Assembly: GCF_024614185.1 (NCBI RefSeq)
Contig: NZ_JAHTLF010000003.1
Coordinates: 62,001 to 126,000 of the forward strand
DNA: 64,000 bases
Direction: 5' to 3'
DNA from: Nocardioides carbamazepini
Lineage (GTDB): Bacteria; Actinomycetota; Actinomycetes; Propionibacteriales; Nocardioidaceae
The position numbers were made by a program, and so were the translations under genes. The notes below the pieces were generated by a model that was not told where the DNA came from, did not search any database, and saw nothing but the letters and a program-made list of their open reading frames with translations. Below are positions 1-64,000 of this stretch, one piece after another (positions within the stretch are counted from its first letter, which is position 1; each line of letters begins with the position of its first letter).

Positions 1-123
1 GAGGACACGCCGGCGGGCGGATTGACGTTCGTGCTGGAGTTCCCCCGGCCGCCCGCACCTGTGGAGGCCGCACCTGTGGAGGCCGTGCCCGTGGAGACCG
101 GACCCGTGGAGGAGGGCCGATGA
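1..123 (+). CDS. kdpD: C-terminal end of a sensor histidine kinase (KdpD-like), partial
   Basis: An open frame enters from the left edge and ends at the TGA at 121-123. Its last 40 residues include GLTFVLEFP, which matches the final strand of a HATPase domain (the usual G-x-x-F-x-x-x-L-P ending of histidine kinases). It then runs into a tail built from short P-V-E repeats, encoded by imperfect copies of CCTGTGGAGGCCG. The stop overlaps the ATG of the response regulator by four bases (ATGA), so the two form a two-component operon. The KdpD assignment rests only on the KdpE-like partner, because the sensor part lies outside the window. The kinase would phosphorylate that regulator in response to potassium or turgor if the Kdp assignment is right. 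Confidence 0.7.
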   Translation, partial: EDTPAGGLTFVLEFPRPPAPVEAAPVEAVPVETGPVEEGR

Positions 124-803
124 CCTTCGTCCTCGTCGTCGACGACGACCCGGCGATCCTGCGCACCCTCTCCATCAACCTGAGGGCCCGCGACTACGAC
201 GTCGAGACCGCCGCCGACGGGCGCTCGGCGCTGCAGATCGTCGACGAGCGGATGCCCGACGTGGTGCTCCTCGACCTCGGGCTGCCGGACATCGACGGCA
301 TCAGCGTGCTCAAGCGGCTCCGGGCCTTCACCTCGGTCCCCGTGATCGTGGTCTCGGCCCGCAGCGATCCCGACGACAAGGTCGAGGCGCTCGACCTCGG
401 CGCGGACGACTTCATCACCAAGCCGTTCTCGATCGAGGAGCTGTTGGCCCGCGTCCGCGTGACGACCCGTCGTTCGAGCGTGGCGGAGCCCGCCCTGGTG
501 GTGACCGTCGACGACCTCCGGCTCGACATCACCGAGTCCCGGGCGGTCCGCGCCGGCGAGGAGATCCACCTGACGCCGATCGAGTGGAAGATCGTCGAGA
601 CCCTGGCCCGCCGGCGCGGGCGACTCGTGCGGCAGTCGGAGCTGTTGCACGCGGTCTGGGGTCCCGGCTACGAGCGCCAGACCAACTACCTGCGCGTCCA
701 CCTCGCCAGCATCCGGCGCAAGATCGAGCACGACCCGTCCGCGCCGCGGATCTTCGTCACCGAGCCCGGCATCGGCTACCGCCTGCTGCCCGAGGACTCC
801 TGA
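120..803 (+). CDS. kdpE: Response regulator, OmpR/PhoB family, KdpE-like
   Basis: The 227-residue protein has a receiver domain (about 1-115) with acidic pocket D8-D10, phospho-acceptor D52 in VVLLDLGLPDIDG and the conserved lysine in TKPFS. A winged-helix DNA-binding domain follows (about 128-224), with LTPIEWKIVETLARRRGRLV and the C-terminal YRLLPE hairpin typical of KdpE. KdpE normally activates the kdpFABC potassium-ATPase operon; those genes are not in this window and would lie to the left. The ATG overlaps the stop of the kinase fragment upstream, which fixes the start and implies translational coupling. Family is certain; the specific KdpE name is likely but not proven. Confidence 0.85.
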   Translation: MTFVLVVDDDPAILRTLSINLRARDYDVETAADGRSALQIVDERMPDVVLLDLGLPDIDGISVLKRLRAFTSVPVIVVSARSDPDDKVEALDLGADDFITKPFSIEELLARVRVTTRRSSVAEPALVVTVDDLRLDITESRAVRAGEEIHLTPIEWKIVETLARRRGRLVRQSELLHAVWGPGYERQTNYLRVHLASIRRKIEHDPSAPRIFVTEPGIGYRLLPEDS

Positions 804-916
804 CCTCTCCTCCTGCACCCGTCAAGACGCGGCTCGCGCGGCCGGCTCCTGCTCCTTGCCGGACTGGCGCTGCTGACCGGCCCGGGCGGCTCGCGGCACG
901 GCGTACGGTCGGAGTC

Positions 917-1252
917 ATGGCACGCAGTTATGAGCAGATCAGCGCAGAGCGGTTCAGCGCGGCCGAGGGCGTCGGCGAGTGGCGGGTGCTCGGGTGGCAC
1001 GCCTTCGCGGTCTTCCGCACCGGCACCTTCGCGACCGGCCTCGCCCTGGTGAACGCGATCGGCGAGCTCGCCGAGGCCGCCGACCACCACCCCGACCTGA
1101 AGCTCGGCTACCCGGCGCTCGCCGTCCGGCTGGCGACCCACGACACGGAGTCCCTCACGACCGCCGACCTGGACCTCGCGCAGCGCATCTCGGCCGCCGC
1201 GCGCGACCTCGGCGTGGCGGGCGACCCCGACGCGGTCCGGGCCTGGGAGTGA
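917..1252 (+). CDS. 4a-hydroxytetrahydrobiopterin dehydratase (pterin-4a-carbinolamine dehydratase family)
   Basis: The 111-residue protein carries the family signature ADHHPDLKLGYPALAVRLATHD, with the three catalytic histidines visible as H57, H58 and H75. Known members dehydrate 4a-hydroxytetrahydropterin made by aromatic amino acid hydroxylases, in the cytoplasm. The ATG at 917 gives a protein of normal family length (about 95-115 residues). It is separated from kdpE by 113 bases and stands alone, followed directly by a strong palindrome. No pterin-dependent hydroxylase is nearby, as is common for actinobacterial copies, so its physiological partner is unknown. Confidence 0.85.
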   Translation: MARSYEQISAERFSAAEGVGEWRVLGWHAFAVFRTGTFATGLALVNAIGELAEAADHHPDLKLGYPALAVRLATHDTESLTTADLDLAQRISAAARDLGVAGDPDAVRAWE

Positions 1253-1253
1253 A

Positions 1254-1327
1254 GCTGTAACTATCTGCTATTGCCCCTACCGCACCGGTCTACAGGTACG
1301 GCAGTGGCCATACCAGGTAGTTACAGC
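1254..1327. repeat. Palindromic repeat element, copy 1 (left border of the catabolic island)
   Basis: The arms begin GCTGTAACTATCTG and end CAGGTAGTTACAGC and pair around a centre near ACCGGT. A second copy at 18245-18318 is the same length and agrees at about 65 of 74 positions. The similarity continues about 24-27 bases past the palindrome, into sequence that in copy 2 encodes the last codons of the UvrA-like gene. There is no run of T, so a standard intrinsic terminator is not obvious, though it could still end transcription of the dehydratase gene. Copy 1 arms have more mismatches than copy 2. Confidence 0.8.
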
Positions 1328-1420
1328 CGGGCGGCGGCCTCACCACCCGACGTGCGTGATCGCGCCGCCGGTCCGTCCTCGTTATGTCTCAGTCGTGTTA
1401 AAACGTGTTGAAACAACCAC

Positions 1421-1446
1421 GAACTCATTGACATGAGTTCAATCAC
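1421..1446 (+). promoter_or_regulatory. Operator/promoter motif fused to a truncated gene
   Basis: GAACTCAT-TGAC-ATGAGTTC (1421-1440) is a perfect inverted repeat with 8-base arms. Positions 1427-1446 match 3938-3957 at 18 of 20 bases, including a TTGACA that could be a -35 box. The 3938 copy sits in a normal promoter position ahead of the NCS2 permease. Here the motif runs straight into the interior of a binding-protein gene with no -10 box, ribosome site or signal peptide, as if a deletion removed what lay between. The regulator is probably the XRE-cupin protein at 6411-7016; that link is inference. Confidence 0.5.
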
Positions 1447-2236
1447 GGACTCGGTGATCGCCTTCTCCAAGAACTCCGATGTGCGCGCCCTGATGTGCAA
1501 CCCGCCGCAGAACATCTTCCGGATCGTCGTTCCCGAGGACTCGGACATCGAGTCGGTCGAGGACCTGGAGGGACGCACCCTCGGGATCGCGGAGGCAGGC
1601 GGCGGGGAGGAGCCCATCGTGAACGCCTCCCTCGAGGACGCCGGTCTCGCCCGCGACCAGGACGTGCGGATCCAGCCCATCGGCGATGCGGGGCCGGCGT
1701 CCCTCAACGCCATCCTCGAGGGCAAGGTCGACGCCTACGCCGGTTCGTATCCGGACATCTCGACGCTCAGCGCCGACGGACGCCTGGTGACGCGGGACAT
1801 CACGCCGGCGGCGTACAACGCGATCCCGGGTGACTGCATGATCACGACGGTCGAGCACCTCGAGAACGGGGAGACGCGCAAGCAGCTCGTCGGCCTTGCC
1901 CGCGCGTGGGCCAAGGGCGCGGTGTACGCGGCCGCGCACCCGGAGGAAGCGACCCAGATGGCGTGCGCCCAAGTGCCCCAGGAGTGTCAGGACATGGCGT
2001 TCGCGACGAAGTACACCGCCGACACCATCGCCCTCTCCGGCGTCACGTCGAGTGGCGGACCGTTCGGCGCTGTTCCCGTCGACGCCTGGCAGACGACCAT
2101 CGACGTGCTCTCCGGCTCCGGTGCCGTCGACGGTGATCTCTCCGCCGACGAGCTCGGGGGCGGCACGGACGTCGAGTCGTTCGTGAACGACTACTCGGAC
2201 TTCGACGCGGCCGACCTCGGGAGTGCCACGCCGTGA
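1433..2236 (+). pseudogene. ABC transporter substrate-binding protein (NitT/TauT/SsuA type), 5'-truncated
   Basis: The readable 267 residues match the middle and C-terminal part of NMT1/SsuA-like periplasmic binding proteins: FRIVVPEDSDIESVEDLEGRTLGI is the usual inter-lobe segment that normally falls around residues 110-140. The signal peptide or lipobox and roughly the first 80-100 residues are missing. An in-frame stop at 1409-1411 rules out an upstream extension. The first codons coincide with a promoter-like motif (see 1421-1446). The 3' end is intact and overlaps the GTG of the ATPase gene by four bases. Without export signal and first lobe the product should not function as a binding protein, so I call it a remnant; a cytoplasmic role is possible but unsupported. 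Confidence 0.75.
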
Positions 2237-3021
2237 CGGTGGACGCTCAGCCCGGCACCGAGGACGGAATCCGGATCGCGGGTGCCAACAAGACGTACCG
2301 GACGGCCGATGGCGGCCACGTCGAAGCACTCCGGGGTGTCGACCTCGATATCGCTCCGGGCGAGTTCGTGTCCTTCCTCGGTCCGAGCGGGTGCGGCAAG
2401 TCGACCCTGCTGCACATGATCGCGGGCCTGCTGTCGACGACGCAGGGGCACATCGACGTACGCGGAACGCCCGCGGCACCGGGCCGCGCGGACATGGCCA
2501 TCATGCTGCAGACTCCCGTCCTGTTCCCGTGGCGGACGGTCATCGACAACGTCATGCTCCCCGTGGAGATCCTGCGGCTCGACCGGACCAAGGCGCGCCG
2601 GCGCGCCGAGGAGCTGCTCGAGCTGACCCACCTGACGGAGTTCGCCGAGAAGCATGTCTGGGAGCTTTCTGGAGGCATGAAGCAGCGGGTGAGTCTGGCG
2701 CGTGCGCTGGTCACCGATCCCTCGCTGCTCTTGATGGACGAGCCCTTCTCCGCGCTGGACGAGTTCACCCGCGAGCGACTGAACGTGGAGCTCGCACGAC
2801 TCCACGACGACTTGGGCAGGACGACGCTCTTCGTCACGCACAACATCGCCGAGGCCGTGTTCCTGTCGGATCGGATCGTCTGCATGCGGCCCCGTCCAGG
2901 GGAGGTCATCGAGGTCATCGACGTGCCGCTGCCGCGGCCGCGTGAGCGCGCTCTGGTGGGTACGCCGGACGTGGTGGCTCTCGAGAACCGCGTGCGTCGA
3001 GCGATCGCTGAGTTCATCTGA
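2233..3021 (+). CDS. ABC transporter ATP-binding protein, nitrate/sulfonate/taurine type
   Basis: The 262-residue cytoplasmic ATPase shows Walker A GPSGCGKST (50-58), Q-loop MLQTPVLFPWRT, signature LSGGMKQR and Walker B LLLMDEPFSALD followed by the switch histidine in FVTHNIAEA. The Q-loop VLFPWRTVIDNV form is typical of SsuB/TauB/NitT-type ATPases. It begins with a GTG overlapping the stop of the truncated binding protein and is followed 37 bases later by the permease. It would energise import of an organic anion or heterocycle, but the cognate binding protein is broken, so activity needs a binding protein from elsewhere. Confidence 0.88.
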   Translation: MTVDAQPGTEDGIRIAGANKTYRTADGGHVEALRGVDLDIAPGEFVSFLGPSGCGKSTLLHMIAGLLSTTQGHIDVRGTPAAPGRADMAIMLQTPVLFPWRTVIDNVMLPVEILRLDRTKARRRAEELLELTHLTEFAEKHVWELSGGMKQRVSLARALVTDPSLLLMDEPFSALDEFTRERLNVELARLHDDLGRTTLFVTHNIAEAVFLSDRIVCMRPRPGEVIEVIDVPLPRPRERALVGTPDVVALENRVRRAIAEFI

Positions 3022-3058
3022 TGCCCCGGCCCCGACCGACCGACGACATGAGGTACCC

Positions 3059-3874
3059 GTGACCGCGACCACGTCCGATTCTCCGCGCCTGGCCCGAGCC
3101 GCCCGGCGGCCCTTCTCCGGCTCGCTTGGCAAGGTGCTGCTGCCGAGCTCGGTCCTCCTGCTGTCGGTGGCGGTCTGGGAGGCCGTCTCCCGGGCGGGGC
3201 TGGTCAACGAGATCATCGTCCCCGCCCCGACCGCCGTGGCCCAGGAGCTGGTCGGGATGCTCGATGAGAGCTACTTCTGGGAGGCCACGTGGGTGACCAT
3301 GGCCGAGACGCTCGCCGGATTCGCGATCGGCGTGGTGCTGGCCTGGGCGCTCGGGACGGTCCTCGGCATGTTCGAGGGCGCCCGTACGGCGTTCTATCCG
3401 ATCGTGGTCGGCTTCCAGATCACTCCCCGCGTTGCTCTGGCGCCGCTCTTCCTCACCTGGTTCGGCTTCGGGCTCACCTCCAAGGTCGTGATGGCGGCGA
3501 CGATCTGCTTCTTCCCGGTGCTCCTCAACGTGATGGTGGGCATGCAGGGCGTGGACCCGGCGGCGCGCACGCTGATGCGGTCGCTGGGTGCGAGCCGGTG
3601 GGAGGAGTATCGGAAGCTCACCCTGCCCTCGTCCCTTCCGCTGATCTTCGCCGGAATCAAGAACGCCATCACGCTGGCCCTGATCGGGGCGATCGTGGCC
3701 GAGTTCGTCGGTGCGTCCCAGGGCATGGGCGTCTTGATCAAGACGCTCAACTTCCAGCTCAACGTCGCCGCGGGCTTCGCCGTCATCGTCGCGCTCATGG
3801 TGTTCGGGCTGATCCTCTACTGGATCGTCGAGCTCGTGGACGCCAAGGTCGTCCACTGGCGCAACCACGCCTGA
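3059..3874 (+). CDS. ABC transporter permease, SsuC/TauC/NitT type
   Basis: The GTG at 3059 with a GAGG ribosome site just upstream gives 271 residues, the usual size. About six membrane segments are visible, starting with LLPSSVLLLSVAVWEAV. The EAA loop reads RTLMRSLGASRWEEYRKLTLPSSLPLIFAGIKNA, which is the interaction motif for the ATPase. It is the third gene of an ABC import operon with the ATPase and truncated binding protein. The reading frame is open further upstream, but a start inside the ATPase gene would add a non-homologous extension. Substrate is unknown; context suggests a nitrogen compound fed to the pathway downstream. Confidence 0.87.
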   Translation: MTATTSDSPRLARAARRPFSGSLGKVLLPSSVLLLSVAVWEAVSRAGLVNEIIVPAPTAVAQELVGMLDESYFWEATWVTMAETLAGFAIGVVLAWALGTVLGMFEGARTAFYPIVVGFQITPRVALAPLFLTWFGFGLTSKVVMAATICFFPVLLNVMVGMQGVDPAARTLMRSLGASRWEEYRKLTLPSSLPLIFAGIKNAITLALIGAIVAEFVGASQGMGVLIKTLNFQLNVAAGFAVIVALMVFGLILYWIVELVDAKVVHWRNHA

Positions 3875-3937
3875 GCTCGTCGGTGCGACGTGGAGCGCAC
3901 AGCGGGACGGCGGAGCGGGCCGTCGGAGAACAAGCCT

Positions 3938-3967
3938 ATTGACATGAATGCAATCACATTGAAACAT
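3938..3967 (+). promoter_or_regulatory. Candidate promoter and operator upstream of the NCS2 permease
   Basis: TTGACA at 3939-3944, a 17-base spacer and AAACAT at 3962-3967 form a plausible sigma-70-type promoter about 50 bases before the permease ATG. Bases 3938-3957 repeat the motif at 1427-1446 (18 of 20 identical). The TTGAAA/ATTCAA-like words recur upstream of the bicupin gene (7047-7079), so this may be the binding site of the local XRE-cupin regulator. Confidence 0.45.
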
Positions 3968-4018
3968 GAGCCTTCCAAGGTGGTCGTGTTTCGACCCTGA
4001 TGAACTCGAGGTACACCG

Positions 4019-5386
4019 ATGGCCCCAGGCATCCCCTCCCCGCTCCCCGCCGTCGATGATGAGGCCGGCGTCTTGTCGGTCGGCTTCGACGAGCGGCTGA
4101 GCGCACCACGCACGGCACTGTTCGGCGCGCAGCACCTGCTCGCACTGACCGGCATCTGGCTGTTCCCCTCGATCATCGGCGGTGCTCTGGGGCTGTCCCT
4201 GGAGGAGACCGGCTGGCTGACGCAGGGCTGCTTCTTCATGGTCGGCCTGATCACCGTGCTCCAGTCCAGCCGTCTCCTTCGACTGCCGATCGTGCAGGGG
4301 CCGACCGCGGCGTTCATGCTGGCGATCATCTCGGCCGGTCTCACGTTCGGGCCCGGCACGGCGTTCGGCTCCATGTTCGTCGCCGGCCTGATCTTCGCGG
4401 CCCTGGCGATTCCGCTGAAGCGGCTCGGTCTCTTCGGTCACGTCGCCCGCCTCGCGTCCGACCCCATCCTGTTCGGCACCTTGTTCGTGATCATCGGCGG
4501 ACAGCTCGCCGCCATCGGTCTGAGCGGGTGGTTCGGCGTGCCGGGTGCACCCGGGTTCGGCTGGCCGTTCTTCCTGATCAGCGTCGTCACGGTCCTCGCC
4601 GTCGTCGGATTCACGATCTTCGGCGGCAGCTCGGTGCTGCGGCGGGGCGCGATCTTCTGGGGCATCGTCGTCGGCACGTTGGTCGCGGCCCTCACGCAGC
4701 AGTGGGATCTCCCCGACGTCGGCGCGGTCTCCATCGTCGGCACGCCCCAGTTCCTGCCCTTCGGCTTCGGCGTCGAATGGTCCGTCGTGGTGCTGATGCT
4801 CCTCGCGTTCCTCCAGGCAGGCACCGAGTCCGCAGGCATGTACCAGCTCATCGGCAGCTGGGGCGGGCAGAAGATCGATGTCGAGCGCACGAACCGCGGC
4901 CTGTTCACCGAGTTCCTCGGTACGGCGATCGGCGCCCTGTTCTGCGGTATCGGCACCACGTCCTATCCCGAGAACGCCGGCATCGTGCGGGTGTCGGGCA
5001 TCGGCAGCCGCTTCGTCACCCTCGCGGCCGGCATCGGCTGCCTGGTGCTCGCGTTCGTCCCGTCGGTCGGCCTGTTCGTCGCCGGGCTGCCCCTCCCGGT
5101 GCTGTCCGCCGCGTCGACCGTCCTGTTCGGCATCATCGCGATGTCCGGCATCCAGATGATGGGGAACGTCGTGTGGGACGAGCTGAACCTGATGGTGGCC
5201 GCTCCGGCGTTCATCATCGCGCTCGGCACGGCGTACCTGCCTGACGAGATCGTGTCCGCGATGCCCGAGTCCGTGGCGAGCATCGTGACCACACCGATGA
5301 TGGTCGGTGTCATCCTGCTGCTCGTGCTGCATCTCACGATCAACTACGGCATCCGACCCGTGCTCGAGCGCAGGGTCCGCGCGTGA
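4019..5386 (+). CDS. Nucleobase:cation symporter-2 (NCS2) family permease
   Basis: The 455-residue integral membrane protein has the family pattern of about 14 hydrophobic segments. It keeps QHLLALTGIWLFPSII near the N-terminus (the QH motif of TM1), PIVQGPTAAFM in TM3, and GTTSYPENAGIV in the position of the NAT signature. NCS2 proteins import xanthine, uracil, urate or related ring compounds with protons. The signature differs from the canonical purine form, so substrate cannot be read off. It starts a run of genes under its own promoter, and its stop overlaps the GTG of the next hydrolase by four bases, tying transport to hydrolysis of a ring-derived product. Confidence 0.87.
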   Translation: MAPGIPSPLPAVDDEAGVLSVGFDERLSAPRTALFGAQHLLALTGIWLFPSIIGGALGLSLEETGWLTQGCFFMVGLITVLQSSRLLRLPIVQGPTAAFMLAIISAGLTFGPGTAFGSMFVAGLIFAALAIPLKRLGLFGHVARLASDPILFGTLFVIIGGQLAAIGLSGWFGVPGAPGFGWPFFLISVVTVLAVVGFTIFGGSSVLRRGAIFWGIVVGTLVAALTQQWDLPDVGAVSIVGTPQFLPFGFGVEWSVVVLMLLAFLQAGTESAGMYQLIGSWGGQKIDVERTNRGLFTEFLGTAIGALFCGIGTTSYPENAGIVRVSGIGSRFVTLAAGIGCLVLAFVPSVGLFVAGLPLPVLSAASTVLFGIIAMSGIQMMGNVVWDELNLMVAAPAFIIALGTAYLPDEIVSAMPESVASIVTTPMMVGVILLLVLHLTINYGIRPVLERRVRA

Positions 5387-6288
5387 CCACGATCCGGCTC
5401 GGACTCGCGCAGACGGTCGCGCGGTTCGGCGGGCGTGAGTCCGAGAATCTCGCCCGGGCCGTGGCCCTGGTGCGGGAGGCCGCGGAGCTCGGCGTCGACC
5501 TGCTCGCCTTCGCCGAGAACTACCCGGGTCCGTTCACCGAGTCCTTCCGGTACGACGTGGCCGAAGCGATGGCCGCGGCGGCCCGTGAGCACGGGGTCGC
5601 GGTCGCCTACGGGACGTCGTTGCCCGACCGCACCCGGCCGGGGTCCTACAACATCGCCACGGTGGTGCTCGACGGCGACGGCGAGGAACGCGGGTGCTAT
5701 CGACGCACCCACCCGATCGGGCCCTACATCTACCGGGACAGCCCGGAGTGGAACTTCGACTATGTCGCGGCCGACGACTTCCCGGTGATCGAGATGCCGT
5801 GGGGCACGCTCGGCATCTCGATCTGCTCGGAGGTGCATCTCCCGGAGATCTCCCGGATCCTCGCGCTCCAGGGTGCCGAGGTGATCCTCTACCCGAGCGG
5901 CCTGCTCATCCACGAGCTCGGCTACACCGAGTCGTGGCAGACCCTCGTGTACGCCCGCGCGATCGAGAACCACTGCTACACGGCGACGCTGGTCAACCTG
6001 ATGGATCGCTCGGTCGGCGACCAGTTCGCCCCGGAGGGTGAGTCGGGGCGGCCCGGGGAGGAGCAGACCACCCGGGGGATCGGCCTCATCGCCTCGCCCG
6101 AGGGGGTGCTGGCGCGGTCGTCCGAGCCGGGCATCCTGACCGCCGACCTGGACCTGGAACGGGTTCGCTACCTGCGTCGGACCGAGGAGCAGCTGATCGT
6201 GCCGGCGCCGTACCGGACGATTCCCGGGCATCATGGCTGGCGCCGGCCGGAGCTCTACGCGCGCTTGTCGACGACCTCCGCGTGTTAG
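5383..6288 (+). CDS. Carbon-nitrogen hydrolase (nitrilase superfamily) with Arg at the catalytic Lys position
   Basis: The 301-residue protein has the nitrilase-superfamily fold signature: catalytic glutamate E45 in LLAFAENYPGP and nucleophile C148 in LGISICSEVHLPE. At the place where the family has lysine (Y-R-K-x-H) this protein reads CYRRTHP, so position 108 is arginine. Family enzymes hydrolyse amides, carbamoyl compounds or nitriles through a Glu-Lys-Cys triad. The substitution may mean altered chemistry or a non-classical subgroup. It overlaps the NCS2 permease gene by four bases and is the last gene before a regulator. A second, canonical member lies at 7925-8797. Confidence 0.82.
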   Translation: MTTIRLGLAQTVARFGGRESENLARAVALVREAAELGVDLLAFAENYPGPFTESFRYDVAEAMAAAAREHGVAVAYGTSLPDRTRPGSYNIATVVLDGDGEERGCYRRTHPIGPYIYRDSPEWNFDYVAADDFPVIEMPWGTLGISICSEVHLPEISRILALQGAEVILYPSGLLIHELGYTESWQTLVYARAIENHCYTATLVNLMDRSVGDQFAPEGESGRPGEEQTTRGIGLIASPEGVLARSSEPGILTADLDLERVRYLRRTEEQLIVPAPYRTIPGHHGWRRPELYARLSTTSAC

Positions 6289-6410
6289 CATGCCGCTCAA
6301 CGGGTTTTCGACCTGGTTGACATTGTAGGGGAGCGGGCGCCGTCACCCCGCGGAGCGAGCATGCAGGTCTCGGGCCGTCGGTCCGAGCCGACCGAGAGCG
6401 GAGTGGCACC

Positions 6411-7016
6411 TTGGGCCTGGACGACGTCGACGCTCGTGAGCACGCTCGTCCCCAGCACAGCGCGGACCAGACCATCGCATTGGTGGGCGCCCGGATCCGG
6501 GGACTGCGCTCCCGGCAGGGCCTGACCCTCAAGGACCTCGCCGAGCGCACCGGGGTCAGCGTGTCAATGCTGAGCATGCTGGAGCGTGGCGTCGCCAGTG
6601 CGTCGATCGGCACCCTGGTCTCGGTGGCGTCGGCTCTCGGCGTGCACATGTACGACCTGTTCGACCATCCGGACAACGGCAAGAACTCCCCGGTCACCCG
6701 GCGCGATGAGCAGACCGTGGCGCAGACCAGTGAGGGAGCGACCCGCCGGGTCGCGCACCAGGATGCCGCCGCCGGCGTCGAGCTGGCAGTGAACACCTAC
6801 CTGCCGGGCAGTGCGTCCGGCCCCACCGCCACGCACCACGAGGGTCGCGAGTTCGGCGTCGTCCTGGCCGGCCGGCTGCGCGTGGAGCTCGACGGCGAGA
6901 CCCACGATCTCGAGGTCGGAGACGCGATCGCCTACGGCTCGGTGCTGCCTCACCGGATCAGCAATGTCGGCGATGTCGACACGGTTGCGGTCTGGGTGAA
7001 CATCGACCGTTCCTGA
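6411..7016 (+). CDS. XRE-family transcriptional regulator with C-terminal cupin domain
   Basis: The roughly 200-residue protein has an N-terminal helix-turn-helix (RIRGLRSRQGLTLKDLAERTGVSVSMLSMLERG, about 28-60) and a C-terminal cupin (about 125-195, with THHEGREFGVVLAGRLRVELDG and the second motif around PHRI). HTH-cupin regulators sense a small ligand bound in the cupin barrel and usually control adjacent catabolic genes. The start is uncertain: TTG at 6411 is the first available, and TTG or GTG codons near residues 24-25 also precede the HTH. It lies in the middle of the island and is the best candidate to bind the repeated motifs at 1421, 3938 and 7047. Confidence 0.85.
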   Translation: MGLDDVDAREHARPQHSADQTIALVGARIRGLRSRQGLTLKDLAERTGVSVSMLSMLERGVASASIGTLVSVASALGVHMYDLFDHPDNGKNSPVTRRDEQTVAQTSEGATRRVAHQDAAAGVELAVNTYLPGSASGPTATHHEGREFGVVLAGRLRVELDGETHDLEVGDAIAYGSVLPHRISNVGDVDTVAVWVNIDRS

Positions 7017-7046
7017 ATTCCCCGTCCGACGGAGGTCGGCAGTTCA

Positions 7047-7079
7047 GTTGAATGACGTTGAAATTCAATCCTGTTGAAT
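7047..7079 (+). promoter_or_regulatory. Cluster of GTTGAAT half-sites upstream of the bicupin gene
   Basis: GTTGAAT occurs at 7047-7053 and 7073-7079, with TTGAAATTCAATC between them (7058-7070), which contains the palindrome TTGAA-A-TTCAA. Spacing and symmetry look like a multi-site operator between the regulator gene and the first enzyme gene downstream. TTCAATC is shared with the motif at 1437-1443. The region also has to contain the promoter of the genes from 7094 on. Confidence 0.45.
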
Positions 7080-7093
7080 GCTAGGTTCCTCCC

Positions 7094-7918
7094 GTGACTG
7101 AGAACCTCACCACCTCCGAAGGCGTCCGGGTGATCTCCCGGGACGCGTGGGGCCCCGACCTGGGTCACGTCGACGGCGGCGCCTGGCGCGAGATCGTCGG
7201 TGCCCGGACCGGCGGCACCTGCCGCAGCCTCTACGCCGTGGAGCTGGGCGCGAGCGCGACCACCGTCCTCCTCCAGCACCCCGGCGAGGCGGTCTACTAC
7301 GTCTGCGCCGGACGCGGTGAGGTCGTCGAGCATCGTGCGTCCCGCGTCGACCGGCGCGCCCTGACCGAGGGCTCGATGGTGCACGTGCGTCCCGGCGCCA
7401 CCTATCGTTTCGAGTCCGCGGCCGGGATGACGCTGCTCGGCGGTCCCAGTCCGGTCGACCCCGACCTGGGCGCGGACCCCGGACCGGCCCGGAGCGAGGA
7501 GGGGGTGCGCACCTACCACCGCGACGAGCCCGGCCTGCTGGTCCCGTTCATCTCCCGCGACGCCCGTCTCGTCGTCTGGCTGGGGGAGGGCGCGGTCACG
7601 GCGAACATGAACTACGTCGTCCTGGAGCCGGGCGAGCGCAACACCGAGCACGTGCACGCGGTGTCCGAGGACACCATTCACATCCTCGAGGGTCACGGGA
7701 CGGCCGAGAACGTCACGACCGGCGAGCGCCTCGCCTTCGGGCCCGGCGACACGATCCACATCGAGATCGGCTTCTGGCACGCGGTGGCGGCCGACCGGGG
7801 CGAGCGGGTGGTCAGCATCGGCGGACCCTGCCCCGCCGACGTGAACATGCTGCGCGCGGCCGGCGTCGATGTCGACGCCATCACCCGCGATCTTGCCGAC
7901 GTCCCGGGCCTGGACTGA
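7094..7918 (+). CDS. Bicupin protein, possible ureidoglycine-aminohydrolase-like
   Basis: The 274-residue protein has two cupin halves. The first (about 45-120) includes LLQHPGEAVYYVCAGRGEVV; the second (about 170-250) has GERNTEHVHAVSEDTIHILEGHG with several metal-type histidines and the motif-2 histidine in GFWHAV. Two-domain cupins of this size include (S)-ureidoglycine aminohydrolase and quercetinase-type proteins, but I see no decisive diagnostic residues, so the function is unassigned. GTG at 7094 is the first start after the half-site cluster. The next gene, a nitrilase-family hydrolase, starts six bases after its stop, so they are co-transcribed. Confidence 0.75.
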   Translation: MTENLTTSEGVRVISRDAWGPDLGHVDGGAWREIVGARTGGTCRSLYAVELGASATTVLLQHPGEAVYYVCAGRGEVVEHRASRVDRRALTEGSMVHVRPGATYRFESAAGMTLLGGPSPVDPDLGADPGPARSEEGVRTYHRDEPGLLVPFISRDARLVVWLGEGAVTANMNYVVLEPGERNTEHVHAVSEDTIHILEGHGTAENVTTGERLAFGPGDTIHIEIGFWHAVAADRGERVVSIGGPCPADVNMLRAAGVDVDAITRDLADVPGLD

Positions 7919-7924
7919 TCGATC

Positions 7925-8797
7925 ATGACCGCAGCGTCCGCCCCGACCACGGTGACCGTGGCGCTCGAGCAGCTCGACGTCGTCGGCGCCCGGCCGGCCG
8001 CCAACCGGGCACTCGCACTGACCCGTGTCCGCGCGGCGTTCGAGGCCGGTGCTGACGTGGTGGCACTGCCCGAGCTCGCGATCAGCGGGTACGTCGTGGA
8101 TCCAGGTCTGGCGGCGAGCGTGGCCGAGCCCGTCGACGGGCCGACCCACGACGCGATGAGAGCTCTCGCGCGCCAGTACGACGGCCTGGTCGTCTACGGC
8201 TTCTGCGAGCGTGCCGGCGCCGATCTGTTCAACACGGTGGTCGCCGTCGACGGCAACGGAATCGCGCTGCACTACCGCAAGCTGCACCTCTTCGACGAGG
8301 AGCTCGGGGTCTATGCCCCCGGCGACCTCGGGTTGCCCGTCGTCGAGACCCGGTGGGGCAACCTCGGCGTCTGCATCTGCTACGACCTCCGGTTCGTCGA
8401 GGTCCTGCGCGCCCTCTCACTGCGCGGCGCCGACCTCGTGATCGCCCCCGCTGCCTGGGTCGGTGGGTTCGACCGCACCGTCCCGCACGCCGGTGCCACC
8501 CGGCACGTCGACTCGGTGCTTGCCCAGGCCAACCTCGATCAGGTCGCGGTCGTGGCGGTCTCGCAGGTCGCCGGCGCCTCGCACGGCGGACCGGCGACGC
8601 TCGGCGGCTCTGTCGCCTGCGACGCCTATGGCGAGCTGTTGGCGGGTCCGCTCTCACGCACGGAGGCCGACTCCGCCCTGGTGACGGTCGATCTTGCCGC
8701 CGTCCGCGGAGCCCAGCACCGCAGCGCGACGATCCGCCCCCGGGAGGACCGACGTACCGACGTCTACTCCCTCGCCTACGGAGGTGATTCCTGGTGA
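7925..8797 (+). CDS. Carbon-nitrogen hydrolase (nitrilase superfamily), intact triad
   Basis: The 290-residue protein has the complete catalytic triad: E50 in VVALPELAISGY, K119 in LHYRKLHLFDEE and C152 in LGVCICYDLRFVEV. The C-I-C-Y-D-L-R-F context resembles omega-amidases and aliphatic amidohydrolases rather than true nitrilases. It probably removes ammonia from an amide or ureido intermediate in the cytoplasm. It sits between the bicupin and the hydroxylase FAD subunit, and its stop overlaps the GTG of that subunit by four bases. With the gene at 5383 the island has two such hydrolases, suggesting two successive C-N bond cleavages. Confidence 0.85.
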   Translation: MTAASAPTTVTVALEQLDVVGARPAANRALALTRVRAAFEAGADVVALPELAISGYVVDPGLAASVAEPVDGPTHDAMRALARQYDGLVVYGFCERAGADLFNTVVAVDGNGIALHYRKLHLFDEELGVYAPGDLGLPVVETRWGNLGVCICYDLRFVEVLRALSLRGADLVIAPAAWVGGFDRTVPHAGATRHVDSVLAQANLDQVAVVAVSQVAGASHGGPATLGGSVACDAYGELLAGPLSRTEADSALVTVDLAAVRGAQHRSATIRPREDRRTDVYSLAYGGDSW

Positions 8798-9645
8798 AGC
8801 CGAGTCCGTTCGAGTACGTCGCGCCGACCTCGATGGAGGAGGCGCTGGCGGTGCTCGCCGGCGATCCTGACGAGACGAAGGTGCTTGCCGGGGGCCAGAG
8901 CCTCGTCCCGATGATGAACTTCAGGCTCGCCCGTCCCGAGCGACTCGTCGACATCAATCGCATCCCGGGCATCGCGGGCACCGACGTGGTCGCGGACCGG
9001 CTGGTGATCCGCACCCGGACGCGTCACCTGGCCCTGCAGAACACGTCGTTGCCCGGTCCGCTCGGCCACCTGCTCCGCCACGCCGCCGCCAAGGTCGGCC
9101 ACCTGCCGATCCGGACCCGAGGAACGTTCGGCGGATCCCTCGCGCACTGCGACGCCGCGTCGGAGTGGTGTCTCGTCGCGTCCCTGCTGGACGCGGACAT
9201 CACCGCCGAGAGTCAGGCGCGCGGCAGCCGCACCATCGCCGCGGCCGACTTCTTCCGGTCCATCTTCACCACGGCACTCGAACCCGACGAGATCCTGACC
9301 AGCGTCAGCCTGCCGCTCCTCGACGACTCGTGGACCGCCGGAATCGCCGAGTTCGCCCGACGTGCCGGCGACTTCGGCATCGTCACGGCGACCGCCGCCG
9401 TCCAGGTCGTCGACGGGACCGTCACGGAGGCTCGGGTGAGTCTCGGCGGCGTCGGCGAGGTGCCCTTCCGCAGCGTTGCGGCGGAGTCGACGATGCGTGG
9501 CGAGGCCTGGACGACGGACCTGATCACCGCCGCTGCCCAGGCGGCGGCCGAGGAGGTCGACCCGCCGAGCGACATCCACGGCGATGCCGCCTATCGCCGC
9601 GATCTCGTGCGGGCCCTGCTGCCCCGGGCGCTGGGACGGCCATGA
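8794..9645 (+). CDS. Molybdenum hydroxylase, FAD-binding (medium) subunit
   Basis: The 283-residue protein has the FAD-binding signatures of the xanthine dehydrogenase/CO dehydrogenase medium subunit: LAGGQSLVPMM (32-41) and IRTRGTFGGSLAHCDAASEW. A C-terminal CO-dehydrogenase flavoprotein domain follows. It passes electrons from the 2Fe-2S subunit to an acceptor. The gene order medium, large, small (8794-12625) is that of many cox-like and nicotinate/isoquinoline-type hydroxylases, and each junction is a four-base overlap, which supports a stoichiometric complex. Confidence 0.9.
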   Translation: MKPSPFEYVAPTSMEEALAVLAGDPDETKVLAGGQSLVPMMNFRLARPERLVDINRIPGIAGTDVVADRLVIRTRTRHLALQNTSLPGPLGHLLRHAAAKVGHLPIRTRGTFGGSLAHCDAASEWCLVASLLDADITAESQARGSRTIAAADFFRSIFTTALEPDEILTSVSLPLLDDSWTAGIAEFARRAGDFGIVTATAAVQVVDGTVTEARVSLGGVGEVPFRSVAAESTMRGEAWTTDLITAAAQAAAEEVDPPSDIHGDAAYRRDLVRALLPRALGRP

Positions 9646-12077
9646 CCGGCACGACGACGGGCGCCGAGCCGCAGACCTGGACCGGTCGGGCGCTCCCGCG
9701 CCTGGAGGATCCGGCGATCCTGCGTGGCTGGGGGACCTACGTCGCCGACGTGGCCGCCCGCGATCCCGGCTGCCTGCACGTCCGGTTCGTGCGCAGCGCC
9801 CATGCCTCCGGCCGGATCCTCTCGATCACGGCCCCGCCGGGCGTCACCATGTTCACTGCTGCCGATCTCGACGGGGTGCAGCCGATCCGCGCGGTGCTGC
9901 ACCGACCTGACTTCGTCGCGGTCGCGACGCCCGTACTGGCCACCGACGTGGTCCGCTTCGTGGGGGAGCCGATCGCGCTGGTCGTCGCGGACTCCGAGGC
10001 CGAGGCGGAGGATGCCCTCGACCGGGTCGAGGTCGAGATCGAGGAGCTGCCGGCCGTACTCTCCACGCAGCACGCGGTGTCCGGTCACGCGCCGCTCGTG
10101 CACGACGTCGAGTTCCCCGGCGACCCCAACACGGTGGTCGACGGACACATCCACACCGACGGCTTCGACGCCGCCTTCGCGGCAGCGGACCGGGTCGTGG
10201 CGATCCAGGTCAGCTCGGCGCGCCAGAGCGCGATGCCACTCGAGGCGCGCGCCGCCCACGCGGCCTACGACCGCGCCACCGGCCGCAGCACCCTGCACGC
10301 CACGCTCCAGATGCCGCATGTCACGCGCACCGGCATCGCCGACAGCCTCGGCATCTCCGAGGACGACCTGCGCGTCGTGTCTCCCGATGTGGGGGGAGGC
10401 TTCGGCGCGAAGATGACGCTGGCCCGCGAGGACATCGCGCTGGTCTGGGTGTCCCGCCGGCTCCGGCGCGACGTCGCCTGGATCGAGACCCGTGAGGAGA
10501 ACTTCCTCGCCGCCTGGCACAGCCGGGAGCAGGTCTACGACATCGAAGGCGCCTTCACTGCCGACGGGGATCTCGTCGCGCTGCGCGGTGACCTCGTGTG
10601 CGACGTGGGCGCCTACTGCTGCTCCCCGGTCACGTGGGGCGTCGAGCCCCTCATGGCGTTGGCCGAGCTGCCGGGCCCCTACAAGGTCGAGCACTACTCC
10701 GTGCGCTCCCGCGGCATCACCACGAACAAGTGCCCCATCGCGCCCTATCGCGGGGTCTCCCGACCGATGCAGGTGCTCGCGATGGAGCGGCTGTTCGACG
10801 TCGCCGCGGCCGAGCTCGAGCTCGACCGGGTCGACATCCGGCACCGCAACCTGATCTCGGAGTTCCCGCACCGGGCGCCATCGGGCCTGGTGCTCGATCA
10901 GGCCTCCCACCAGGAGACGCTCGCCGCCGCGGTCGAGCTCGCCGACCTGTCCGACTTCCGCGCCCGTCAGGCGGCGGCGCGCGAGGCCGGCCGCTACCTG
11001 GGCATCGGCATCTCGTGCTTCGCCGAGCGCACCGGCTACGGCACGCCCGCCTTCGTGGCGCGCAACCAGCCCTACGAGTTGCCGCGCACCGCCTCTCCCG
11101 ACGTCATCACGCCCGGGTACGAGCGGGTGCTGCTCACGATGGACCCCTCGGGTGGCGTCGTACTGCGCATCGGCGCCGCGCCGCACGGACAGGGACTGCG
11201 CACGACCCTGACCCAGGTGGTCTGCGACCAGCTCGGCATCAGCCCCGAGGCGGTCCGGGTCATCGACAGCGACACGGACGCCACGCCGTACGGCTGGGGC
11301 AGCTTCGCGTCCCGCGCGATGGTGATCGCCGGCGGTGCCTCGATGCTCGCGGCGCAGGATCTCGCCGAGCGGCTGCGTGGCCTGGCGGCGGCCCGGCTCG
11401 GCGGCCTGCCCGACGACATCGACCTCACCGACGGCGCGGCCCGGCTGCGGGGCACCGACGACGCGGTCGCGCTCTCCGTGCTCGCCCGCGACGTCTACCA
11501 CTCCGCCCACCTCCTTCCCGACAAGGGGCAGCCCGCATTGGAGTCGGTGGGCTTCTACGACCCGAGCGGGACCTTCGCCAACGCCTGCCATGTCGCCGAG
11601 GTGGAGGTCGACGTCGAGACCGGCCAGGTCGACATCCACCGCTTCCTCGTCGCCGAGGATGCCGGCCGGCTGATCAACCCGGCGATCGTCGACGGCCAGA
11701 TCCACGGTGGCGTCGCCCAGGGCGTGGCCAACGCCCTCTACGAGGAGCTCGTGTACGACGAGCGCGGGGTGCTGGTCACGACATCGCTCATGGACTACCT
11801 GCCGCCGACCGTGCACGAGATGCCCAGCATCGAGATCCTCCACCTGGAGACGATCTCGCCCGCATCGCTCACCGGCGCCAAGGGCGTCGGCGAAGGCGGC
11901 ACGATCGGTGCGCCCGCAGCGCTCGCCAATGCGATCAGCGACGCCCTCGAGCCGTTCGGCGTCGGCGTGTTCCACCTGCCCGCGACGCCGCACCGCGTCC
12001 GCGCCGCCATCCGCGACGGCGAAGACCTCCACGTGGTCGCCCGGCCCGTGCCCCGCCCCGAGAAGGAGGCCGACTGA
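9642..12077 (+). CDS. Molybdenum hydroxylase, large catalytic subunit (first copy)
   Basis: ATG at 9642 overlaps the stop of the FAD subunit and gives 811 residues, a normal length. Expected landmarks are present: N-terminal RLEDPAILRGWGTYVAD, the GGGFGAK loop, the substrate-channel arginine region PYRGVSRP, and the C-terminal KGVGEGG, whose glutamate is the catalytic base in this family. Such subunits bind molybdopterin cytosine dinucleotide and hydroxylate an N-heterocycle or aldehyde with water. The CO-dehydrogenase active-site loop (AYRCSFR) is absent, so this is not a true CO dehydrogenase. A second, different large subunit follows the small subunit. Confidence 0.9.
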   Translation: MTGTTTGAEPQTWTGRALPRLEDPAILRGWGTYVADVAARDPGCLHVRFVRSAHASGRILSITAPPGVTMFTAADLDGVQPIRAVLHRPDFVAVATPVLATDVVRFVGEPIALVVADSEAEAEDALDRVEVEIEELPAVLSTQHAVSGHAPLVHDVEFPGDPNTVVDGHIHTDGFDAAFAAADRVVAIQVSSARQSAMPLEARAAHAAYDRATGRSTLHATLQMPHVTRTGIADSLGISEDDLRVVSPDVGGGFGAKMTLAREDIALVWVSRRLRRDVAWIETREENFLAAWHSREQVYDIEGAFTADGDLVALRGDLVCDVGAYCCSPVTWGVEPLMALAELPGPYKVEHYSVRSRGITTNKCPIAPYRGVSRPMQVLAMERLFDVAAAELELDRVDIRHRNLISEFPHRAPSGLVLDQASHQETLAAAVELADLSDFRARQAAAREAGRYLGIGISCFAERTGYGTPAFVARNQPYELPRTASPDVITPGYERVLLTMDPSGGVVLRIGAAPHGQGLRTTLTQVVCDQLGISPEAVRVIDSDTDATPYGWGSFASRAMVIAGGASMLAAQDLAERLRGLAAARLGGLPDDIDLTDGAARLRGTDDAVALSVLARDVYHSAHLLPDKGQPALESVGFYDPSGTFANACHVAEVEVDVETGQVDIHRFLVAEDAGRLINPAIVDGQIHGGVAQGVANALYEELVYDERGVLVTTSLMDYLPPTVHEMPSIEILHLETISPASLTGAKGVGEGGTIGAPAALANAISDALEPFGVGVFHLPATPHRVRAAIRDGEDLHVVARPVPRPEKEAD

Positions 12078-12625
12078 TGAGCATCCCCAGCGCCGTGCCC
12101 GTCCGGCTCTATGTGAACGGCGACCGCTACGACGTGAGCGTCGAGCCCCGTCGTACCCTCGCCGACGCGCTCCGCGAGGACTGTGGCCTCACCGGCACCC
12201 ACCTCGGCTGTGAGCACGGTGTCTGCGGTGCGTGCACCGTGCTCGTCGACGGCCAGCCCATGCGCTCGTGCCTGATGTTCGCCGTCCAGGCCGAGGGCTC
12301 CTCGGTCCGCACCGTCGAGGGTCTCGCGATCGACGACACGACGCTGCATCCCGTGCAGCAGGCCTTCTGGGAGCATCACGGCCTCCAGTGCGGGTTCTGC
12401 ACCCCGGGCTTCCTGACCCTCGCCGCCGGCTACCTCGAGGAGCATCCTGACGCCGGCGAGGCCGAGCTCAGGGACGTGCTCTCGTCCAACCTCTGCCGCT
12501 GCACCGGATATCAGAACATCGTCAAGGCCACGCTCGCTGCACAGCAGGCCATGAACGGCGACCCTGACGGTGACACTGACGGTGACACTGACACCGACGC
12601 CGATGTCGGCGGGGAGCCCGCATGA
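12077..12625 (+). CDS. Molybdenum hydroxylase, 2Fe-2S (small) subunit with Asp-rich tail
   Basis: ATG at 12077 shares its A with the preceding stop (TGATG) and gives 182 residues. Plant-type cluster ligands are C45, C50, C53 and C65; the second cluster uses C105, C108, C140 and C142 (CGFC and CRC). All eight are present. After the conserved core the last 25 or so residues are an unusual acidic tail of D-T-D-G repeats, encoded by copies of GACGGTGACACT (about 12565-12600). It relays electrons from the molybdenum centre to FAD and may serve both large subunits. Confidence 0.92.
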   Translation: MSIPSAVPVRLYVNGDRYDVSVEPRRTLADALREDCGLTGTHLGCEHGVCGACTVLVDGQPMRSCLMFAVQAEGSSVRTVEGLAIDDTTLHPVQQAFWEHHGLQCGFCTPGFLTLAAGYLEEHPDAGEAELRDVLSSNLCRCTGYQNIVKATLAAQQAMNGDPDGDTDGDTDTDADVGGEPA

Positions 12626-14970
12626 TCGGAGCCCGCGCCCTGCGCATCGAGGATCCGGTGCTGTTGCGGGGCAACGGACGGTTCGCCGCGGACACGGTCC
12701 GCGCCGGAGAGCTGCACATGCGCGTGGTCCGCTCTCCGGTCGCGCGTGGCCGGATCGTCACGGTCGATGTCTCGCGGGCGCTGCTGCTCGACGGCGTCGT
12801 CGCCGCCTGGACCCACGACGACATCGCCGAGCTGCCGGCCATCGGCTTCCGGCTCACGCCCCGCGACGACCTCCTGCCCTACCGGCAGCCGGTGCTCGCC
12901 CGCAACGAGGTCCGCTATGTCGGTGAGCCGGTCGCGGTGGTCTTCGCCCGGTCGGCCTACCTCGCCGAGGACGCCGCCGACCTGGTCGAGCTCGACATCG
13001 AGCCGCTCTCCGCCCACCTCGACTCCGACGCCGACCCCGTCCCCTGGGTGGACGCCGAGCAGGCCACCTGGGCGGCCGGCCTGGGACGCGACCTGCCGGC
13101 CCAGGACTCCGAGGCGACGGAGTTCACCACCGAGTACGGCGACGTCGAGCGGGCCTTCGCGAAGGCGGTCGCGGCGGGCGGGCCCGGGACCCACCGGATC
13201 GTCGAGATGGACGCGCGCGTCGGCCGGCACAGCGGCGTCCCGATGGAGTGTCGTGGCCTGTGCGCGGTCTACGACGAGGCCGAACAGCTGCTCGTGGTCG
13301 ACGGTGCGGCCAAGGTGCCGTTCTGGAACCGCGAGGCGGTCGCCGCCATGTGCGGCCTGCCACCGCACCGCGTCCTCGTCCGGGAGACCCACGTCGGCGG
13401 CGGCTTCGGCCCACGCGGCGAGCTCTATCCGGAGGACGTGCTGGTCGCGGTCGCCGCGATGCGCCTGAGGAAGCCGATCAAGTGGATCGAGGACCGTCAG
13501 GAGCACCTGACGACGACCAACCACTCCCGCGATCAGCATCATCGGATGCGCGCCCTGGTCCGGGTCGAGGACGGCTGGATCGAAGCGCTGGACGCGACCT
13601 TCGCGCTCGATCAGGGTGCGTACGTCCGGACCCACGGCGCAACGGTCGCCTCACTCACCGCCTCCATGCTGCCCGGCCCCTACGTCATCCCGCACTTCCG
13701 GGTCGTCGCCCGGGTACGGCTCACGAACAAGACGCCCGCGGGCACCTATCGCTCCCCCGGACGCTACGAGGGCACCTTCGCCCGGGAGCGCCTCGTGGAC
13801 AAGATCGCCGATGAGCTCGGACTGGGCCGGGCCGAGGTACGTCGTACGAACTTCATCCGGGCCGACCAGATGCCCTACGAGCGCCCGATCCAGGCGATGG
13901 GCACCCATCTCGTCCACGACTCCGGGGACTACGCCCTGCTGCTCGACAAGGTCAGCGAGACCTTCGACTTCGCCGGGATCCGCGCCGAGGTCGAGCGTCG
14001 CCGTGCTGGTGGGGAGGTGGTCGGGTTCGGGTTCGGGTTCTTCGTCGAGAAGAGCGGCATCGGCCCGGTCGAAGGCGCCAGGGTCACGGTCGACGTCGCG
14101 GGCCAGGTCACCCTCACCTGCGGCGCGTCGTCCGTGGGTCAGGGTGTCGACACGGTCCTCGCCCAGGTCGTCGCGGAGCAGCTGGACATCGGGCACGACT
14201 CGATCCGGGTCGTTCGCGGCCGCACCGACCAGTTCGAGTACGGACGAGGCGCCTTCGCCACCCGGCTCGCCGTCATGGCGGGGTCCGCTGCGGCCAACGC
14301 CGCGGAGAACCTGGCCCAGAAGGCGAAACGGGTCGCGGCCCATCAGCTCAAGGTCAGCGTGGAGGAGCTCGAGCTGCGCGGCGGCTCGGTGGTCGTCGTC
14401 GGCCGTCCCGAGGAGGCGCTCGCGCTCGGCGAGATCGCCGGGCTGCTGGAGCCGATAGGAGCCGGGCGGCTGAAGGAGGAGCCCGGCCTGTCCACCGACG
14501 GCTGGTTCCGCACCGACCACATGACCTATCCGTACGGCCTGCACGCCGCGCTCGTCCGCGTCGACCGAGGCACGGGCCAGCTCCACATCGAGCGCTTCAT
14601 CGTCGGGTACGACGTCGGCCGGGCGTTGAACCCGACACTCGTCGAAGGGCAGATCGCCGGCGGCGTCGCCCAAGGCATCGGTGGCGCGGTGTACGAGGAG
14701 TTCCGCTACGCCGACGACGGCACGCCGACCTGCACGACCTTCATGGACTATCTGGTTCCGACCCTGCACGAGATCCCTGACGTGGAGATGCTCGTGACCG
14801 AGGACGCCCCGAGCCCGATCAACCCGCTCGGGGTCAAGGGTGCCGGCGAGGGAGGTACCACGGCGGTCGCGGCCGCCATCGCCTCAGCCGTCGACGACGC
14901 ACTGCGGATCCCCGATGCGATCCGCAGCGTCCCGATCCGGCCGGCCCACCTCAGACGCCTGCTCGCCTGA
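12622..14970 (+). CDS. Molybdenum hydroxylase, large catalytic subunit (second copy)
   Basis: This 782-residue protein starts four bases before the end of the small subunit gene. It has its own complete set of landmarks: RIEDPVLLRGNGRFAAD, VGGGFGPRGELYPEDV, GTYRSPGRYEGTF and the C-terminal KGAGEGGTT with the catalytic-base glutamate. It differs clearly from the 9642-12077 product, so it is not a recent duplicate. Two large subunits in one operon with a single FAD and a single Fe-S subunit suggest either two substrate specificities sharing electron partners or a mixed complex. It ends the tightly overlapped run; the next gene is 88 bases away. Confidence 0.88.
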   Translation: MIGARALRIEDPVLLRGNGRFAADTVRAGELHMRVVRSPVARGRIVTVDVSRALLLDGVVAAWTHDDIAELPAIGFRLTPRDDLLPYRQPVLARNEVRYVGEPVAVVFARSAYLAEDAADLVELDIEPLSAHLDSDADPVPWVDAEQATWAAGLGRDLPAQDSEATEFTTEYGDVERAFAKAVAAGGPGTHRIVEMDARVGRHSGVPMECRGLCAVYDEAEQLLVVDGAAKVPFWNREAVAAMCGLPPHRVLVRETHVGGGFGPRGELYPEDVLVAVAAMRLRKPIKWIEDRQEHLTTTNHSRDQHHRMRALVRVEDGWIEALDATFALDQGAYVRTHGATVASLTASMLPGPYVIPHFRVVARVRLTNKTPAGTYRSPGRYEGTFARERLVDKIADELGLGRAEVRRTNFIRADQMPYERPIQAMGTHLVHDSGDYALLLDKVSETFDFAGIRAEVERRRAGGEVVGFGFGFFVEKSGIGPVEGARVTVDVAGQVTLTCGASSVGQGVDTVLAQVVAEQLDIGHDSIRVVRGRTDQFEYGRGAFATRLAVMAGSAAANAAENLAQKAKRVAAHQLKVSVEELELRGGSVVVVGRPEEALALGEIAGLLEPIGAGRLKEEPGLSTDGWFRTDHMTYPYGLHAALVRVDRGTGQLHIERFIVGYDVGRALNPTLVEGQIAGGVAQGIGGAVYEEFRYADDGTPTCTTFMDYLVPTLHEIPDVEMLVTEDAPSPINPLGVKGAGEGGTTAVAAAIASAVDDALRIPDAIRSVPIRPAHLRRLLA

Positions 14971-15058
14971 GGCCGCTCGACCACCGACCTGCGGGCACCC
15001 AGCCCGAACGACGTCAACCAACCGAACTGCTGTGCTTACGGCTGAAACGGAGACACAC

Positions 15059-15883
15059 ATGCGCATCGTCGACCTGACCCACCCGTGGGGCATCCACACA
15101 CCCGGGTGGGTGGGCTACCCGGGAGGGAAGCTCTACTACACCCAGAACCTGCAGACGAACCAGATCGTGTCGCAGAAGATCGAGACGTCGCTGCACAGCG
15201 GCACGCACCTGGACGGACCGATGCACGGCACCGACGGTGGCCTCGACATGGCCTCGCTGCCGCTGGACAAGCTGATCCACCCCGGCGCGATCGTCGACGT
15301 CTCCGACGTGGTCGGCGACTGGGACCTGATCGAGCCCGAGCACATCACCCGCAACGTGGAGATCAAGAAGGGCGACATCCTGATCATCCACACCGGGTTC
15401 ATCGACTACTACCAGGGGATGCCCAAGCAGGACCTGGTCCGCTACTTCACGATGCACCCCGGCGGCAGCACCCGGCTCGCGGAGTGGATGGCCGACATGG
15501 AGATCCGCTGGTGGGGAATCGATGCCGGCTCCGGCGACCACCCGATGAACACCACGATCCGCAACATGCGTCCCGACCTGCTCGCCAAGTTCGAAGAGCA
15601 CGTGGGCATGTCCTACAAGGAGTTCCTGGGCGAGTACTCCTACACCCACCACATGTCGGGCCGTGAGATCACCTCCGACATCTTCCCGATGCACCACCTG
15701 GCCTTCCAGGACGGCTGCATCCACGCCGAGAACGTCGGCGGTGACCTCAAGACCGTGCTCAACCAGCGCGCGATCATCGGCGCGTTCCCGTGGAAGATCG
15801 AGGGCGGCGAGGCCTGCCCGTGCCGCATCATGGCGTTCTTCGACTGCGGTGCGGACGAGGTCATCGAGGGACTCGGAGGCTGA
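15059..15883 (+). CDS. Cyclase-family metal-dependent hydrolase (kynurenine formamidase/isatin hydrolase fold)
   Basis: ATG at 15059, with GGAG upstream, gives 274 residues. The family signature SLHSGTHLDGPMH is visible, with metal ligands H46, H50 and D52 and a further H56. Known members hydrolyse amide bonds in small rings or N-formyl groups (kynurenine formamidase, isatin hydrolase). In this island the likely role is opening a hydroxylated lactam made by the molybdenum enzyme. The protein is cytoplasmic with no signal peptide. The next gene starts two bases after its stop, so it belongs to the same operon. Substrate is not known. Confidence 0.82.
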   Translation: MRIVDLTHPWGIHTPGWVGYPGGKLYYTQNLQTNQIVSQKIETSLHSGTHLDGPMHGTDGGLDMASLPLDKLIHPGAIVDVSDVVGDWDLIEPEHITRNVEIKKGDILIIHTGFIDYYQGMPKQDLVRYFTMHPGGSTRLAEWMADMEIRWWGIDAGSGDHPMNTTIRNMRPDLLAKFEEHVGMSYKEFLGEYSYTHHMSGREITSDIFPMHHLAFQDGCIHAENVGGDLKTVLNQRAIIGAFPWKIEGGEACPCRIMAFFDCGADEVIEGLGG

Positions 15884-15884
15884 C

Positions 15885-16580
15885 GTGCTGCTCACGAACG
15901 AGTTCGAGATCGACGCCGATCTCGACCAGGCCTGGGCCCTGCTCACCGATCTCGAGCGGATCATGCCCTGCATGCCGGGTGCGGCGCTCGACGGACGCGA
16001 GGGCGACACCTACCTGGGCAACGTCAGGGTCAAGGTCGGTCCGATCGGTGCTCACTTCAGGGGCACCGCGCACTTCGCCGAGAAGGACGACGCGGCACGC
16101 AGCGCCGTGATCGCGGCGTCCGGCAAGGACCCCAAGGGGCAGGCCGCGGCGAATGCGCGGATCCACGCCCGGCTCGAGCCGATGGGCCCGACCCGCACCC
16201 GCGTGCTGATCGACACCGACCTCGACATCTCGGGTCGGATGGCGCAGTTCGGTCGTGGCGCGATCGCCGACGTCTCCAACCGGCTGATGGGTCAGTTCGT
16301 CGCCAATATCGGTGCGTTGCTCGACCAACCGGAATCGACGGGCGCCGGCCCGGCGACACCCTCGTCCGGTCGGTCCGCCGCGCCGTCGGCGTACAGCGCG
16401 CCGGCCACGGCGCCGGCCGCCACGGCGCCGGCCGCTACGGCGCCCGCCGCCGCGGACCTCGACGTGATGGCACTGGTGCTGCCCATGGTCAAGGAGCGCT
16501 ACGGCCAGGCGATCCTCGGCGGACTGATCGGCTTCGCGCTCAGCTGGCTGGCGTTCGGGCGGAAGGGGGCCCGCTCATGA
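15885..16580 (+). CDS. CoxG-like SRPBCC protein with C-terminal membrane anchor
   Basis: GTG at 15885, preceded by CGGAGG, gives 231 residues. Residues 1-145 are a CoxG/SRPBCC domain (NEFEIDADLDQAWALLTDLERIMPCMPG). A low-complexity linker follows, with repeated TAPAA units encoded by CCGGCCGCTACGGCG-like repeats (about 16395-16450). The protein ends in one hydrophobic helix (AILGGLIGFALSWLAFG) and basic residues. CoxG proteins help recruit CO dehydrogenase-type hydroxylases to the membrane, so this one may tether the molybdenum enzyme to the inner face of the membrane. It overlaps the next gene by four bases. Confidence 0.85.
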   Translation: MLLTNEFEIDADLDQAWALLTDLERIMPCMPGAALDGREGDTYLGNVRVKVGPIGAHFRGTAHFAEKDDAARSAVIAASGKDPKGQAAANARIHARLEPMGPTRTRVLIDTDLDISGRMAQFGRGAIADVSNRLMGQFVANIGALLDQPESTGAGPATPSSGRSAAPSAYSAPATAPAATAPAATAPAAADLDVMALVLPMVKERYGQAILGGLIGFALSWLAFGRKGARS

Positions 16581-17182
16581 GCGACCGTCTGGCTCGCCTC
16601 ACGCCCGACCAGCTCGACGAGGCCCAGCGTGCGGTCTACGACAGCATCGCCGGTGGCGACCGCGCCAAGGGCGTGCAGCACTTCCCGCTGGCGGCCGACG
16701 ACGGCTCCCTCAACGGGCCGTTCGGGATCATGCTGCACGCCCCGGGCGTGGGCGCGGTGCTCAGCGAGCTCGGGGCGACCATCCGGTTCCGGACCGACCT
16801 GACCCTCCGGGTCCGCGAGATCGTCATCCTCCAGGTGGCCCAGGCGCTCGGCAGCGAGTTCGAGTGGTGGGCGCACGAACGGGTCGGCCGTGCCGCGGGG
16901 CTGACCGACGAGGAGCTCATGCTGCTCTCGCTGGGCAGCTTCCGCAGCGACGATCCGGTCGAGGCCGCCGCCGCGGCGTTCTGCGCGAACCTCCTCTCGT
17001 CGTCGGTCGTCACCGACGACGAGTTCGCGAGTGCGTCCGCGGTCCTCAGCGCCCAGCAGCTGATCGACCTCACCGTCCTGGTGGGCTACTACCGCACGCT
17101 CGCGCAGCTGATGGCGGTCTTCGACGTGGGGATCCCGGCCGGAGAGACCACGCCGCTCAGCGGCCACCGTCACCCGCACTGA
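16577..17182 (+). CDS. Carboxymuconolactone decarboxylase family protein
   Basis: The 201-residue protein matches the CMD/AhpD-like helical fold: LRVREIVILQVAQALGSEFEWWAHERVGRAAGLTDEEL is the conserved core. The usual catalytic AhpD C-x-x-C pair is absent at this position (E-F-E-W replaces it), as in gamma-carboxymuconolactone decarboxylases. It may decarboxylate or isomerise a ring-fission product. It starts with ATGA overlapping the CoxG-like gene and is followed 35 bases later by the oxidoreductase, so it belongs to the same operon. No aromatic beta-ketoadipate genes are near, so the family name should not be taken as its reaction. Confidence 0.8.
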   Translation: MSDRLARLTPDQLDEAQRAVYDSIAGGDRAKGVQHFPLAADDGSLNGPFGIMLHAPGVGAVLSELGATIRFRTDLTLRVREIVILQVAQALGSEFEWWAHERVGRAAGLTDEELMLLSLGSFRSDDPVEAAAAAFCANLLSSSVVTDDEFASASAVLSAQQLIDLTVLVGYYRTLAQLMAVFDVGIPAGETTPLSGHRHPH

Positions 17183-17217
17183 TCCCCGCGCCCACACCTC
17201 CGAAGGGAACGAATCCC

Positions 17218-18174
17218 ATGCCTCGCCGTGTCACCCTCGACGCCCAGCTCACTCCGTCCGTCGCCGAGAGCGTCGGCCTGCCCGCGCCCGGCGCCGGCCA
17301 GATCCGGGTGCGGGTCGTGCGCGCCGGGGTGAACTTCTGGGAGGTCATGCAGCGCCGCGGCCGGGTGCCGGCACCGGCCGACGGCGTCCCCGGCACGGAG
17401 GGTGTCGGCGTCGTCGACGAGCTCGGAGCGGGCGTCACCGCGCCGGCGGTCGGCGACCGGGTCGCGTGGTCCAAGGTGCCCGGGAGCTACGCGGACCAGG
17501 TCGTCGGGCCCGCCGACTCCTTCGTCAGCGTGCCCGACGAGGTCGACGACGACACGGCGGCGGGCCTGTTGTTCCAGGGCACGACCGCGGCGTACCTGTG
17601 CGAGGCGGCATGGCCCGTCGCCCAGGGCGATCCGGTGGTCGTCACCTCGGCATCGGGAGGCGTGGGTCTGCTGCTCACGCAGCTGCTCGTCGCTCGCGGC
17701 GCCGTCGTGGTCGGGGCGGTGTCGTCGCCGGACAAGGCCGGCGCCAGCCGGGACGCGGGTGCCGCGCGGGTACTGACCTACGGCGGGGGCCTCGCCGAGG
17801 AGATCCGCACGCTTCATCCCGAGGGCGTCGCGGCGGTGTTCGACGCGGTCGGCGCCGGTGTCGTGGAACCGTTGGTCGCCACGCTTCGCCCCCGCGGCGC
17901 CCTCGTCCTCTATGGCGCCGCGTCCGGCAAGGAGGCCCAGATCGGCGCGTCCGATCTCGGCCGGGGCTCGCTCTTCCTCACCCGAACGGCCGGGCGGGAC
18001 TACCTGCCGACCAGCGATGTGGTGGCGGAGTACTCCCGGATGCTGCTCGCGCTTGCTGGTTCCGGACGGCTGCGCGTGAGGGTCGACCGGGTGCTGCCAC
18101 TCGAGGACACCATGGCCGCCTGGGATGCGCTGGAGTCACGCCGCAGCATCGGGAAGATCCTGCTGGCACCCTGA
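17218..18174 (+). CDS. Medium-chain (quinone-type) NADPH oxidoreductase
   Basis: ATG at 17218 with AAGGGA upstream gives 318 residues. The MDR fold is clear: N-terminal GroES-like half (GQIRVRVVRAGVNFWEVMQRRG) and a Rossmann half with VVTSASGGVGLLLTQLLVARGA. No structural or catalytic zinc ligands are visible, so it belongs to the zinc-independent quinone-oxidoreductase branch. It would reduce an enone or quinone intermediate. It is the last gene of the island and is followed by palindrome copy 2, which lies between it and the convergent UvrA-like gene. Confidence 0.85.
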   Translation: MPRRVTLDAQLTPSVAESVGLPAPGAGQIRVRVVRAGVNFWEVMQRRGRVPAPADGVPGTEGVGVVDELGAGVTAPAVGDRVAWSKVPGSYADQVVGPADSFVSVPDEVDDDTAAGLLFQGTTAAYLCEAAWPVAQGDPVVVTSASGGVGLLLTQLLVARGAVVVGAVSSPDKAGASRDAGAARVLTYGGGLAEEIRTLHPEGVAAVFDAVGAGVVEPLVATLRPRGALVLYGAASGKEAQIGASDLGRGSLFLTRTAGRDYLPTSDVVAEYSRMLLALAGSGRLRVRVDRVLPLEDTMAAWDALESRRSIGKILLAP

Positions 18175-18243
18175 GCTGGTCGCGAAGCGCTCGACCTGCG
18201 CCGGCTCGCCCAGGGCAGCGAGCCACGTTGGGAGTGGGGGGAC

Positions 18244-18319
18244 GGCTGTAACTATCTGTTGTTGCTCCTACCGCACCGGTCTACAGGTAAGGCAGGGGCA
18301 ACAACAGATAGTTACAGCC
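18244..18319. repeat. Palindromic repeat element, copy 2 (right border of the catabolic island)
   Basis: GGCTGTAACTATCTG at the left pairs with CAGATAGTTACAGCC at the right. The arms are nearly perfect for over 30 bases around ACCGGT, and the element can form a long hairpin. It matches copy 1 (1254-1327) at about 88 percent. It lies between convergent genes, where it could act as a bidirectional terminator, although no T-run follows. The next bases (18320-18346) also resemble the sequence after copy 1. Confidence 0.8.
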
Positions 18320-18330
18320 GGGGCGGCGCC

Positions 18331-20715
<2,385 letters not shown>

Positions 20716-20764
20716 GCGCCCATCATGACGGATCGGACCGACACCGCACCCGTCCGCCGCGAGG

Positions 20765-21406
20765 TCAGCGAGGCGCCTGGTGCTCCAGCTGCGGTGCGGT
20801 GGCGCGGAGCTGCCCGCGGCCCCAGAGGTGGTGGACGACCAGTGCCGCCACGACCGAGCCGAGCACCCCCAGGCCGAGGTCGCCCAGGGTGTCCTCGTAG
20901 GCGAACGCCCGCTCCGAGTGCCCGTTGATGAAGGCGAAGTACTCCGCCAGCTCCCACAGGATCGCCGCCGTCGCACCGACCGCCAGCGCGCGCTCGACCA
21001 CGCGCAGCCGGGTGGCGCTGTGGTGCAGGGTCAGCAGGATGACAGCCGCCGCGATCAGGCCGGTGTTGGCGAAGTGCATCAGGTCATCGAACCAGGTGAT
21101 CGTGTCGTACAGGTCCATCCGGTTGCCGAGGATGTCGGTGAAGCAGGTGAGCGTGACCAGCAGGTCGGGCAGCCACGGGAAGGACGCGCGCTCCTTCCAC
21201 GCCAGCAGCCACACCACCGGGATCGTGAAGGACGCCAGCGGGTAGCCGACGGCCCGGGCCTCCGCCGCCTTGTCGCGCAGGTTGCCGCTGTCGGGGTCGA
21301 TCACCGCCAGCACGAGGAGCAGCACCAGCAGGCTCTTGGCGCAGACGTCGGCCGAGCGTACGACGATCGGGGTCGGGTAGCGCACCACCACGGCCGCGTC
21401 GGTCAT
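20765..21406 (-). CDS. DUF2238/YjdF-like integral membrane protein
   Basis: ATG at 21406 with AAGGAG spaced correctly upstream gives 213 residues with about five membrane segments. The segment TITWFDDLMHFANTG resembles the conserved acidic-histidine motif of DUF2238 (YjdF-like) inner-membrane proteins, followed by ILWELAEY. Function of the family is unknown. It is on the same strand as the UvrA-like gene, 49 bases upstream of it, so the two may be co-transcribed. The frame is open further upstream but without homology-like sequence. Confidence 0.75.
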   Translation of the reverse strand: MTDAAVVVRYPTPIVVRSADVCAKSLLVLLLVLAVIDPDSGNLRDKAAEARAVGYPLASFTIPVVWLLAWKERASFPWLPDLLVTLTCFTDILGNRMDLYDTITWFDDLMHFANTGLIAAAVILLTLHHSATRLRVVERALAVGATAAILWELAEYFAFINGHSERAFAYEDTLGDLGLGVLGSVVAALVVHHLWGRGQLRATAPQLEHQAPR

Positions 21407-21542
21407 CCGGGCTCCTTCGTCAGCGAGCCGCGATTCTCGCATGACCTCGCCGGTTCGCCCGCGTTGATGGAGGTGCCCGCCGTCGCCCGCTGCCGGGGGA
21501 TGAGCGAGAATCAGCAGTCCTGGAGGGGGTTTCAGGACATTC

Positions 21543-22163
21543 ATGGGGGGTGCTGTGGTCGAGGCCACGTCGACGACGTACGAGCAGTTCGGGGTCAGCT
21601 GGATCCACCGGGTGCTCCACAAGGAGCGGATCCTGCGCACCGTCGACCAGGTGCTCGGCGACCAGATCGCGCTCGGGCCGATCGGCGCCGGGCCGGGCCG
21701 GGCGTTCGCGAGCGTGAGCTTCGTCGGGACCTACCGGCCCACCACGGGCGAGCTGGTCCCCGGGGAGCTGCTGACCTATGCGATCGACCTGCCGATCAGT
21801 GTGGTCTTCGACCTCGACCTGCCGCTCGACAGGCTGACGTTCAACGCGGAGGTCGTCGTCCCGTTGCTCCTGGAGGTCCACACCGAGGCGCCGCTCAGGC
21901 TGCGGCTGGAGCTGACCACGCCCAGCGAGGACCAGATCGGCCTCGAGCTCACGACCGACACCCGTCGCGGCGCGATGCTGCGCAAGGTCGCCGGCCTGGA
22001 CGCCGAGCTGCGCCGCTTCCTGCTCAAGGTGCTGGACACCGAGCTGGCCAAGGCCTACGTGCGGAAGGCGACCTACCTCGACATGGAGCAGCTGATCGAC
22101 GGGGCCTGGCCGGCGTTCACCGCGCAGTTCCTGCCGCGGGGACCCGAGGACCGACGGGGCTGA
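21543..22163 (+). CDS. Conserved hypothetical protein
   Basis: The 206-residue protein has no recognisable catalytic motif. The middle alternates beta-type stretches (LTYAIDLPISVVFDLDLPLDRLTFNAEVVVPLLLEVHTEAPLRL), suggesting a beta-rich, perhaps lipid-binding fold. The C-terminal third is helical (MLRKVAGLDAELRRFLLKVLDTELAKAYV). There is no signal peptide or membrane helix. GGAGGGGG lies upstream of ATG 21543; a GTG at residue 5 is an alternative. It is divergent from the membrane protein gene at 20765-21406. I do not recognise the family. Confidence 0.65.
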   Translation: MGGAVVEATSTTYEQFGVSWIHRVLHKERILRTVDQVLGDQIALGPIGAGPGRAFASVSFVGTYRPTTGELVPGELLTYAIDLPISVVFDLDLPLDRLTFNAEVVVPLLLEVHTEAPLRLRLELTTPSEDQIGLELTTDTRRGAMLRKVAGLDAELRRFLLKVLDTELAKAYVRKATYLDMEQLIDGAWPAFTAQFLPRGPEDRRG

Positions 22164-22341
22164 CCGAGCCGCCGGGGGCGCGGTGCGCCGGCCGCGCGGT
22201 GATGCCCCGAGCCGACCGCGCCAGCCGCGCCGGGGCGGCGACGGCGTCGTGGAGGGCGCCGAACGCCATCGCGACGAGCGGGATCCAGACGGGGATCAGC
22301 ATGAAGGCGAAGATCGGCACCAGCGTCATCACGTCGCGCAT
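22117..22341 (-). CDS. Small hypothetical membrane protein
   Basis: ATG at 22341, with GGAG upstream, gives 74 residues. It has one clear hydrophobic helix (TLVPIFAFMLIPVWIPLVAMAFGALH) followed by a basic, Ala/Arg/Pro-rich tail. The 3' end overlaps the end of the convergent gene at 21543-22163 by about 45 bases. Codon use is acceptable but the tail is compositionally biased, so the gene is plausible, not proven. Longer starts on the same frame would not add a signal peptide. Confidence 0.4.
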   Translation of the reverse strand: MRDVMTLVPIFAFMLIPVWIPLVAMAFGALHDAVAAPARLARSARGITARPAHRAPGGSVSPVGPRVPAAGTAR

Positions 22342-22493
22342 CTCGGGCTCCGTATCGGTTCGGGGTTCTCGACCCACCGAGTGTGGTTCGCCGGCGGCGG
22401 CCCCCGCTCGTGCGCAGCGACAGAGTCGCGCGCCCGATTTGTGCTCCCGCAACAGGCGGCGTCGACCGTGAGCGGCGCCGGCGTCAGCTGCCG

Positions 22494-23573
22494 TCAGCCG
22501 CTGACCCCGGCGGGCTCGACCGCCAGCAGCTCCCGGACCCGCGGCGCGACCCGGGTGCCGTAGAGCTCGATGCTGCGCAGCAGCTGGTCGTGCGGCATCG
22601 TGCCGTTGCTGTACTTCAGGTCGAAGCGCTGGATGCCGAGTGCCCGTACGGCGTCCGCGATCTTGCGCGCCACCGTCTCCGGGGAGCCGACGAACAGGGC
22701 GCCGTGGTCGACCTCGGCGTCGTACTGCTCCCGGGTGGCGGGTGCCCAGCCGCGCTCGGCGCCGATCCGGTCCCGGTTGGCCTTGAAGTGAGGGAACAGC
22801 TGCTCACGGGCCTCGTCGTCGGTGTCGGCGACGAAGCCGGGGGAGTGCACCCCGATCGGGCGCGGCGCGAGCTCGAACTCGTCGAGGGCGCGGCGGTACA
22901 GGTCGGTGAACGGCGCGAAGCGGGAGGGCTCGCCGCCGATGATCGCCAGCATGAGCGGGAAGCCGTAGCGCGCGGCGCGGACGACCGACTCGGGCGAGCC
23001 GCCGACACCGATCCACGTCGGGATCGAGCCGCGCTCGGTGCTGGGGTAGACCCGGGCGTCGCGCAACGGGGCCCGCAGCTCGCCGCGGTCCCAGGTCACC
23101 GGCTGCTCGCCCTGGAGCGCCGCCCACAGGTCGAGCTTCTCGGTGAAGAGCCGCTCGTAGTCGGCCAGGTCGTAGCCGAACAGCGGGAACGACTCCGTGA
23201 AGGAGCCACGCCCGAGGGTGATCTCCGCGCGGCCGTCGGACAGCGCGTCGAGGGTCGCGAACCGCTCGTAGACCCGGACCGGGTCGTCGGAGCTGAGCAC
23301 CGTGACCGCCGTACCGAGGCCGATCCGCTCGGTGCGCGCGGCGATCGCGGCCAGCACCACGTCGGGGGCGGACACCGCGAAGTCGTCGCGGTGGTGCTCG
23401 CCGATGTTGAACACGTCGACGCCCACCTCCTCGGCGAGCACCGCCTGCTCGACGATGGTGCGGATGACCGCGGGATGGCCGAGCCGCTCGCCCGTCGCCG
23501 GGTCGAGCGTGACGTCGCCGAAGGTGTCGAGGCCGAACTCCAGCCCGTGGGGCTCGGGAGCCTGCTCACTCAC
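22494..23573 (-). CDS. LLM-class (luciferase-like) flavin-dependent monooxygenase
   Basis: The 359-residue protein has the bacterial-luciferase TIM-barrel pattern: AEEVGVDVFNIGEHHRDDF, the IGLGTAVTVLSSDDPVRVYE strand and ITLGRGSF. It would use FMNH2 or F420 and O2 on an unknown substrate. Its start lies inside the 3' end of the thioredoxin gene (eight-base overlap), so the two are translationally coupled. A redox partnership is possible but not shown. Confidence 0.85.
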   Translation of the reverse strand: MSEQAPEPHGLEFGLDTFGDVTLDPATGERLGHPAVIRTIVEQAVLAEEVGVDVFNIGEHHRDDFAVSAPDVVLAAIAARTERIGLGTAVTVLSSDDPVRVYERFATLDALSDGRAEITLGRGSFTESFPLFGYDLADYERLFTEKLDLWAALQGEQPVTWDRGELRAPLRDARVYPSTERGSIPTWIGVGGSPESVVRAARYGFPLMLAIIGGEPSRFAPFTDLYRRALDEFELAPRPIGVHSPGFVADTDDEAREQLFPHFKANRDRIGAERGWAPATREQYDAEVDHGALFVGSPETVARKIADAVRALGIQRFDLKYSNGTMPHDQLLRSIELYGTRVAPRVRELLAVEPAGVSG

Positions 23574-23919
23574 CGTCGACGGCCTTCGCGGCGTCCACGT
23601 CGAAGTCGCGGACCGCGGAGATCACCTGCGCCAGCGCCGGCGCCGGCAGGGCACCGGGCTGGGAGAAGACGAGGGCACCCTTCTTGAACGCCATCAGCGT
23701 CGGGATCGAGGTGACCCGCGCGGCCGATGCGAGCTGCTGCTCCTCCTCGGTGTTGACCGAGCCGAACACCAGGTCGCCGTGCTCCTCCGCGGCAGCCTCG
23801 TAGATCGGGGCGAAGTTGCGGCACGGGCCGCACCACGACGCCCAGAAGTCGACGAACACGATCTCGTTGTCGAGAACCGTCTGCTCGAAGTTGCCGGCGG
23901 TGAGGTCGATGGTGGACAT
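23566..23919 (-). CDS. Thioredoxin
   Basis: The 117-residue cytoplasmic protein has the active site FWASWCGPCRNFAPIY with redox cysteines C30 and C33, and the cis-proline segment SIPTLMAFKKG. It is a full-length single-domain thioredoxin without signal peptide. The downstream gene (LLM monooxygenase) overlaps its end by eight bases. A GH25 lipoprotein gene ends six bases before the window-left side of its ATG context (23926), so all three leftward genes may share a transcript. Confidence 0.9.
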   Translation of the reverse strand: MSTIDLTAGNFEQTVLDNEIVFVDFWASWCGPCRNFAPIYEAAAEEHGDLVFGSVNTEEEQQLASAARVTSIPTLMAFKKGALVFSQPGALPAPALAQVISAVRDFDVDAAKAVDGE

Positions 23920-23925
23920 GACTAC

Positions 23926-24750
23926 TCAACGCTTGCCGACGGGGATTGTTCCCCGGTTGCGGTCGACGCCGCCCGCGATACCGGGAACGGAGCCGCGGTC
24001 GGCGTACTGCCACACGGCCCAGTCGCGGTCCGGCGGGCGGTCGCCGAGACGCCGTACCCACTGCGGATGGTCGGCCAGGTCGTCGGCGAACCCGAAGCGG
24101 TCCTCGAACTCGGGGTAGAGGTAGACCAGCGTCGTGGTGCCCAGCCGCTCGTCCACGATGGTGAGGAACTCCCGGACCTCGGCCAGCAGGGTCCGCGGCG
24201 GTGGCGGCGCGGCGCAGCTGCCCGCGAGCTCCAGGTCGACGGCCGGTGGCGGGACGTCGCGAGCCCCGCCCTGGTCCGGGCCGTCGTCGAGCACGGCCAG
24301 GAAGTGCTCGGCCTGGGCGGCGCCGTCGCTGCAGAGCTGGAAGTAGTGGTAGCCCGCGACCGCCACGCCCGCCCGTACGGCGGCCGCCCGGTGCGCCGCG
24401 AACCGCGGGTCGGTGAACCCGGTGCCCTCGGTCGCCTTGAGGTAGGCGAACCGGATCCCCGCCCCGGCCACCCGCTCCCAGTCGATCGGGCCCTGGTGGT
24501 GGGAGGCGTCGATGCCCTCGACCGGTGCGGGCACGGGGGCATCGGTCGGTGGGCTGGGGGCGGGCGCCGGCGGGGCCGGCGGGGTCGCGGTCGGAGCGCT
24601 CGCCGCGGGCGGCGTGGTGGAGAGGGTGGTGGCTGGGGTGGTGGGTGGCCGGGTCGGCGGGGAGCCGGACTCCGACGTACCGCCCGTGCAGCCGGCGAGC
24701 GCCAACAGCGCCGACAGCGCCGACAGCGCCGCCGCGGCGCTCAGGTGCAT
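23926..24750 (-). CDS. GH25-type lysozyme-like lipoprotein
   Basis: ATG at 24750 with AGGAG upstream gives 274 residues. A short signal peptide ends in lipobox LALAGC, followed by a long Pro/Thr/Ala linker (about 25-75). The glycoside hydrolase family 25 domain follows: GIDASHHQGPIDWERV, FAYLKATEGTGFTDPRF, VAGYHYFQL and VDLELAG, which contain the expected active-site acids. The enzyme would cleave peptidoglycan at the outer face of the membrane. A GTG start seven codons upstream is possible. It reads in the same direction as thioredoxin, which starts seven bases after its stop. Confidence 0.85.
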   Translation of the reverse strand: MHLSAAAALSALSALLALAGCTGGTSESGSPPTRPPTTPATTLSTTPPAASAPTATPPAPPAPAPSPPTDAPVPAPVEGIDASHHQGPIDWERVAGAGIRFAYLKATEGTGFTDPRFAAHRAAAVRAGVAVAGYHYFQLCSDGAAQAEHFLAVLDDGPDQGGARDVPPPAVDLELAGSCAAPPPPRTLLAEVREFLTIVDERLGTTTLVYLYPEFEDRFGFADDLADHPQWVRRLGDRPPDRDWAVWQYADRGSVPGIAGGVDRNRGTIPVGKR

Positions 24751-24878
24751 CGGGCTCCTCACGCGGTCCACCCAACCATCCCGCCGGCGCCCCGCGCATC
24801 GACAGGGATCCGATCAAGGGGGCTCATCGGATCGCTGTCGATCGGCTCCGGCCGTTCGGCGGCGGCTAGCCTCCTCCC

Positions 24879-25436
24879 ATGGAGACCACGCGGACCACGC
24901 ACGTCCTGGTCGACGGCGAGAACCTCGACGCGACCCTGGGCACGTCGATCCTCGGCCGGAGGCCACGGCCCGAGGAGCGGCCGCGGTGGGAACGGCTGCT
25001 GCAGTTCGTCGAGCGGCAGTGGGGTCAGCCGACGAACGGCCTGTTCTTCCTGGCGGCCAACAGCGAGCTGCCGATGTCGTTCGTGCAGGCGCTGCTGGCG
25101 ATCGGCTACCGGCCGATCCCGCTGTCGGGCGGCGCGAACCAGAAGGTCGTCGACATCGCCATCCAGCGCACGCTGGACGAGTTGAAGAGCCGCGAGGCCG
25201 ATGTCGTCCTGGTCAGCAACGACGGCGACTTCATCGAGCAGGTCGACAACGTCCTCGACGGGCGACGGGTGGGCCTGGTCGGGTTCACCGAGTTCCGCAA
25301 CAGCGCGTTCGCGGAGCTGGCCACGCGCGGCCTGGAGCTCTTCGACCTGGAGTACGACGTCCACGCGTTCAACGAGCGGCTGCCGCGGGTCCGGATCATC
25401 CCCATCGACGAGTTCGACCCCAGCCAGTTTCTTTGA
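24879..25436 (+). CDS. NYN-domain protein (PIN-like putative RNase)
   Basis: The 185-residue protein matches the NYN fold: HVLVDGENLDATL at the N-terminus (D12, N15), KVVDIAIQRTLDELK in the middle and VVLVSNDGDF (N114, D115, D117), the acidic residues that bind metal in PIN-like nucleases. It is cytoplasmic with no extra domains. Members cleave structured RNA, but no substrate is known for this type. It is divergent from the GH25 gene and is followed by a noncoding tandem repeat. Confidence 0.82.
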   Translation: METTRTTHVLVDGENLDATLGTSILGRRPRPEERPRWERLLQFVERQWGQPTNGLFFLAANSELPMSFVQALLAIGYRPIPLSGGANQKVVDIAIQRTLDELKSREADVVLVSNDGDFIEQVDNVLDGRRVGLVGFTEFRNSAFAELATRGLELFDLEYDVHAFNERLPRVRIIPIDEFDPSQFL

Positions 25437-25476
25437 GCCGAGCGTGTCGGATATCGAGTTCGCCGCACGGTCCTCG

Positions 25477-25711
25477 CTGCGCTCGGACCGCGGGCTTCAC
25501 TCGATGCGCTGCGCGCGTCCGCCACGCTGCCGGCTACGCGGTCGAGTCCGGCGACACCACCGCAGGCCTGGCGGCAAGACGTTCGTGGGCGACGCTGCTG
25601 CGCTCGGACCGCGGGCTTCACTCGATGCGCTGCGCGCGGGCGCCACGCTGCCGGCTACGCGGTCGAGTCCGGCGACACCACCGCAGGCCTGGCGGCAAGA
25701 CGTTCGTGGGC
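25477..25711. repeat. Two tandem copies of a 114-base unit (period 121)
   Basis: 25477-25590 and 25598-25711 are nearly identical, both starting CTGCGCTCGGACCGCGGGCT and ending AGACGTTCGTGGGC, with seven bases between them. A partial third start (CTGGCGACACCACCGC) follows. The 25437-25775 gap has no other gene: frames across it are open only because of GC content and carry no motifs. The unit may be a remnant of a mobile repeat or a recombination-prone spacer. Confidence 0.8.
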
Positions 25712-25775
25712 CTGGCGACACCACCGCCGGTCGGCGTCCGGAGGACTCGCTGGGGCGGTCGGGCATAGTGGCCGG

Positions 25776-26759
25776 ATGAGGCTCCTGGTTCTCGGAGGTA
25801 CCCAGTTCCTCTCCCGCGCGGTGGCGGCGGAGGCGGCCCGGCGCGGGCATGACGTGGTGTGCGCCAACCGCGGGCGGTCCGGCGCGGCGCCGCCGGGAGT
25901 GAGCACGGTGCGCTGGGACCGCGAGGAGCCCGCTCCGGCCGAGCTCACCGACGGCGAGTCGTACGACGCCGTGGTGGACGTGGCGCGCGTGCCGTCCCAC
26001 GTGCGCCGCGCCCTCACCGCCCTGCGGGATGCCCACAGCCCCGGCGCGCACTGGGTGTTCGTCTCCACCATCTCGGTCTACGCCGACGACGCCGACCCGG
26101 CCGGTCCGGGGGCGGGTCGGCTCAAGGAGGCGGTCATCGACGACCGGGACCCGATGGCGAGCGTCGAGAACTACGGCGGGATGAAGGTCGCCTGCGAGCG
26201 GCTGGTGCTCGACTCCGTGCCGAACGCCGCGGTCGTGCGGCCGGGCCTGATCGTCGGGCCGGGCGACCCGAGCGGCCGGTTAGCCTACTGGGCGCGCCGC
26301 TCGACCTCCACCGGAGAGGTCCTCGCGCCCGGCGACCCGGCGGACCTGGTGCAGGTGATCGACGTCCGCGACCTCGCCGCCTGGATCGTCACCCTCGCCG
26401 AGGAGCGTACCGGCGGGACGTACGACGCCGTCGGGCCCGCGCTCCCGGTCGGCGACCTGCTCGCCGCCTGCCTCCCCGACGCCGACCTGGTCTGGGTCGA
26501 CCAGGACTTCCTCGAGGCCGAGGGTGTCGAGCCGTGGTCGGGCCCGGACAGCGTCCCGGTCTGGCTGCCCCGCCCGGCGTACGACGGCATGCTGGCCCAC
26601 GACGCCGCGCCCGCTCTCGCCGCGGGGCTGACCCCGCGCCCGGTCGACGCGACCACGCGCGACACCCGCGCCTGGCTGGACGCCGATCCCGCGGCGCGGA
26701 TCACCGGCATCACCATCGAGCGGGAGGCCGACCTCCTGGCCCGCTGGCGGGATCGCTAA
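25776..26759 (+). CDS. NAD-dependent epimerase/dehydratase family protein
   Basis: The 327-residue protein is an extended short-chain reductase-type fold: N-terminal MRLLVLGGTQFLSRAVAAEAARRGHDV (nucleotide-binding GGTxFL form), FVSTISVYAD and the catalytic pair YGGMK. The GGTQFLSR form is found in actinobacterial reductases related to chloroplast RNA-binding-like epimerases, whose substrates are unclear. It precedes exonuclease III by ten bases in the same direction, suggesting co-transcription without obvious functional link. Confidence 0.82.
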   Translation: MRLLVLGGTQFLSRAVAAEAARRGHDVVCANRGRSGAAPPGVSTVRWDREEPAPAELTDGESYDAVVDVARVPSHVRRALTALRDAHSPGAHWVFVSTISVYADDADPAGPGAGRLKEAVIDDRDPMASVENYGGMKVACERLVLDSVPNAAVVRPGLIVGPGDPSGRLAYWARRSTSTGEVLAPGDPADLVQVIDVRDLAAWIVTLAEERTGGTYDAVGPALPVGDLLAACLPDADLVWVDQDFLEAEGVEPWSGPDSVPVWLPRPAYDGMLAHDAAPALAAGLTPRPVDATTRDTRAWLDADPAARITGITIEREADLLARWRDR

Positions 26760-26769
26760 CGTCCCGCGG

Positions 26770-27651
26770 GTGTCCCACCCGTTCCGTGTCGCCACCGCCA
26801 ACATCAACGGCATCCGCGCCGCCCACCGACGTGGCTTCGGCGACTGGCTGGCCACCCGCGGCTGCGACGTGGTGACGCTGCAGGAGGTCCGCTGTCCTGT
26901 CGATGCCCTGCCCGAGGCGGCGTTCGGCGACTACGCGGTGGCGTACGACGCCGGCGAGATCGCCGGCCGCAACGGGGTCGCCGTGCTGACCCGTGAGCCG
27001 GCCGCCGCCGTGCGCACCTGGTCGGTGCCCGATCCCGCCCGCCCGCTGCAGCGGGAGCTGCGCCGCCACGCGGCGGAGGGGCGCTATGTCGAGGTCGACC
27101 TGGCCGGCGTACCGCTGACGGTGGCGAGCCTCTATCTCCCCAAGGGCGGCCTGCCGGCGCACCTGCAGGACCCGAGACGGATGCGCGAGGCGCCCGACGG
27201 TGGGGCGAAGTACGACAGGAAGATGGCGTTCCTGGCCGGCTTCGCCCGGCACCTGGCGGCCTCGCGCCGGGCGGCGGCCGCGGCCGGCAGGGAGTTCCTG
27301 CTGACCGGCGACCTCAATATCGCGCACGCGAGGGCGGACGTCGCGAACTGGCGGCGTAGCAACCAGGTCGAGGGCTTCCTGCCCGAGGAGCGGGCCTGGC
27401 TCGACGCGCAGCTCACCCCGCGCACGCTCGTCGACGTGGTGCGCCGGCTGCACCCGGACGTGGAGGGCCCGTACTCCTGGTGGAGCTGGCTCGGCCAGGC
27501 CTATGCCAAGGACGCCGGCTGGCGGATCGACTACCACCTGGCGACGCCCGCGCTGGCGCGCGCCGCGGTGTCGGCGGTGGTCGACCGCGAGCATGCCGGT
27601 ACCCGGCTCAGCGACCACGCGCCCGTGGTCGTCGACTACGCGTTCGGCTGA
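26770..27651 (+). CDS. xth: Exodeoxyribonuclease III
   Basis: The 293-residue protein has the ExoIII/AP-endonuclease landmarks: RVATANINGIRA (N11), LQEVRC (E39), LLTGDLNIAH, NWRRSNQVEGFLPEERAWLD and the C-terminal SDHAPVVVDY with the catalytic histidine. It cleaves at abasic sites and removes 3' blocks in base-excision repair. It starts with GTG. The last 50 residues retain the full active site, so it is not truncated. The convergent MFS gene ends five bases beyond its stop. Confidence 0.9.
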   Translation: MSHPFRVATANINGIRAAHRRGFGDWLATRGCDVVTLQEVRCPVDALPEAAFGDYAVAYDAGEIAGRNGVAVLTREPAAAVRTWSVPDPARPLQRELRRHAAEGRYVEVDLAGVPLTVASLYLPKGGLPAHLQDPRRMREAPDGGAKYDRKMAFLAGFARHLAASRRAAAAAGREFLLTGDLNIAHARADVANWRRSNQVEGFLPEERAWLDAQLTPRTLVDVVRRLHPDVEGPYSWWSWLGQAYAKDAGWRIDYHLATPALARAAVSAVVDREHAGTRLSDHAPVVVDYAFG

Positions 27652-27656
27652 CGCCG

Positions 27657-28952
27657 TCAGCTGACGTGACGCTCGCCGGCGACCGGGACCACGGCCACGG
27701 CGAGGAGCGGGAGGGCCGCGGCGATGGCGTACGTCGCGCCGTACCCCCAGGCCGTGATGGTCAGCCCCGCGACCGGCGGGACGGCGACCGCGACGACGTG
27801 CTGCGCGGTGTTCTGCAGCCCGAGCGCGCGCCCGGACCAGAACGGCCCGGCCCGTTCGGCGACCGCGGTGAAGGCCAGGCCGTTGTCGGCGACGGTGACC
27901 GCGGACGCCACGACGAGCAGGGCGACCGCCGCGACCGTCAGCGCCGTGGAGTCGTCGGTGCCCGTCGCGGTCAGGCCGAGGAGCGCCATCGTGGCCGCGG
28001 CCAGGACAGCGACCGCACGCATCGGCCGCATCCGGCTCCCGACCAGGTCGGAGACCCAGCCCGCGCCGATCCGGGCGGCGGCGCCGGCCAGCTGGGTGCC
28101 GGCGATGACGAGGCCCGCGATGCCCGGCGACCAGCCGAGATCGTCCACCAGCCAGGTCAGCCCGAAGGTCCACACCAGGAACTGTGGGACGACCAGGAGC
28201 ACCGAGGCCGCGTGGATCCGGGCGAGATAGGGGTCGGCGCGGTACGGGTTGGCGACGGCCCGCGCCTCGGAGGCCGGCGGTCGTGGCGGGTCGATCACGA
28301 CGAGCGCGACGTAGACCGCGACGAGGGAGGCCGCGGCGGTCGGCACCCACAGCGCCGGCCCGATGCCGTGGTGGTGGGCGATGACCGCGACCGTCCCGGC
28401 GGCGATGCCGACGCCGAGCGGCTGCCCGGTCTGCCTGATGCCCATCGCGATCCCGCGACGCTCCGGTGGGAACCAGCCGACGACGACCCGGCCGGACGCG
28501 GAGTTCGTGGCGGCGGCGCCGATGCCCGCGAAGCACAGTGCCGCCGCCATCGGCCATGGCTGCGCCAGCGCGGCGGCCGCGCCGCCGCCCGTCGCCGTCA
28601 CCAGCAGGCCCGCCAGCAGCGCGAACCGCTCTCCGCGCCGGTCGACGACGAGCCCCCACAGCACGAGCGTGCACATCATCCCGGCCATCGCCGCCGCGGC
28701 GACCAGCCCGGCCTCGGCGAGGCTCATGCCGTACCCGCCCTCACTGCTCGGCCGGTGCAGCTCGGGGATCAGGAAGCTCGGCGCGGTCACCATCGCCGCG
28801 GTTGCCGCCTGCGCCGCGGTCCCGGCCGCCAGCATCGCCCAGCGTCGCGGGGCCGAGACCGTCCGCTCCTCCGTCGTGGAGGGCGGTACGGCGGTCCGGC
28901 TCACCACTCCAGTCAAGCACTGGCTGTCCGGTCGGTGAGACTCAGTTCTCAT
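27657..28952 (-). CDS. Major facilitator superfamily transporter
   Basis: The protein of about 430 residues has roughly twelve membrane segments, with the MFS loop WGLVVDRRGERFALL between segments 2 and 3 and GWVSDLVGSRMRP in the second half. GIRQTGQPLGVG in segment 5 is typical of nitrate/oxalate-like and drug-type MFS proteins; substrate is unknown. The start is uncertain: ATG 28952 is used here, with TTG at 28964 and GTG at 28904 as alternatives. The first 35 residues before RRWAMLAAGT are not conserved in character. It reads convergently with exonuclease III. Confidence 0.82.
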   Translation of the reverse strand: MRTESHRPDSQCLTGVVSRTAVPPSTTEERTVSAPRRWAMLAAGTAAQAATAAMVTAPSFLIPELHRPSSEGGYGMSLAEAGLVAAAAMAGMMCTLVLWGLVVDRRGERFALLAGLLVTATGGGAAAALAQPWPMAAALCFAGIGAAATNSASGRVVVGWFPPERRGIAMGIRQTGQPLGVGIAAGTVAVIAHHHGIGPALWVPTAAASLVAVYVALVVIDPPRPPASEARAVANPYRADPYLARIHAASVLLVVPQFLVWTFGLTWLVDDLGWSPGIAGLVIAGTQLAGAAARIGAGWVSDLVGSRMRPMRAVAVLAAATMALLGLTATGTDDSTALTVAAVALLVVASAVTVADNGLAFTAVAERAGPFWSGRALGLQNTAQHVVAVAVPPVAGLTITAWGYGATYAIAAALPLLAVAVVPVAGERHVS

Positions 28953-28964
28953 GATTCGAGACAA

Positions 28965-29293
28965 GGCGCCTCGGGTGACGTGACCCGTCGGGCGGCGATC
29001 GCGAGATCGCTTCGACGGCCCCCTCCCCGCTGGCTCAACCGGCGAGGCGTCACGTCATCCGAGGCGGTCACCAGCCTAGGCAGCCCGGCGGCCACCGGAC
29101 CCGTCGAACGGCGGCAATCCCCCAGGTTGGGGATGTCGCCCGTCCGGGCCGCCGGTGCGGCGCATCACCGGCGCCCGCGGCGTCCCGAATTCTGGGGAGA
29201 ACGGCGCATCGCCCACCCGACGGGCTGCCGGATCGAGGACGCTGTCGGTGCAGCCCGCAGCAGCGTGGGCAGGCATCGAGGAGGGTCACGCCG
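28965..29293. other. 329-base intergenic region between divergent genes
   Basis: It contains small inverted repeats, CGGGT-GACGTG-ACCCG (28972-28987) and ATCCCC-CAGGTT-GGGGAT (29117-29134), either of which could be an operator for the flanking divergent genes. No gene, RNA or clear promoter hexamers were recognised. Confidence 0.4.
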
Positions 29294-30244
29294 ATGACAG
29301 CATCCACCGCCGGGTCCGGCCTTCCCGAGCCCGGCCCCGCGCTCACGGCCGGGGAGGCCCTCGGCGTCGTCGACGAGCTGGCGACGCTGATCGGCGACGC
29401 GCTCGGCCGTCCGGTCCGACTCGTGCTCGGCTCCGCCTTACCGCCCGTCGACAGCCCGGTCTTCCACGCCTACGACGGCGCCGGCGCGCCGGTCGCGATC
29501 GCCCGGTGGGCGCTCGACCCGGGCAGCGCACAGCTCCTCCTCGACGAGGCAGCGGTCCTCGCCGCGCTGGAGGAGGCCGCGGAGCGGGGATCGCCACTCG
29601 TCGCGCCACGGGTGCTGGTGCTCACCACCTGGCGTGGCCGGCCGCTGCTGGTGCAGGAGGCGGGCGCGCCGCCGTACCGGACCCGGCCGCCGGCCCGGGC
29701 GGCGCTGCTCGCGGCGGAGCGGGCGGTGGCCCGGCTGGTCACGCCCGCCGACCTGGACCGCTCCTACGCGACCCAGCTGCGCACCGCCCTCGCCGGGCTG
29801 GAGCCGTCGTCGCTCACCGAGCGGCTGGTGGCCACCCTCGGCCTGCTCGCCGAGCGGCACGACCTCGAGGCGCTGCCCCGCGGCGCCTGGCACGGCAGCT
29901 GGTCGCCGGACACCACCGCCTCCTGTGCGGCCGGGGGCGGCCGGGTGCTCGCCTGGGGCTGGGAGCGGTTCGCGGTGAACCGCCCCCTCGGCTTCGACAC
30001 CCTCCACTTCCGGCTCACGCAGCTGCGTCGCGACGGCCGGGCCAGCGGAGCGGGCGCCGCGTTGGTGCGCGAGGCACCGCGACTGCTGGCGGACTGGCCG
30101 GTCCCGCTCGAGGACCGCGACTGCGTGGCCCGACTGCTCCTGCTCGAGCTGGCGGCCCGGGAGATCACCGAGGTGGGGACCCGGCACGCGCCGGTGTCCT
30201 GGGCCGCCGACTGGCTGGCGCCCACGCTCCCGACCAGCGCCTGA
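29294..30244 (+). CDS. Phosphotransferase-fold protein with degenerate active site (putative pseudokinase)
   Basis: The 316-residue protein resembles aminoglycoside-phosphotransferase-like kinases in its C-terminal half. The sequence AWHGSWSPDT (199-207) aligns with the HGDWTPWN catalytic loop, and VLAWGWERF (218-226) with the V-x-W-D-W-E-R-F metal-binding strand, followed by GFDTLHF. In both places the essential aspartate is replaced (S202 and G222), and the catalytic-loop asparagine is also lost (T207). It should therefore not phosphorylate by the usual mechanism. The N-terminal half is Ala/Leu-rich with no further motif. It precedes a histidine kinase gene in the same direction. Confidence 0.65.
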   Translation: MTASTAGSGLPEPGPALTAGEALGVVDELATLIGDALGRPVRLVLGSALPPVDSPVFHAYDGAGAPVAIARWALDPGSAQLLLDEAAVLAALEEAAERGSPLVAPRVLVLTTWRGRPLLVQEAGAPPYRTRPPARAALLAAERAVARLVTPADLDRSYATQLRTALAGLEPSSLTERLVATLGLLAERHDLEALPRGAWHGSWSPDTTASCAAGGGRVLAWGWERFAVNRPLGFDTLHFRLTQLRRDGRASGAGAALVREAPRLLADWPVPLEDRDCVARLLLLELAAREITEVGTRHAPVSWAADWLAPTLPTSA

Positions 30245-30374
30245 CCAGCGCCTGACCCGCGCTTGACCCGGCCCCGGAGCCGAACCCGGAGCCGAACCCG
30301 GATCAGCCGATCCCGCCCCCGCCCGGCGTACCGCTGTCACGATGGTTGCAGCCGTCGGACGGGGGTAGGCCATC

Positions 30375-31631
30375 GTGGTGGACACCGCCCTGTCGCGCAC
30401 CCTCCAGCTGATCGCCGAGGGCGTGCGCGAGTTCGCCGGCTTCGACCTCGCCGCGGTCAGCCTGGTCGGCGACGGCCTGCTCCACACGGTCGCGGTCGTG
30501 GGGGACGACGAGGCCAGCGCGCGGCTGCTCGACCTCCGGGCGCCCGTGGACCTGGTCGAGCAGGAGCTGGCACCCGCCGAGATCTGGGGCGCCCTGCGGT
30601 TCCTGCCCGCCGGCAGCTCGGGCGGCCACCTCGACGGGCACGACTGGGTGCCGGACATGGTCGCGCTCGACGTTCCCGACGCCTGGGACCCCGACGACCT
30701 GCTGTGCGGGCTCCTGCGCGACGACGACGGGCTGTTGCGGGGCCTGCTGTCCGTCGACCTGCCGCGCAACGGCCGGCGACCCGACGCCGCCCAGCGGGAG
30801 ACGCTGCAGATGTACGTCCGACTGGCGGAGCGGGCGCTCGTCACCGCCCTGGAGCGGGGCGACCTGGAGATACTGGTCGAGCGCGAGCATGCGGTGGCGG
30901 AGTACCGTCGCACCATCATCGACGTGCTGTCCCACGAGCTGCGGGGCACGGCCGCGGCCATCGCCAACACGGTCGAGGTGCTGCGCCGTCGTACCACTCC
31001 CGACCAGGTGACACGGTCCGCGCTGGACGCCGTCGACGCCGGCACGGACCGGATCAGGTCGGTCGTCGACGACATGGCCGCCCTGGCGAAGCTGGGCCGT
31101 CCGGGAGCGACCCTGCGGGTCGCGCCCACCGATCTGGGCGCGGTCGCCCGCGACGTGATCGGCTTCCACGACGGTGCGGCCCGGCTCCGGGAGGTGTCGG
31201 TGTCGCTGGAGGTCACCGGCGTGCCGGTGGTGGTGGGCGACCCGGAGGACCTCGACCGGATGGTGACCAACCTGCTCTCCAACGCCGTCAAGTACACCGA
31301 TCCCGGTGGCGAGGTCCGGGTCCGTGTCGCCGAGACCGCCGGCCGCGACGGCCGACCGACCGTGGTCCTCGAGGTGGCCGACACCGGCATCGGTATCGAC
31401 GACGCCGACAGCGGGCGGGTCTTCGAGGAGTTCTTCCGCTCCCGAGACGGCGCCGTACGCCGGCGGCCGGGCGTCGGGCTCGGCCTGGCCATCGTCGAGC
31501 GGATCGTCACGCTGCACGACGGGTCGGTCCGGGTCGCCTCCGCGCTCGGTGAGGGCGCCACCTTCACCGTCGAGCTGCCGGTCGCCGACGGACCTGCGGG
31601 TTCCGCGGTCGCGGAGGGGGCTGTCGGTTGA
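30375..31631 (+). CDS. Sensor histidine kinase, GAF-like sensor, no membrane segment
   Basis: The 418-residue protein has an N-terminal GAF-like region (about 1-160), a HisKA helix with phospho-accepting H187 in IIDVLSHELRG, and an HATPase domain with N-box LLSNAVKYTDPGG, G1 ADTGIGIDDADSGRVFEEFFR and G2 GVGLGLAIVERIV. It lacks transmembrane segments, so it senses a cytoplasmic signal. The GTG start is followed by a second GTG. A LuxR-type response regulator begins 46 bases after its stop and is the likely partner. Confidence 0.88.
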   Translation: MVDTALSRTLQLIAEGVREFAGFDLAAVSLVGDGLLHTVAVVGDDEASARLLDLRAPVDLVEQELAPAEIWGALRFLPAGSSGGHLDGHDWVPDMVALDVPDAWDPDDLLCGLLRDDDGLLRGLLSVDLPRNGRRPDAAQRETLQMYVRLAERALVTALERGDLEILVEREHAVAEYRRTIIDVLSHELRGTAAAIANTVEVLRRRTTPDQVTRSALDAVDAGTDRIRSVVDDMAALAKLGRPGATLRVAPTDLGAVARDVIGFHDGAARLREVSVSLEVTGVPVVVGDPEDLDRMVTNLLSNAVKYTDPGGEVRVRVAETAGRDGRPTVVLEVADTGIGIDDADSGRVFEEFFRSRDGAVRRRPGVGLGLAIVERIVTLHDGSVRVASALGEGATFTVELPVADGPAGSAVAEGAVG

Positions 31632-31677
31632 TAATCGGGCGCGTGAGCACACGGTCTTCCGCGCCGCGGTGGCGACG

Positions 31678-32364
31678 ATGAACAGGGCGGCGCGCGGGAA
31701 GATGCGCGTCGTCCTGCTCGAGGACCACGTGCTCTTCGCCGAGTCGCTCGAGCTCGCGCTCGAGCTGGAGGGCTACGACGCGCTGAGCGTCTCGCCGAAC
31801 GCCTTCACCTCGGTCCAGGCCCTGCTGAGCCGGGTCCTGCGGGTGCGGCCCGGCCTGGTGCTGCTCGACCTCGATCTCGGCGCGCTCGGTGACGGGCGCC
31901 GGCTGATCGCCCCCCTCGTCGAGGCGGAGGCCCAGGTGGTCGTCGTCACCGGGGCCACCGACCGGGCACGCTGGGGCGAGTGCCTCGCGCTGGGTGCGCG
32001 CCGCGTCCTGCCCAAGTCCGGCTCGCTCAACGAGATCCTCGCGACGATCCGCCGCGTCGACCAGGGACTCCCCGTGCTCGCGGACGGCGAACGAGCGTCG
32101 CTGATCGACCTCGCGCGCCAGCAGAGCCGCGAGCGCGCCGAGGCCCGTGACCGGCTGGAGCAGCTCAGCCGGCGGGAGAGCGAGGTGCTCGGTCGGTTGC
32201 TGCTCGGCGAGACGGTCAGCGAGATCGCCGCCCACTTCGTCGTCTCCGACGCCACCGTGCGGACCCAGGTCAAGGCCATCCTCGCCAAGCTCGCGGTGTC
32301 GTCGCAGATCGCGGCCGTGGGGCTGGCCAACCGGGCCGACTGGCACCCGCCGGGGGCCGACTGA
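31678..32364 (+). CDS. Response regulator, NarL/LuxR family
   Basis: ATG at 31678 gives 228 residues; GTG 31669 and ATG 31702 are alternatives. The receiver domain has acidic pair E15-D16 in VVLLEDHVLF, acceptor D64 in LVLLDLDLG, and LPKSG with the conserved lysine. The output domain is a LuxR helix-turn-helix: LSRRESEVLGRLLLGETVSEIAAHFVVSDATVRTQVKAILAKL. The receiver is slightly divergent (ATDRARWGECLALGARRVLPKS). It follows the GAF histidine kinase and probably forms its pair. Target genes are not evident; the next gene is convergent. Confidence 0.85.
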   Translation: MNRAARGKMRVVLLEDHVLFAESLELALELEGYDALSVSPNAFTSVQALLSRVLRVRPGLVLLDLDLGALGDGRRLIAPLVEAEAQVVVVTGATDRARWGECLALGARRVLPKSGSLNEILATIRRVDQGLPVLADGERASLIDLARQQSRERAEARDRLEQLSRRESEVLGRLLLGETVSEIAAHFVVSDATVRTQVKAILAKLAVSSQIAAVGLANRADWHPPGAD

Positions 32365-32407
32365 TCGGTCGCATGAATCCCGGGATGTCCGGGGATTCAC
32401 GCAGCCC

Positions 32408-34924
32408 TCAGTACCCGCTCGGGACGATCGCGGAGATGACCGTGCCGTCGGCGCGCTGGATCCCGGCGGGGTACGGCGGCTCGCCGTCCAGCCGCGGTCC
32501 CTGGTGCTCGAGCGGCACGACGACCGGCGCACCCGGGGCGACCTTGACCAGCTCGCCCCGCACGGAGAAGGTGGCGGGCCCGCTGCCCTGCTCGACGTAC
32601 AGCTCCAGCTCGGCGGGGCGGACGGTGACCCGGACCCGGGTGCCGTGCAGGGTCACCCGGTAGACCAGCGACGACCACTCGTCAGGCAGGCGGGGGTCGA
32701 GCTGCCACTGCTGGTCGCCCGCCCCGGAGCCGTGGTCGCGGAAGCCGCCGAAGCCGCCGACGAGGGCACTCCAGACGCCGCCGGTGGAGGCCACGTGGAC
32801 CCCGTCGGCGGTGTTGTTGTGGCGATCGGCGAGGTCGACGAAGAGGGCGGAGTGGAAGTAGCGCAGCGCCAGTGAGTGGTAGCCGACCTCGGCGGCGACG
32901 ATCGACTGGACGACGGCCGACAGGGTGGAGTCACCGGTCGTGATCGGGTCGTAGTACTCGAAGTCGGCCTGCTTCTGCTCGGCCGTGAAGTCCTCGCCCT
33001 GCAGGTACAGCGCGAGGACGACGTCGGCCTGCTTGAGCACCTGGAACCGGTAGATCACCAGCGGGTGGTAGTGCAGCAGCAGCGGGCGGCTGTCGAGCGG
33101 CGTGTTCTCCAGGTCCCACATCTCCCGCTCGAGGAAGTGCCGGTCCTGCGGGTGGATGCCGAGGAAGGAGTCGAACGGGATCGACATGCCGGCGGCGCAC
33201 TCGGCCCACTCGTCGGGCTCGTCCGACGTCAGCCCGGTACGCCGGACCAGCGCCTCGTAGGCCGCCGGGTCGTCGCGCTGCAGCTCCCACACGGCGCGGG
33301 CGGCGCGGCGGAGGTTGAAGCGGGCGAGCACGTTCGTGTACAGGTTGTCGTTGACCACGGTCGTGTACTCGTCCGGACCGGTGACCCCGTGGATGTGGAA
33401 GGTGCGCCTCGTCTCGTCGCGCCAGAACCCGAGGTCGGCCCACATCCGGGCGGTCTCGACGAAGATGTCGACCGCCTCGCGGGCGAGGAACTCGTCGTCG
33501 CCGGTGGCGCCGACGTACTGGCTGAGCGCATAGGCGATGTCGGCGTCGATGTGGTACTGCGCGGTCCCGGCGGCGTAGTACGCGGACGCCTCCTGCCCGC
33601 TGATCGTGCGCCACGGGAAGAGCGCGCCCTTCTGGGACAGCTCGCGCGCCCGCGACCGGGCGCTGTCGAGGAGGTTGTAGCGGAACCGCAGCGCGTTGCG
33701 CGCCGCCCACGGCATCGTGTACGTCAGGAACGGCATCACGTAGATCTCCGTGTCCCAGAAGTAGTGGCCGCCGTACCCCGACCCGCTGACGCCCTTGGCC
33801 GCGATGCCCTGGCCCTCGGCACGCGCCGAGGCCTGCAGGACCGAGAAGAGGTTCCACCGGATCGCCTGCTGCAGCGCAGGCTGGCCCGCCACCACGACGT
33901 CCGCGCGCGCCCAGAACCCGTCCAGCCAGGCCCGCTGCGCGGCGTACTGGTGGTCGACGCCCTCCTCGTGGGTGCGCGCCAGGGTCCGCTCGCAGCGGTC
34001 GATCAGCTCCCGCGGCGGCACCGTCTCGGCCGTATGGAAGGCGACCAGCTTGGTGAGCCGCACCGGCACCCCGGGCTCGGCCGCGATCCGGTAGATCGCC
34101 TTGACGAGGTCGTCCTCGGCCTGCACGTCCATCGAGTACGGCGACGCCGACTCGAGCAGGTGATCGGCGACCACCCCCAGGGTCATCCCGCTCTGTGCGG
34201 TGCGGTAGCCCAGCCGGAGCCGGCCGGTCTCCGGGTCGGCGCCGTGGATGCGCGGCTCGAGCACCCGCCGGTCGAAGTCCTCGGCCCGGCGCGGGTCCGC
34301 CGTACTGCCGCCGCTCTGGTCGAGCGGCCCCTCCTCACGCTGCTCGTCCTGACGGTTCACGAGCTGGGAGGAGATCGCGAGCGACGCGTGCTGGTCGAGC
34401 AGGGTGACCTCGAAGGTGAGCACGGCCAGGTGACGCTGCTCCAGCGGCACCATCCGGGTGCTGCGGATCCGGACCCGCTTGCCGCCGGGCGTGCGCCACA
34501 GCAGGTCGCGGCTGAGCACCCCGGAGCGGAAGTCCAGGGCCCGCTCGTACTCCAGCAGGTCGGCGACCGAGACCTGCAGCGGCTCGTCGTCGACGTAGAG
34601 CCGGATCACCTTCGGGTCCGGCACGTTGACGATGGTCTGCCCGATCCGCGCGAAGCCGTAGGCCTCCTCGGCGTGGGAGATCGGCCAGGTCTCGTGGAAG
34701 CCGTTGATGAATGTGCCGTCGAGGTGGGCGTCGCGGCTCTCGGAGTAGTTGCCGCGCAGGCCGAGATAGCCGTTGCCGACGGTGAAGAGCGACTCGGTGG
34801 TGCCGAGGTCGGAGGCGTCGAAGCGGGTCTCCACCAGCCGCCACTCGTCGACGGGGAACCGGGTGCGGTCGAGCGGATCCTCGACCGGAGGCGCCTTGTG
34901 GGACGGGCCCTCGGGTGCGTTCAT
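32408..34924 (-). CDS. Glycoside hydrolase family 65 (disaccharide phosphorylase type)
   Basis: ATG at 34924 gives 838 residues, normal for GH65. Typical segments are SLFTVGNGYLGLRGNY at the N-terminal beta domain, YGGHYFWDTEIYVMPFLTYT in the barrel, and HGVTGPDEYTTVVNDNLYTN, whose glutamate is the general acid. GH65 phosphorylases split maltose, trehalose, kojibiose or similar sugars with phosphate to give beta-glucose 1-phosphate. The beta-phosphoglucomutase-like gene upstream overlaps its start by four bases and would turn that product into glucose 6-phosphate. The exact disaccharide cannot be read from sequence. Confidence 0.88.
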   Translation of the reverse strand: MNAPEGPSHKAPPVEDPLDRTRFPVDEWRLVETRFDASDLGTTESLFTVGNGYLGLRGNYSESRDAHLDGTFINGFHETWPISHAEEAYGFARIGQTIVNVPDPKVIRLYVDDEPLQVSVADLLEYERALDFRSGVLSRDLLWRTPGGKRVRIRSTRMVPLEQRHLAVLTFEVTLLDQHASLAISSQLVNRQDEQREEGPLDQSGGSTADPRRAEDFDRRVLEPRIHGADPETGRLRLGYRTAQSGMTLGVVADHLLESASPYSMDVQAEDDLVKAIYRIAAEPGVPVRLTKLVAFHTAETVPPRELIDRCERTLARTHEEGVDHQYAAQRAWLDGFWARADVVVAGQPALQQAIRWNLFSVLQASARAEGQGIAAKGVSGSGYGGHYFWDTEIYVMPFLTYTMPWAARNALRFRYNLLDSARSRARELSQKGALFPWRTISGQEASAYYAAGTAQYHIDADIAYALSQYVGATGDDEFLAREAVDIFVETARMWADLGFWRDETRRTFHIHGVTGPDEYTTVVNDNLYTNVLARFNLRRAARAVWELQRDDPAAYEALVRRTGLTSDEPDEWAECAAGMSIPFDSFLGIHPQDRHFLEREMWDLENTPLDSRPLLLHYHPLVIYRFQVLKQADVVLALYLQGEDFTAEQKQADFEYYDPITTGDSTLSAVVQSIVAAEVGYHSLALRYFHSALFVDLADRHNNTADGVHVASTGGVWSALVGGFGGFRDHGSGAGDQQWQLDPRLPDEWSSLVYRVTLHGTRVRVTVRPAELELYVEQGSGPATFSVRGELVKVAPGAPVVVPLEHQGPRLDGEPPYPAGIQRADGTVISAIVPSGY

Positions 34925-35724
34925 GGACTCTCCCCTGGCTGGTTGTTCGCGTGGTCGTTCGGGTGGTCGTTCGGATGGTCGTCCGGTACGACGTCGGCGA
35001 GATCGGTCACGACGAGGTCGGCGCCGGCCGCGGTCAGCGCATCCGTCCCGGCGCCGCGGTCGACCCCGATCACCAGGCCGAAGTCGCCGGCCCGGCCGGC
35101 GGCCACGCCGCTGACGGCGTCCTCGAGGACCACGGCCTGCGCGTTGGTCGCGCCGAGCCGGTGGGCGGCGTACGCGAAGGTGTCCGGGGCCGGCTTGCCG
35201 GGCAGTCCCAGCTCCTCGGCGAGCCCGCCGTGCACCACGAGCGCGAAGTACGCGCTCAGGTCGGCGGCCGCGAGGACCGCCGGAGCGTTGCGCGACGACG
35301 ACACGACCGCCATCGGGACGCCGCGGCGGTGCAGGGCGAGGATCAGCTCCACGGAGCCGGCGTAGGGGACGACGCCCTCGGAGCTGAGGATCCGCTCGAA
35401 GGCGTCGTTCTTGCTGTTGCCCAGCCCGCACACCGTCTGCGCGGTCGGCGGGTCGTCGGGGGTGCCCTCCGGCAGCGTGATCCCACGCGAGGCCAGGAAG
35501 GACCGGACGCCGTCGTAGCGGGGCTTCCCGTCGACGTAGGCGAAGTAGTCCTGCTCGGTATAGGGCGCATGGGCGACGCCGTCCTCCGCCGTCCTGCGGG
35601 TGAGGAAGGCGTTGAACATCGCGTCCCAGGCGTGCATGTGCACCACGGCGGTCGGCGTCACCACCCCGTCGAGGTCGAACAGCACGGCTTTCCAGGCATC
35701 CCAGTCCACTTGTGTCCGAGGCAC
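34921..35724 (-). CDS. Beta-phosphoglucomutase-like HAD hydrolase
   Basis: The 267-residue HAD protein has motif I FDLDGVVTPTAVVH, motif II VVSSSRN, the lysine of GKPAPDTF and motif IV VLEDAVSGV. It is adjacent to, and overlaps by four bases, the GH65 phosphorylase, the usual partner of beta-phosphoglucomutase. An odd feature is its C-terminal tail of D-H-P-N repeats (VVPDDHPNDHPNDHANNQP), encoded by tandem copies of GTGGTCGTTCG near 34945-34985. Start TTG or GTG choices near 35724 are not critical. Confidence 0.87.
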   Translation of the reverse strand: MPRTQVDWDAWKAVLFDLDGVVTPTAVVHMHAWDAMFNAFLTRRTAEDGVAHAPYTEQDYFAYVDGKPRYDGVRSFLASRGITLPEGTPDDPPTAQTVCGLGNSKNDAFERILSSEGVVPYAGSVELILALHRRGVPMAVVSSSRNAPAVLAAADLSAYFALVVHGGLAEELGLPGKPAPDTFAYAAHRLGATNAQAVVLEDAVSGVAAGRAGDFGLVIGVDRGAGTDALTAAGADLVVTDLADVVPDDHPNDHPNDHANNQPGESP

Positions 35725-35821
35725 CCGCTCAGGCTAACGGTGCGGACCTCAGGGTCGGGTCAGGGACGCGATCCGGGTCACACCGGATTCACCGAGGTGT
35801 CTCGTCTGGTGAAATGCACCC

Positions 35822-37174
35822 ATGCGCATCCCTCTCTTCGACTCGCTGCTGCGGCCGGTCCTGGACCCCGTGCTCGGCCCCGCCAAGCAGCGGATCGGCA
35901 TCTGGCTGCTCAACCGGACCATGCGCAACGGGATCGACCTGCGCAAGCTGCGCTTCCTGCCCGACGCCTTCACGCTCCCGCTGCGCCGCGAGGGACTCGA
36001 CCCGGTGCCCGAGCTCGCGAAGGTGCAGGCCGAGGAACCGGTGAAGAAGCTCGCCGACCTGTTCGGCAAGGGCGTGTGGCTGGTCAGCGGGTACGACGAG
36101 GCGCGCGACGTGCTCGCCGGCGGCGCGGAGGTGTGGTCCAACGACCTCGGCCAGTTCGTGTCGCAGGAAGGCCGCTCCGACGAGGAGCAGATCGGCGGCC
36201 TCGGCATGACCGACCCGCCGCTGCACACGGCTCTGCGCCGCTATCTGACCCCCGAGTTCACGATGCGTCGCCTCGCCCGGCTCCAGCCCGGCATCGAGGC
36301 GATCGTCAAGCAGCGGCTCGACGCGATGGCCGTGGCCGGCCGTGCCGGGCGTCCGGTCGACATGGTGGAGGAGTTCGCCTTCGCCGTACCGTTCGACGTC
36401 ATCTGCGACCTGCTCGGCCTCCCGGTCGACGACCGGGCCCGCTTCCTCGAGCTCGGGGTCGCCCGGTTCGACCTCACCGAGGGCGGCGCGGGCGCGTTCG
36501 GTGCGGCCGCGCACACCCGCGAGTTCCTCATCAACGCCGTCCGCGAGCAGCGGGAGAACCCCGGCGACGGGCTGATCGGCGCGCTGCTGAAGGAGCACGG
36601 CGACGAGCTCGACGACGTCACCCTCGGCGGCATCGCCGACGGCGTGTTCCTCGGCGGCTACGAGACCTCCGCGTCGATGCTGGCACTGGGTGCCTACCTG
36701 ATCGCGACCACCCCGAAGGCCGGCGAGATGCTGCGCTCGGAGGACGCTGGCCAGGTCAACCAGGTCGTCGAGGAGCTGCTGCGCCACCTGTGCGTCGTCC
36801 AGCTCGCCTTCCTGCGCTTCGCCAAGCAGGACGTCGAGATCGGCGGCACCCTGATCAAGGAGGGCGACGCCGTGGGCGTCTCGCTCCTGGCCGCGAACCG
36901 CGACCCGCGCCTGGCGCCGGGCCTCGACGAGTTCGACCCGGCCCGCGAGCCGACCCGCCACCTCGCCTTCGGCTGGGGCATGCACCGCTGCGTCGGCGCC
37001 GAGCTGGCCCGGATGGAGCTGCGCACCGCCCTCCGGATGCTCGCGGAGCGGTTCCCGGACCTGGCGATGGCCAAGGACATCTCCGCGCTGGAGTTCCGCA
37101 AGCTGTCGGCCGTCTACGGCGTCGAGGCGCTCCCCGTCTACACCGGCACCGGCCGGGCCACCGCCCTCGCCTGA
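35822..37174 (+). CDS. Cytochrome P450
   Basis: The 450-residue soluble P450 has the heme-binding segment FGWGMHRCVGAELARME with C390, the E-x-x-R pair and the I-helix GGYETSASML (the usual A-G-x-E/D-T is Gly-Gly-Tyr-Glu-Thr). Electron partners are not adjacent. The next gene is a flavoprotein but belongs to the CoA-disulfide-reductase group, not ferredoxin reductase. The stop codon lies inside the first unit of an intergenic repeat cluster. Substrate is unknown. Confidence 0.88.
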   Translation: MRIPLFDSLLRPVLDPVLGPAKQRIGIWLLNRTMRNGIDLRKLRFLPDAFTLPLRREGLDPVPELAKVQAEEPVKKLADLFGKGVWLVSGYDEARDVLAGGAEVWSNDLGQFVSQEGRSDEEQIGGLGMTDPPLHTALRRYLTPEFTMRRLARLQPGIEAIVKQRLDAMAVAGRAGRPVDMVEEFAFAVPFDVICDLLGLPVDDRARFLELGVARFDLTEGGAGAFGAAAHTREFLINAVREQRENPGDGLIGALLKEHGDELDDVTLGGIADGVFLGGYETSASMLALGAYLIATTPKAGEMLRSEDAGQVNQVVEELLRHLCVVQLAFLRFAKQDVEIGGTLIKEGDAVGVSLLAANRDPRLAPGLDEFDPAREPTRHLAFGWGMHRCVGAELARMELRTALRMLAERFPDLAMAKDISALEFRKLSAVYGVEALPVYTGTGRATALA

Positions 37175-37383
37175 CCCGGCGCAAACTGAATCTGAGATCG
37201 CGCCGACCCGGCCCAGATTGAACTCGAAGCACCGCCGACCCGGCGCAGATTGAACGCGCGCGCATTCAGTTTGCGCCGGGTCGGCGCGCAACCTGGTTCA
37301 GTTTGCGCCGGGTCGGCGCGTCTGGTGGCTCAATCTGAGCCGGGTCGGGGTGATACCCAGTTCAGTTTGCGACGGGTCGGGGG
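37173..37383. repeat. Cluster of seven short repeats in two opposing blocks
   Basis: Three units in one orientation (CCGACCCGGCGCAGATTGAA-like, at about 37173, 37201 and 37233) face four units in the other (TTCAGTTTGCGCCGGGTCGG-like, at 37265, 37296, 37329 and 37360). The inner pair (37233-37255 and 37265-37288) can form a perfect-looking hairpin of about 14 GC-rich pairs. It spans the gap between a P450 and a downstream flavoprotein and contains the P450 stop codon. It could end transcription or be a family of small mobile repeats. Confidence 0.8.
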
Positions 37384-37399
37384 ACATAGGGTCGCGGGC

Positions 37400-38782
37400 G
37401 TGAGGATCGTGGTGGTCGGTGCCGACGCCGCCGGGATGAGCGCCGCCCACACGGCCCTGCGCGCGGCCGCCGGCGCCGACCGCGAGGTCGGCATCACTGT
37501 GCTCGAGGCGACCGGCCACACGTCGTACTCCGCCTGCGGCATCCCGTACTGGATCGCCGGGGACGTGCCGGGCGGCGAGGACCTGGTCGCCCGCTCCGCG
37601 CGGGAGCACCGCGCAGCCGGGATCGACCTCCGGCTCGGGACGCGGGCGGTGGCGCTCGACCCCGAGCGACGGCGGGTCCGGGTCGAGGGCGATGGCGGCC
37701 CCGACGAGCTGGAGTACGACGAGCTGGTGCTCGCCACCGGCGCCGCGCCGATCGTGCCCGACTGGGCGCGGACGGCGGCCGGAGGGCTGGTCGAGGGGGT
37801 GCATCCGGTCAAGAACCTCGATGACGGAGCCGTGTGGACCGGGCTCCTCGCCGAGGCCGGCGAGATGGGCGGCCCGACCCGGGCGGTCGTGGTCGGCGGC
37901 GGCTACATCGGCCTCGAGATGGCCGAGGCCCTGATCCGGCGTGGGCTGACGACGACGCTCGTCACCCGGAGCCGGGTGATGAGCAGTCTCGATGCGGACC
38001 TGGGCGCGGAGATCGAGGCCGCCCTGGTGGCCGGCGGTGTCGACCTGCGCACCGGTCGCACCGTCGAGCGGCTGGAGACGACCGACGGACGGGTGGGCGG
38101 CGTCGTCACCGACACCGGGGAGCGCCTCACCACCGATGTCGTCGTCCTCGCGATCGGGGTCGAGCCCGCCACCTCCCTGGGAGCCGCGGCCGGGCTGCCG
38201 CTGGGGGTGGAAGGGGGCTACCTGCCGGACCCCGGCGGCCGGGTCGCGCCGGGCATCTGGGCCGCAGGCGACTGCTGCGAGGTCACGCACCGGCTCACCG
38301 GTGGCCGTGCCTTCCTGCCCCTGGGCACGCATGCCAACAAGCTGGGCCGGGTCGTCGGCGACAACCTGCTCGGTGGCGACCGCCGCTTCGGTGGTGCACT
38401 GGGGACCGCCATCACCCGGTTCGTCGCGGGCGGTGTGCACCTGGAGATCGCCCGGACCGGGCTCTCCAGCGCCGCAGCCACCGCCGCCGGGTACGACGTC
38501 GCGGCACTCGTCACCATCGGCACGACGGCCAGCGGCTACATGCCCGAGGCCGAGCAGATCCAGACCAAGGTGATCGCCGACCGGACGACCCGCCGCCTCC
38601 TCGGCGTACAGATCGTCGGCGGACCGGGCTCGGCGAAGCGGATCGACGCCGCGGCGGCCGCCCTGTGGGGCGGCCTCGACGTCGACGACCTGGCGGGCAT
38701 GGACCTGGCCTACGCGCCGCCGTTCGCGACGGTGTGGGACGCGCTGCAGATCGCCGCGCGGAGGCTGGCCGACCGGCTCTGA
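37400..38782 (+). CDS. FAD-dependent oxidoreductase, CoA-disulfide reductase/NADH peroxidase type
   Basis: GTG at 37400 gives 460 residues. The N-terminal FAD-binding fold is MRIVVVGADAAGMSAAHTAL, the redox cysteine is C46 in SYSACGIPYWIAGD, and the second nucleotide fold is AVVVGGGYIGLEMAEAL; a C-terminal dimerisation domain follows (IGTTASGYMPEAEQIQTKVI). The S-x-x-x-C-G-I-P-Y motif places it with CoA-disulfide reductase, NADH oxidase and NADH peroxidase, which regulate thiol or oxygen stress. It lies just after the repeat cluster that separates it from the P450 gene. Confidence 0.87.
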   Translation: MRIVVVGADAAGMSAAHTALRAAAGADREVGITVLEATGHTSYSACGIPYWIAGDVPGGEDLVARSAREHRAAGIDLRLGTRAVALDPERRRVRVEGDGGPDELEYDELVLATGAAPIVPDWARTAAGGLVEGVHPVKNLDDGAVWTGLLAEAGEMGGPTRAVVVGGGYIGLEMAEALIRRGLTTTLVTRSRVMSSLDADLGAEIEAALVAGGVDLRTGRTVERLETTDGRVGGVVTDTGERLTTDVVVLAIGVEPATSLGAAAGLPLGVEGGYLPDPGGRVAPGIWAAGDCCEVTHRLTGGRAFLPLGTHANKLGRVVGDNLLGGDRRFGGALGTAITRFVAGGVHLEIARTGLSSAAATAAGYDVAALVTIGTTASGYMPEAEQIQTKVIADRTTRRLLGVQIVGGPGSAKRIDAAAAALWGGLDVDDLAGMDLAYAPPFATVWDALQIAARRLADRL

Positions 38783-38792
38783 CCTCCGCGCC

Positions 38793-38853
38793 GTCGTACC
38801 GGACAGAACCGTCCTGAGATCGGCCGATCCACGACGGTTTCGTCCGGTACGAC
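38793..38853. terminator. Inverted repeat between convergent genes, probable bidirectional terminator
   Basis: GTCGTACCGGACAGAACCGTC (38793-38813) pairs with GACGGTTTCGTCCGGTACGAC (38833-38853) with only small mismatches around a 19-base loop. It lies between the stop of the flavoprotein and the stop of the DrrB-like gene. No clear T-run is present. Confidence 0.6.
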
Positions 38854-38858
38854 GGGGA

Positions 38859-39659
38859 CTACTTGCTCGTGGTGAGCCGGTACTGGCGTACCGACAGCGG
38901 CGCGAACACCGCGATGATCAGCACCACCCAGATCAGCGTGTAGGCGACCGGGTTCTGCATCGACCAGGCGTCCGAGCCCGGACCCACCCCGGTGTTGCCG
39001 AACAGGTCGCGGCTGGCCTGGGTGACCGCGGAGACGGGGTTCCACTCGACGAAGGGCTTGAGCACCTTGTTGAACGACTCCGTCGGCACGAACGCGTTGG
39101 AGATGAAGGTCAGCGGCATGATCACGATGAACGAGGCGTTGTTGATGACCTCGACGCTGGGGACCATCAGGCCGACCCAGGCCATCACCCAGCTGATCGC
39201 GTAGCCGAACACCAGCAGCAGCGCGAACCCGGCCAGTGCCTTGAGGGCGCCCTCGTTGATCCGCCAGCCGACGATCAGCCCGGTCAGCGCCATGATGATC
39301 AATGACAGCACGTTGTAGACCACGTCGGAGGCGGTCCGGCCGACGAGCACCGCCGAGTTGGACATCGGCAGCGACCGGAACCGGTCGATGATGCCCTTCT
39401 GCATGTCCTCGGCGAGGCCGGCGCCGGTGAAGGTGGCGCCGAAGACGATGGTCTGGCCGAAGATGCCGGCGATCAGCCACTCGCGGTAGTTGACGCCGGG
39501 CGTCTCGATCGCGCCGCCGAAGACATAGGCGAACAGCAGCACGAACATGATCGGGCTGACCAGGACGAAGACCAGGATCTCCGGCACCCGGATGATCTTG
39601 ATCAGGTTGCGCTGGGCGACCACCCAGCCGTCGTTGAGGGCCTGGGCCATGGTGCTCAC
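38859..39659 (-). CDS. ABC-2 type export permease (DrrB-like)
   Basis: GTG at 39659 overlaps the ATPase stop by four bases and gives 266 residues with about six membrane helices, beginning VFVLVSPIMFVLLFAYVFGG. The segment LAEDMQKGIIDRFRSLPMS is the conserved cytoplasmic loop of ABC-2 exporters of the daunorubicin type. With the DrrA-like ATPase it would export a drug or lipid. A substrate cannot be assigned. Confidence 0.85.
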   Translation of the reverse strand: MSTMAQALNDGWVVAQRNLIKIIRVPEILVFVLVSPIMFVLLFAYVFGGAIETPGVNYREWLIAGIFGQTIVFGATFTGAGLAEDMQKGIIDRFRSLPMSNSAVLVGRTASDVVYNVLSLIIMALTGLIVGWRINEGALKALAGFALLLVFGYAISWVMAWVGLMVPSVEVINNASFIVIMPLTFISNAFVPTESFNKVLKPFVEWNPVSAVTQASRDLFGNTGVGPGSDAWSMQNPVAYTLIWVVLIIAVFAPLSVRQYRLTTSK

Positions 39660-40639
39660 TGGGGCGCCTCCGCGCTCTCGTCGGTGCTGTCGGTGGTGCT
39701 CTCGTGGCCGGTCAGGGTGAGGAAGACGTCGTCGAGGGTCGGGCGACGCAGCCCGACGTCGAGGACCTTCACGGCGTCGCGCTCGAAGCCCTGGAGCACA
39801 CGCAGCAGGTCGCCCGCCGCGTCCTCGCCGACCGCGGCCGCGAGCTCGCGCCCGCCGCCGTTGACCTTGACCTCGCCCACGGCGACGTCGTTGAGGATCC
39901 GGCTCGCGGTCTCGGTGTCGGCGGTGCTGGTGAGCACCACCTCGATCCGCTGCCCGCCGGTCTGTGCCTTGAGCTCGTCGGCGGTGCCGTGGGCGATCTG
40001 GCGGCCGTGGTCGATCACCACGATGTCGTCGGCCAGGACATCGGCCTCCTCGAGGTACTGCGTGGTCAGCAGCAGTGTCGCGCCCTCGCCGACCAGCTCG
40101 CGGATGACGTCCCACATCAGCTGGCGGCTGCGCGGGTCGAGGCCGGTGGTCGGCTCGTCGAGCACGATCACAGGCGGCGCCGCGACCAGCGCGCCGGCCA
40201 GGTCGAGGCGCCGGCGCTGGCCGCCGGAGTAGGTCTTGGTCGGCCGGCTCGCGAACTCGGTGAGGTCGAAGCGCTCGAGCAGCTCCTGCGCCCGCGCCCG
40301 GGCCCGGGTGCGGCCGAGGTGGTAGAGCCGGCCGATCATGACCAGGTTCTCGTACGCCGTCAGGTGCTCGTCGACCGCGGCGTACTGCCCCGAGAGGCCG
40401 ATCTTGGCCTTGGCCGCCGCCGGGTCGGCCAGCACGTCGATGCCGGCGACCGTGGCCGTGCCGGCGTCGGGCTTCAGCAGGGTCGTCAGGCAGCGTACGG
40501 CCGTCGTCTTGCCGGCGCCGTTGGGGCCCAGCAGCGCCAGCACCTTGCCCTCGGGCACGGCCAGGTCGAGCCCGGCGAGCGCCTCGACGTCCTTGTAGCG
40601 CTTGACCAGTCCGGTCGCGCGGATCATGGGTTCGCTCAT
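39656..40639 (-). CDS. ABC transporter ATPase (DrrA-like)
   Basis: The 327-residue ATPase has Walker A LLGPNGAGKTTAVRCLTTLL, signature YSGGQRRRLDLAGAL, Walker B VIVLDEPTTGLDP and the DrrA-type C-terminal domain (about 225-310). It is the ATP-binding half of the exporter and precedes the permease on the same strand. It is divergent from the Dps gene, which starts 195 bases away, leaving a shared promoter region. Confidence 0.88.
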   Translation of the reverse strand: MSEPMIRATGLVKRYKDVEALAGLDLAVPEGKVLALLGPNGAGKTTAVRCLTTLLKPDAGTATVAGIDVLADPAAAKAKIGLSGQYAAVDEHLTAYENLVMIGRLYHLGRTRARARAQELLERFDLTEFASRPTKTYSGGQRRRLDLAGALVAAPPVIVLDEPTTGLDPRSRQLMWDVIRELVGEGATLLLTTQYLEEADVLADDIVVIDHGRQIAHGTADELKAQTGGQRIEVVLTSTADTETASRILNDVAVGEVKVNGGGRELAAAVGEDAAGDLLRVLQGFERDAVKVLDVGLRRPTLDDVFLTLTGHESTTDSTDESAEAPQ

Positions 40640-40833
40640 CGCAGCCCCTGGGTCTCCTCGTCTGGTTCGTGTCGATCGTCTATCCCGGTTCGCACACTAG
40701 GGACCGCCACCGACACCGGAACTCATCGCGGCCGGTCCGGAACTGAGGCAAGGCTCGCTTTCCTGGAACGGTTCAAGAAAAGGTGGCACAGTGGTGGACA
40801 CCGCAAGAGAACGAACGAAAGGGAGCACCCTCC

Positions 40834-41367
40834 ATGGCCGCCACCGCGACCCAGCACCGCACCCGCCAGCACGTCTCGCACCCCGCCTTCCGTGCCGACG
40901 CGACCTTCGCCGGTCACCTCCAGCAGGTCCTCGTCGACCTCAACGACCTGGCCCTCCAGGGCAAGCAGGCGCACTGGAACGCCGTCGGCGCCAACTTCCG
41001 CGACCTGCACCTCCAGCTCGACGAGATCGTCGATGCCGCCCGCACCTTCGCCGACGACGTGGCCGAGCGGATGCGCGCGGTCTACGTCGTCCCGGACGGC
41101 ACCGCCGCCCGGACCGCCGCCCAGTCCAGCCTTCCCGCCTTCCCGGGCGGCGAGGTCGAGACCGGTGCGGCCATCGACGCGATCGTCGCCTCGATCTACG
41201 CCGTCGTCGGCACCGCCCGCCGGGTCCACGACGAGATCGACGCGGCCGACCCCACCACCGCCGACCTGCTGCACACGATCATCGAGCGCCTGGAGCAGCT
41301 CGCCTGGCTGACCGACGCCGAGCGGCGTACGCCGGGCGCGTCGGTGCCGGAGCCGGTCATCGCCTGA
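40834..41367 (+). CDS. dps: Dps-family ferritin-like DNA-binding protein
   Basis: ATG at 40834, with AAGGGAG upstream, gives 177 residues, normal for Dps. The ferroxidase motif is clear: KQAHWNAVGANFRDLHLQLDE, supplying the histidine, aspartate and glutamate that bind iron between subunits. An N-terminal basic extension (TQHRTRQHVSHP) could contact DNA. It would protect against peroxide and store iron. It is divergent from the DrrA-like gene and is followed by an inverted repeat. Confidence 0.9.
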   Translation: MAATATQHRTRQHVSHPAFRADATFAGHLQQVLVDLNDLALQGKQAHWNAVGANFRDLHLQLDEIVDAARTFADDVAERMRAVYVVPDGTAARTAAQSSLPAFPGGEVETGAAIDAIVASIYAVVGTARRVHDEIDAADPTTADLLHTIIERLEQLAWLTDAERRTPGASVPEPVIA

Positions 41368-41389
41368 GCTGCCGGCCTGGTGCGCCGCG

Positions 41390-41442
41390 CAACTACCGAA
41401 TTCGTCGTGATGACGGCTCGCGGGCAGCACATCTGGTAGTTG
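41390..41442. terminator. Inverted repeat after dps
   Basis: CAACTACC (41390-41397) and GGTAGTTG (41435-41442) are eight-base arms around a 37-base loop. The right half (CTGGTAGTTGAGCC) resembles the right arm of the island palindromes (CAGGTAGTTACAGCC). It may be a terminator or a degenerate member of that family. Confidence 0.4.
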
Positions 41443-41471
41443 AGCCGTCCCTCGCGTCGCCCTGCGACACT

Positions 41472-41492
41472 AGACAGATTGGTCGACATGTC
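41472..41492 (+). promoter_or_regulatory. Candidate TetR operator upstream of the second P450
   Basis: AGACA and TGTCT are five-base arms of an imperfect palindrome spanning 41472-41492, just before the P450 start. The TetR gene is the second gene of the same operon, an arrangement that often means self-repression. Evidence is only the symmetry and position. Confidence 0.3.
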
Positions 41493-41505
41493 TCATTGTT
41501 GGGGC

Positions 41506-42708
41506 ATGTCGACTGAACTGTCCCAGGGCTACCAGCCGGGCGGCGGGGCCGCCTGGCGTGACCCCTGGGCGTCGTACGCCTGGCTGCGCGACCACGACCC
41601 GGTGCACCACGTGGTGCCCGACGGACGGGCGGAGCGTGACCACTACGTGCTGTCCCGCCATGCCGACGTGCTGGCCGCCGCGGTCGACGTGGCGACCTAC
41701 TCGAGCGCGCGCGGCCTCACCGTCGAGTACGACGAGCTCGAGCGGATCGGCCTGGTCGACAACCCGCCGTTCGTGATGACGGACCCGCCGGCCCACACGA
41801 CCTTCCGCAAGCTGGTGGCGCGCGGGTTCACGCCGCGGCAGGTGCGCGACCTCGAGCCGGTGGTGCGGGCGTTCGCCGCCGAGCGGCTCGACGCCCTGCG
41901 GTCGGTGGGCGGCGGCGACATCGTGGCCGAGCTGTTCAAGCCGCTGCCCAGCCTGGTGGTCGGCCACTACCTCGGCGTCCCGGCCGCCGACCAGCCGCGC
42001 TTCGACGACTGGAGCGGCGCGATCGTCGCGGCCAACGTCGCCGGCGAGGGGGAGGTCGCGGCGGCCGGCGCGGCCGATGCCACGCTGGAGCTGATGGCGT
42101 ACTTCTCCGAGCTCGTCGAGCGCCGGCGCCACGAGCCCGGTGACGACACGGTCTCCCAGCTGGTCCAGGCTGACGTCGAGCTGCTGGAGATCCTCGCGTT
42201 CGTCTTCACGATGGTGGCCGGCGGCAACGACACCTCGACCGGCGCGCTCGGCGGCGCGGTCCAGCTGCTCGCCGGGCGTCCCGACCAGCGTGCGCTGCTC
42301 GCCGGCGACCCGGGCCTGGTGCCGGACGCGGTCGAGGAGTTCCTCCGGCTCACCTCGCCGGTGCAGGGCCTCGCGCGCACAACCACCCGCGACGTCGAGC
42401 TGCACGGCACGACGATCCCCGCGGGCCGCAAGGTCCTCCTGCTGTACGGCGCCGGGAACCGCGACCCGCGCAGGTACGGCCCCGACGCCGACGCGCTCGA
42501 CGTACGCCGCCGGCCGACCCAGATCCTCAGCTTCAGCCAGGGTCACCACCACTGCCTGGGCGCGGCCGCCGCGCGGCTGCAGATCACCGTTGCGCTGGAG
42601 GAGGTGCTGGCGCGGATCCCCTACTTCACGGTCGACGAGGACGCGATCACCTGGGCGTCGGGCCCCTACGTCCGCCGTCCGCTCTCGGTCCCGCTGGCCG
42701 TGGCATGA
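41506..42708 (+). CDS. Cytochrome P450
   Basis: The protein from ATG 41506 has 400 residues (ATG 41488 would add six). It is a soluble P450 with the heme segment GHHHCLGAAAARLQ, C350, and I-helix AGGNDTSTG. It differs from the P450 at 35822-37174. It is translationally coupled to a TetR regulator by a four-base overlap, so the regulator probably controls it. Redox partners and substrate are not evident. Confidence 0.88.
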   Translation: MSTELSQGYQPGGGAAWRDPWASYAWLRDHDPVHHVVPDGRAERDHYVLSRHADVLAAAVDVATYSSARGLTVEYDELERIGLVDNPPFVMTDPPAHTTFRKLVARGFTPRQVRDLEPVVRAFAAERLDALRSVGGGDIVAELFKPLPSLVVGHYLGVPAADQPRFDDWSGAIVAANVAGEGEVAAAGAADATLELMAYFSELVERRRHEPGDDTVSQLVQADVELLEILAFVFTMVAGGNDTSTGALGGAVQLLAGRPDQRALLAGDPGLVPDAVEEFLRLTSPVQGLARTTTRDVELHGTTIPAGRKVLLLYGAGNRDPRRYGPDADALDVRRRPTQILSFSQGHHHCLGAAAARLQITVALEEVLARIPYFTVDEDAITWASGPYVRRPLSVPLAVA

Positions 42709-43307
42709 GCCCTGGCATGATCCCTGGCACGAGCCCTGGCACGAGCCGTCGCGCGAACCGCGCCACGAGCCGGCCCGAGAGCACCTGGGTCGACCGCCGG
42801 GCCCCCGCGGTGGAGCGGATCCTGGACGCGGCCGGGTCGCTCTTCGCCGAGCGTGGCGTCGACGGGGTCGCGATGGGCGAGATCGCCGCCGCAGCCGGGT
42901 GCTCGCGGGCCACGCTCTATCGCTACTTCCCCGACCGACCGGCGCTGCAGCTGGCGTTCGTGCAGCGGGAGGCGATCCGGGTCGGCGCGCTCGTGGTCGC
43001 GGATCTCGCCGCCGCGGCGGGCGACCCGGTCACCGAGGCCGTCCTCTCGGCGCTGCGCCACGTGCGCGCGGCGCCGACACTCGCCGCCTGGTTCCGGGAG
43101 ACCGACGCCGGGCACACCGCCGACCTCGCCCAGGGATCCGAGGTGATCGAGGCGCTCGGCCTGACCATGGCGCCCGACCCGGAGGCCGCCCGCTGGCTGG
43201 TGCGCGTGATCGTGTCGCTGCTGACCGTCCCGGGCGGGAACGTGGCCGAGGAGCGCCGGCTGGTCGAGCGCTTCGTCGCCCCGGTGATCGCCCTGACCAC
43301 CCCCTGA
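42705..43307 (+). CDS. TetR/AcrR family transcriptional regulator
   Basis: The 200-residue protein has a TetR helix-turn-helix (about 38-84): VERILDAAGSLFAERGVDGVAMGEIAAAAGCSRATLYRYFPDRPAL. The C-terminal ligand domain is not distinctive. The first 25 residues are a repetitive P-G-T-S-P-G stretch encoded by copies of CCTGGCACGAGC; an internal start is possible but none is closer to the HTH with a good ribosome site. It is coupled to the P450 by ATGA and probably represses it. Confidence 0.85.
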   Translation: MSPGMIPGTSPGTSRRANRATSRPESTWVDRRAPAVERILDAAGSLFAERGVDGVAMGEIAAAAGCSRATLYRYFPDRPALQLAFVQREAIRVGALVVADLAAAAGDPVTEAVLSALRHVRAAPTLAAWFRETDAGHTADLAQGSEVIEALGLTMAPDPEAARWLVRVIVSLLTVPGGNVAEERRLVERFVAPVIALTTP

Positions 43308-43361
43308 CGGGTCCCTGAACGGCCCCTGACCGCCCCGGGATCCGGGTCGTCGTCCCCTACG

Positions 43362-45332
43362 GTGGAGCCCGTGGGAGCGCTGGTGTGGGTCTACACGGTC
43401 GTCACGAGCCTGGTCCTGGCCGCCGGCCTCGCGGCGGTGATCCGCCGCATCCTCGGTGCCCGCGTCGGCTGGCTGCGCACGCTGCTCGTGGGCTGGGTAG
43501 CGCTGCTCGTCGGCATCCCGGTCACGGGCAAGCTGGCCGTCGCCGCCGGCGTCGGCACCGAGAGCGGCGAGCTGACCACCTCCGAGGGGACGGCTGCCGC
43601 CTTCCTCCTGGTCAGCTGCCTGTGGGTCTTCGCGGCCGCGCTCGCCGTCGTGATGCTGCTCGAGGTGCTGCTCCCCTCGGGCACGGTGCCCGGCCCGCGG
43701 GAGGCCGTCGGCCGGCTCCGGGCGTGGCTGCGCCGGACCCGGCGCTACCTCCAGATCGGCCGCGCCGCCACGGGCTCCGGGCTCGGTGCGGTGCTGCGCG
43801 GCGGCCCGGGCTCGGCCTCCTTCGGCCCCGCCCTCGCCTCCGTGTTCAACAGGTCCGGCGTCACCTTCGTCAAGCTCGGCCAGATCCTCGCCACCCGCGA
43901 CGACCTGCTGCCCGCCGAGACCACCCGGGCGCTGGCGACCCTGCAGTCCGACGCCGCCCCGGAGTCGTACGACGCCGTGGCGGCCACGATCGAGGCCGAC
44001 CTCGGCGACCGGCCCGATGCCCTCTTCGCCGCCTTCGACACCGACCCGCTCGCGGCCGCGTCGGTGGCCCAGGTGCACACCGCGACCACCCACGACGGTC
44101 GCGACGTCGTCGTCAAGGTGCAGCGCAGCAAGGCGCGCCGGCAGGTCGAGGTCGACACCGACATCCTCGTCCGGCTGGCCCGCACGGCCGAGCAGCGCTG
44201 GCCGTGGGCGCGGGACATGACGGTCTCGCGACTGGCCGCGGGCCTGGCCCAGTCGCTGCGTGAGGAGCTCGACTACCGGATCGAGGCGGGCAACACCGCG
44301 TCCGGCGCCGCGGCGCTGCGGGAGCGGACCGACATCGTCGTCCCGGCCGTGGACACCACGCTGAGCACCCGCCGGGTCCTCGTGATGGACCGGCTGCACG
44401 GCGTACCCCTGTCGGCCGGGGAGGCCGCGGTCTCCGGCCTCGACCCCGCCCGTCGGGTGGAGCTCGCCGACACCCTCATCGGTGCCCTGCTCGACACGGT
44501 CTTCGTCGCCGGCGTCTTCCACGCCGACCTGCACCCCGGCAACATCCTCGTGCTCGACGACGGACGGATCGGGCTGCTCGACTTCGGTGCGGTCGGGATC
44601 CTCGACAGCGAGACCCGGCAGCTGCTGGCGCTCCTGCTGTTCGCGATCCTCAGTGACGACGCGGTGTCCGCGGTCGACGCGCTGACCCTGGCCTTCGACG
44701 TGCCCGACAGCCTCGACGTCCCGCTGCTGCGCCGCGAGCTGGGCCGCGAGATCGCGGCGCTCCAGCTGCAGACCAACATCGGCGGCGACACCTTCACCCG
44801 GATCTTCGCGGTGCTCCGCCGCCACGGGATCGGTGTCCCCGGCGACGTCGCCGCAGCCTTCCGCACCCTCACCTCGGTCGAGGCGGCCGTCACCCTGCTC
44901 GATCCCGGCAGCAGCCTGCTCCAGTCGGCCCGCTCCCAGCTGCCGTCCCTGCTGAAGCGGCTCGCCGAGCCGAAGCGGGTCGCGGCCCAGGCCGTCAGCC
45001 AGGCCGGTGTCGTCGCGGCGATCGCCCGACGGCTGCCCGAGCGCGTCGAGCACCTCACCAGCGCACTCGGCGACGGCACCTTCACCGTCCGCACCCGCGC
45101 CTTCGGCGACGCCGAGGACCGCGCCTGGCTCCGCGACCAGGTCAACAACGGCCTGGCGGCGGCCTTCGGCATCACCGCCTGCATCCTGGCTGTCGTGCTG
45201 GGCGGGACCGGCGGCGGGCCGCAGCTGACCGACGAGCTCTCGCTCTTCGGGCTGCTCGGGCTGACTCTCGGGTTCTGCGGTGTCACCCTGGCGCTGCGCG
45301 TCGTGGTGCGACTGTTCCAGCGCCGGGAGTAG
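43362..45332 (+). CDS. ABC1/UbiB/AarF-family atypical kinase, membrane bound
   Basis: The protein of about 650 residues has N-terminal membrane segments (about 8-30, 40-60 and 85-105), the ABC1 KxGQ motif in [25 protein letters not shown] (the Ala-rich loop replacing the P-loop), [15 protein letters not shown] catalytic loop and LLDFGAVG metal motif. Two further hydrophobic helices close the protein. Members act in quinone or lipid metabolism. The GTG at 43362 or 43371 is the start; the second has better ribosome-site spacing. It stands alone. Confidence 0.88.
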
Positions 45333-45359
45333 GGCGGCGGCGAGGACGAGCGCCACCGG

Positions 45360-47702
45360 TCACTGGGCGACCAGCACCGCCTCCACCTGCTGCTCCACCG
45401 ACGGCGTCAGTGCGTCGGCGCCGGTGGCGATCTCGACCCACTCGATCCGGCCGGTGAACCGGTACCCGTCGCGGGTGCCGTAGTCGTCGGTGACGGGCGT
45501 GCCGCGGTCGATGCCGACATCGAGGGTCTGGTCCATCGAGAACATGCCGGGCAGCGAGCGCTCCAGCCGGCCGTGGCCGACCTCCGCCCCGTCGAGCACG
45601 AGGGTGATGTCGGCGCCCTTGCCGAGCCCGCCGCCGTCGTACGCGAACCGGAGCTCGGCGACGTGCTCGCCCTCGGTGAGCGCCACCGTCGCGCGGACGT
45701 GGGTCCAGTCGACCGCCGCGTAGCTGTAGGCCCAGGTCAGCGCGCCGTCCTTCACATAGAGCGACCAGCCGCCGAAGTAGCCGCCCTGCGCGACGAGCAC
45801 CCCGTGCGTCGAGGGCCCGCCGGTGAAGGAGGCGCGGACCAGGTGGGAGGCGTTGCGCACGATCGGTACGGCGTCGTCGCGCAGCCGTCCCGACGTCGGG
45901 CCGAGCACGATCGACTCCGGGGGAGCGGGCCGGCTTCCGGCGGAGCGGGCGAAGACCAGCTTGTCGTCCATCGGCAGCACGTGGTTGCGTCGGGCCTCGG
46001 CCAGGAAGAGTGCCTGCAGCTCGGCCAGCCGCTCGGGCTGCTCCGCCGCGAGGTCGCGGGCCTGGGTCCAGTCGGTCGTGGTGTCGTACAGCTCCCAGCG
46101 GTCGTCCTCGAAGCGCGGCGTCTGCGCGAACCGCGGGTGCCACGGCGCCTTGTGGGCGGCGACCGCGGTCCAGCCCTCGTGGTAGATCCCGCGGTTGCCG
46201 AACATCTCGAAGTACTGCGTGGTGTGCCGCTCCGCCGCCTCGGGGGCGTCGAAGGAGTACGCGAACGACACCCCGTCGAGGGGGGCCTGCTCGACGCCGT
46301 CGATCGTCTCCGGCACCGGTACGCCGGCCACCTCGAGCAGCGTGGGCAGCACGTCGTTGACGTGGTGCCACTGGTGCCGCACCTCGCCACGCGCCCGGAT
46401 CCCACGGGGCCAGTGCACGACCAGGCCGTTGCGGGTGCCGCCGTAGTGGGAGGCGACCTGCTTGGTCCACTGGTACGGAGTGTCCATCGCGACCGCCCAG
46501 CCCGCGGGGTAGTGCGCGTAGGTGTCCGGGCCGCCCAGCTCGCCCGGGCGCTCCTCGATGAAGCGTGCGATCCGCTCCGGGTCCTCGTCGATCCCGTTGA
46601 AGTGCAGGCCCTCGTTGAGCGTGCCGGCGTCGCCGCCCTCGGCCGAGGCCCCGTTGTCGCCGAGGATGTAGAGCACGATCGTGTTGTCCAGCTCGCCACG
46701 CTCGCGGAGCGCCTCGACCACCCGCCCCACCTGGGCGTCGGTGTGCTCCGCGAACGCGGCGTACAGCTCCATGAGCTGCTGCCCGGTCTCGCGCTCGAGG
46801 TCGGAGACCTCGTCCCAGCGGGGGACACCGGGCGTCCAGGGCGCCAGCTCCGCGTCGGGAGGTACGACGCCCAGCTGCTTCTGCCGCTCGAGGGTGATCT
46901 CGCGCTGGCGGTCCCAGCCGTGCGTGAACTCCCCGCGATAGCGGTCCCGCCACGACTCCGGGACCTGGAAGGGCGCATGGGTGGCGCCGAACGCGAGATA
47001 GCAGAGCCACGGCTTGTCGGGCGCGTGCCGGCGCACGTCGCCGGTCCAGGCGATCGCGCGGTCGGCCAGATCCTCCGAGAGGTGGTAGCCCTCGGCGGCG
47101 GTGCGGGGCGGGTCGACGAAGGTGGTGCCGTCGACGAGGGTCGGCTCGAACTGGCTGGCCTCGCCGCCGAGGAAGCCGTAGAAGCTGTCGAAGCCCTCGC
47201 CGGTCGGCCAGCGGTCGAACGGACCGGCCGCGGTCTGCTCCCACGGCGGCGTCTGGTGCCACTTGCCGAAGGCGCCGGTGCTGTAGCCGTTGCCGCGCAG
47301 GATCTGCGCGAGGGTCCCCGCGCTGCGCGGTCGCTGGCCGTCGTACCCGGGGGCGCCGGTGGAGATCTCCATGACGGTGCCGACGCCGACGGCGTGGTGG
47401 TTGCGGCCGGTCATCAGGGCCGCGCGGGTGGGGGAGCACAGTGCGGTCGTGTGGAAGCGGGTGTAGCGCAGGCCGTCCTCGGCGAGCTCCTCGGCGACCG
47501 GCGTCCGGCACGGCCCGCCGAAGACGGACGGCGCGCCGAAGCCCATGTCGTCGAGGAGGACGACGAGGACGTTCGGCGCACCCTCGGGGGCGTGCAGCCG
47601 CTCGGGCAGCGGCAGCGGCGCGACCTGGTCGCGGGCGTCCAGCTCGGCCTTGAAGGCCGGGCGGTCCTGATGGAAGGGCAGGTGGGTGCGGGTGTCGGTC
47701 AT
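45360..47702 (-). CDS. Arylsulfatase-type sulfatase
   Basis: ATG at 47702 gives 780 residues. The formylglycine site is C89 in TALCSPTRAALMTGRN (C-x-P-x-R), and D51-D52 in LLDDMGFGAPS are metal ligands. No signal peptide is visible, so the enzyme is cytoplasmic, which fits import of the sulfated substrate. A long C-terminal extension after the alkaline-phosphatase-like domain (about 560-780) is beta-rich. Its start overlaps the stop of the formylglycine-generating enzyme gene, the enzyme that must oxidise C89. It would release sulfate from an ester imported by the ABC system upstream. Confidence 0.9.
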   Translation of the reverse strand: MTDTRTHLPFHQDRPAFKAELDARDQVAPLPLPERLHAPEGAPNVLVVLLDDMGFGAPSVFGGPCRTPVAEELAEDGLRYTRFHTTALCSPTRAALMTGRNHHAVGVGTVMEISTGAPGYDGQRPRSAGTLAQILRGNGYSTGAFGKWHQTPPWEQTAAGPFDRWPTGEGFDSFYGFLGGEASQFEPTLVDGTTFVDPPRTAAEGYHLSEDLADRAIAWTGDVRRHAPDKPWLCYLAFGATHAPFQVPESWRDRYRGEFTHGWDRQREITLERQKQLGVVPPDAELAPWTPGVPRWDEVSDLERETGQQLMELYAAFAEHTDAQVGRVVEALRERGELDNTIVLYILGDNGASAEGGDAGTLNEGLHFNGIDEDPERIARFIEERPGELGGPDTYAHYPAGWAVAMDTPYQWTKQVASHYGGTRNGLVVHWPRGIRARGEVRHQWHHVNDVLPTLLEVAGVPVPETIDGVEQAPLDGVSFAYSFDAPEAAERHTTQYFEMFGNRGIYHEGWTAVAAHKAPWHPRFAQTPRFEDDRWELYDTTTDWTQARDLAAEQPERLAELQALFLAEARRNHVLPMDDKLVFARSAGSRPAPPESIVLGPTSGRLRDDAVPIVRNASHLVRASFTGGPSTHGVLVAQGGYFGGWSLYVKDGALTWAYSYAAVDWTHVRATVALTEGEHVAELRFAYDGGGLGKGADITLVLDGAEVGHGRLERSLPGMFSMDQTLDVGIDRGTPVTDDYGTRDGYRFTGRIEWVEIATGADALTPSVEQQVEAVLVAQ

Positions 47703-48712
47703 CGGGGCTCCGTTCGGGAGGGGGTCGGGAGGGAGTTGCCGCACCGGAAGCCGATGTTGGCGGAGGCCGAGTCGGGGGTGTTGCCGGTGCGGGCGGCGAC
47801 GCGATAGCGGTTGCAGTAGGAGTCGTGGCACAGGTACGAGCCGCCGCGCATGACGCGGTGGGTGCCGTGGTCGGGGCCGCGCGGGTCCCGGGCCGGGGAG
47901 GCGGCGTAGTAGGTCGGGTCGAACCAGTCGGCGCACCACTCCCACACGTTGCCGACCGTCTGGAACAGCCCGTACCCGTTGGGCCGGTAGGACTTCGCGG
48001 GCGCCGTGGTGAGGTGGCCGTCATCGAGCGTGTTGGCCACCGGGAAGTCGCCCTGCCACACGTTGAGCCGCCAGGCACCGCCGTCGTGCAGCTCGTCGCC
48101 CCACGGGAACCGGCGCGCGGCCAGCCCGCCGCGAGCGGCGTACTCCCACTCGGCCTCGGTGAGCAGACGCTTGCCCGCCCAGCGGCAGTAGGCCTGTGCG
48201 TCGTTCCAGGTGACGTGGACGACCGGGTGGTGCGGCAGGTCGCCGATCGAGGAGCGCGGTCCGGCCGGGTGCCGCCAGTCCGCGCCCTTCACCGCGACCC
48301 ACCACGGCGTGGTGTCCAGTCGGTGCAGCACGTCGGCCCGGGCCGCCTCGACGGCCAGGTGGAAGACCGCGGACACGCCGAGCCGCTCTGCCTCGGTGAC
48401 GTAGCCGGTCGTCTTCGCGAAGCGTCCGAAGGCCGCGTTGGTCACCGCCGTCTCGTCCACGAGGTACGGCGCCAGGGCGACCTCGTGCACCGGACCCTCC
48501 CCGTCGCCCGGGGCGCCGTCCCCGAAGTGGTCGCCCATCGCGAAGCTGCCGCCGGGGACGGGCTGCTGGCCTCGGGTGTCGCGGTGGGGTGCGGGTTCAT
48601 CACGGGATGTAGGCGAATCGGAGCCTCCCGTGCGGAGTTCCACCAGGGAAGTGCCGGTCGGACTACATCCCGTGGTGAATCTGCCGCCCCCAGCGCAGCA
48701 GGCGCCACTCAC
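47699..48712 (-). CDS. Formylglycine-generating enzyme (sulfatase maturation, SUMF1 family)
   Basis: The 337-residue protein has the FGE core: VPGGSFAMGDHFGDG, HPVVHVTWNDAQAYCRWAGKRL, EAEWEYAARGG and GNVWEWCADWF. It ends with MRGGSYLCHDSYCNRYR, in which C295 and C300 are the copper-binding catalytic pair. It oxidises the sulfatase cysteine to formylglycine. The GTG at 48712 overlaps the upstream ATPase stop by four bases, which supports this start and gives a Cys-rich N-terminal extension (GACCAGGGRFTTGC) before the core. It is flanked by the ATPase and the sulfatase, each with a four-base overlap. Confidence 0.92.
   Translation of the reverse strand: MSGACCAGGGRFTTGCSPTGTSLVELRTGGSDSPTSRDEPAPHRDTRGQQPVPGGSFAMGDHFGDGAPGDGEGPVHEVALAPYLVDETAVTNAAFGRFAKTTGYVTEAERLGVSAVFHLAVEAARADVLHRLDTTPWWVAVKGADWRHPAGPRSSIGDLPHHPVVHVTWNDAQAYCRWAGKRLLTEAEWEYAARGGLAARRFPWGDELHDGGAWRLNVWQGDFPVANTLDDGHLTTAPAKSYRPNGYGLFQTVGNVWEWCADWFDPTYYAASPARDPRGPDHGTHRVMRGGSYLCHDSYCNRYRVAARTGNTPDSASANIGFRCGNSLPTPSRTEPR
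48596..48679. repeat. Inverted repeat inside the 5' part of the FGE gene
   Basis: TTCATCACGGGATGTAG (48596-48612) pairs with CTACATCCCGTGGTGAA (48663-48679) at 16 of 17 positions around a 50-base loop. The whole element lies in codons 12-39 of the FGE frame, before the conserved core. It could form an mRNA hairpin between the ABC ATPase and FGE coding parts, or mark an inserted repeat that was later read through. Confidence 0.5.
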
Positions 48713-50412
48713 GACGCCAGCTCCCGGACCCGGCGCCCGCGGCGGGCCGGATCGGGCACGGGCACCGCGTCGAGCAGCCGGCGGGTGTAGTCCGCCTCGG
48801 GCCGGGCGAAGACGGTGCCGACCGGCCCGGTCTCGACCAGCTCGCCGCCGCGGAGCACCGCGACCCGGTCGGCCACCTGGTGCACGACGGCGAGGTCGTG
48901 GCTGATGAACAGGCAGGCGAACCCGAGCCGCTCCTGGAGGTCGCGGAAGAGCTCGAGGACCCGCGCCTGCACCGACACGTCCAGGGCACTGGTGGGCTCG
49001 TCGGCGACCAGCAGCGTGGGCTCCAGGGCCAGGGCGCGGGCCAGCGCGATCCGCTGTCGCTGGCCGCCGGAGAGCTCGCGCGGCCGCCGCGCGGCGTACG
49101 ACGCCGGGAGCTGGACCGCGTCGAGCAGCTCGGCCACGCGGGCGTCCCGTTCGGCCGGCGTGCCGACGCGATGGATGTCCAGCGGCTCGCGGATGCTCGC
49201 GCCCACCGCGTAGCGCGGGTCGAGGGAGGCCTCGGGGTCCTGGTGCACGAACGCCAGGCCGCGCCGCAGGTGGCGGCGCTCCGCGCGCGGGGCGGCGAGG
49301 ACGTCCTCGCCCTGCAACAGCACCCGGCCCTCGGCGAGCGGCACCAGGCCCGCGGCCAGCCGGCCCAGGGTGGTCTTGCCCGAGCCGGACTCGCCGACCA
49401 GGCCGACCACCTCACCGGGCGCCACCCGCAGCGAGACGTCGGTGACCGCGGGGAAGGCGCGGCCGCGCCGGCGCGACCCGTAGTGCACGTGGACGCCCCG
49501 GAACTCGACCGCCGGCACGTCCGGGGCCGGCACGTCCGGGCCCGGCACGTCCGGGCCCGGCACGTCCGAAGCGGGAGCGGAAGGCAGGAGAGCCGAGGGC
49601 TCGACGACGCTGTCGAGCTCGGGCAGCCGCAGCACGGAGGCGAGCAGCGTCTTCGTGTACGGCTCCCGGGGGTTCGCGAACAGCGTGCGGGTCTCGCCCT
49701 CCTCGACGACGTTGCCGGCCTGGAGGACGACGACCCGGTCGGCGATCTCCGCGACCACGCCCATGTTGTGGGTGATCAGCACGATCGCGGTGCCGGTCCG
49801 CTCCCGGATCCGGTCGAGCAGCCGCAGGATCTCGGCCTGCACCGTCACGTCGAGTGCCGTGGTGGGTTCGTCGGCGAGCAGCACCTCCGGCTCGTTCGCG
49901 AGGGCGAGGGCGAGGACGACGCGCTGCTTCTGGCCCCCGGAGAGCTGGTGGGGATAGGACCCGAGGCGACGCTCGGGCTCGGGGATCTCCACGGCGCGCA
50001 GCAGCTCGACCGCTCGCTCCGCAGCGGCCCTCCGGGACTTCAGGCCGTGCGCGCGCAGGGCCTCGCGCAGCTGCCAGCCGATCGTGCGCACCGGGTTGAG
50101 GGCGGTCTGCGGCTCCTGGAAGACCATCGCGATCCGCCGCCCCCTGATCCGGTTGAGGTCGGTCTCGGGGAGGCCGAGGAGCTCCTCGCCGTCGTACCGG
50201 ATCGAGCCGGCGGCCCGCGCGCCCGGCGGCAGCAGGCCCAGGACGGCGCGCGCGGTCATCGACTTGCCGGAGCCGGACTCGCCCACCAGAGCGAGGATCT
50301 CGCCCCGGCGCAGGCTGACCGACACGTCCTCGACCGCGGGCCGCGGCTGGGCGAAGGAGATGGCGAGGTGCTCGATCGCGAGCACCGTCTCGGTGGGGTG
50401 GAGGTCAAGCAC
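48709..50412 (-). CDS. Fused dual ABC ATPase (DppD-DppF-like)
   Basis: The 567-residue protein contains two complete peptide/nickel-type ATPase modules. The first has GESGSGKSMTARAVLGLLPP, LSGGQKQRVVLALAL and LLADEPTTALDVT; the second has GESGSGKTTLGRLAAGLVPL, LSGGQRQRIALARAL and LVADEPTSALDVS. The linker (about 280-300) is a D-V-P-G-P repeat encoded by four copies of a 15-base unit at 49512-49568. It powers import through the two permeases upstream. The last base of the stop is shared with the FGE start. Confidence 0.9.
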   Translation of the reverse strand: MLDLHPTETVLAIEHLAISFAQPRPAVEDVSVSLRRGEILALVGESGSGKSMTARAVLGLLPPGARAAGSIRYDGEELLGLPETDLNRIRGRRIAMVFQEPQTALNPVRTIGWQLREALRAHGLKSRRAAAERAVELLRAVEIPEPERRLGSYPHQLSGGQKQRVVLALALANEPEVLLADEPTTALDVTVQAEILRLLDRIRERTGTAIVLITHNMGVVAEIADRVVVLQAGNVVEEGETRTLFANPREPYTKTLLASVLRLPELDSVVEPSALLPSAPASDVPGPDVPGPDVPAPDVPAVEFRGVHVHYGSRRRGRAFPAVTDVSLRVAPGEVVGLVGESGSGKTTLGRLAAGLVPLAEGRVLLQGEDVLAAPRAERRHLRRGLAFVHQDPEASLDPRYAVGASIREPLDIHRVGTPAERDARVAELLDAVQLPASYAARRPRELSGGQRQRIALARALALEPTLLVADEPTSALDVSVQARVLELFRDLQERLGFACLFISHDLAVVHQVADRVAVLRGGELVETGPVGTVFARPEADYTRRLLDAVPVPDPARRGRRVRELAS

Positions 50413-51295
50413 GGCGGGCCTCCGAGAGCGACTGGGAGATGAGCAGGAGCCCGAGGACCAGCGCGACCACGACGGCGAGCGGGCCCACGGCGAAGAAGGG
50501 GGCGTCGTGCAGCAGCCGGACGCCGTCCTTGATGAGCGAGCCGAGGGACGGGTTCGGCGGCCGCACGCCCAGGCCGAGGAAGCTCATCGCTCCCTCGATG
50601 AACACCGCGACCGACATCGACACGGCGAGCTGGACGGTCAGTGGCTCCAGCGAGTTGGGCAGCACGTGCTTGCGCAGCACCCACAGCGGGCCGGCACCGA
50701 CGACCTGCGATGCCTCCACGAACGGCATCTCGCGCACCGTGCGTACCGCGGTGCGCACCAGCCGGCCGAAGACTGGGATCTCCAGCGCGACGATCACGAT
50801 GCCGACCGTCAGCAGGCCGGGGCCGAAGAAGGCGGTCAGCAGGATGCCGAGGATGAGGGCCGGGAAGGCGAGCAGCAGGTCGAAGGCCCGCTGCGCGACA
50901 ACGTCGGTGACCGACCACCAGCTGGTGACCAGGCCGAGCAGGACGCCGAGAGCGGCACCGACCGGCACCGCCGCGAAGACGACGACCAGGTCGGCCCGGA
51001 TGCCGTAGAGCGTGCGGGACAGGATGTCCCGGTTGAGCTCGTCGGTGCCGAGCCAGTGCCCCGTGGACGGCCCCACCAGGTTGGCGCCCGTGACCTGCTC
51101 CGTCGCGCCGTACGGCGCGAGCAGCGGACCGAGTACGCCGAGCAGCACCACCGCGCCGACGAGCACGAGGCCCGCCAGGCCGCGGCCGTGGCGCAGCGCG
51201 TGCAGCAGCCCGGGCCGCCGGGTGGGTGCGGGATCGCCGGGGACCGGCCCGACGGGAACCGGGACGAGCGGTTCGGCGACGGCGATGTCGGTCAT
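50405..51295 (-). CDS. ABC transporter permease (DppC-like)
   Basis: ATG at 51295 overlaps the DppB-like stop and gives 296 residues. The conserved HWLGTDELNRDILSRTLYGIRADLVV and the EAA loop EASQVVGAGPLWVLRKHVLPNSLEPL identify a DppC/OppC-type permease with about six helices. It overlaps the ATPase gene by eight bases. Together with the DppB-like gene it forms the import channel. Confidence 0.88.
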   Translation of the reverse strand: MTDIAVAEPLVPVPVGPVPGDPAPTRRPGLLHALRHGRGLAGLVLVGAVVLLGVLGPLLAPYGATEQVTGANLVGPSTGHWLGTDELNRDILSRTLYGIRADLVVVFAAVPVGAALGVLLGLVTSWWSVTDVVAQRAFDLLLAFPALILGILLTAFFGPGLLTVGIVIVALEIPVFGRLVRTAVRTVREMPFVEASQVVGAGPLWVLRKHVLPNSLEPLTVQLAVSMSVAVFIEGAMSFLGLGVRPPNPSLGSLIKDGVRLLHDAPFFAVGPLAVVVALVLGLLLISQSLSEARRA

Positions 51296-52254
51296 CAGGA
51301 GACTCCGTTCAGCCGGACACGCGGGTCGAGCCACGCGTGGATGAGGTCGCCGGCGAGCTGGGTCAGCACGAACACGACCACCGAGAGCAGCAACAGGACC
51401 TGCACGACCGGGTAGTCGCGCGCCGAGATCCCCTGCTCGATGAGCCGCCCCAGTCCAGGCCAGGCGAAGACCGCCTCGACCAGGATCGCGCCGCCGAGCA
51501 GGGTGCCGAACTGGATGCCCAGCACCGTGACCGACGACGGCAGCGCGTTGCGCAGCGCCTGGGTGAGCACGATCCGGCGCCGCGGGATGCCGAGCGCCCG
51601 GGCCGTGGTCACGTACGGCTGCTGCAGCTGGGTGCGCAGCGCCTCGGTCAGGAAGCGGGTCAGCGCCGCCCACGCCGGGAGCGCGAGGGCCAGGCCCGGC
51701 AGGAGGAGGTACTGGAAGGCGATGTCGGGGTGGGTGAAGAACCCGCCCGGCGGCGTACCTCCGGCCGGCAGGACCGGGAAGCGCACCGCGAACACCAGCA
51801 CCAGCACCAGCGCCGTCGCGAAGGTCGGCACCGCGACCGCGGCCGTGTTGAGAGCGGACAGCAGCGAGTTCAGCCACCGCCTGTCCCACACGACCGCGGC
51901 GGTGCTGGTGACCAGGGCGCCGACCGAGGCGAGCACCAGCGCGAACAGCGTCAGCACCACGGTGTTGAGCGCGCCGTCGGCGATCAGGCTGCCCACGTCG
52001 CCGCCCAGCTTGTACGACGGGCCGAGGTCCAGTCGCGCGAGGTCGCCGAGCCAGTGCGCGTACTGGCTCCAGAACGGCCGGTCCAGCCCGAGCTCCGCGC
52101 GGATGGCCGCGCGTGAGGCGGGCGTGGCGTCCGGCCCGGCGAGCACCGAGACCGGGTCGCCGGGCACCAGGCGGATCAGGGCGAAGATCCCGATCGACGC
52201 GAGCACCGTCACCAGCAGGGCCGAGCCCAGCCGGTGGAGCAGGTAGCGGATCAT
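51295..52254 (-). CDS. ABC transporter permease (DppB-like)
   Basis: The 319-residue protein begins MIRYLLHRLGSALLVTVLASIGIFALIRLVPGDPV, the standard DppB/OppB N-terminus, with the EAA loop TARALGIPRRRIVLTQALRNALPSSV. It has about six membrane helices. It begins seven bases after the stop of the binding-protein gene and is coupled to the DppC-like gene by four bases. Confidence 0.9.
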   Translation of the reverse strand: MIRYLLHRLGSALLVTVLASIGIFALIRLVPGDPVSVLAGPDATPASRAAIRAELGLDRPFWSQYAHWLGDLARLDLGPSYKLGGDVGSLIADGALNTVVLTLFALVLASVGALVTSTAAVVWDRRWLNSLLSALNTAAVAVPTFATALVLVLVFAVRFPVLPAGGTPPGGFFTHPDIAFQYLLLPGLALALPAWAALTRFLTEALRTQLQQPYVTTARALGIPRRRIVLTQALRNALPSSVTVLGIQFGTLLGGAILVEAVFAWPGLGRLIEQGISARDYPVVQVLLLLSVVVFVLTQLAGDLIHAWLDPRVRLNGVS

Positions 52255-52261
52255 CGCGGAC

Positions 52262-53884
52262 TCACCTCGTCAGGTAGCTGTCGTAGAACAGCGGCTCGCC
52301 ACGCTTGGTCTGTCCGACGTCGTGGACCTCGGTGCTGCTCGCGTCCTGCGGGAGCGTGATCGCGATCTCCAGCAGGAACGAGCCCTCGAGCAGCTGCTCG
52401 TTGAGCGCCGCATAGTCGGCGGGGTCGACCGCGCCCGGCTTCTGCTGCCACACGCCCTCCGCCGCCTCCTTGTACTCCGGGTCGACGTAGAGCGAGGCGT
52501 TGTGATCGGCGTTGAAGGGGTACGCCGACACGGCGAGGGTCGACGGCGTGTAGTGCGCGTAGCCGTGGCTGAGGATCCACAGCGCGGGGAACTTCGCGCC
52601 GATCAGCTGCTGGATCACGCTGGCCTGCTCCTGCGGGTCGAGCTCGACCTCGATGCCCACCTTCGCCAGGTCCGCCTGCACGATCTGCGCGATGGCCCCG
52701 TAGATCGGGTTCTCCGAGGGATAGGTCAGCGGCAGCTTCGGGATCGCGACGCCGTCGGCCTTCGCCTCGTCGACGAGCGCCTTCGCCTGGTCGAGGTCGA
52801 ACTCGTAGGTGGCGTCGGCCTCCTCGTCGTACGCCGGCGAGTAGTCCGGCCACGGCAGGCTGATCGGGATGGCGGCGCCGCGGAAGACCTCGTCGACCAC
52901 GCGCCGGCGGTCCAGGGCGTAGGCGATGGCCCGGCGGACCCGTACGTCGGAGAGCGCCGGGTTGGTCACATTCGTGCCGACGTACACCTGACCCTCGGCG
53001 CCGTTCCACTGGTTGACGTGGAACCGGTCCTCCTTGCCGAGGCTCTCGAAGTCGCGGTACGACGCGCCGAGGATCAGGTCGAGCTGGTGGGCGCGGAGCT
53101 GGGAGACCTGGGCCTGCGGGTCCGGGATGACGCTGACGTCGATGCCGTCCAGGGCCGGCTTGCCGCGCCAGTAGTCGTCGTTGCGCTTGAAGCTGATCTT
53201 CGCGCCCGGGCTCCAGCTGTCGAACGTGAACGGGCCGGTGCCGACGAACGCCTTGCCCTCGCGGAGCTGGTCGATCGACTCCGCGTCGATGATCGGCAGC
53301 ATGTCGAGCAGGTCGAAGACGTTGCTCAGCGGGTGCGCGAAGGTCAGCGTGATCGCGTGCTCGTCGCTGGTGTCGAAGCCGGTGATCGCGGCGGCGGTGC
53401 GCTGCAGCTGCACCGTCCAGACCGGGTCGGCCCAGGTCTTGATGCTGAACTCCACGTCCTTGCTCGTGAAGGGCCGGCCGGAATGGAAGGTCACGTCGTC
53501 GCGCAGCTGCAGGCTCAGCCGGGTGCCGTCCTCCGACAGCTCCCACGACGTCGCCAGCGACGGCTGCGGCTCGAGCTCGTCGAGCGGGTAGTCGATGAGC
53601 GAGTCGTAGACGCTGCCGATCAGCAGGTTGATGGAGTCGCTGGAGTTCGTGAAGATCCGCGCCGGGATGATGTCGTTGAGGGCGCCGACGCGCAGGGTGC
53701 CGCCCTCCTGACGCTCGCCGGAGCTGGTCTTCAGCTCGTCCACGGCGGAGGAGCACGCGGCGGCCGCCACCAGGGTGGACGTGGCGATGAGCGCGGCGGC
53801 CACGCGCCGGACCTGTCGGGGTCGCCGGAGTCGCCGGACTCGTCGGGGTCGTCGGCGGGGACGGGCGGGGACGGCAGGGGACAC
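52262..53884 (-). CDS. ABC transporter substrate-binding lipoprotein, family 5
   Basis: GTG at 53884 with AAGGA upstream gives 540 residues. A long Arg-rich n-region is followed by a hydrophobic stretch and lipobox LVAAAACSS. The mature part is a family 5 (peptide/nickel type) binding protein: GGTLRVGALNDIIPARIF, ATSWELSEDGTRLSLQLRDDVTFHSGRPFTSKDVEFSI and GTGPFTFDSWSPG. Family 5 proteins bind peptides, sugars, opines or other compounds; here a sulfate ester is suggested by the operon. It is the first gene of the transporter-FGE-sulfatase operon, about 50 bases downstream of a ROK regulator. Confidence 0.88.
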   Translation of the reverse strand: MSPAVPARPRRRPRRVRRLRRPRQVRRVAAALIATSTLVAAAACSSAVDELKTSSGERQEGGTLRVGALNDIIPARIFTNSSDSINLLIGSVYDSLIDYPLDELEPQPSLATSWELSEDGTRLSLQLRDDVTFHSGRPFTSKDVEFSIKTWADPVWTVQLQRTAAAITGFDTSDEHAITLTFAHPLSNVFDLLDMLPIIDAESIDQLREGKAFVGTGPFTFDSWSPGAKISFKRNDDYWRGKPALDGIDVSVIPDPQAQVSQLRAHQLDLILGASYRDFESLGKEDRFHVNQWNGAEGQVYVGTNVTNPALSDVRVRRAIAYALDRRRVVDEVFRGAAIPISLPWPDYSPAYDEEADATYEFDLDQAKALVDEAKADGVAIPKLPLTYPSENPIYGAIAQIVQADLAKVGIEVELDPQEQASVIQQLIGAKFPALWILSHGYAHYTPSTLAVSAYPFNADHNASLYVDPEYKEAAEGVWQQKPGAVDPADYAALNEQLLEGSFLLEIAITLPQDASSTEVHDVGQTKRGEPLFYDSYLTR

Positions 53885-53934
53885 GGGTGTTCCTTTCGCA
53901 GGGTGATGCGGGAGGTCCGAGAGGGGTGGGATGG

Positions 53935-55071
53935 TCAGGCGCCGCGGCGGCGTCGACACGCGCCGTCCGCCTCGACGCACGCGAGTGGGTCGTCGAGAAC
54001 GGGACCGAGGGCGACGGTGCAGGCACTGATCGCCTGGATGTCGCTGCCGAAGCGCGTGAACGAGACGGGGACCGGCCGCTCGAGGGCGGAGTGCGCCTCG
54101 TAGGCCGCGACGATCACGTCGAGCAGGCCGGGGTCGCCGGTGAAGGCCTGCCCGACCAGCACCACCTGATCGGGGGAGAGCATGTCGCGCACCGAGCCGG
54201 CCGTCGCGCCGAGGGTGCGCGCTCGCTCCACGTCGGGGAGTACGTCGATGGCGGCGGCCAGGCAGCCGGACCGGCCGCACGGGCACGGGACGTCCGCACC
54301 GGTGGGGAAGTGGGCGAGGCTCGCGGCCCGGGTGACGTCGGTCTGCACGCCCCGGTCGACCGCGACCGACCAGCCGAAGGTGTCCCGGGCGTAGAGATAG
54401 AGGGTCAGCCCGCCGGCGTCCGCGGCGCGGTCGGGGTGGCCGGCGCGGTGGCTGTCGCCCTGGCTTTCGCGGTGGCTGTCCCGGCGGTTGTCGCGGCGGT
54501 GCAGGAACTCCGCTGCCGCGACCGCCGAGATGTGGTCGCCGGTGCGGACCGGGAGCCCGGTCAGCTCGTGCAGCTCGGCCTCACGCTCGGTCGGGACCAG
54601 CCCGATCTCCCGCCAGGGCGCGACCAGCCCGGCCGCGAGCGGGACCCGCCCCGGGTGGGAGCCGAGCAGCGTGGCGGCCTCCCGGCTGAGCTGCTCGAGG
54701 TCGGGCTCGGTGCCGAGCGGACGGCGTACCGTCTGCGAGGCGAGGACCCGGCCGGTGAGGTCGCCGAGCGCGACCGTCGCGATCCGGCGGCCGACGTGGA
54801 CGCCGATGGTGACGTAGTGGTCGGTGTCGATCTCGACGGGGACTCCGGGGCGGCCGGTGACGCCGGGACGGGCGAGGTCGGGGCGCTCGCGCAGCAGGCC
54901 GCGCTCGACCAGCAGGGCAGCGGTGCGGCCGACGGTCGCGATGCTCAGCCCGGTGGCCGCGGCGATCTCGTCGCGGGAGGCGCGGCCCGCGGCCCGGACC
55001 TGCTCGAGCACCTGGGTCGCGGTCGAGCTGAACCGGCCGCGGGACACGGTGATGATCGGCGAGCGCGTCAC
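53935..55071 (-). CDS. ROK-family transcriptional regulator
   Basis: The 378-residue protein has an N-terminal winged helix (VLEQVRAAGRASRDEIAAATGLSIATVGRTAALLVERGLL, about 21-60) and a ROK domain with the zinc motif CPCGRSGCLAA. An unusual R-D-S-H-R repeat insert interrupts the ROK domain (about 195-220). It reads in the same direction as the transporter operon and ends 51 bases before it, so it is likely its repressor, responding to a sugar or sulfated sugar. Its GTG start is divergent from the dioxygenase gene. Confidence 0.85.
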   Translation of the reverse strand: MTRSPIITVSRGRFSSTATQVLEQVRAAGRASRDEIAAATGLSIATVGRTAALLVERGLLRERPDLARPGVTGRPGVPVEIDTDHYVTIGVHVGRRIATVALGDLTGRVLASQTVRRPLGTEPDLEQLSREAATLLGSHPGRVPLAAGLVAPWREIGLVPTEREAELHELTGLPVRTGDHISAVAAAEFLHRRDNRRDSHRESQGDSHRAGHPDRAADAGGLTLYLYARDTFGWSVAVDRGVQTDVTRAASLAHFPTGADVPCPCGRSGCLAAAIDVLPDVERARTLGATAGSVRDMLSPDQVVLVGQAFTGDPGLLDVIVAAYEAHSALERPVPVSFTRFGSDIQAISACTVALGPVLDDPLACVEADGACRRRRGA

Positions 55072-55277
55072 GCCGTACCTCCTCGTCCCCGGTCGTCTCG
55101 ACCTGCAATGTCTACCAACCTACTTGACAAACTCTAGATCACGACGGTGCCTGCGACGCAAGCCGAGCCCGCGATCCGGGCGGGTTCGGCTCACGGTGAG
55201 CGAAAGCCTTGTCCGGTGGGGGTTTCCTCCCCACCGTTGGGCCTCGTCCCGATTCCCAGCGACCCGAAGGACCACCC
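55072..55277. promoter_or_regulatory. Divergent promoter region between ROK regulator and dioxygenase
   Basis: This is the only intergenic stretch from which both arms of the sulfur locus can be transcribed. It includes an AT-richer patch around TACTTGACAAACTCTAGATC (55121-55140) that stands out from the GC-rich surroundings and contains TTGACA. It is the best place to look for the ROK operator and promoters. No clear -10 partner was identified. Confidence 0.4.
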
Positions 55278-56228
55278 ATGACCATCAGCCTCGACCGCGA
55301 GAACGCCGCGCCCACCGCCGCGCCCACGAGGATCGGTGTGAGCAAGCTGGGCAGCCGGATCGGCGCCCGCATCGACGGCGTCCGCCTCGGCGGCGACCTC
55401 GCACCGGAGACCGTCGCCGAGATCCGCAAGGCCCTCAACGAGCACAAGGTCGTCTTCTTCCGCGGCCAGGACCACCTCGACGATGCCGGCCAGATCGCCT
55501 TCGGCGAGCGGCTCGGGCCGCTGACCACCGCGCACCCGACCGTCAACACGGGCAGCGCGCGGGTGCTCGCGCTCAAGGCCACCCAGGGCATGGCCGCCAA
55601 CTCCTGGCACACCGACGTGACCTTCGTCGACCGGGTGCCGGCGTTCTCGATCCTGCGCGGCGTCACGATCCCGGAGTACGGCGGCAGCACCGTCTGGGCC
55701 AACACGGCGACGGCGTACGAGACACTCCCGCCGCAGCTCAAGGCGCTCGTCGACGACCTGTGGGCGGTGCACACCAACGACTACGACTACGCCAACCACT
55801 ACACCGAGGAGGGCGAGGCGAACTCCCAGTTCAGCCGCGCCGAGTTCGCCTCGACCGTCTACCAGACCGAGCACCCGGTGGTCCGGATCCACCCGGAGAC
55901 CGGCGAGCGCGCACTGCTCCTGGGCCACTTCGTGAAGAACTTCGTCGGCTTCAACGCCAAGGAGTCGGCCGTCCTCTACAACCTGCTCCAGGACCGCGTC
56001 ACCAAGCTGGAGAACACCGTCCGCTGGGCGTGGCAGGCCGGCGACGTCGCGATCTGGGACAACCGCGCCACCCAGCACTACGCGGTCGCTGACTTCGACA
56101 CCCAGCTGCGCGAGGTCCGCCGGATCACCGTGCAGGGCCCCGTGCCGGTGTCGATCGACGGCCGCGAGAGCCGCGTCCTGGAGGGCTCGGCCGACGTCTA
56201 CAACCGGCTCGACGAGCTGATCAGCTGA
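55278..56228 (+). CDS. TauD/AtsK-type 2-oxoglutarate-dependent dioxygenase
   Basis: ATG at 55278 gives 316 residues. The iron ligands are H111 and D113 (SWHTDVTF) and H267 ([11 protein letters not shown]), with R278 or R282 for 2-oxoglutarate. The N-terminal [17 protein letters not shown] and [21 protein letters not shown] match the TauD/alkylsulfatase AtsK family. These enzymes release sulfite or sulfate from taurine or alkyl sulfates. It is divergent from the ROK-transporter-FGE-sulfatase operon and gives the locus a second, oxidative route to free sulfur. Confidence 0.88.
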
Positions 56229-56265
56229 ATGTCACCGGTCGGCACGCGGGCGTAGCGTCGGCGGC

Positions 56266-56778
56266 ATGACTCCTGCCGCGCTGCTCACCGATGCCCTCTC
56301 CCGCGTGCTCGAGACCGTCGAGGCCGTCCTCGACGGTCTCGGCGACGACGTCCTCGTCGAGCGCCCGGGTCCGGACGCCAACACCATCGCCTGGTTGGTG
56401 TGGCACCTGACCCGGGTGCAGGACGACCACATCGCCGATGTCGCCGGGACCGGCCAGGTCTGGACCGACGACAGGTACGCCGAGCGCTTCGACCTCCCGT
56501 TCGACCCGCACGACATCGGCTACGGCCACACCACCGAGCAGGTCGGCCAGGTCCGCGCCGCCGCCGGCCCGTTGCTGGACTACTACCGCGCCACCCATGC
56601 CCGCACCCTGGCCTTCGTCGACACCGTGACGCCCGACGACCTCGACCGGGTCGTCGACACCCGCTGGGACCCGCCCGTCACCCTCGGCGTCCGGCTGGTC
56701 AGCGTCGTCAACGACTGCACGCAGCACGCCGGCCAGGCGGCGTACGTGCGGGGACTGCTGGGCGGCGACCGGACGTGA
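56266..56778 (+). CDS. DinB/DUF664-family protein
   Basis: The 170-residue protein has the four-helix DinB-like pattern: NTIAWLVWHLTRVQDDHIADV and the C-terminal NDCTQHAGQAAYVRGLL, supplying the three metal histidines. The actinobacterial DUF664 branch includes mycothiol-dependent enzymes, but the function here is unassigned. A 20-codon frame overlaps its stop with GTGA (56775-56837) and is probably not a gene. Confidence 0.8.
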   Translation: MTPAALLTDALSRVLETVEAVLDGLGDDVLVERPGPDANTIAWLVWHLTRVQDDHIADVAGTGQVWTDDRYAERFDLPFDPHDIGYGHTTEQVGQVRAAAGPLLDYYRATHARTLAFVDTVTPDDLDRVVDTRWDPPVTLGVRLVSVVNDCTQHAGQAAYVRGLLGGDRT

Positions 56779-56836
56779 GCCGCCTGTTGGCCTCGATCGA
56801 CGAGCTCGAGTCGGGACGGAGCGGCGGAGGTCAGTA

Positions 56837-56939
56837 ACACGCCGTCCACCCGACTGGTCGCCGGTTCTCCGCACGACACGCCGGCGAATCAGCGCTTTCC
56901 CCGCTGACAACCGCCGGGTAGTCGGGTGCGCGGCGTGTC
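56837..56939. terminator. Long inverted repeat between convergent genes
   Basis: ACACGCCGTCCACCCGACT (from 56837) pairs with AGTCGGGTGCGCGGCGTGT (to 56938) with a few mismatches. A smaller stem TCAGCG-CTTTCCCC-CGCTGA sits inside. It lies between the DUF664 gene and the convergent nitronate monooxygenase gene and could end transcription in both directions. Confidence 0.6.
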
Positions 56940-56965
56940 ACAGCACCGCGCCGGGAAGCGGACCG

Positions 56966-57994
56966 TCAGAGCTCGGCCACCAGCTCCCGCACGATCTCGC
57001 CCGCCGGCCGCGCCTGCGCGCTCCGCCAGCCCGTCCCCGCCCACAGGTGCAGCCGGTGCGGGTCGCCCGCGCGTCCGGCGGCGCGGCGCAGGTCGCGGGT
57101 CAGGTGGTGCAGCTCCGGATAGCCGTACGGCGCCGCGGCGTGGTGCCGCTCGACGAACCCGTTGCGCAACGCCCGGGCCGGCCGTCCTGTGAAGCAGTGG
57201 GTGACCACGGTGCTGTCGAAACCGGGATCCGCCAGCGCGGCGCGGTGGGTGGCGCTCGTGCCCGCCTCGGTGGCGCGGAGCAGGAGGGTGCCGACCGCGA
57301 CCGCCTCGGCGCCCGCCGCCAGCAGCGCGCGTACGGCGCCCGGCCCGTCGACCCCGCCGGCGGCGACGAGCGGCAGCCGGGTCGCCGCGGCCACGGCGCG
57401 CACGACGTCCGCGGTGTCAGTGTCGGTCGCGACCTCGGGGATCGGGCGACGCGGGTCGAAGGTGCCACTGTGCCCGCCGGCCGCAGGCCCTTGGACGATG
57501 AGCCCGTCGACCCCGGCCTCCTCGGCGGCGCGCGCCTCGTCGGGCGTGGTCACCGTCGCCAGCACCCGGGAGCCCGCGGCCCGCAGGGCGGCGATGTCGG
57601 CGCGATCGGGCAGCCCGAAGGTCAGCGACACCACGGGCACGGGACGCGCCACCAGCAGGGCGATCTTCTCGCGCCAGGCGTCGTCGTCGTGCCGCGGCTC
57701 GGCGAGGAGGTCCACGCCCAGCGCCTCGGCCTCACCCCGGATCGTGGTGGCGTACGCGCGATAGGTGTCGGGCGCGATCGCCCCGGGCTGCGGCACGAAC
57801 AGATTGACCCCGAACGGCTGCCCGGTTCCGTGGGCGGCCGCGAGGTCGGCCTCGAACGCCTCGGCCGACAGGTAGCCCGCCGGCAGGAAGGCGAACCCGC
57901 CGGCACGGGTCACAGCCGTGGCGAGGGGCAGGGAGGAGGGCCCGCCGGCCATGGGCGCCGCGGCGAGGGGGAGGGTGGAGTCGAGCAGGGGCAC
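56966..57994 (-). CDS. Nitronate monooxygenase family flavoprotein
   Basis: The 342-residue TIM-barrel FMN protein has LAAAPMAGGPSSLPLATAVTRAGGFAFLPAGYLS at the N-terminus, VDGLIVQGPAAGGHSGTF with the catalytic-base histidine, and LVAAGGVDGPGAVRALLAAGAEAVAVGTLLL for phosphate binding. It would oxidise nitroalkanes or propionate 3-nitronate. Its start is about 70 bases from the CRISPR array, with nothing else between. Confidence 0.88.
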   Translation of the reverse strand: MPLLDSTLPLAAAPMAGGPSSLPLATAVTRAGGFAFLPAGYLSAEAFEADLAAAHGTGQPFGVNLFVPQPGAIAPDTYRAYATTIRGEAEALGVDLLAEPRHDDDAWREKIALLVARPVPVVSLTFGLPDRADIAALRAAGSRVLATVTTPDEARAAEEAGVDGLIVQGPAAGGHSGTFDPRRPIPEVATDTDTADVVRAVAAATRLPLVAAGGVDGPGAVRALLAAGAEAVAVGTLLLRATEAGTSATHRAALADPGFDSTVVTHCFTGRPARALRNGFVERHHAAAPYGYPELHHLTRDLRRAAGRAGDPHRLHLWAGTGWRSAQARPAGEIVRELVAEL

Positions 57995-60900
57995 GGCTCC
58001 AGCATCCCTCAGGCCCGGGTGGACGTGATCCGGTAGCGCGCTCGTGGGTGGCCTCGTCGTAGAGGTTCATCCCCGCTGGCGCGGGGCGGACTCGCCGTCG
58101 CCGACCACCTCGAGGTAGACGTGGGGCTCATCCCCGCTGGCGCGGGGCGGACAGCTTCAGGGGCAGTGAGGCGGCAAGGACCACGGGTTCATCCCCGCTG
58201 GCGCGGGGCGGACGCCTTGTTGTTCTCGATGACGAGGGCGCGGGCCGGCTCATCCCCGCTGGCGCGGGGGCGGACCACTGGCTCGACCACCCACGCTCGG
58301 CCGCGACGGTTCATCCCCGCTGGCGCGGGGCGGACACACCGTACCCACCGCGGTCGGAGGCCACGCGGGGCTCATCCCCGCTGGCGCGGGGCGGACAAGC
58401 TCCGCAGCCCGCGAGGGATGCACGGATGGGGCTCATCCCCGCTGGCGCGAGGCGGACAAGGAGTACCCGTACGAGATCTCCGTCGGCCAGGGCTCATCCC
58501 TGCTGGCGCGGGGTGGACTCTCGGAGTCTGGCGGGGGCGACAACGGCGTTGCGCTCATCCCGCTGGCGCGGGGCGGACACGCGCGACACCCCCCGAGCCT
58601 GTCTGGCGTGGGGCTCATCCCCGCTGGCGCGGGGCGGACCTCAACGCTAGGAGCCCGCCGGCCCCGGCCACGGGCTCATCCCCGCTGGCGCGGGGCGAAC
58701 TCGCCCGCCGTGGTGATCCCGATGAGCAGCGCGGGCTCATCCCGCTGGCGCGGGGCGGACTCCGCAAGCTGCTCGAAGCGAAGGACTGCTTCGGGCTCAT
58801 CCTCGCTGGCGCGGGGCGGACCCCGAGGACACAGTCGTCGTTCCGGCGATCCCAGGGCTCATCCCCGCTGGCGCGGGGCGGACGACGGCCAGATCGTGGT
58901 GCCGGACCTGTCGGTGGGCTCATCCCCGCTGGCGCGGGGCGGACAAGGTGTAGCGGCGCGTCAGGACGCCGGGCTGGGGCTCATCCCCGCTGGCGCGGGG
59001 CGGACCGAGGAGGGGGCGAGGGAGTCGACGCCGTTGGGGCTCATCCCCGCTGGCGCGGGGCGGACATCCTCGGCCTGCACCCCGCCACCGAGCCGGAGGG
59101 CTCATCCCCGCTGGCGCGGGGCGGACCTGACCGAGCGACCCGGCCCGGACGACCACCCGGGCTCATCCCCGCTGGCGCGGGGCGGACTCGAACGCGCGCT
59201 CGGTGGAGTCGCCGGCGCGGGGCTCATCCCCGCTGGCGCGGGGCGGACCTGGTGCGAGTTGGCGACGTGCTCGCGGGTCTGGGCTCATCCCCGCTGGCGC
59301 GGGGCGGACCGCTTGACGACCGAGGTGTCGATCATCTCCAGGGGCTCATCCCCGCTGGCGCGGGGCGGACCCGATCATGACTGCTGACGAGGGCCGTACC
59401 CAGGGCTCATCCCCGCTGGCGCGGGGCGGACCTGTGCCGGCGCTGCCGAAGTTCCGTGCCGCTGCCCTCATCCCCGCTGGCGCGGGGCGGACATCTCGGA
59501 CAGGTCGTGCGTCCCGGTCGGCGCGGGCTCATCCCCGCTGGCGCGGGGCGGACGGGCTCTCAGGCGAGGCGGAGCCCCTGTGCCGGGGCTCATCCCCGCT
59601 GGCGCGGGGCGGACATGTCGAAGTCGATCGAACCGACGCCAGCGCTGGGCTCATCCCCGCTGGCGCGGGGCGGACATGACCGACTCCAACGCCGAGTTCG
59701 TCGACGAGGGCTCATCCCCGCTGGCGCGGGGCGGACAAGCTCGAGCTGGCCCGCGCTGACTGCCGGTCCGGCTCATCCCCGCTGGCGCGGGGCGGACCGT
59801 GGTGTCCTGTCGTGGACCCGAGTGGGCGACGGCTCATCCCCGCTGGCGCGGGGCGGACCCACGGCGGTCGACGGCGTCGCCCTCGACGATGGGCTCATCC
59901 CCGCTGGCGCGGGGCGGACCGTCCGAGCTGGGTGAGCGCCTGCGGTGCGTTGGGCTCATCCCCGCTGGCGCGGGGCGGACGCGCACCGGACCAGCGACGG
60001 CGTGGTCGGGACCGGCTCATCCCCGCTGGCGCGGGGCGGACCGTCGCTCCGGCTCGACGCGGCTGATGTGGTAGGGCTCATCCCCGCTGGCGCGGGGCGG
60101 ACGGCAGCAGTCCGGCGACCAGGGTCACGGCCCGGGCTCATCCCCGCTGGCGCGGGGCGGACGGCTTCTGGTAGACGCCATTGAGGAACGACCAGGGCTC
60201 ATCCCCGCTGGCGTGGGGCGGACGCCGTCGCGAGCGCATCGTCGGCCCGCTTCCCGGGCTCATCCCCGCTGGCGCGGGGCGGACGCTCGGTCAGCGACTA
60301 CTCGCTGGATCACGCGGGGCTCATCCCCGCTGGCGCGGGGCGGACTTCGGGGAGCCGTAGTCGAGGAGGGGCCAACCGTGGCTCATCCCCGCTGGCGCGG
60401 GGCGGACCCCAACGCACACGACCAGTGGCCGCTCAAGGCAGGCTCATCCCCGCTGGCGCGGGGCGGACGACGCACGACCAGGAGACGAGTTCTACGACCT
60501 GGGCTCATCCCCGCTGGCGCGGGGCGGACGCTCGACCGGCGGGGGGTCTGATGTTCTGGGCGGGCTCATCCCCGCTGGCGCGGGGCGGACCGGTCGGCCT
60601 GGGAGATGCACAGCGGGTCGATGGGCTCATCCCCGCTGGCGCGGGGCGGACTCGTAGGCCCGGGCCTCCTCGACCGGCGACAGGGGCTCATCCCCGCTGG
60701 CGCGGGGCGGACCAGCACGACGTCGGGGAAGTGGAGCTCGCACAGGGCTCATCCCCGCTGGCGCGGGGCGGACATCCGTCGCGACGCCGGCCTCACGCAG
60801 GCGCAGGGCTCATCCCCGCTGGCGCGGGGCGGACGTGCGGCTGATCTTCCCCGACGTGATCCACGGGGGCTCATCCCCGCTGGCGCGGGGCGGACCGTGC

Positions 60901-61383
60901 ACGGCGGCCGACCCGCGGCTGCTCCGGGGGCTCATCCCCGCTGGCGCGGGGCGGACGTTCGATGCCGGGCAGCGTGCAGCGTGACCGCGGGCTCATCCCC
61001 GCTGGCGCGGGGCGGACACCGTGGATGTCGTCGGTACGGCGGTCGATCTGGGCTCATCCCCGCTGGCGCGGGGCGGACGTGGTCGCGTTGATCGCGTGGG
61101 AGACGAACCCGGGCTCATCCCCGCTGGCGCGGGGCGGACGTCCCGGTCCAGCCGCGGTCGTAGGCCGTGAAGGGCTCATCCCCGCTGGCGCGGGGCGGAC
61201 GAATTCGCCACCGACGGCGACAAGTTGCTCAGGGGCTCATCCCCGCTGGCGCGGGGCGGACCTGCGGAAGATGCGGCGCCGCTGGTTCGGCCCGGGCTCA
61301 TCCCCGCTGGCGCGGGGCGGACTTGCTGGCGGGGTTGATGGATTTGTTTGTGACGGGCTCATCCCCGCTGGCGCGGGGCGGAC

Positions 61384-61477
61384 GGCCGGTGTTCATCGGT
61401 GACGACTGTGGCGCGGGGCTCATCCCCGCTGGCGCGGGGCGGACGGCCGGTGTTCATCGGTGACGACTGTGGCGCGG
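61384..61477. repeat. Adjacent duplicated spacer pair 1
   Basis: The spacers at 61384-61416 and 61445-61477 are identical (both begin GGCCGGTGTTCATCGG), separated by one intact repeat. This indicates duplication of one repeat-spacer unit by replication slippage or recombination. Confidence 0.95.
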
Positions 61478-61566
61478 GGCTCATCCCCGCTGGCGCGGGG
61501 CGGACTCCGGCGCGGGCTTCGGGTTCGGCTCGGACGCCGGCTCATCCCCGCTGGCGCGGGGCGGAC

Positions 61567-61660
61567 ACCCTTCCGCGGATCCTGTGCCAGACCCAGCAGG
61601 GCTCATCCCCGCTGGCGCGGGGCGGACACCCTTCCGCGGATCCTGTGCCAGACCCAGCAG
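61567..61660. repeat. Adjacent duplicated spacer pair 2
   Basis: The spacers at 61567-61599 and 61628-61660 are identical (both begin ACCCTTCCGCGGATCC). One unrelated spacer and no other feature separates this pair from pair 1, so this part of the array duplicated twice. Confidence 0.95.
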
Positions 61661-62298
61661 GGCTCATCCCCGCTGGCGCGGGGCGGACCACAAGGGCTGC
61701 CACTGCCTCGCCTCGCCCGTGGGCTCATCCCCGCTGGCGCGGGGCGGACTACCGCCTCGCGACGCTCGACTACTCGCCGTTGGGCTCATCCCTGCTGGCG
61801 CGGGGCGGACGGCTGCTGCCGGCCGCGAAGCACGCGGGACAGGGGCTCATCCCCGCTGGCCCGGGGCGGACCGGGAACGGTCGGGGGAGCCACGGGCGGA
61901 ACGGGGCTCATCCCCGCTGGCGCGGGGCGGACATCCCCCGGATATGCCTCTCGATGTCGACGGGGGGCTCATCCCCGCTGGCGCGGGGCGGACCGACAGT
62001 GGGCGGCCGATGCCGCCTGGCGACCGGGCTCATCCCCGCTGGCGCGGGGCGGACGCAGTGCGGGGCGGGACGGTGATCGTGTAGCGGGGCTCATCCCGGC
62101 TGGCGCGGGGCGGACCCCGCGAACGCCACCTCACTCCGGCTCTTCCCGGGCTCATCCCCGCTGGCGCGGGGCGGACGCCGGCCGATAGAAGGCAGTTCGG
62201 CGAGTCGGGGGCTCATCCCCGCTGGCGCGGGGCGGACGCGGAGCAGTCGCTCGGCGCGACCCAGACCGTGGGCTCATCCCCGCTGGCGCGGGGCGGAC

Positions 62299-62392
62299 TG
62301 CGATCGCGGCCTAGCTGACGTCGTGGAGAGGGGCTCATCCCCGCTGGCGCGGGGCGGACTGCGATCGCGGCCTAGCTGACGTCGTGGAGAGG
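62299..62392. repeat. Adjacent duplicated spacer pair 3
   Basis: The spacers at 62299-62331 and 62360-62392 are identical (both begin TGCGATCGCGGCCTAG). The pair lies one spacer to the left of the fused-repeat scar. Confidence 0.95.
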
Positions 62393-62420
62393 GGCTCATC
62401 CCCGCTGGCGCGGGGCGGAC

Positions 62421-62453
62421 TCGCAGTCGCCGACCACCTCGAGGTAGACGTGG
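62421..62453. repeat. Spacer shared with the oldest spacer of the array
   Basis: This 33-base spacer matches the first spacer of the array (58092-58124) at 32 of 33 positions; both contain CGCCGACCACCTCGAGGTAG. The two lie 4.3 kb apart. The one difference (TCGCAG versus TCGCCG) makes a long-standing duplication more likely than a sequencing repeat. Confidence 0.95.
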
Positions 62454-62505
62454 GGCCCATCCCCGCTGGCGCCGGCCGGCTCATCCCCGCTGGTGCGGGG
62501 CGGCC
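62454..62505. repeat. Fused repeats without a spacer (array scar)
   Basis: A degenerate repeat (GGCCCATCC...) is cut after 24 bases and joined directly to another degenerate repeat (62478-62505, with GGTGCGG and a final GGCC). No spacer lies between them. All repeats for many units on both sides are near-perfect, so this is a local rearrangement. Confidence 0.9.
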
Positions 62506-64000
62506 ACACCGCGCGGCGAACCCGCGTCGTGGGCTACGGGCTCATCCCCGCTGGCGCGGGGCGGACACCCGGATCAACACGCACACCGTGGCCGGTGCGG
62601 GCTCATCCCCGCTGGCGCGGGGCGGACCTCAAGAAGATGGTCCGCGACTGGTGGGGTCCGGGCTCATCCCCGCTGGCGCGGGGCGGACAGGCTTCGGCGA
62701 GGAGCGCGACTGCATCTGGTGGGCTCATCCCCGCTGGCGCGGGGCGGACCGCACGGCGAAGTGGCAGCACGCCTTCGACTCGGGCTCATCCCCGCTGGCG
62801 CGGGGCGGACGGGCAGGCGATGTCGCAGGCCCAGCAGGCGCTGGGCTCATCCCCGCTGGCGCGGGGCGGACACGCACGCGGCCCACACGTCGAGGGCCTT
62901 GCGGGGCTCATCCCCGCTGGCGCGGGGCGGACGTCACCGCGGCGACCGGCAAGGAACAGGCCAAGGGCTCATCCCCGCTGGCGCGGGGCGGACGGCGACA
63001 TCGGGGACGGTCAGCGGGAGGTCGAGGGCTCATCCCCGCTGGCGCGGGGCGGACGCACTTCGACGTCACCATCGACGAGCTGATGACGGCTCATCCCCGC
63101 TGGCGCGGGGCGGACCTCACCGACCCCGTCGAGCCGAACGGCGGCTCGGGCTCATCCCCGCTGGCGCGGGGCGGACGAACATCAGATCACCCCTTCGAGG
63201 ACCGATGCGGGCTCATCCCCGCTGGCGCGGGGCGGACAACATGTAGATGTTCGGATGCTTGATCGCGTAGGGCTCATCCCCGCTGGCGCGGGGCGGACGC
63301 CGCCGTAGATCGACGGGCGTGCGGCGCCGAGGGCTCATCCCCGCTGGCGCGGGGCGGACGCCATCGGTCAGCAGGGACCGCACGATCTGGAGGGCTCATC
63401 CCCGCTGGCGCGGGGCGGACGACCCCAGGCTCGCGCGCGCGGACGTGAAGCAGGGCTCATCCCCGCTGGCGCGGGGCGGACGACCGGAAGTTCTACGACT
63501 TCCCCAACGAGGGGGGCTCATCCCCGCTGGCGCGGGGCGGACTACACCCCGCCGACCGTGATGATCGACGAGGCGGGCTCATCCCCGCTGGCGCGGGGCG
63601 GACAACACCCCCGGTGGTGTCGAGGCGTCCGGAGCGGGCTCATCCCCGCTGGCGCGGGGCGGACGGCGGCGCAGCTCCTCGCGGATGTCGTCGAGCTCGT
63701 CGAGCAGGGCTCATCCCCGCTGGCGCGGGGCGGACGAGGCGCCCGAGGATGAGGACTCGTGCGGCGGGGGCTCATCCCCGCTGGCGCGGGGCGGACACGC
63801 ACCGGTCGAGGTGCCCGAGGGGATGACGGGGCTCATCCCCGCTGGCGCGGGGCGGACTGACGCCACATCTTCGACCCGGACTCTGACCGCGGCTCATCCC
63901 CGCTGGCGCGGGGCGGACCTCGGGGCGGTACTCGGCGCAGGGGACGGTGTCGGGCTCATCCCCGCTGGCGCGGGGCGGACACTTGCTGACCTGCGAAGAT

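What the first reader, a model, noticed from the sequence alone, without database searches (positions are those of the whole stretch)
58064..64000. Exceptionally long CRISPR array with the old end in view
98 repeats in under 6 kb, still open at the right edge, is far above the usual few dozen. Decay is concentrated in the first 13 repeats, and the complementary strand carries the E. coli type I-E hairpin core, so transcription is most likely leftward. The oldest spacers are therefore at 58092 onward and the newest lie beyond the window. This is a long ordered record of past invaders for one strain.
Basis: partly seen in the sequence, partly recalled or inferred. Interest (0 to 1): 0.7.

Follow-up and report, generated by a model that had tools for sequence, protein, structure and literature searches.

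The report
Complete 98-repeat type I-E CRISPR array
This is the memory bank of an ordinary bacterial type I-E immune system: long, but not exceptional among its relatives, and notable mainly because its oldest record matches a conjugation gene on a mobile element that now lives in the same cell.

Summary
The array is real: 98 repeats, 97 intervals, 58064-63980. It is not open on the right: the last repeat ends 20 bp before the window edge, followed by a 44-bp leader and a complete type I-E cas operon on the minus strand, reading toward the array. "Exceptionally long" fails: sister species Nocardioides albidus has about 195 repeats, and 98 ranks sixth of 66 arrays compared. Thirteen distinct protospacers were found, mostly in phage records or beside phage-type genes, one in a MobF relaxase gene. 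Nine of 13 have AA on the PAM side, eight AAC, against 1.4% background; AAC is a catalogued I-E PAM. Two points are less routine. Spacers 1 (oldest) and 72 are near-copies of one MobF sequence, the second beside decayed repeats, so the array may not be one clean timeline. And the same genome carries a conjugative element with that site: PAM intact, one mismatch to spacer 1, at a crRNA position reported as unpaired in E. coli. Why it is tolerated is unknown: anti-CRISPR, silent system or recent arrival.

The parts
58064..63980 (-). type I-E CRISPR array, 98 repeats, 97 intervals; crRNA sense is the minus strand
   Evidence: orientation from the cas operon, leader and PAM side
58064..58821 (-). 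leader-distal (old) end: repeats 1-13, of which 10 are imperfect (substitutions, 1-bp insertion or deletion)
   Evidence: Fisher test
58092..58124 (-). spacer 1, the oldest; matches the MobF relaxase gene of conjugative elements
62421..62453 (-). spacer 72, near-copy of spacer 1 (1 difference in 33), same MobF target
62454..62505 (-). two degenerate repeats (73, cut to 24 nt with no spacer after it; 74, two substitutions)
61384..61477 (-). spacers 55 and 56, exact tandem duplication
61567..61660 (-). spacers 58 and 59, exact tandem duplication
62299..62392 (-). spacers 70 and 71, exact tandem duplication
63665..63707 (-). aberrant 43-nt spacer
63919..63952 (-). newest (leader-proximal) spacer, number 97
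63981..64000 (-). leader, array-proximal 20 bp; it continues 24 bp beyond the window to the cas2 stop. Junction motif GCAGGTCAGCAAGT. cas2e, cas1e, cas6e, cas5e, cas7e, cse2, cse1 (cas8e) and cas3 follow outside the window at L005 6526-15545, minus strand

Best explanation
A complete type I-E CRISPR-Cas locus of a Nocardioides species. Cas1e-Cas2e insert about 33-bp fragments of phage and conjugative-element DNA at the right (leader) end, choosing sites after 5'-AA(C). The array is transcribed leftward, Cas6e would cut the transcript, and Cascade with Cas3 would destroy DNA carrying the matching site. Gene content, leader, orientation, PAM and targets are shown by sequence; transcription, crRNA processing and interference are inferred from the type I-E family. 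One target, a MobF relaxase site, now sits on a resident conjugative element (contig C3) with intact PAM and one mismatch to spacer 1, so immunity against that element is at present ineffective, blocked, silent or has not yet acted.
For: Eight cas genes in one minus-strand operon pass NCBIfam cut-offs and lie directly upstream of the array's right end. The 14-base leader junction is identical in N. albidus and N. acrostichi and has 1-2 changes in 6 of the 11 other loci compared (3-6 changes in the other 5); the best match in 500 bp left of the array has 6 mismatches. Best protospacers for 13 distinct targets (at most 4 mismatches over the 32-nt spacer): AA upstream in 9, AAC in 8; background AA 1.4%, binomial p about 1e-14; five shuffles of all spacers, and the reversed spacers, gave no hit in the same loci. 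Targets by PHROGs or Pfam include tape measure, terminase large subunit, tail fibre, helicase and ParB-like genes and MobF relaxase. Three N. albidus spacers hit the same Nocardioides prophage-like region as my spacers 36, 69 and 75, each with AAC and 2 mismatches. Self site: G000:C3:3077-3109.
Against: No expression or interference data. The self site with intact PAM argues against full activity now, and no spacer other than 1 and 72 matches C3 at 6 or fewer mismatches, so there is no trace of priming. 4 of 13 protospacers lack AA. Spacer 19's best site has AAG although its 29th base is C. None of the 12 spacers with another 29th base gave a protospacer, so the PAM origin of that base is only half tested.
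Confidence: 0.9

Rival explanations
1. The array is a head-to-tail fusion of two related arrays (repeats 74-98 and 1-72) that shared an old terminal MobF spacer, so it is not one continuous timeline.
For: Spacers 1 and 72 differ at 1 of 33 positions and share a G that only 2 of 28 fetched genomic sites have (28 of the 51 places were fetched). Degenerate repeats 73 and 74 lie beside spacer 72, like the decay at the left end. N. albidus seems to have a similar pair near its old end (spacer 185 and a partial copy).
Against: No other spacers are shared between the two blocks. Only 2 repeats are decayed at the internal site against 10 of 13 at the left end. The second copy in N. albidus is only 12 readable bases.
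Confidence: 0.4
2. The MobF spacer was acquired twice independently from related elements at the same PAM.
For: The site is widespread: at least 51 places in 46 of 215 genus genomes, own included, at E <= 0.001, so repeated exposure is plausible.
Against: Both copies share a minority allele (2 of 28 fetched sites), unlikely for independent draws; no fetched site has the T of spacer 72.
Confidence: 0.35
3. The system is silent or inactivated in this strain, and the array is a relic.
For: Self site with intact PAM on contig C3; no spacer gained against C3.
Against: All eight cas genes are open and cover most of their family models (for Cas3 the C-terminal fifth of the full-length model is not matched). 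Leader-proximal repeats 75-98 are all perfect. In the newer part, spacer 81 matches a terminase gene and spacer 79 a site beside a tape measure gene, both with AAC.
Confidence: 0.3

Closest known systems
Type I-E CRISPR-Cas locus of Nocardioides albidus (L038 and L154-L155, NZ_VDMP01000025.1)
   Same: Cas1 97% identical, identical 28-nt repeat, same leader junction, 29th base C in 154 of 157 spacers, targets in the same prophage-like region and the same MobF gene
   Different: about 195 repeats; no 14-mer shared between its 193 readable spacers and mine; no full-length copy of the C3 MobF gene in that genome, only short or weak matches
Escherichia coli type I-E system
   Same: same set of eight cas genes and repeat hairpin core (E. 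coli repeat recalled, not searched)
   Different: PAM mainly AAC here rather than AAG; 29th repeat base mostly C (84 of 96) rather than G (E. coli values recalled and in PMC8482600 and PMC5904413 passages)
Type I-E systems with AAC PAM (Bifidobacterium entry in the catalogue of Vink et al. 2021, PMC8482600; passages read)
   Same: AAC PAM
   Different: that paper links repeat-PAM identity at position -1 to AAG PAMs in I-E; here the C of AAC matches the 29th base

Membership tests
Type I-E CRISPR-Cas | signature effector genes cse1 (cas8e), cse2, cas7e, cas5e, cas6e | tested here: met
   NCBIfam models over cut-off for all five
Type I-E CRISPR-Cas | cas3 helicase-nuclease in the operon | tested here: met
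   cas3_core and cas3_HD over cut-off; the full-length PRK09694 model is below its cut-off
Type I-E CRISPR-Cas | cas1e and cas2e adaptation genes | tested here: met
   TIGR03638 and TIGR01873 over cut-off
Type I-E CRISPR-Cas | 28-29 nt hairpin repeat, 32-33 nt spacers | tested here: met
   28-nt repeat; 88 of 97 intervals 33 nt and 4 of 97 32 nt
Type I-E CRISPR-Cas | leader next to the newest spacer | tested here: met
   44 bp between cas2 stop and first repeat; junction motif conserved
Type I-E CRISPR-Cas | AAN-type PAM 5' of the protospacer | tested here: met
   9 of 13 AAN, 8 of 13 AAC
Type I-E CRISPR-Cas | Cas6-processed crRNAs and DNA interference | not testable with these tools
   needs RNA sequencing and a plasmid assay
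Exceptionally long array | length far above relatives | tested here: not met
   sixth of 66 arrays, truncated ones included; N. albidus about 195; median 24
Anti-CRISPR-carrying element (contig C3) | known acr or aca gene | tested here: inconclusive
   10 small C3 proteins against NCBIfam: no Acr family; two HTH-type regulators, all matches below curated cut-offs. Not all C3 genes were scanned

The most novel reading that the evidence does not exclude
The resident conjugative element C3 survives beside two matching spacers because it blocks type I-E immunity, for example with an unrecognised anti-CRISPR of actinobacterial conjugative elements; and Nocardioides lineages keep an old anchor spacer against the MobF relaxase gene, around which arrays have been duplicated or fused.
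Probability: 0.2. Interest if true: 0.6.

Novelty: new member of a known kind. Interest (0 to 1): 0.35.

Why it matters
The locus gives a complete, oriented I-E system with a supported AAC PAM and phage targets in a genus where 6 of 215 genomes searched carry cas1e while at least 46 of 215 carry the MobF site. The self-matching, PAM-intact site makes contig C3 a concrete place to look for an anti-CRISPR or to test CRISPR silencing in Nocardioides. The repeated spacer is a caution against reading a long array as one clean chronology.

Tried and rejected
Rejected: 'array continues to the right'. Rejected: 'exceptionally long'. A general rule that the oldest spacers of actinobacterial I-E arrays target MobF: three arrays suggested it (mine; N. 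albidus spacer 185 of about 194; a Micrococcales MAG, L039, spacer 53 of 53), though my spacer 72 does not lie at the old end. A search of the last two spacers of 37 other arrays (74 spacers) against plasmids gave 32 records at E <= 1, none annotated as relaxase. That test was insensitive: it contained the L039 spacer and missed it, it did not contain N. albidus spacer 185, and the leader-end control set printed was never searched. So I do not claim the rule.

Phage and plasmid searches with the whole array were dominated by repeat matches to other arrays. I opened four rows (H67, H84, H119, H180); 118 records and 13 were not listed there. Many genus hits of the 43-nt spacer (query 3304-3347) look to me like a conserved coding motif; I did not examine them or count them as protospacers. 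Weaker matches for which I took no region were not examined either. The G075 match was fetched (L141) but gave no ungapped match at 6 or fewer mismatches. Spacer 51 has one 6-mismatch place, not counted. Ten small C3 proteins gave no known anti-CRISPR family.

Papers. Searches for Nocardioides I-E PAM, long arrays, AAC PAM with Streptomyces, self-targeting with anti-CRISPR in Actinobacteria, PAM-repeat links, trailer-end with conjugative plasmid (no paper held all terms), flipped-out positions, MobF with CRISPR spacer (70, one clinical Klebsiella paper, not opened) and array recombination: listings only. Passages were read of PMC8482600, PMC5904413, PMC6858448 and PMC7145573. I make no claim that the self-target or the MobF spacer is absent from print beyond these searches.
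Full report
What is there. The array runs from 58064 to 63980 with 98 repeats and 97 intervals. A script scan listed 101 places; three were chance matches inside spacers and are dropped. Repeats and spacers are numbered left to right as. 81 repeats are exact and all exact copies in the 6.3 Mb genome lie in this array, on one strand. 96 intervals hold a spacer (93 distinct); one interval has zero length. The genome has one cas1 frame. It belongs to the genus of Nocardioides albidus: G004 is listed as same genus, and its contig has the same length, 540,660, as the named N. albidus contig.

Right end. Contig C23 continues 253 kb past the window. The last repeat is 63953-63980; 44 bp later comes the stop of cas2e, then cas1e, cas6e, cas5e, cas7e, cse2, cse1 and cas3, all on the minus strand, reading toward the array. 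All eight pass NCBIfam cut-offs (for Cas3 the two domain models do, the full-length PRK09694 model does not). The leader ends in GCAGGTCAGCAAGT before the first repeat. Of 13 other loci compared, N. albidus and N. acrostichi have the same 14 bases, six have 1-2 changes (among them Austwickia, Nocardia and Pseudonocardia) and five have 3-6. Left of the array the best match in 500 bp has 6 mismatches. So the right end is new and the left end old. Decay agrees: 10 of repeats 1-13 are imperfect, 7 of the other 85 (p = 3e-7).

Length. The comparison set is the loci fetched by Cas1 similarity plus the cas1e-bearing Nocardioides genomes. In 66 arrays of three or more repeats, 98 ranks sixth; the median is 24, truncated arrays included. 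N. albidus has about 195 (187 plus 8 across a stretch with N). A published database reports 587 spacers as the longest array and at most 50 spacers in total in the majority of bacterial genomes (PMC7145573, passages). The array is long for bacteria but not exceptional among its relatives.

Targets and PAM. The array was searched against phages and plasmids and 92 of 96 spacers against 215 genus genomes. Among the fetched places, 14 spacers (13 distinct targets, since 1 and 72 share one) match with at most 4 mismatches over 32 nt. Upstream of the protospacer in crRNA sense, 9 of 13 have AA and 8 have AAC; background AA is 1.4% (p about 1e-14). Five shuffles of all spacers, and the reversed spacers, gave no match in the same loci. 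Exceptions: spacers 12 (CAC), 43 (CTG), 87 (AGC), 91 (AGC); spacer 19 has AAG. Spacers 12 and 91 hit phage records (91 outside an annotated gene). By PHROGs or Pfam the others hit a tape measure gene (19, 69), a tail fibre gene (36), terminase large subunit (81), a helicase (17) and a ParB-like gene (43). The frames hit by 75 and 79 gave no family but lie beside tail or tape measure genes (75 in L136, 79 in L133). The frames hit by 37 and 87 gave no family. N. albidus spacers 127, 148 and 149 hit the same region, L136, as my 36, 69 and 75, each with AAC and 2 mismatches. The 29th repeat base is C in 84 of 96 spacers here and in 154 of 157 in N. albidus. This fits a PAM-derived C, as the G of AAG is in E. 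coli; it is inference, because no spacer with another 29th base gave a protospacer. AAC is listed for Bifidobacterium I-E in PMC8482600 (passages), so the PAM itself is not new.

The repeated MobF spacer. Spacers 1 and 72 differ at one base. They match the MobF relaxase gene (TrwC relaxase, AAA, DNAG_N and Toprim domains) at residues 957-967, just after a weak UvrD-like match at 916-955 that is below its cut-off. The site occurs at 51 places in 46 of 215 genus genomes, own included, at E <= 0.001 (counted by eye; a lower bound, since few candidates per genome were scored), and on plasmid pCHL of Nocardioides sp. QY071. Both spacers carry a G found at 2 of 28 fetched sites, which favours common descent of the two copies. 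Repeats 73 and 74 beside spacer 72 are degenerate. Array fusion, another duplication or re-acquisition all remain possible; I put fusion slightly ahead.

Self-target. Contig C3 (72,527 bp, 68% GC against 72% in the window) holds this relaxase gene, a TraG/TraD-type coupling protein and a stretch 88% identical to type IV secretion genes of pCHL. Its site, C3:3077-3109, has AAC and one mismatch to spacer 1 at position 18 of the 32-nt spacer, and two to spacer 72 (positions 18 and 28). Every sixth crRNA position is reported flipped out and unpaired in E. coli Cascade (PMC5904413, passages), so a mismatch at position 18 should be tolerated if this Cascade behaves alike. No other spacer matches C3 at 6 or fewer mismatches, so there is no trace of priming. 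N. albidus has a spacer for another part of this gene (2 mismatches, AAT flank), and its genome has only short or weak matches to the gene. Why C3 is tolerated is open: silent cas genes, an anti-CRISPR (no known family among 10 small C3 proteins) or recent entry. That C3 belongs to the same cell rests on the assembly (contamination estimate 0.56%).

Verdict. An ordinary, complete type I-E locus.

Noticed in passing
L097 2500-2640 (Corynebacterium phage SamW, MH727560.1): Three type I-E repeat-like hairpins about 62 bp apart between phage genes 23 and 24, the middle one nearly identical to this array's repeat: a possible phage-borne mini-array or attachment site. Phages Troy, StAB, Stiles, Lederberg, Dina and Bran give similar matches at like positions; only SamW was read.
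   Followed up: partly
G000:C3:1-72527 (L130, L144-L147): Conjugative element with MobF relaxase, coupling protein and T4SS-like genes in the same genome, matched by spacers 1 and 72.
   Followed up: partly
N. albidus array, old end (L154): Besides MobF spacer 185, a partial second variant of it is readable next to a stretch of N.
   Followed up: no
N. albidus spacers 16-19 (L038): Two consecutive spacers repeated in the same order with single-base differences, suggesting tandem duplication followed by mutation of spacers.
   Followed up: no
215 Nocardioides genomes: Only 6 of 215 genomes searched carry cas1e, so this system is rare in the genus.
   Followed up: no
L136 (G062:C1:5623000-5639000): Prophage-like region hit by spacers of both this array (36, 69, 75) and N. 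albidus (127, 148, 149), so two species record related phages.
   Followed up: partly
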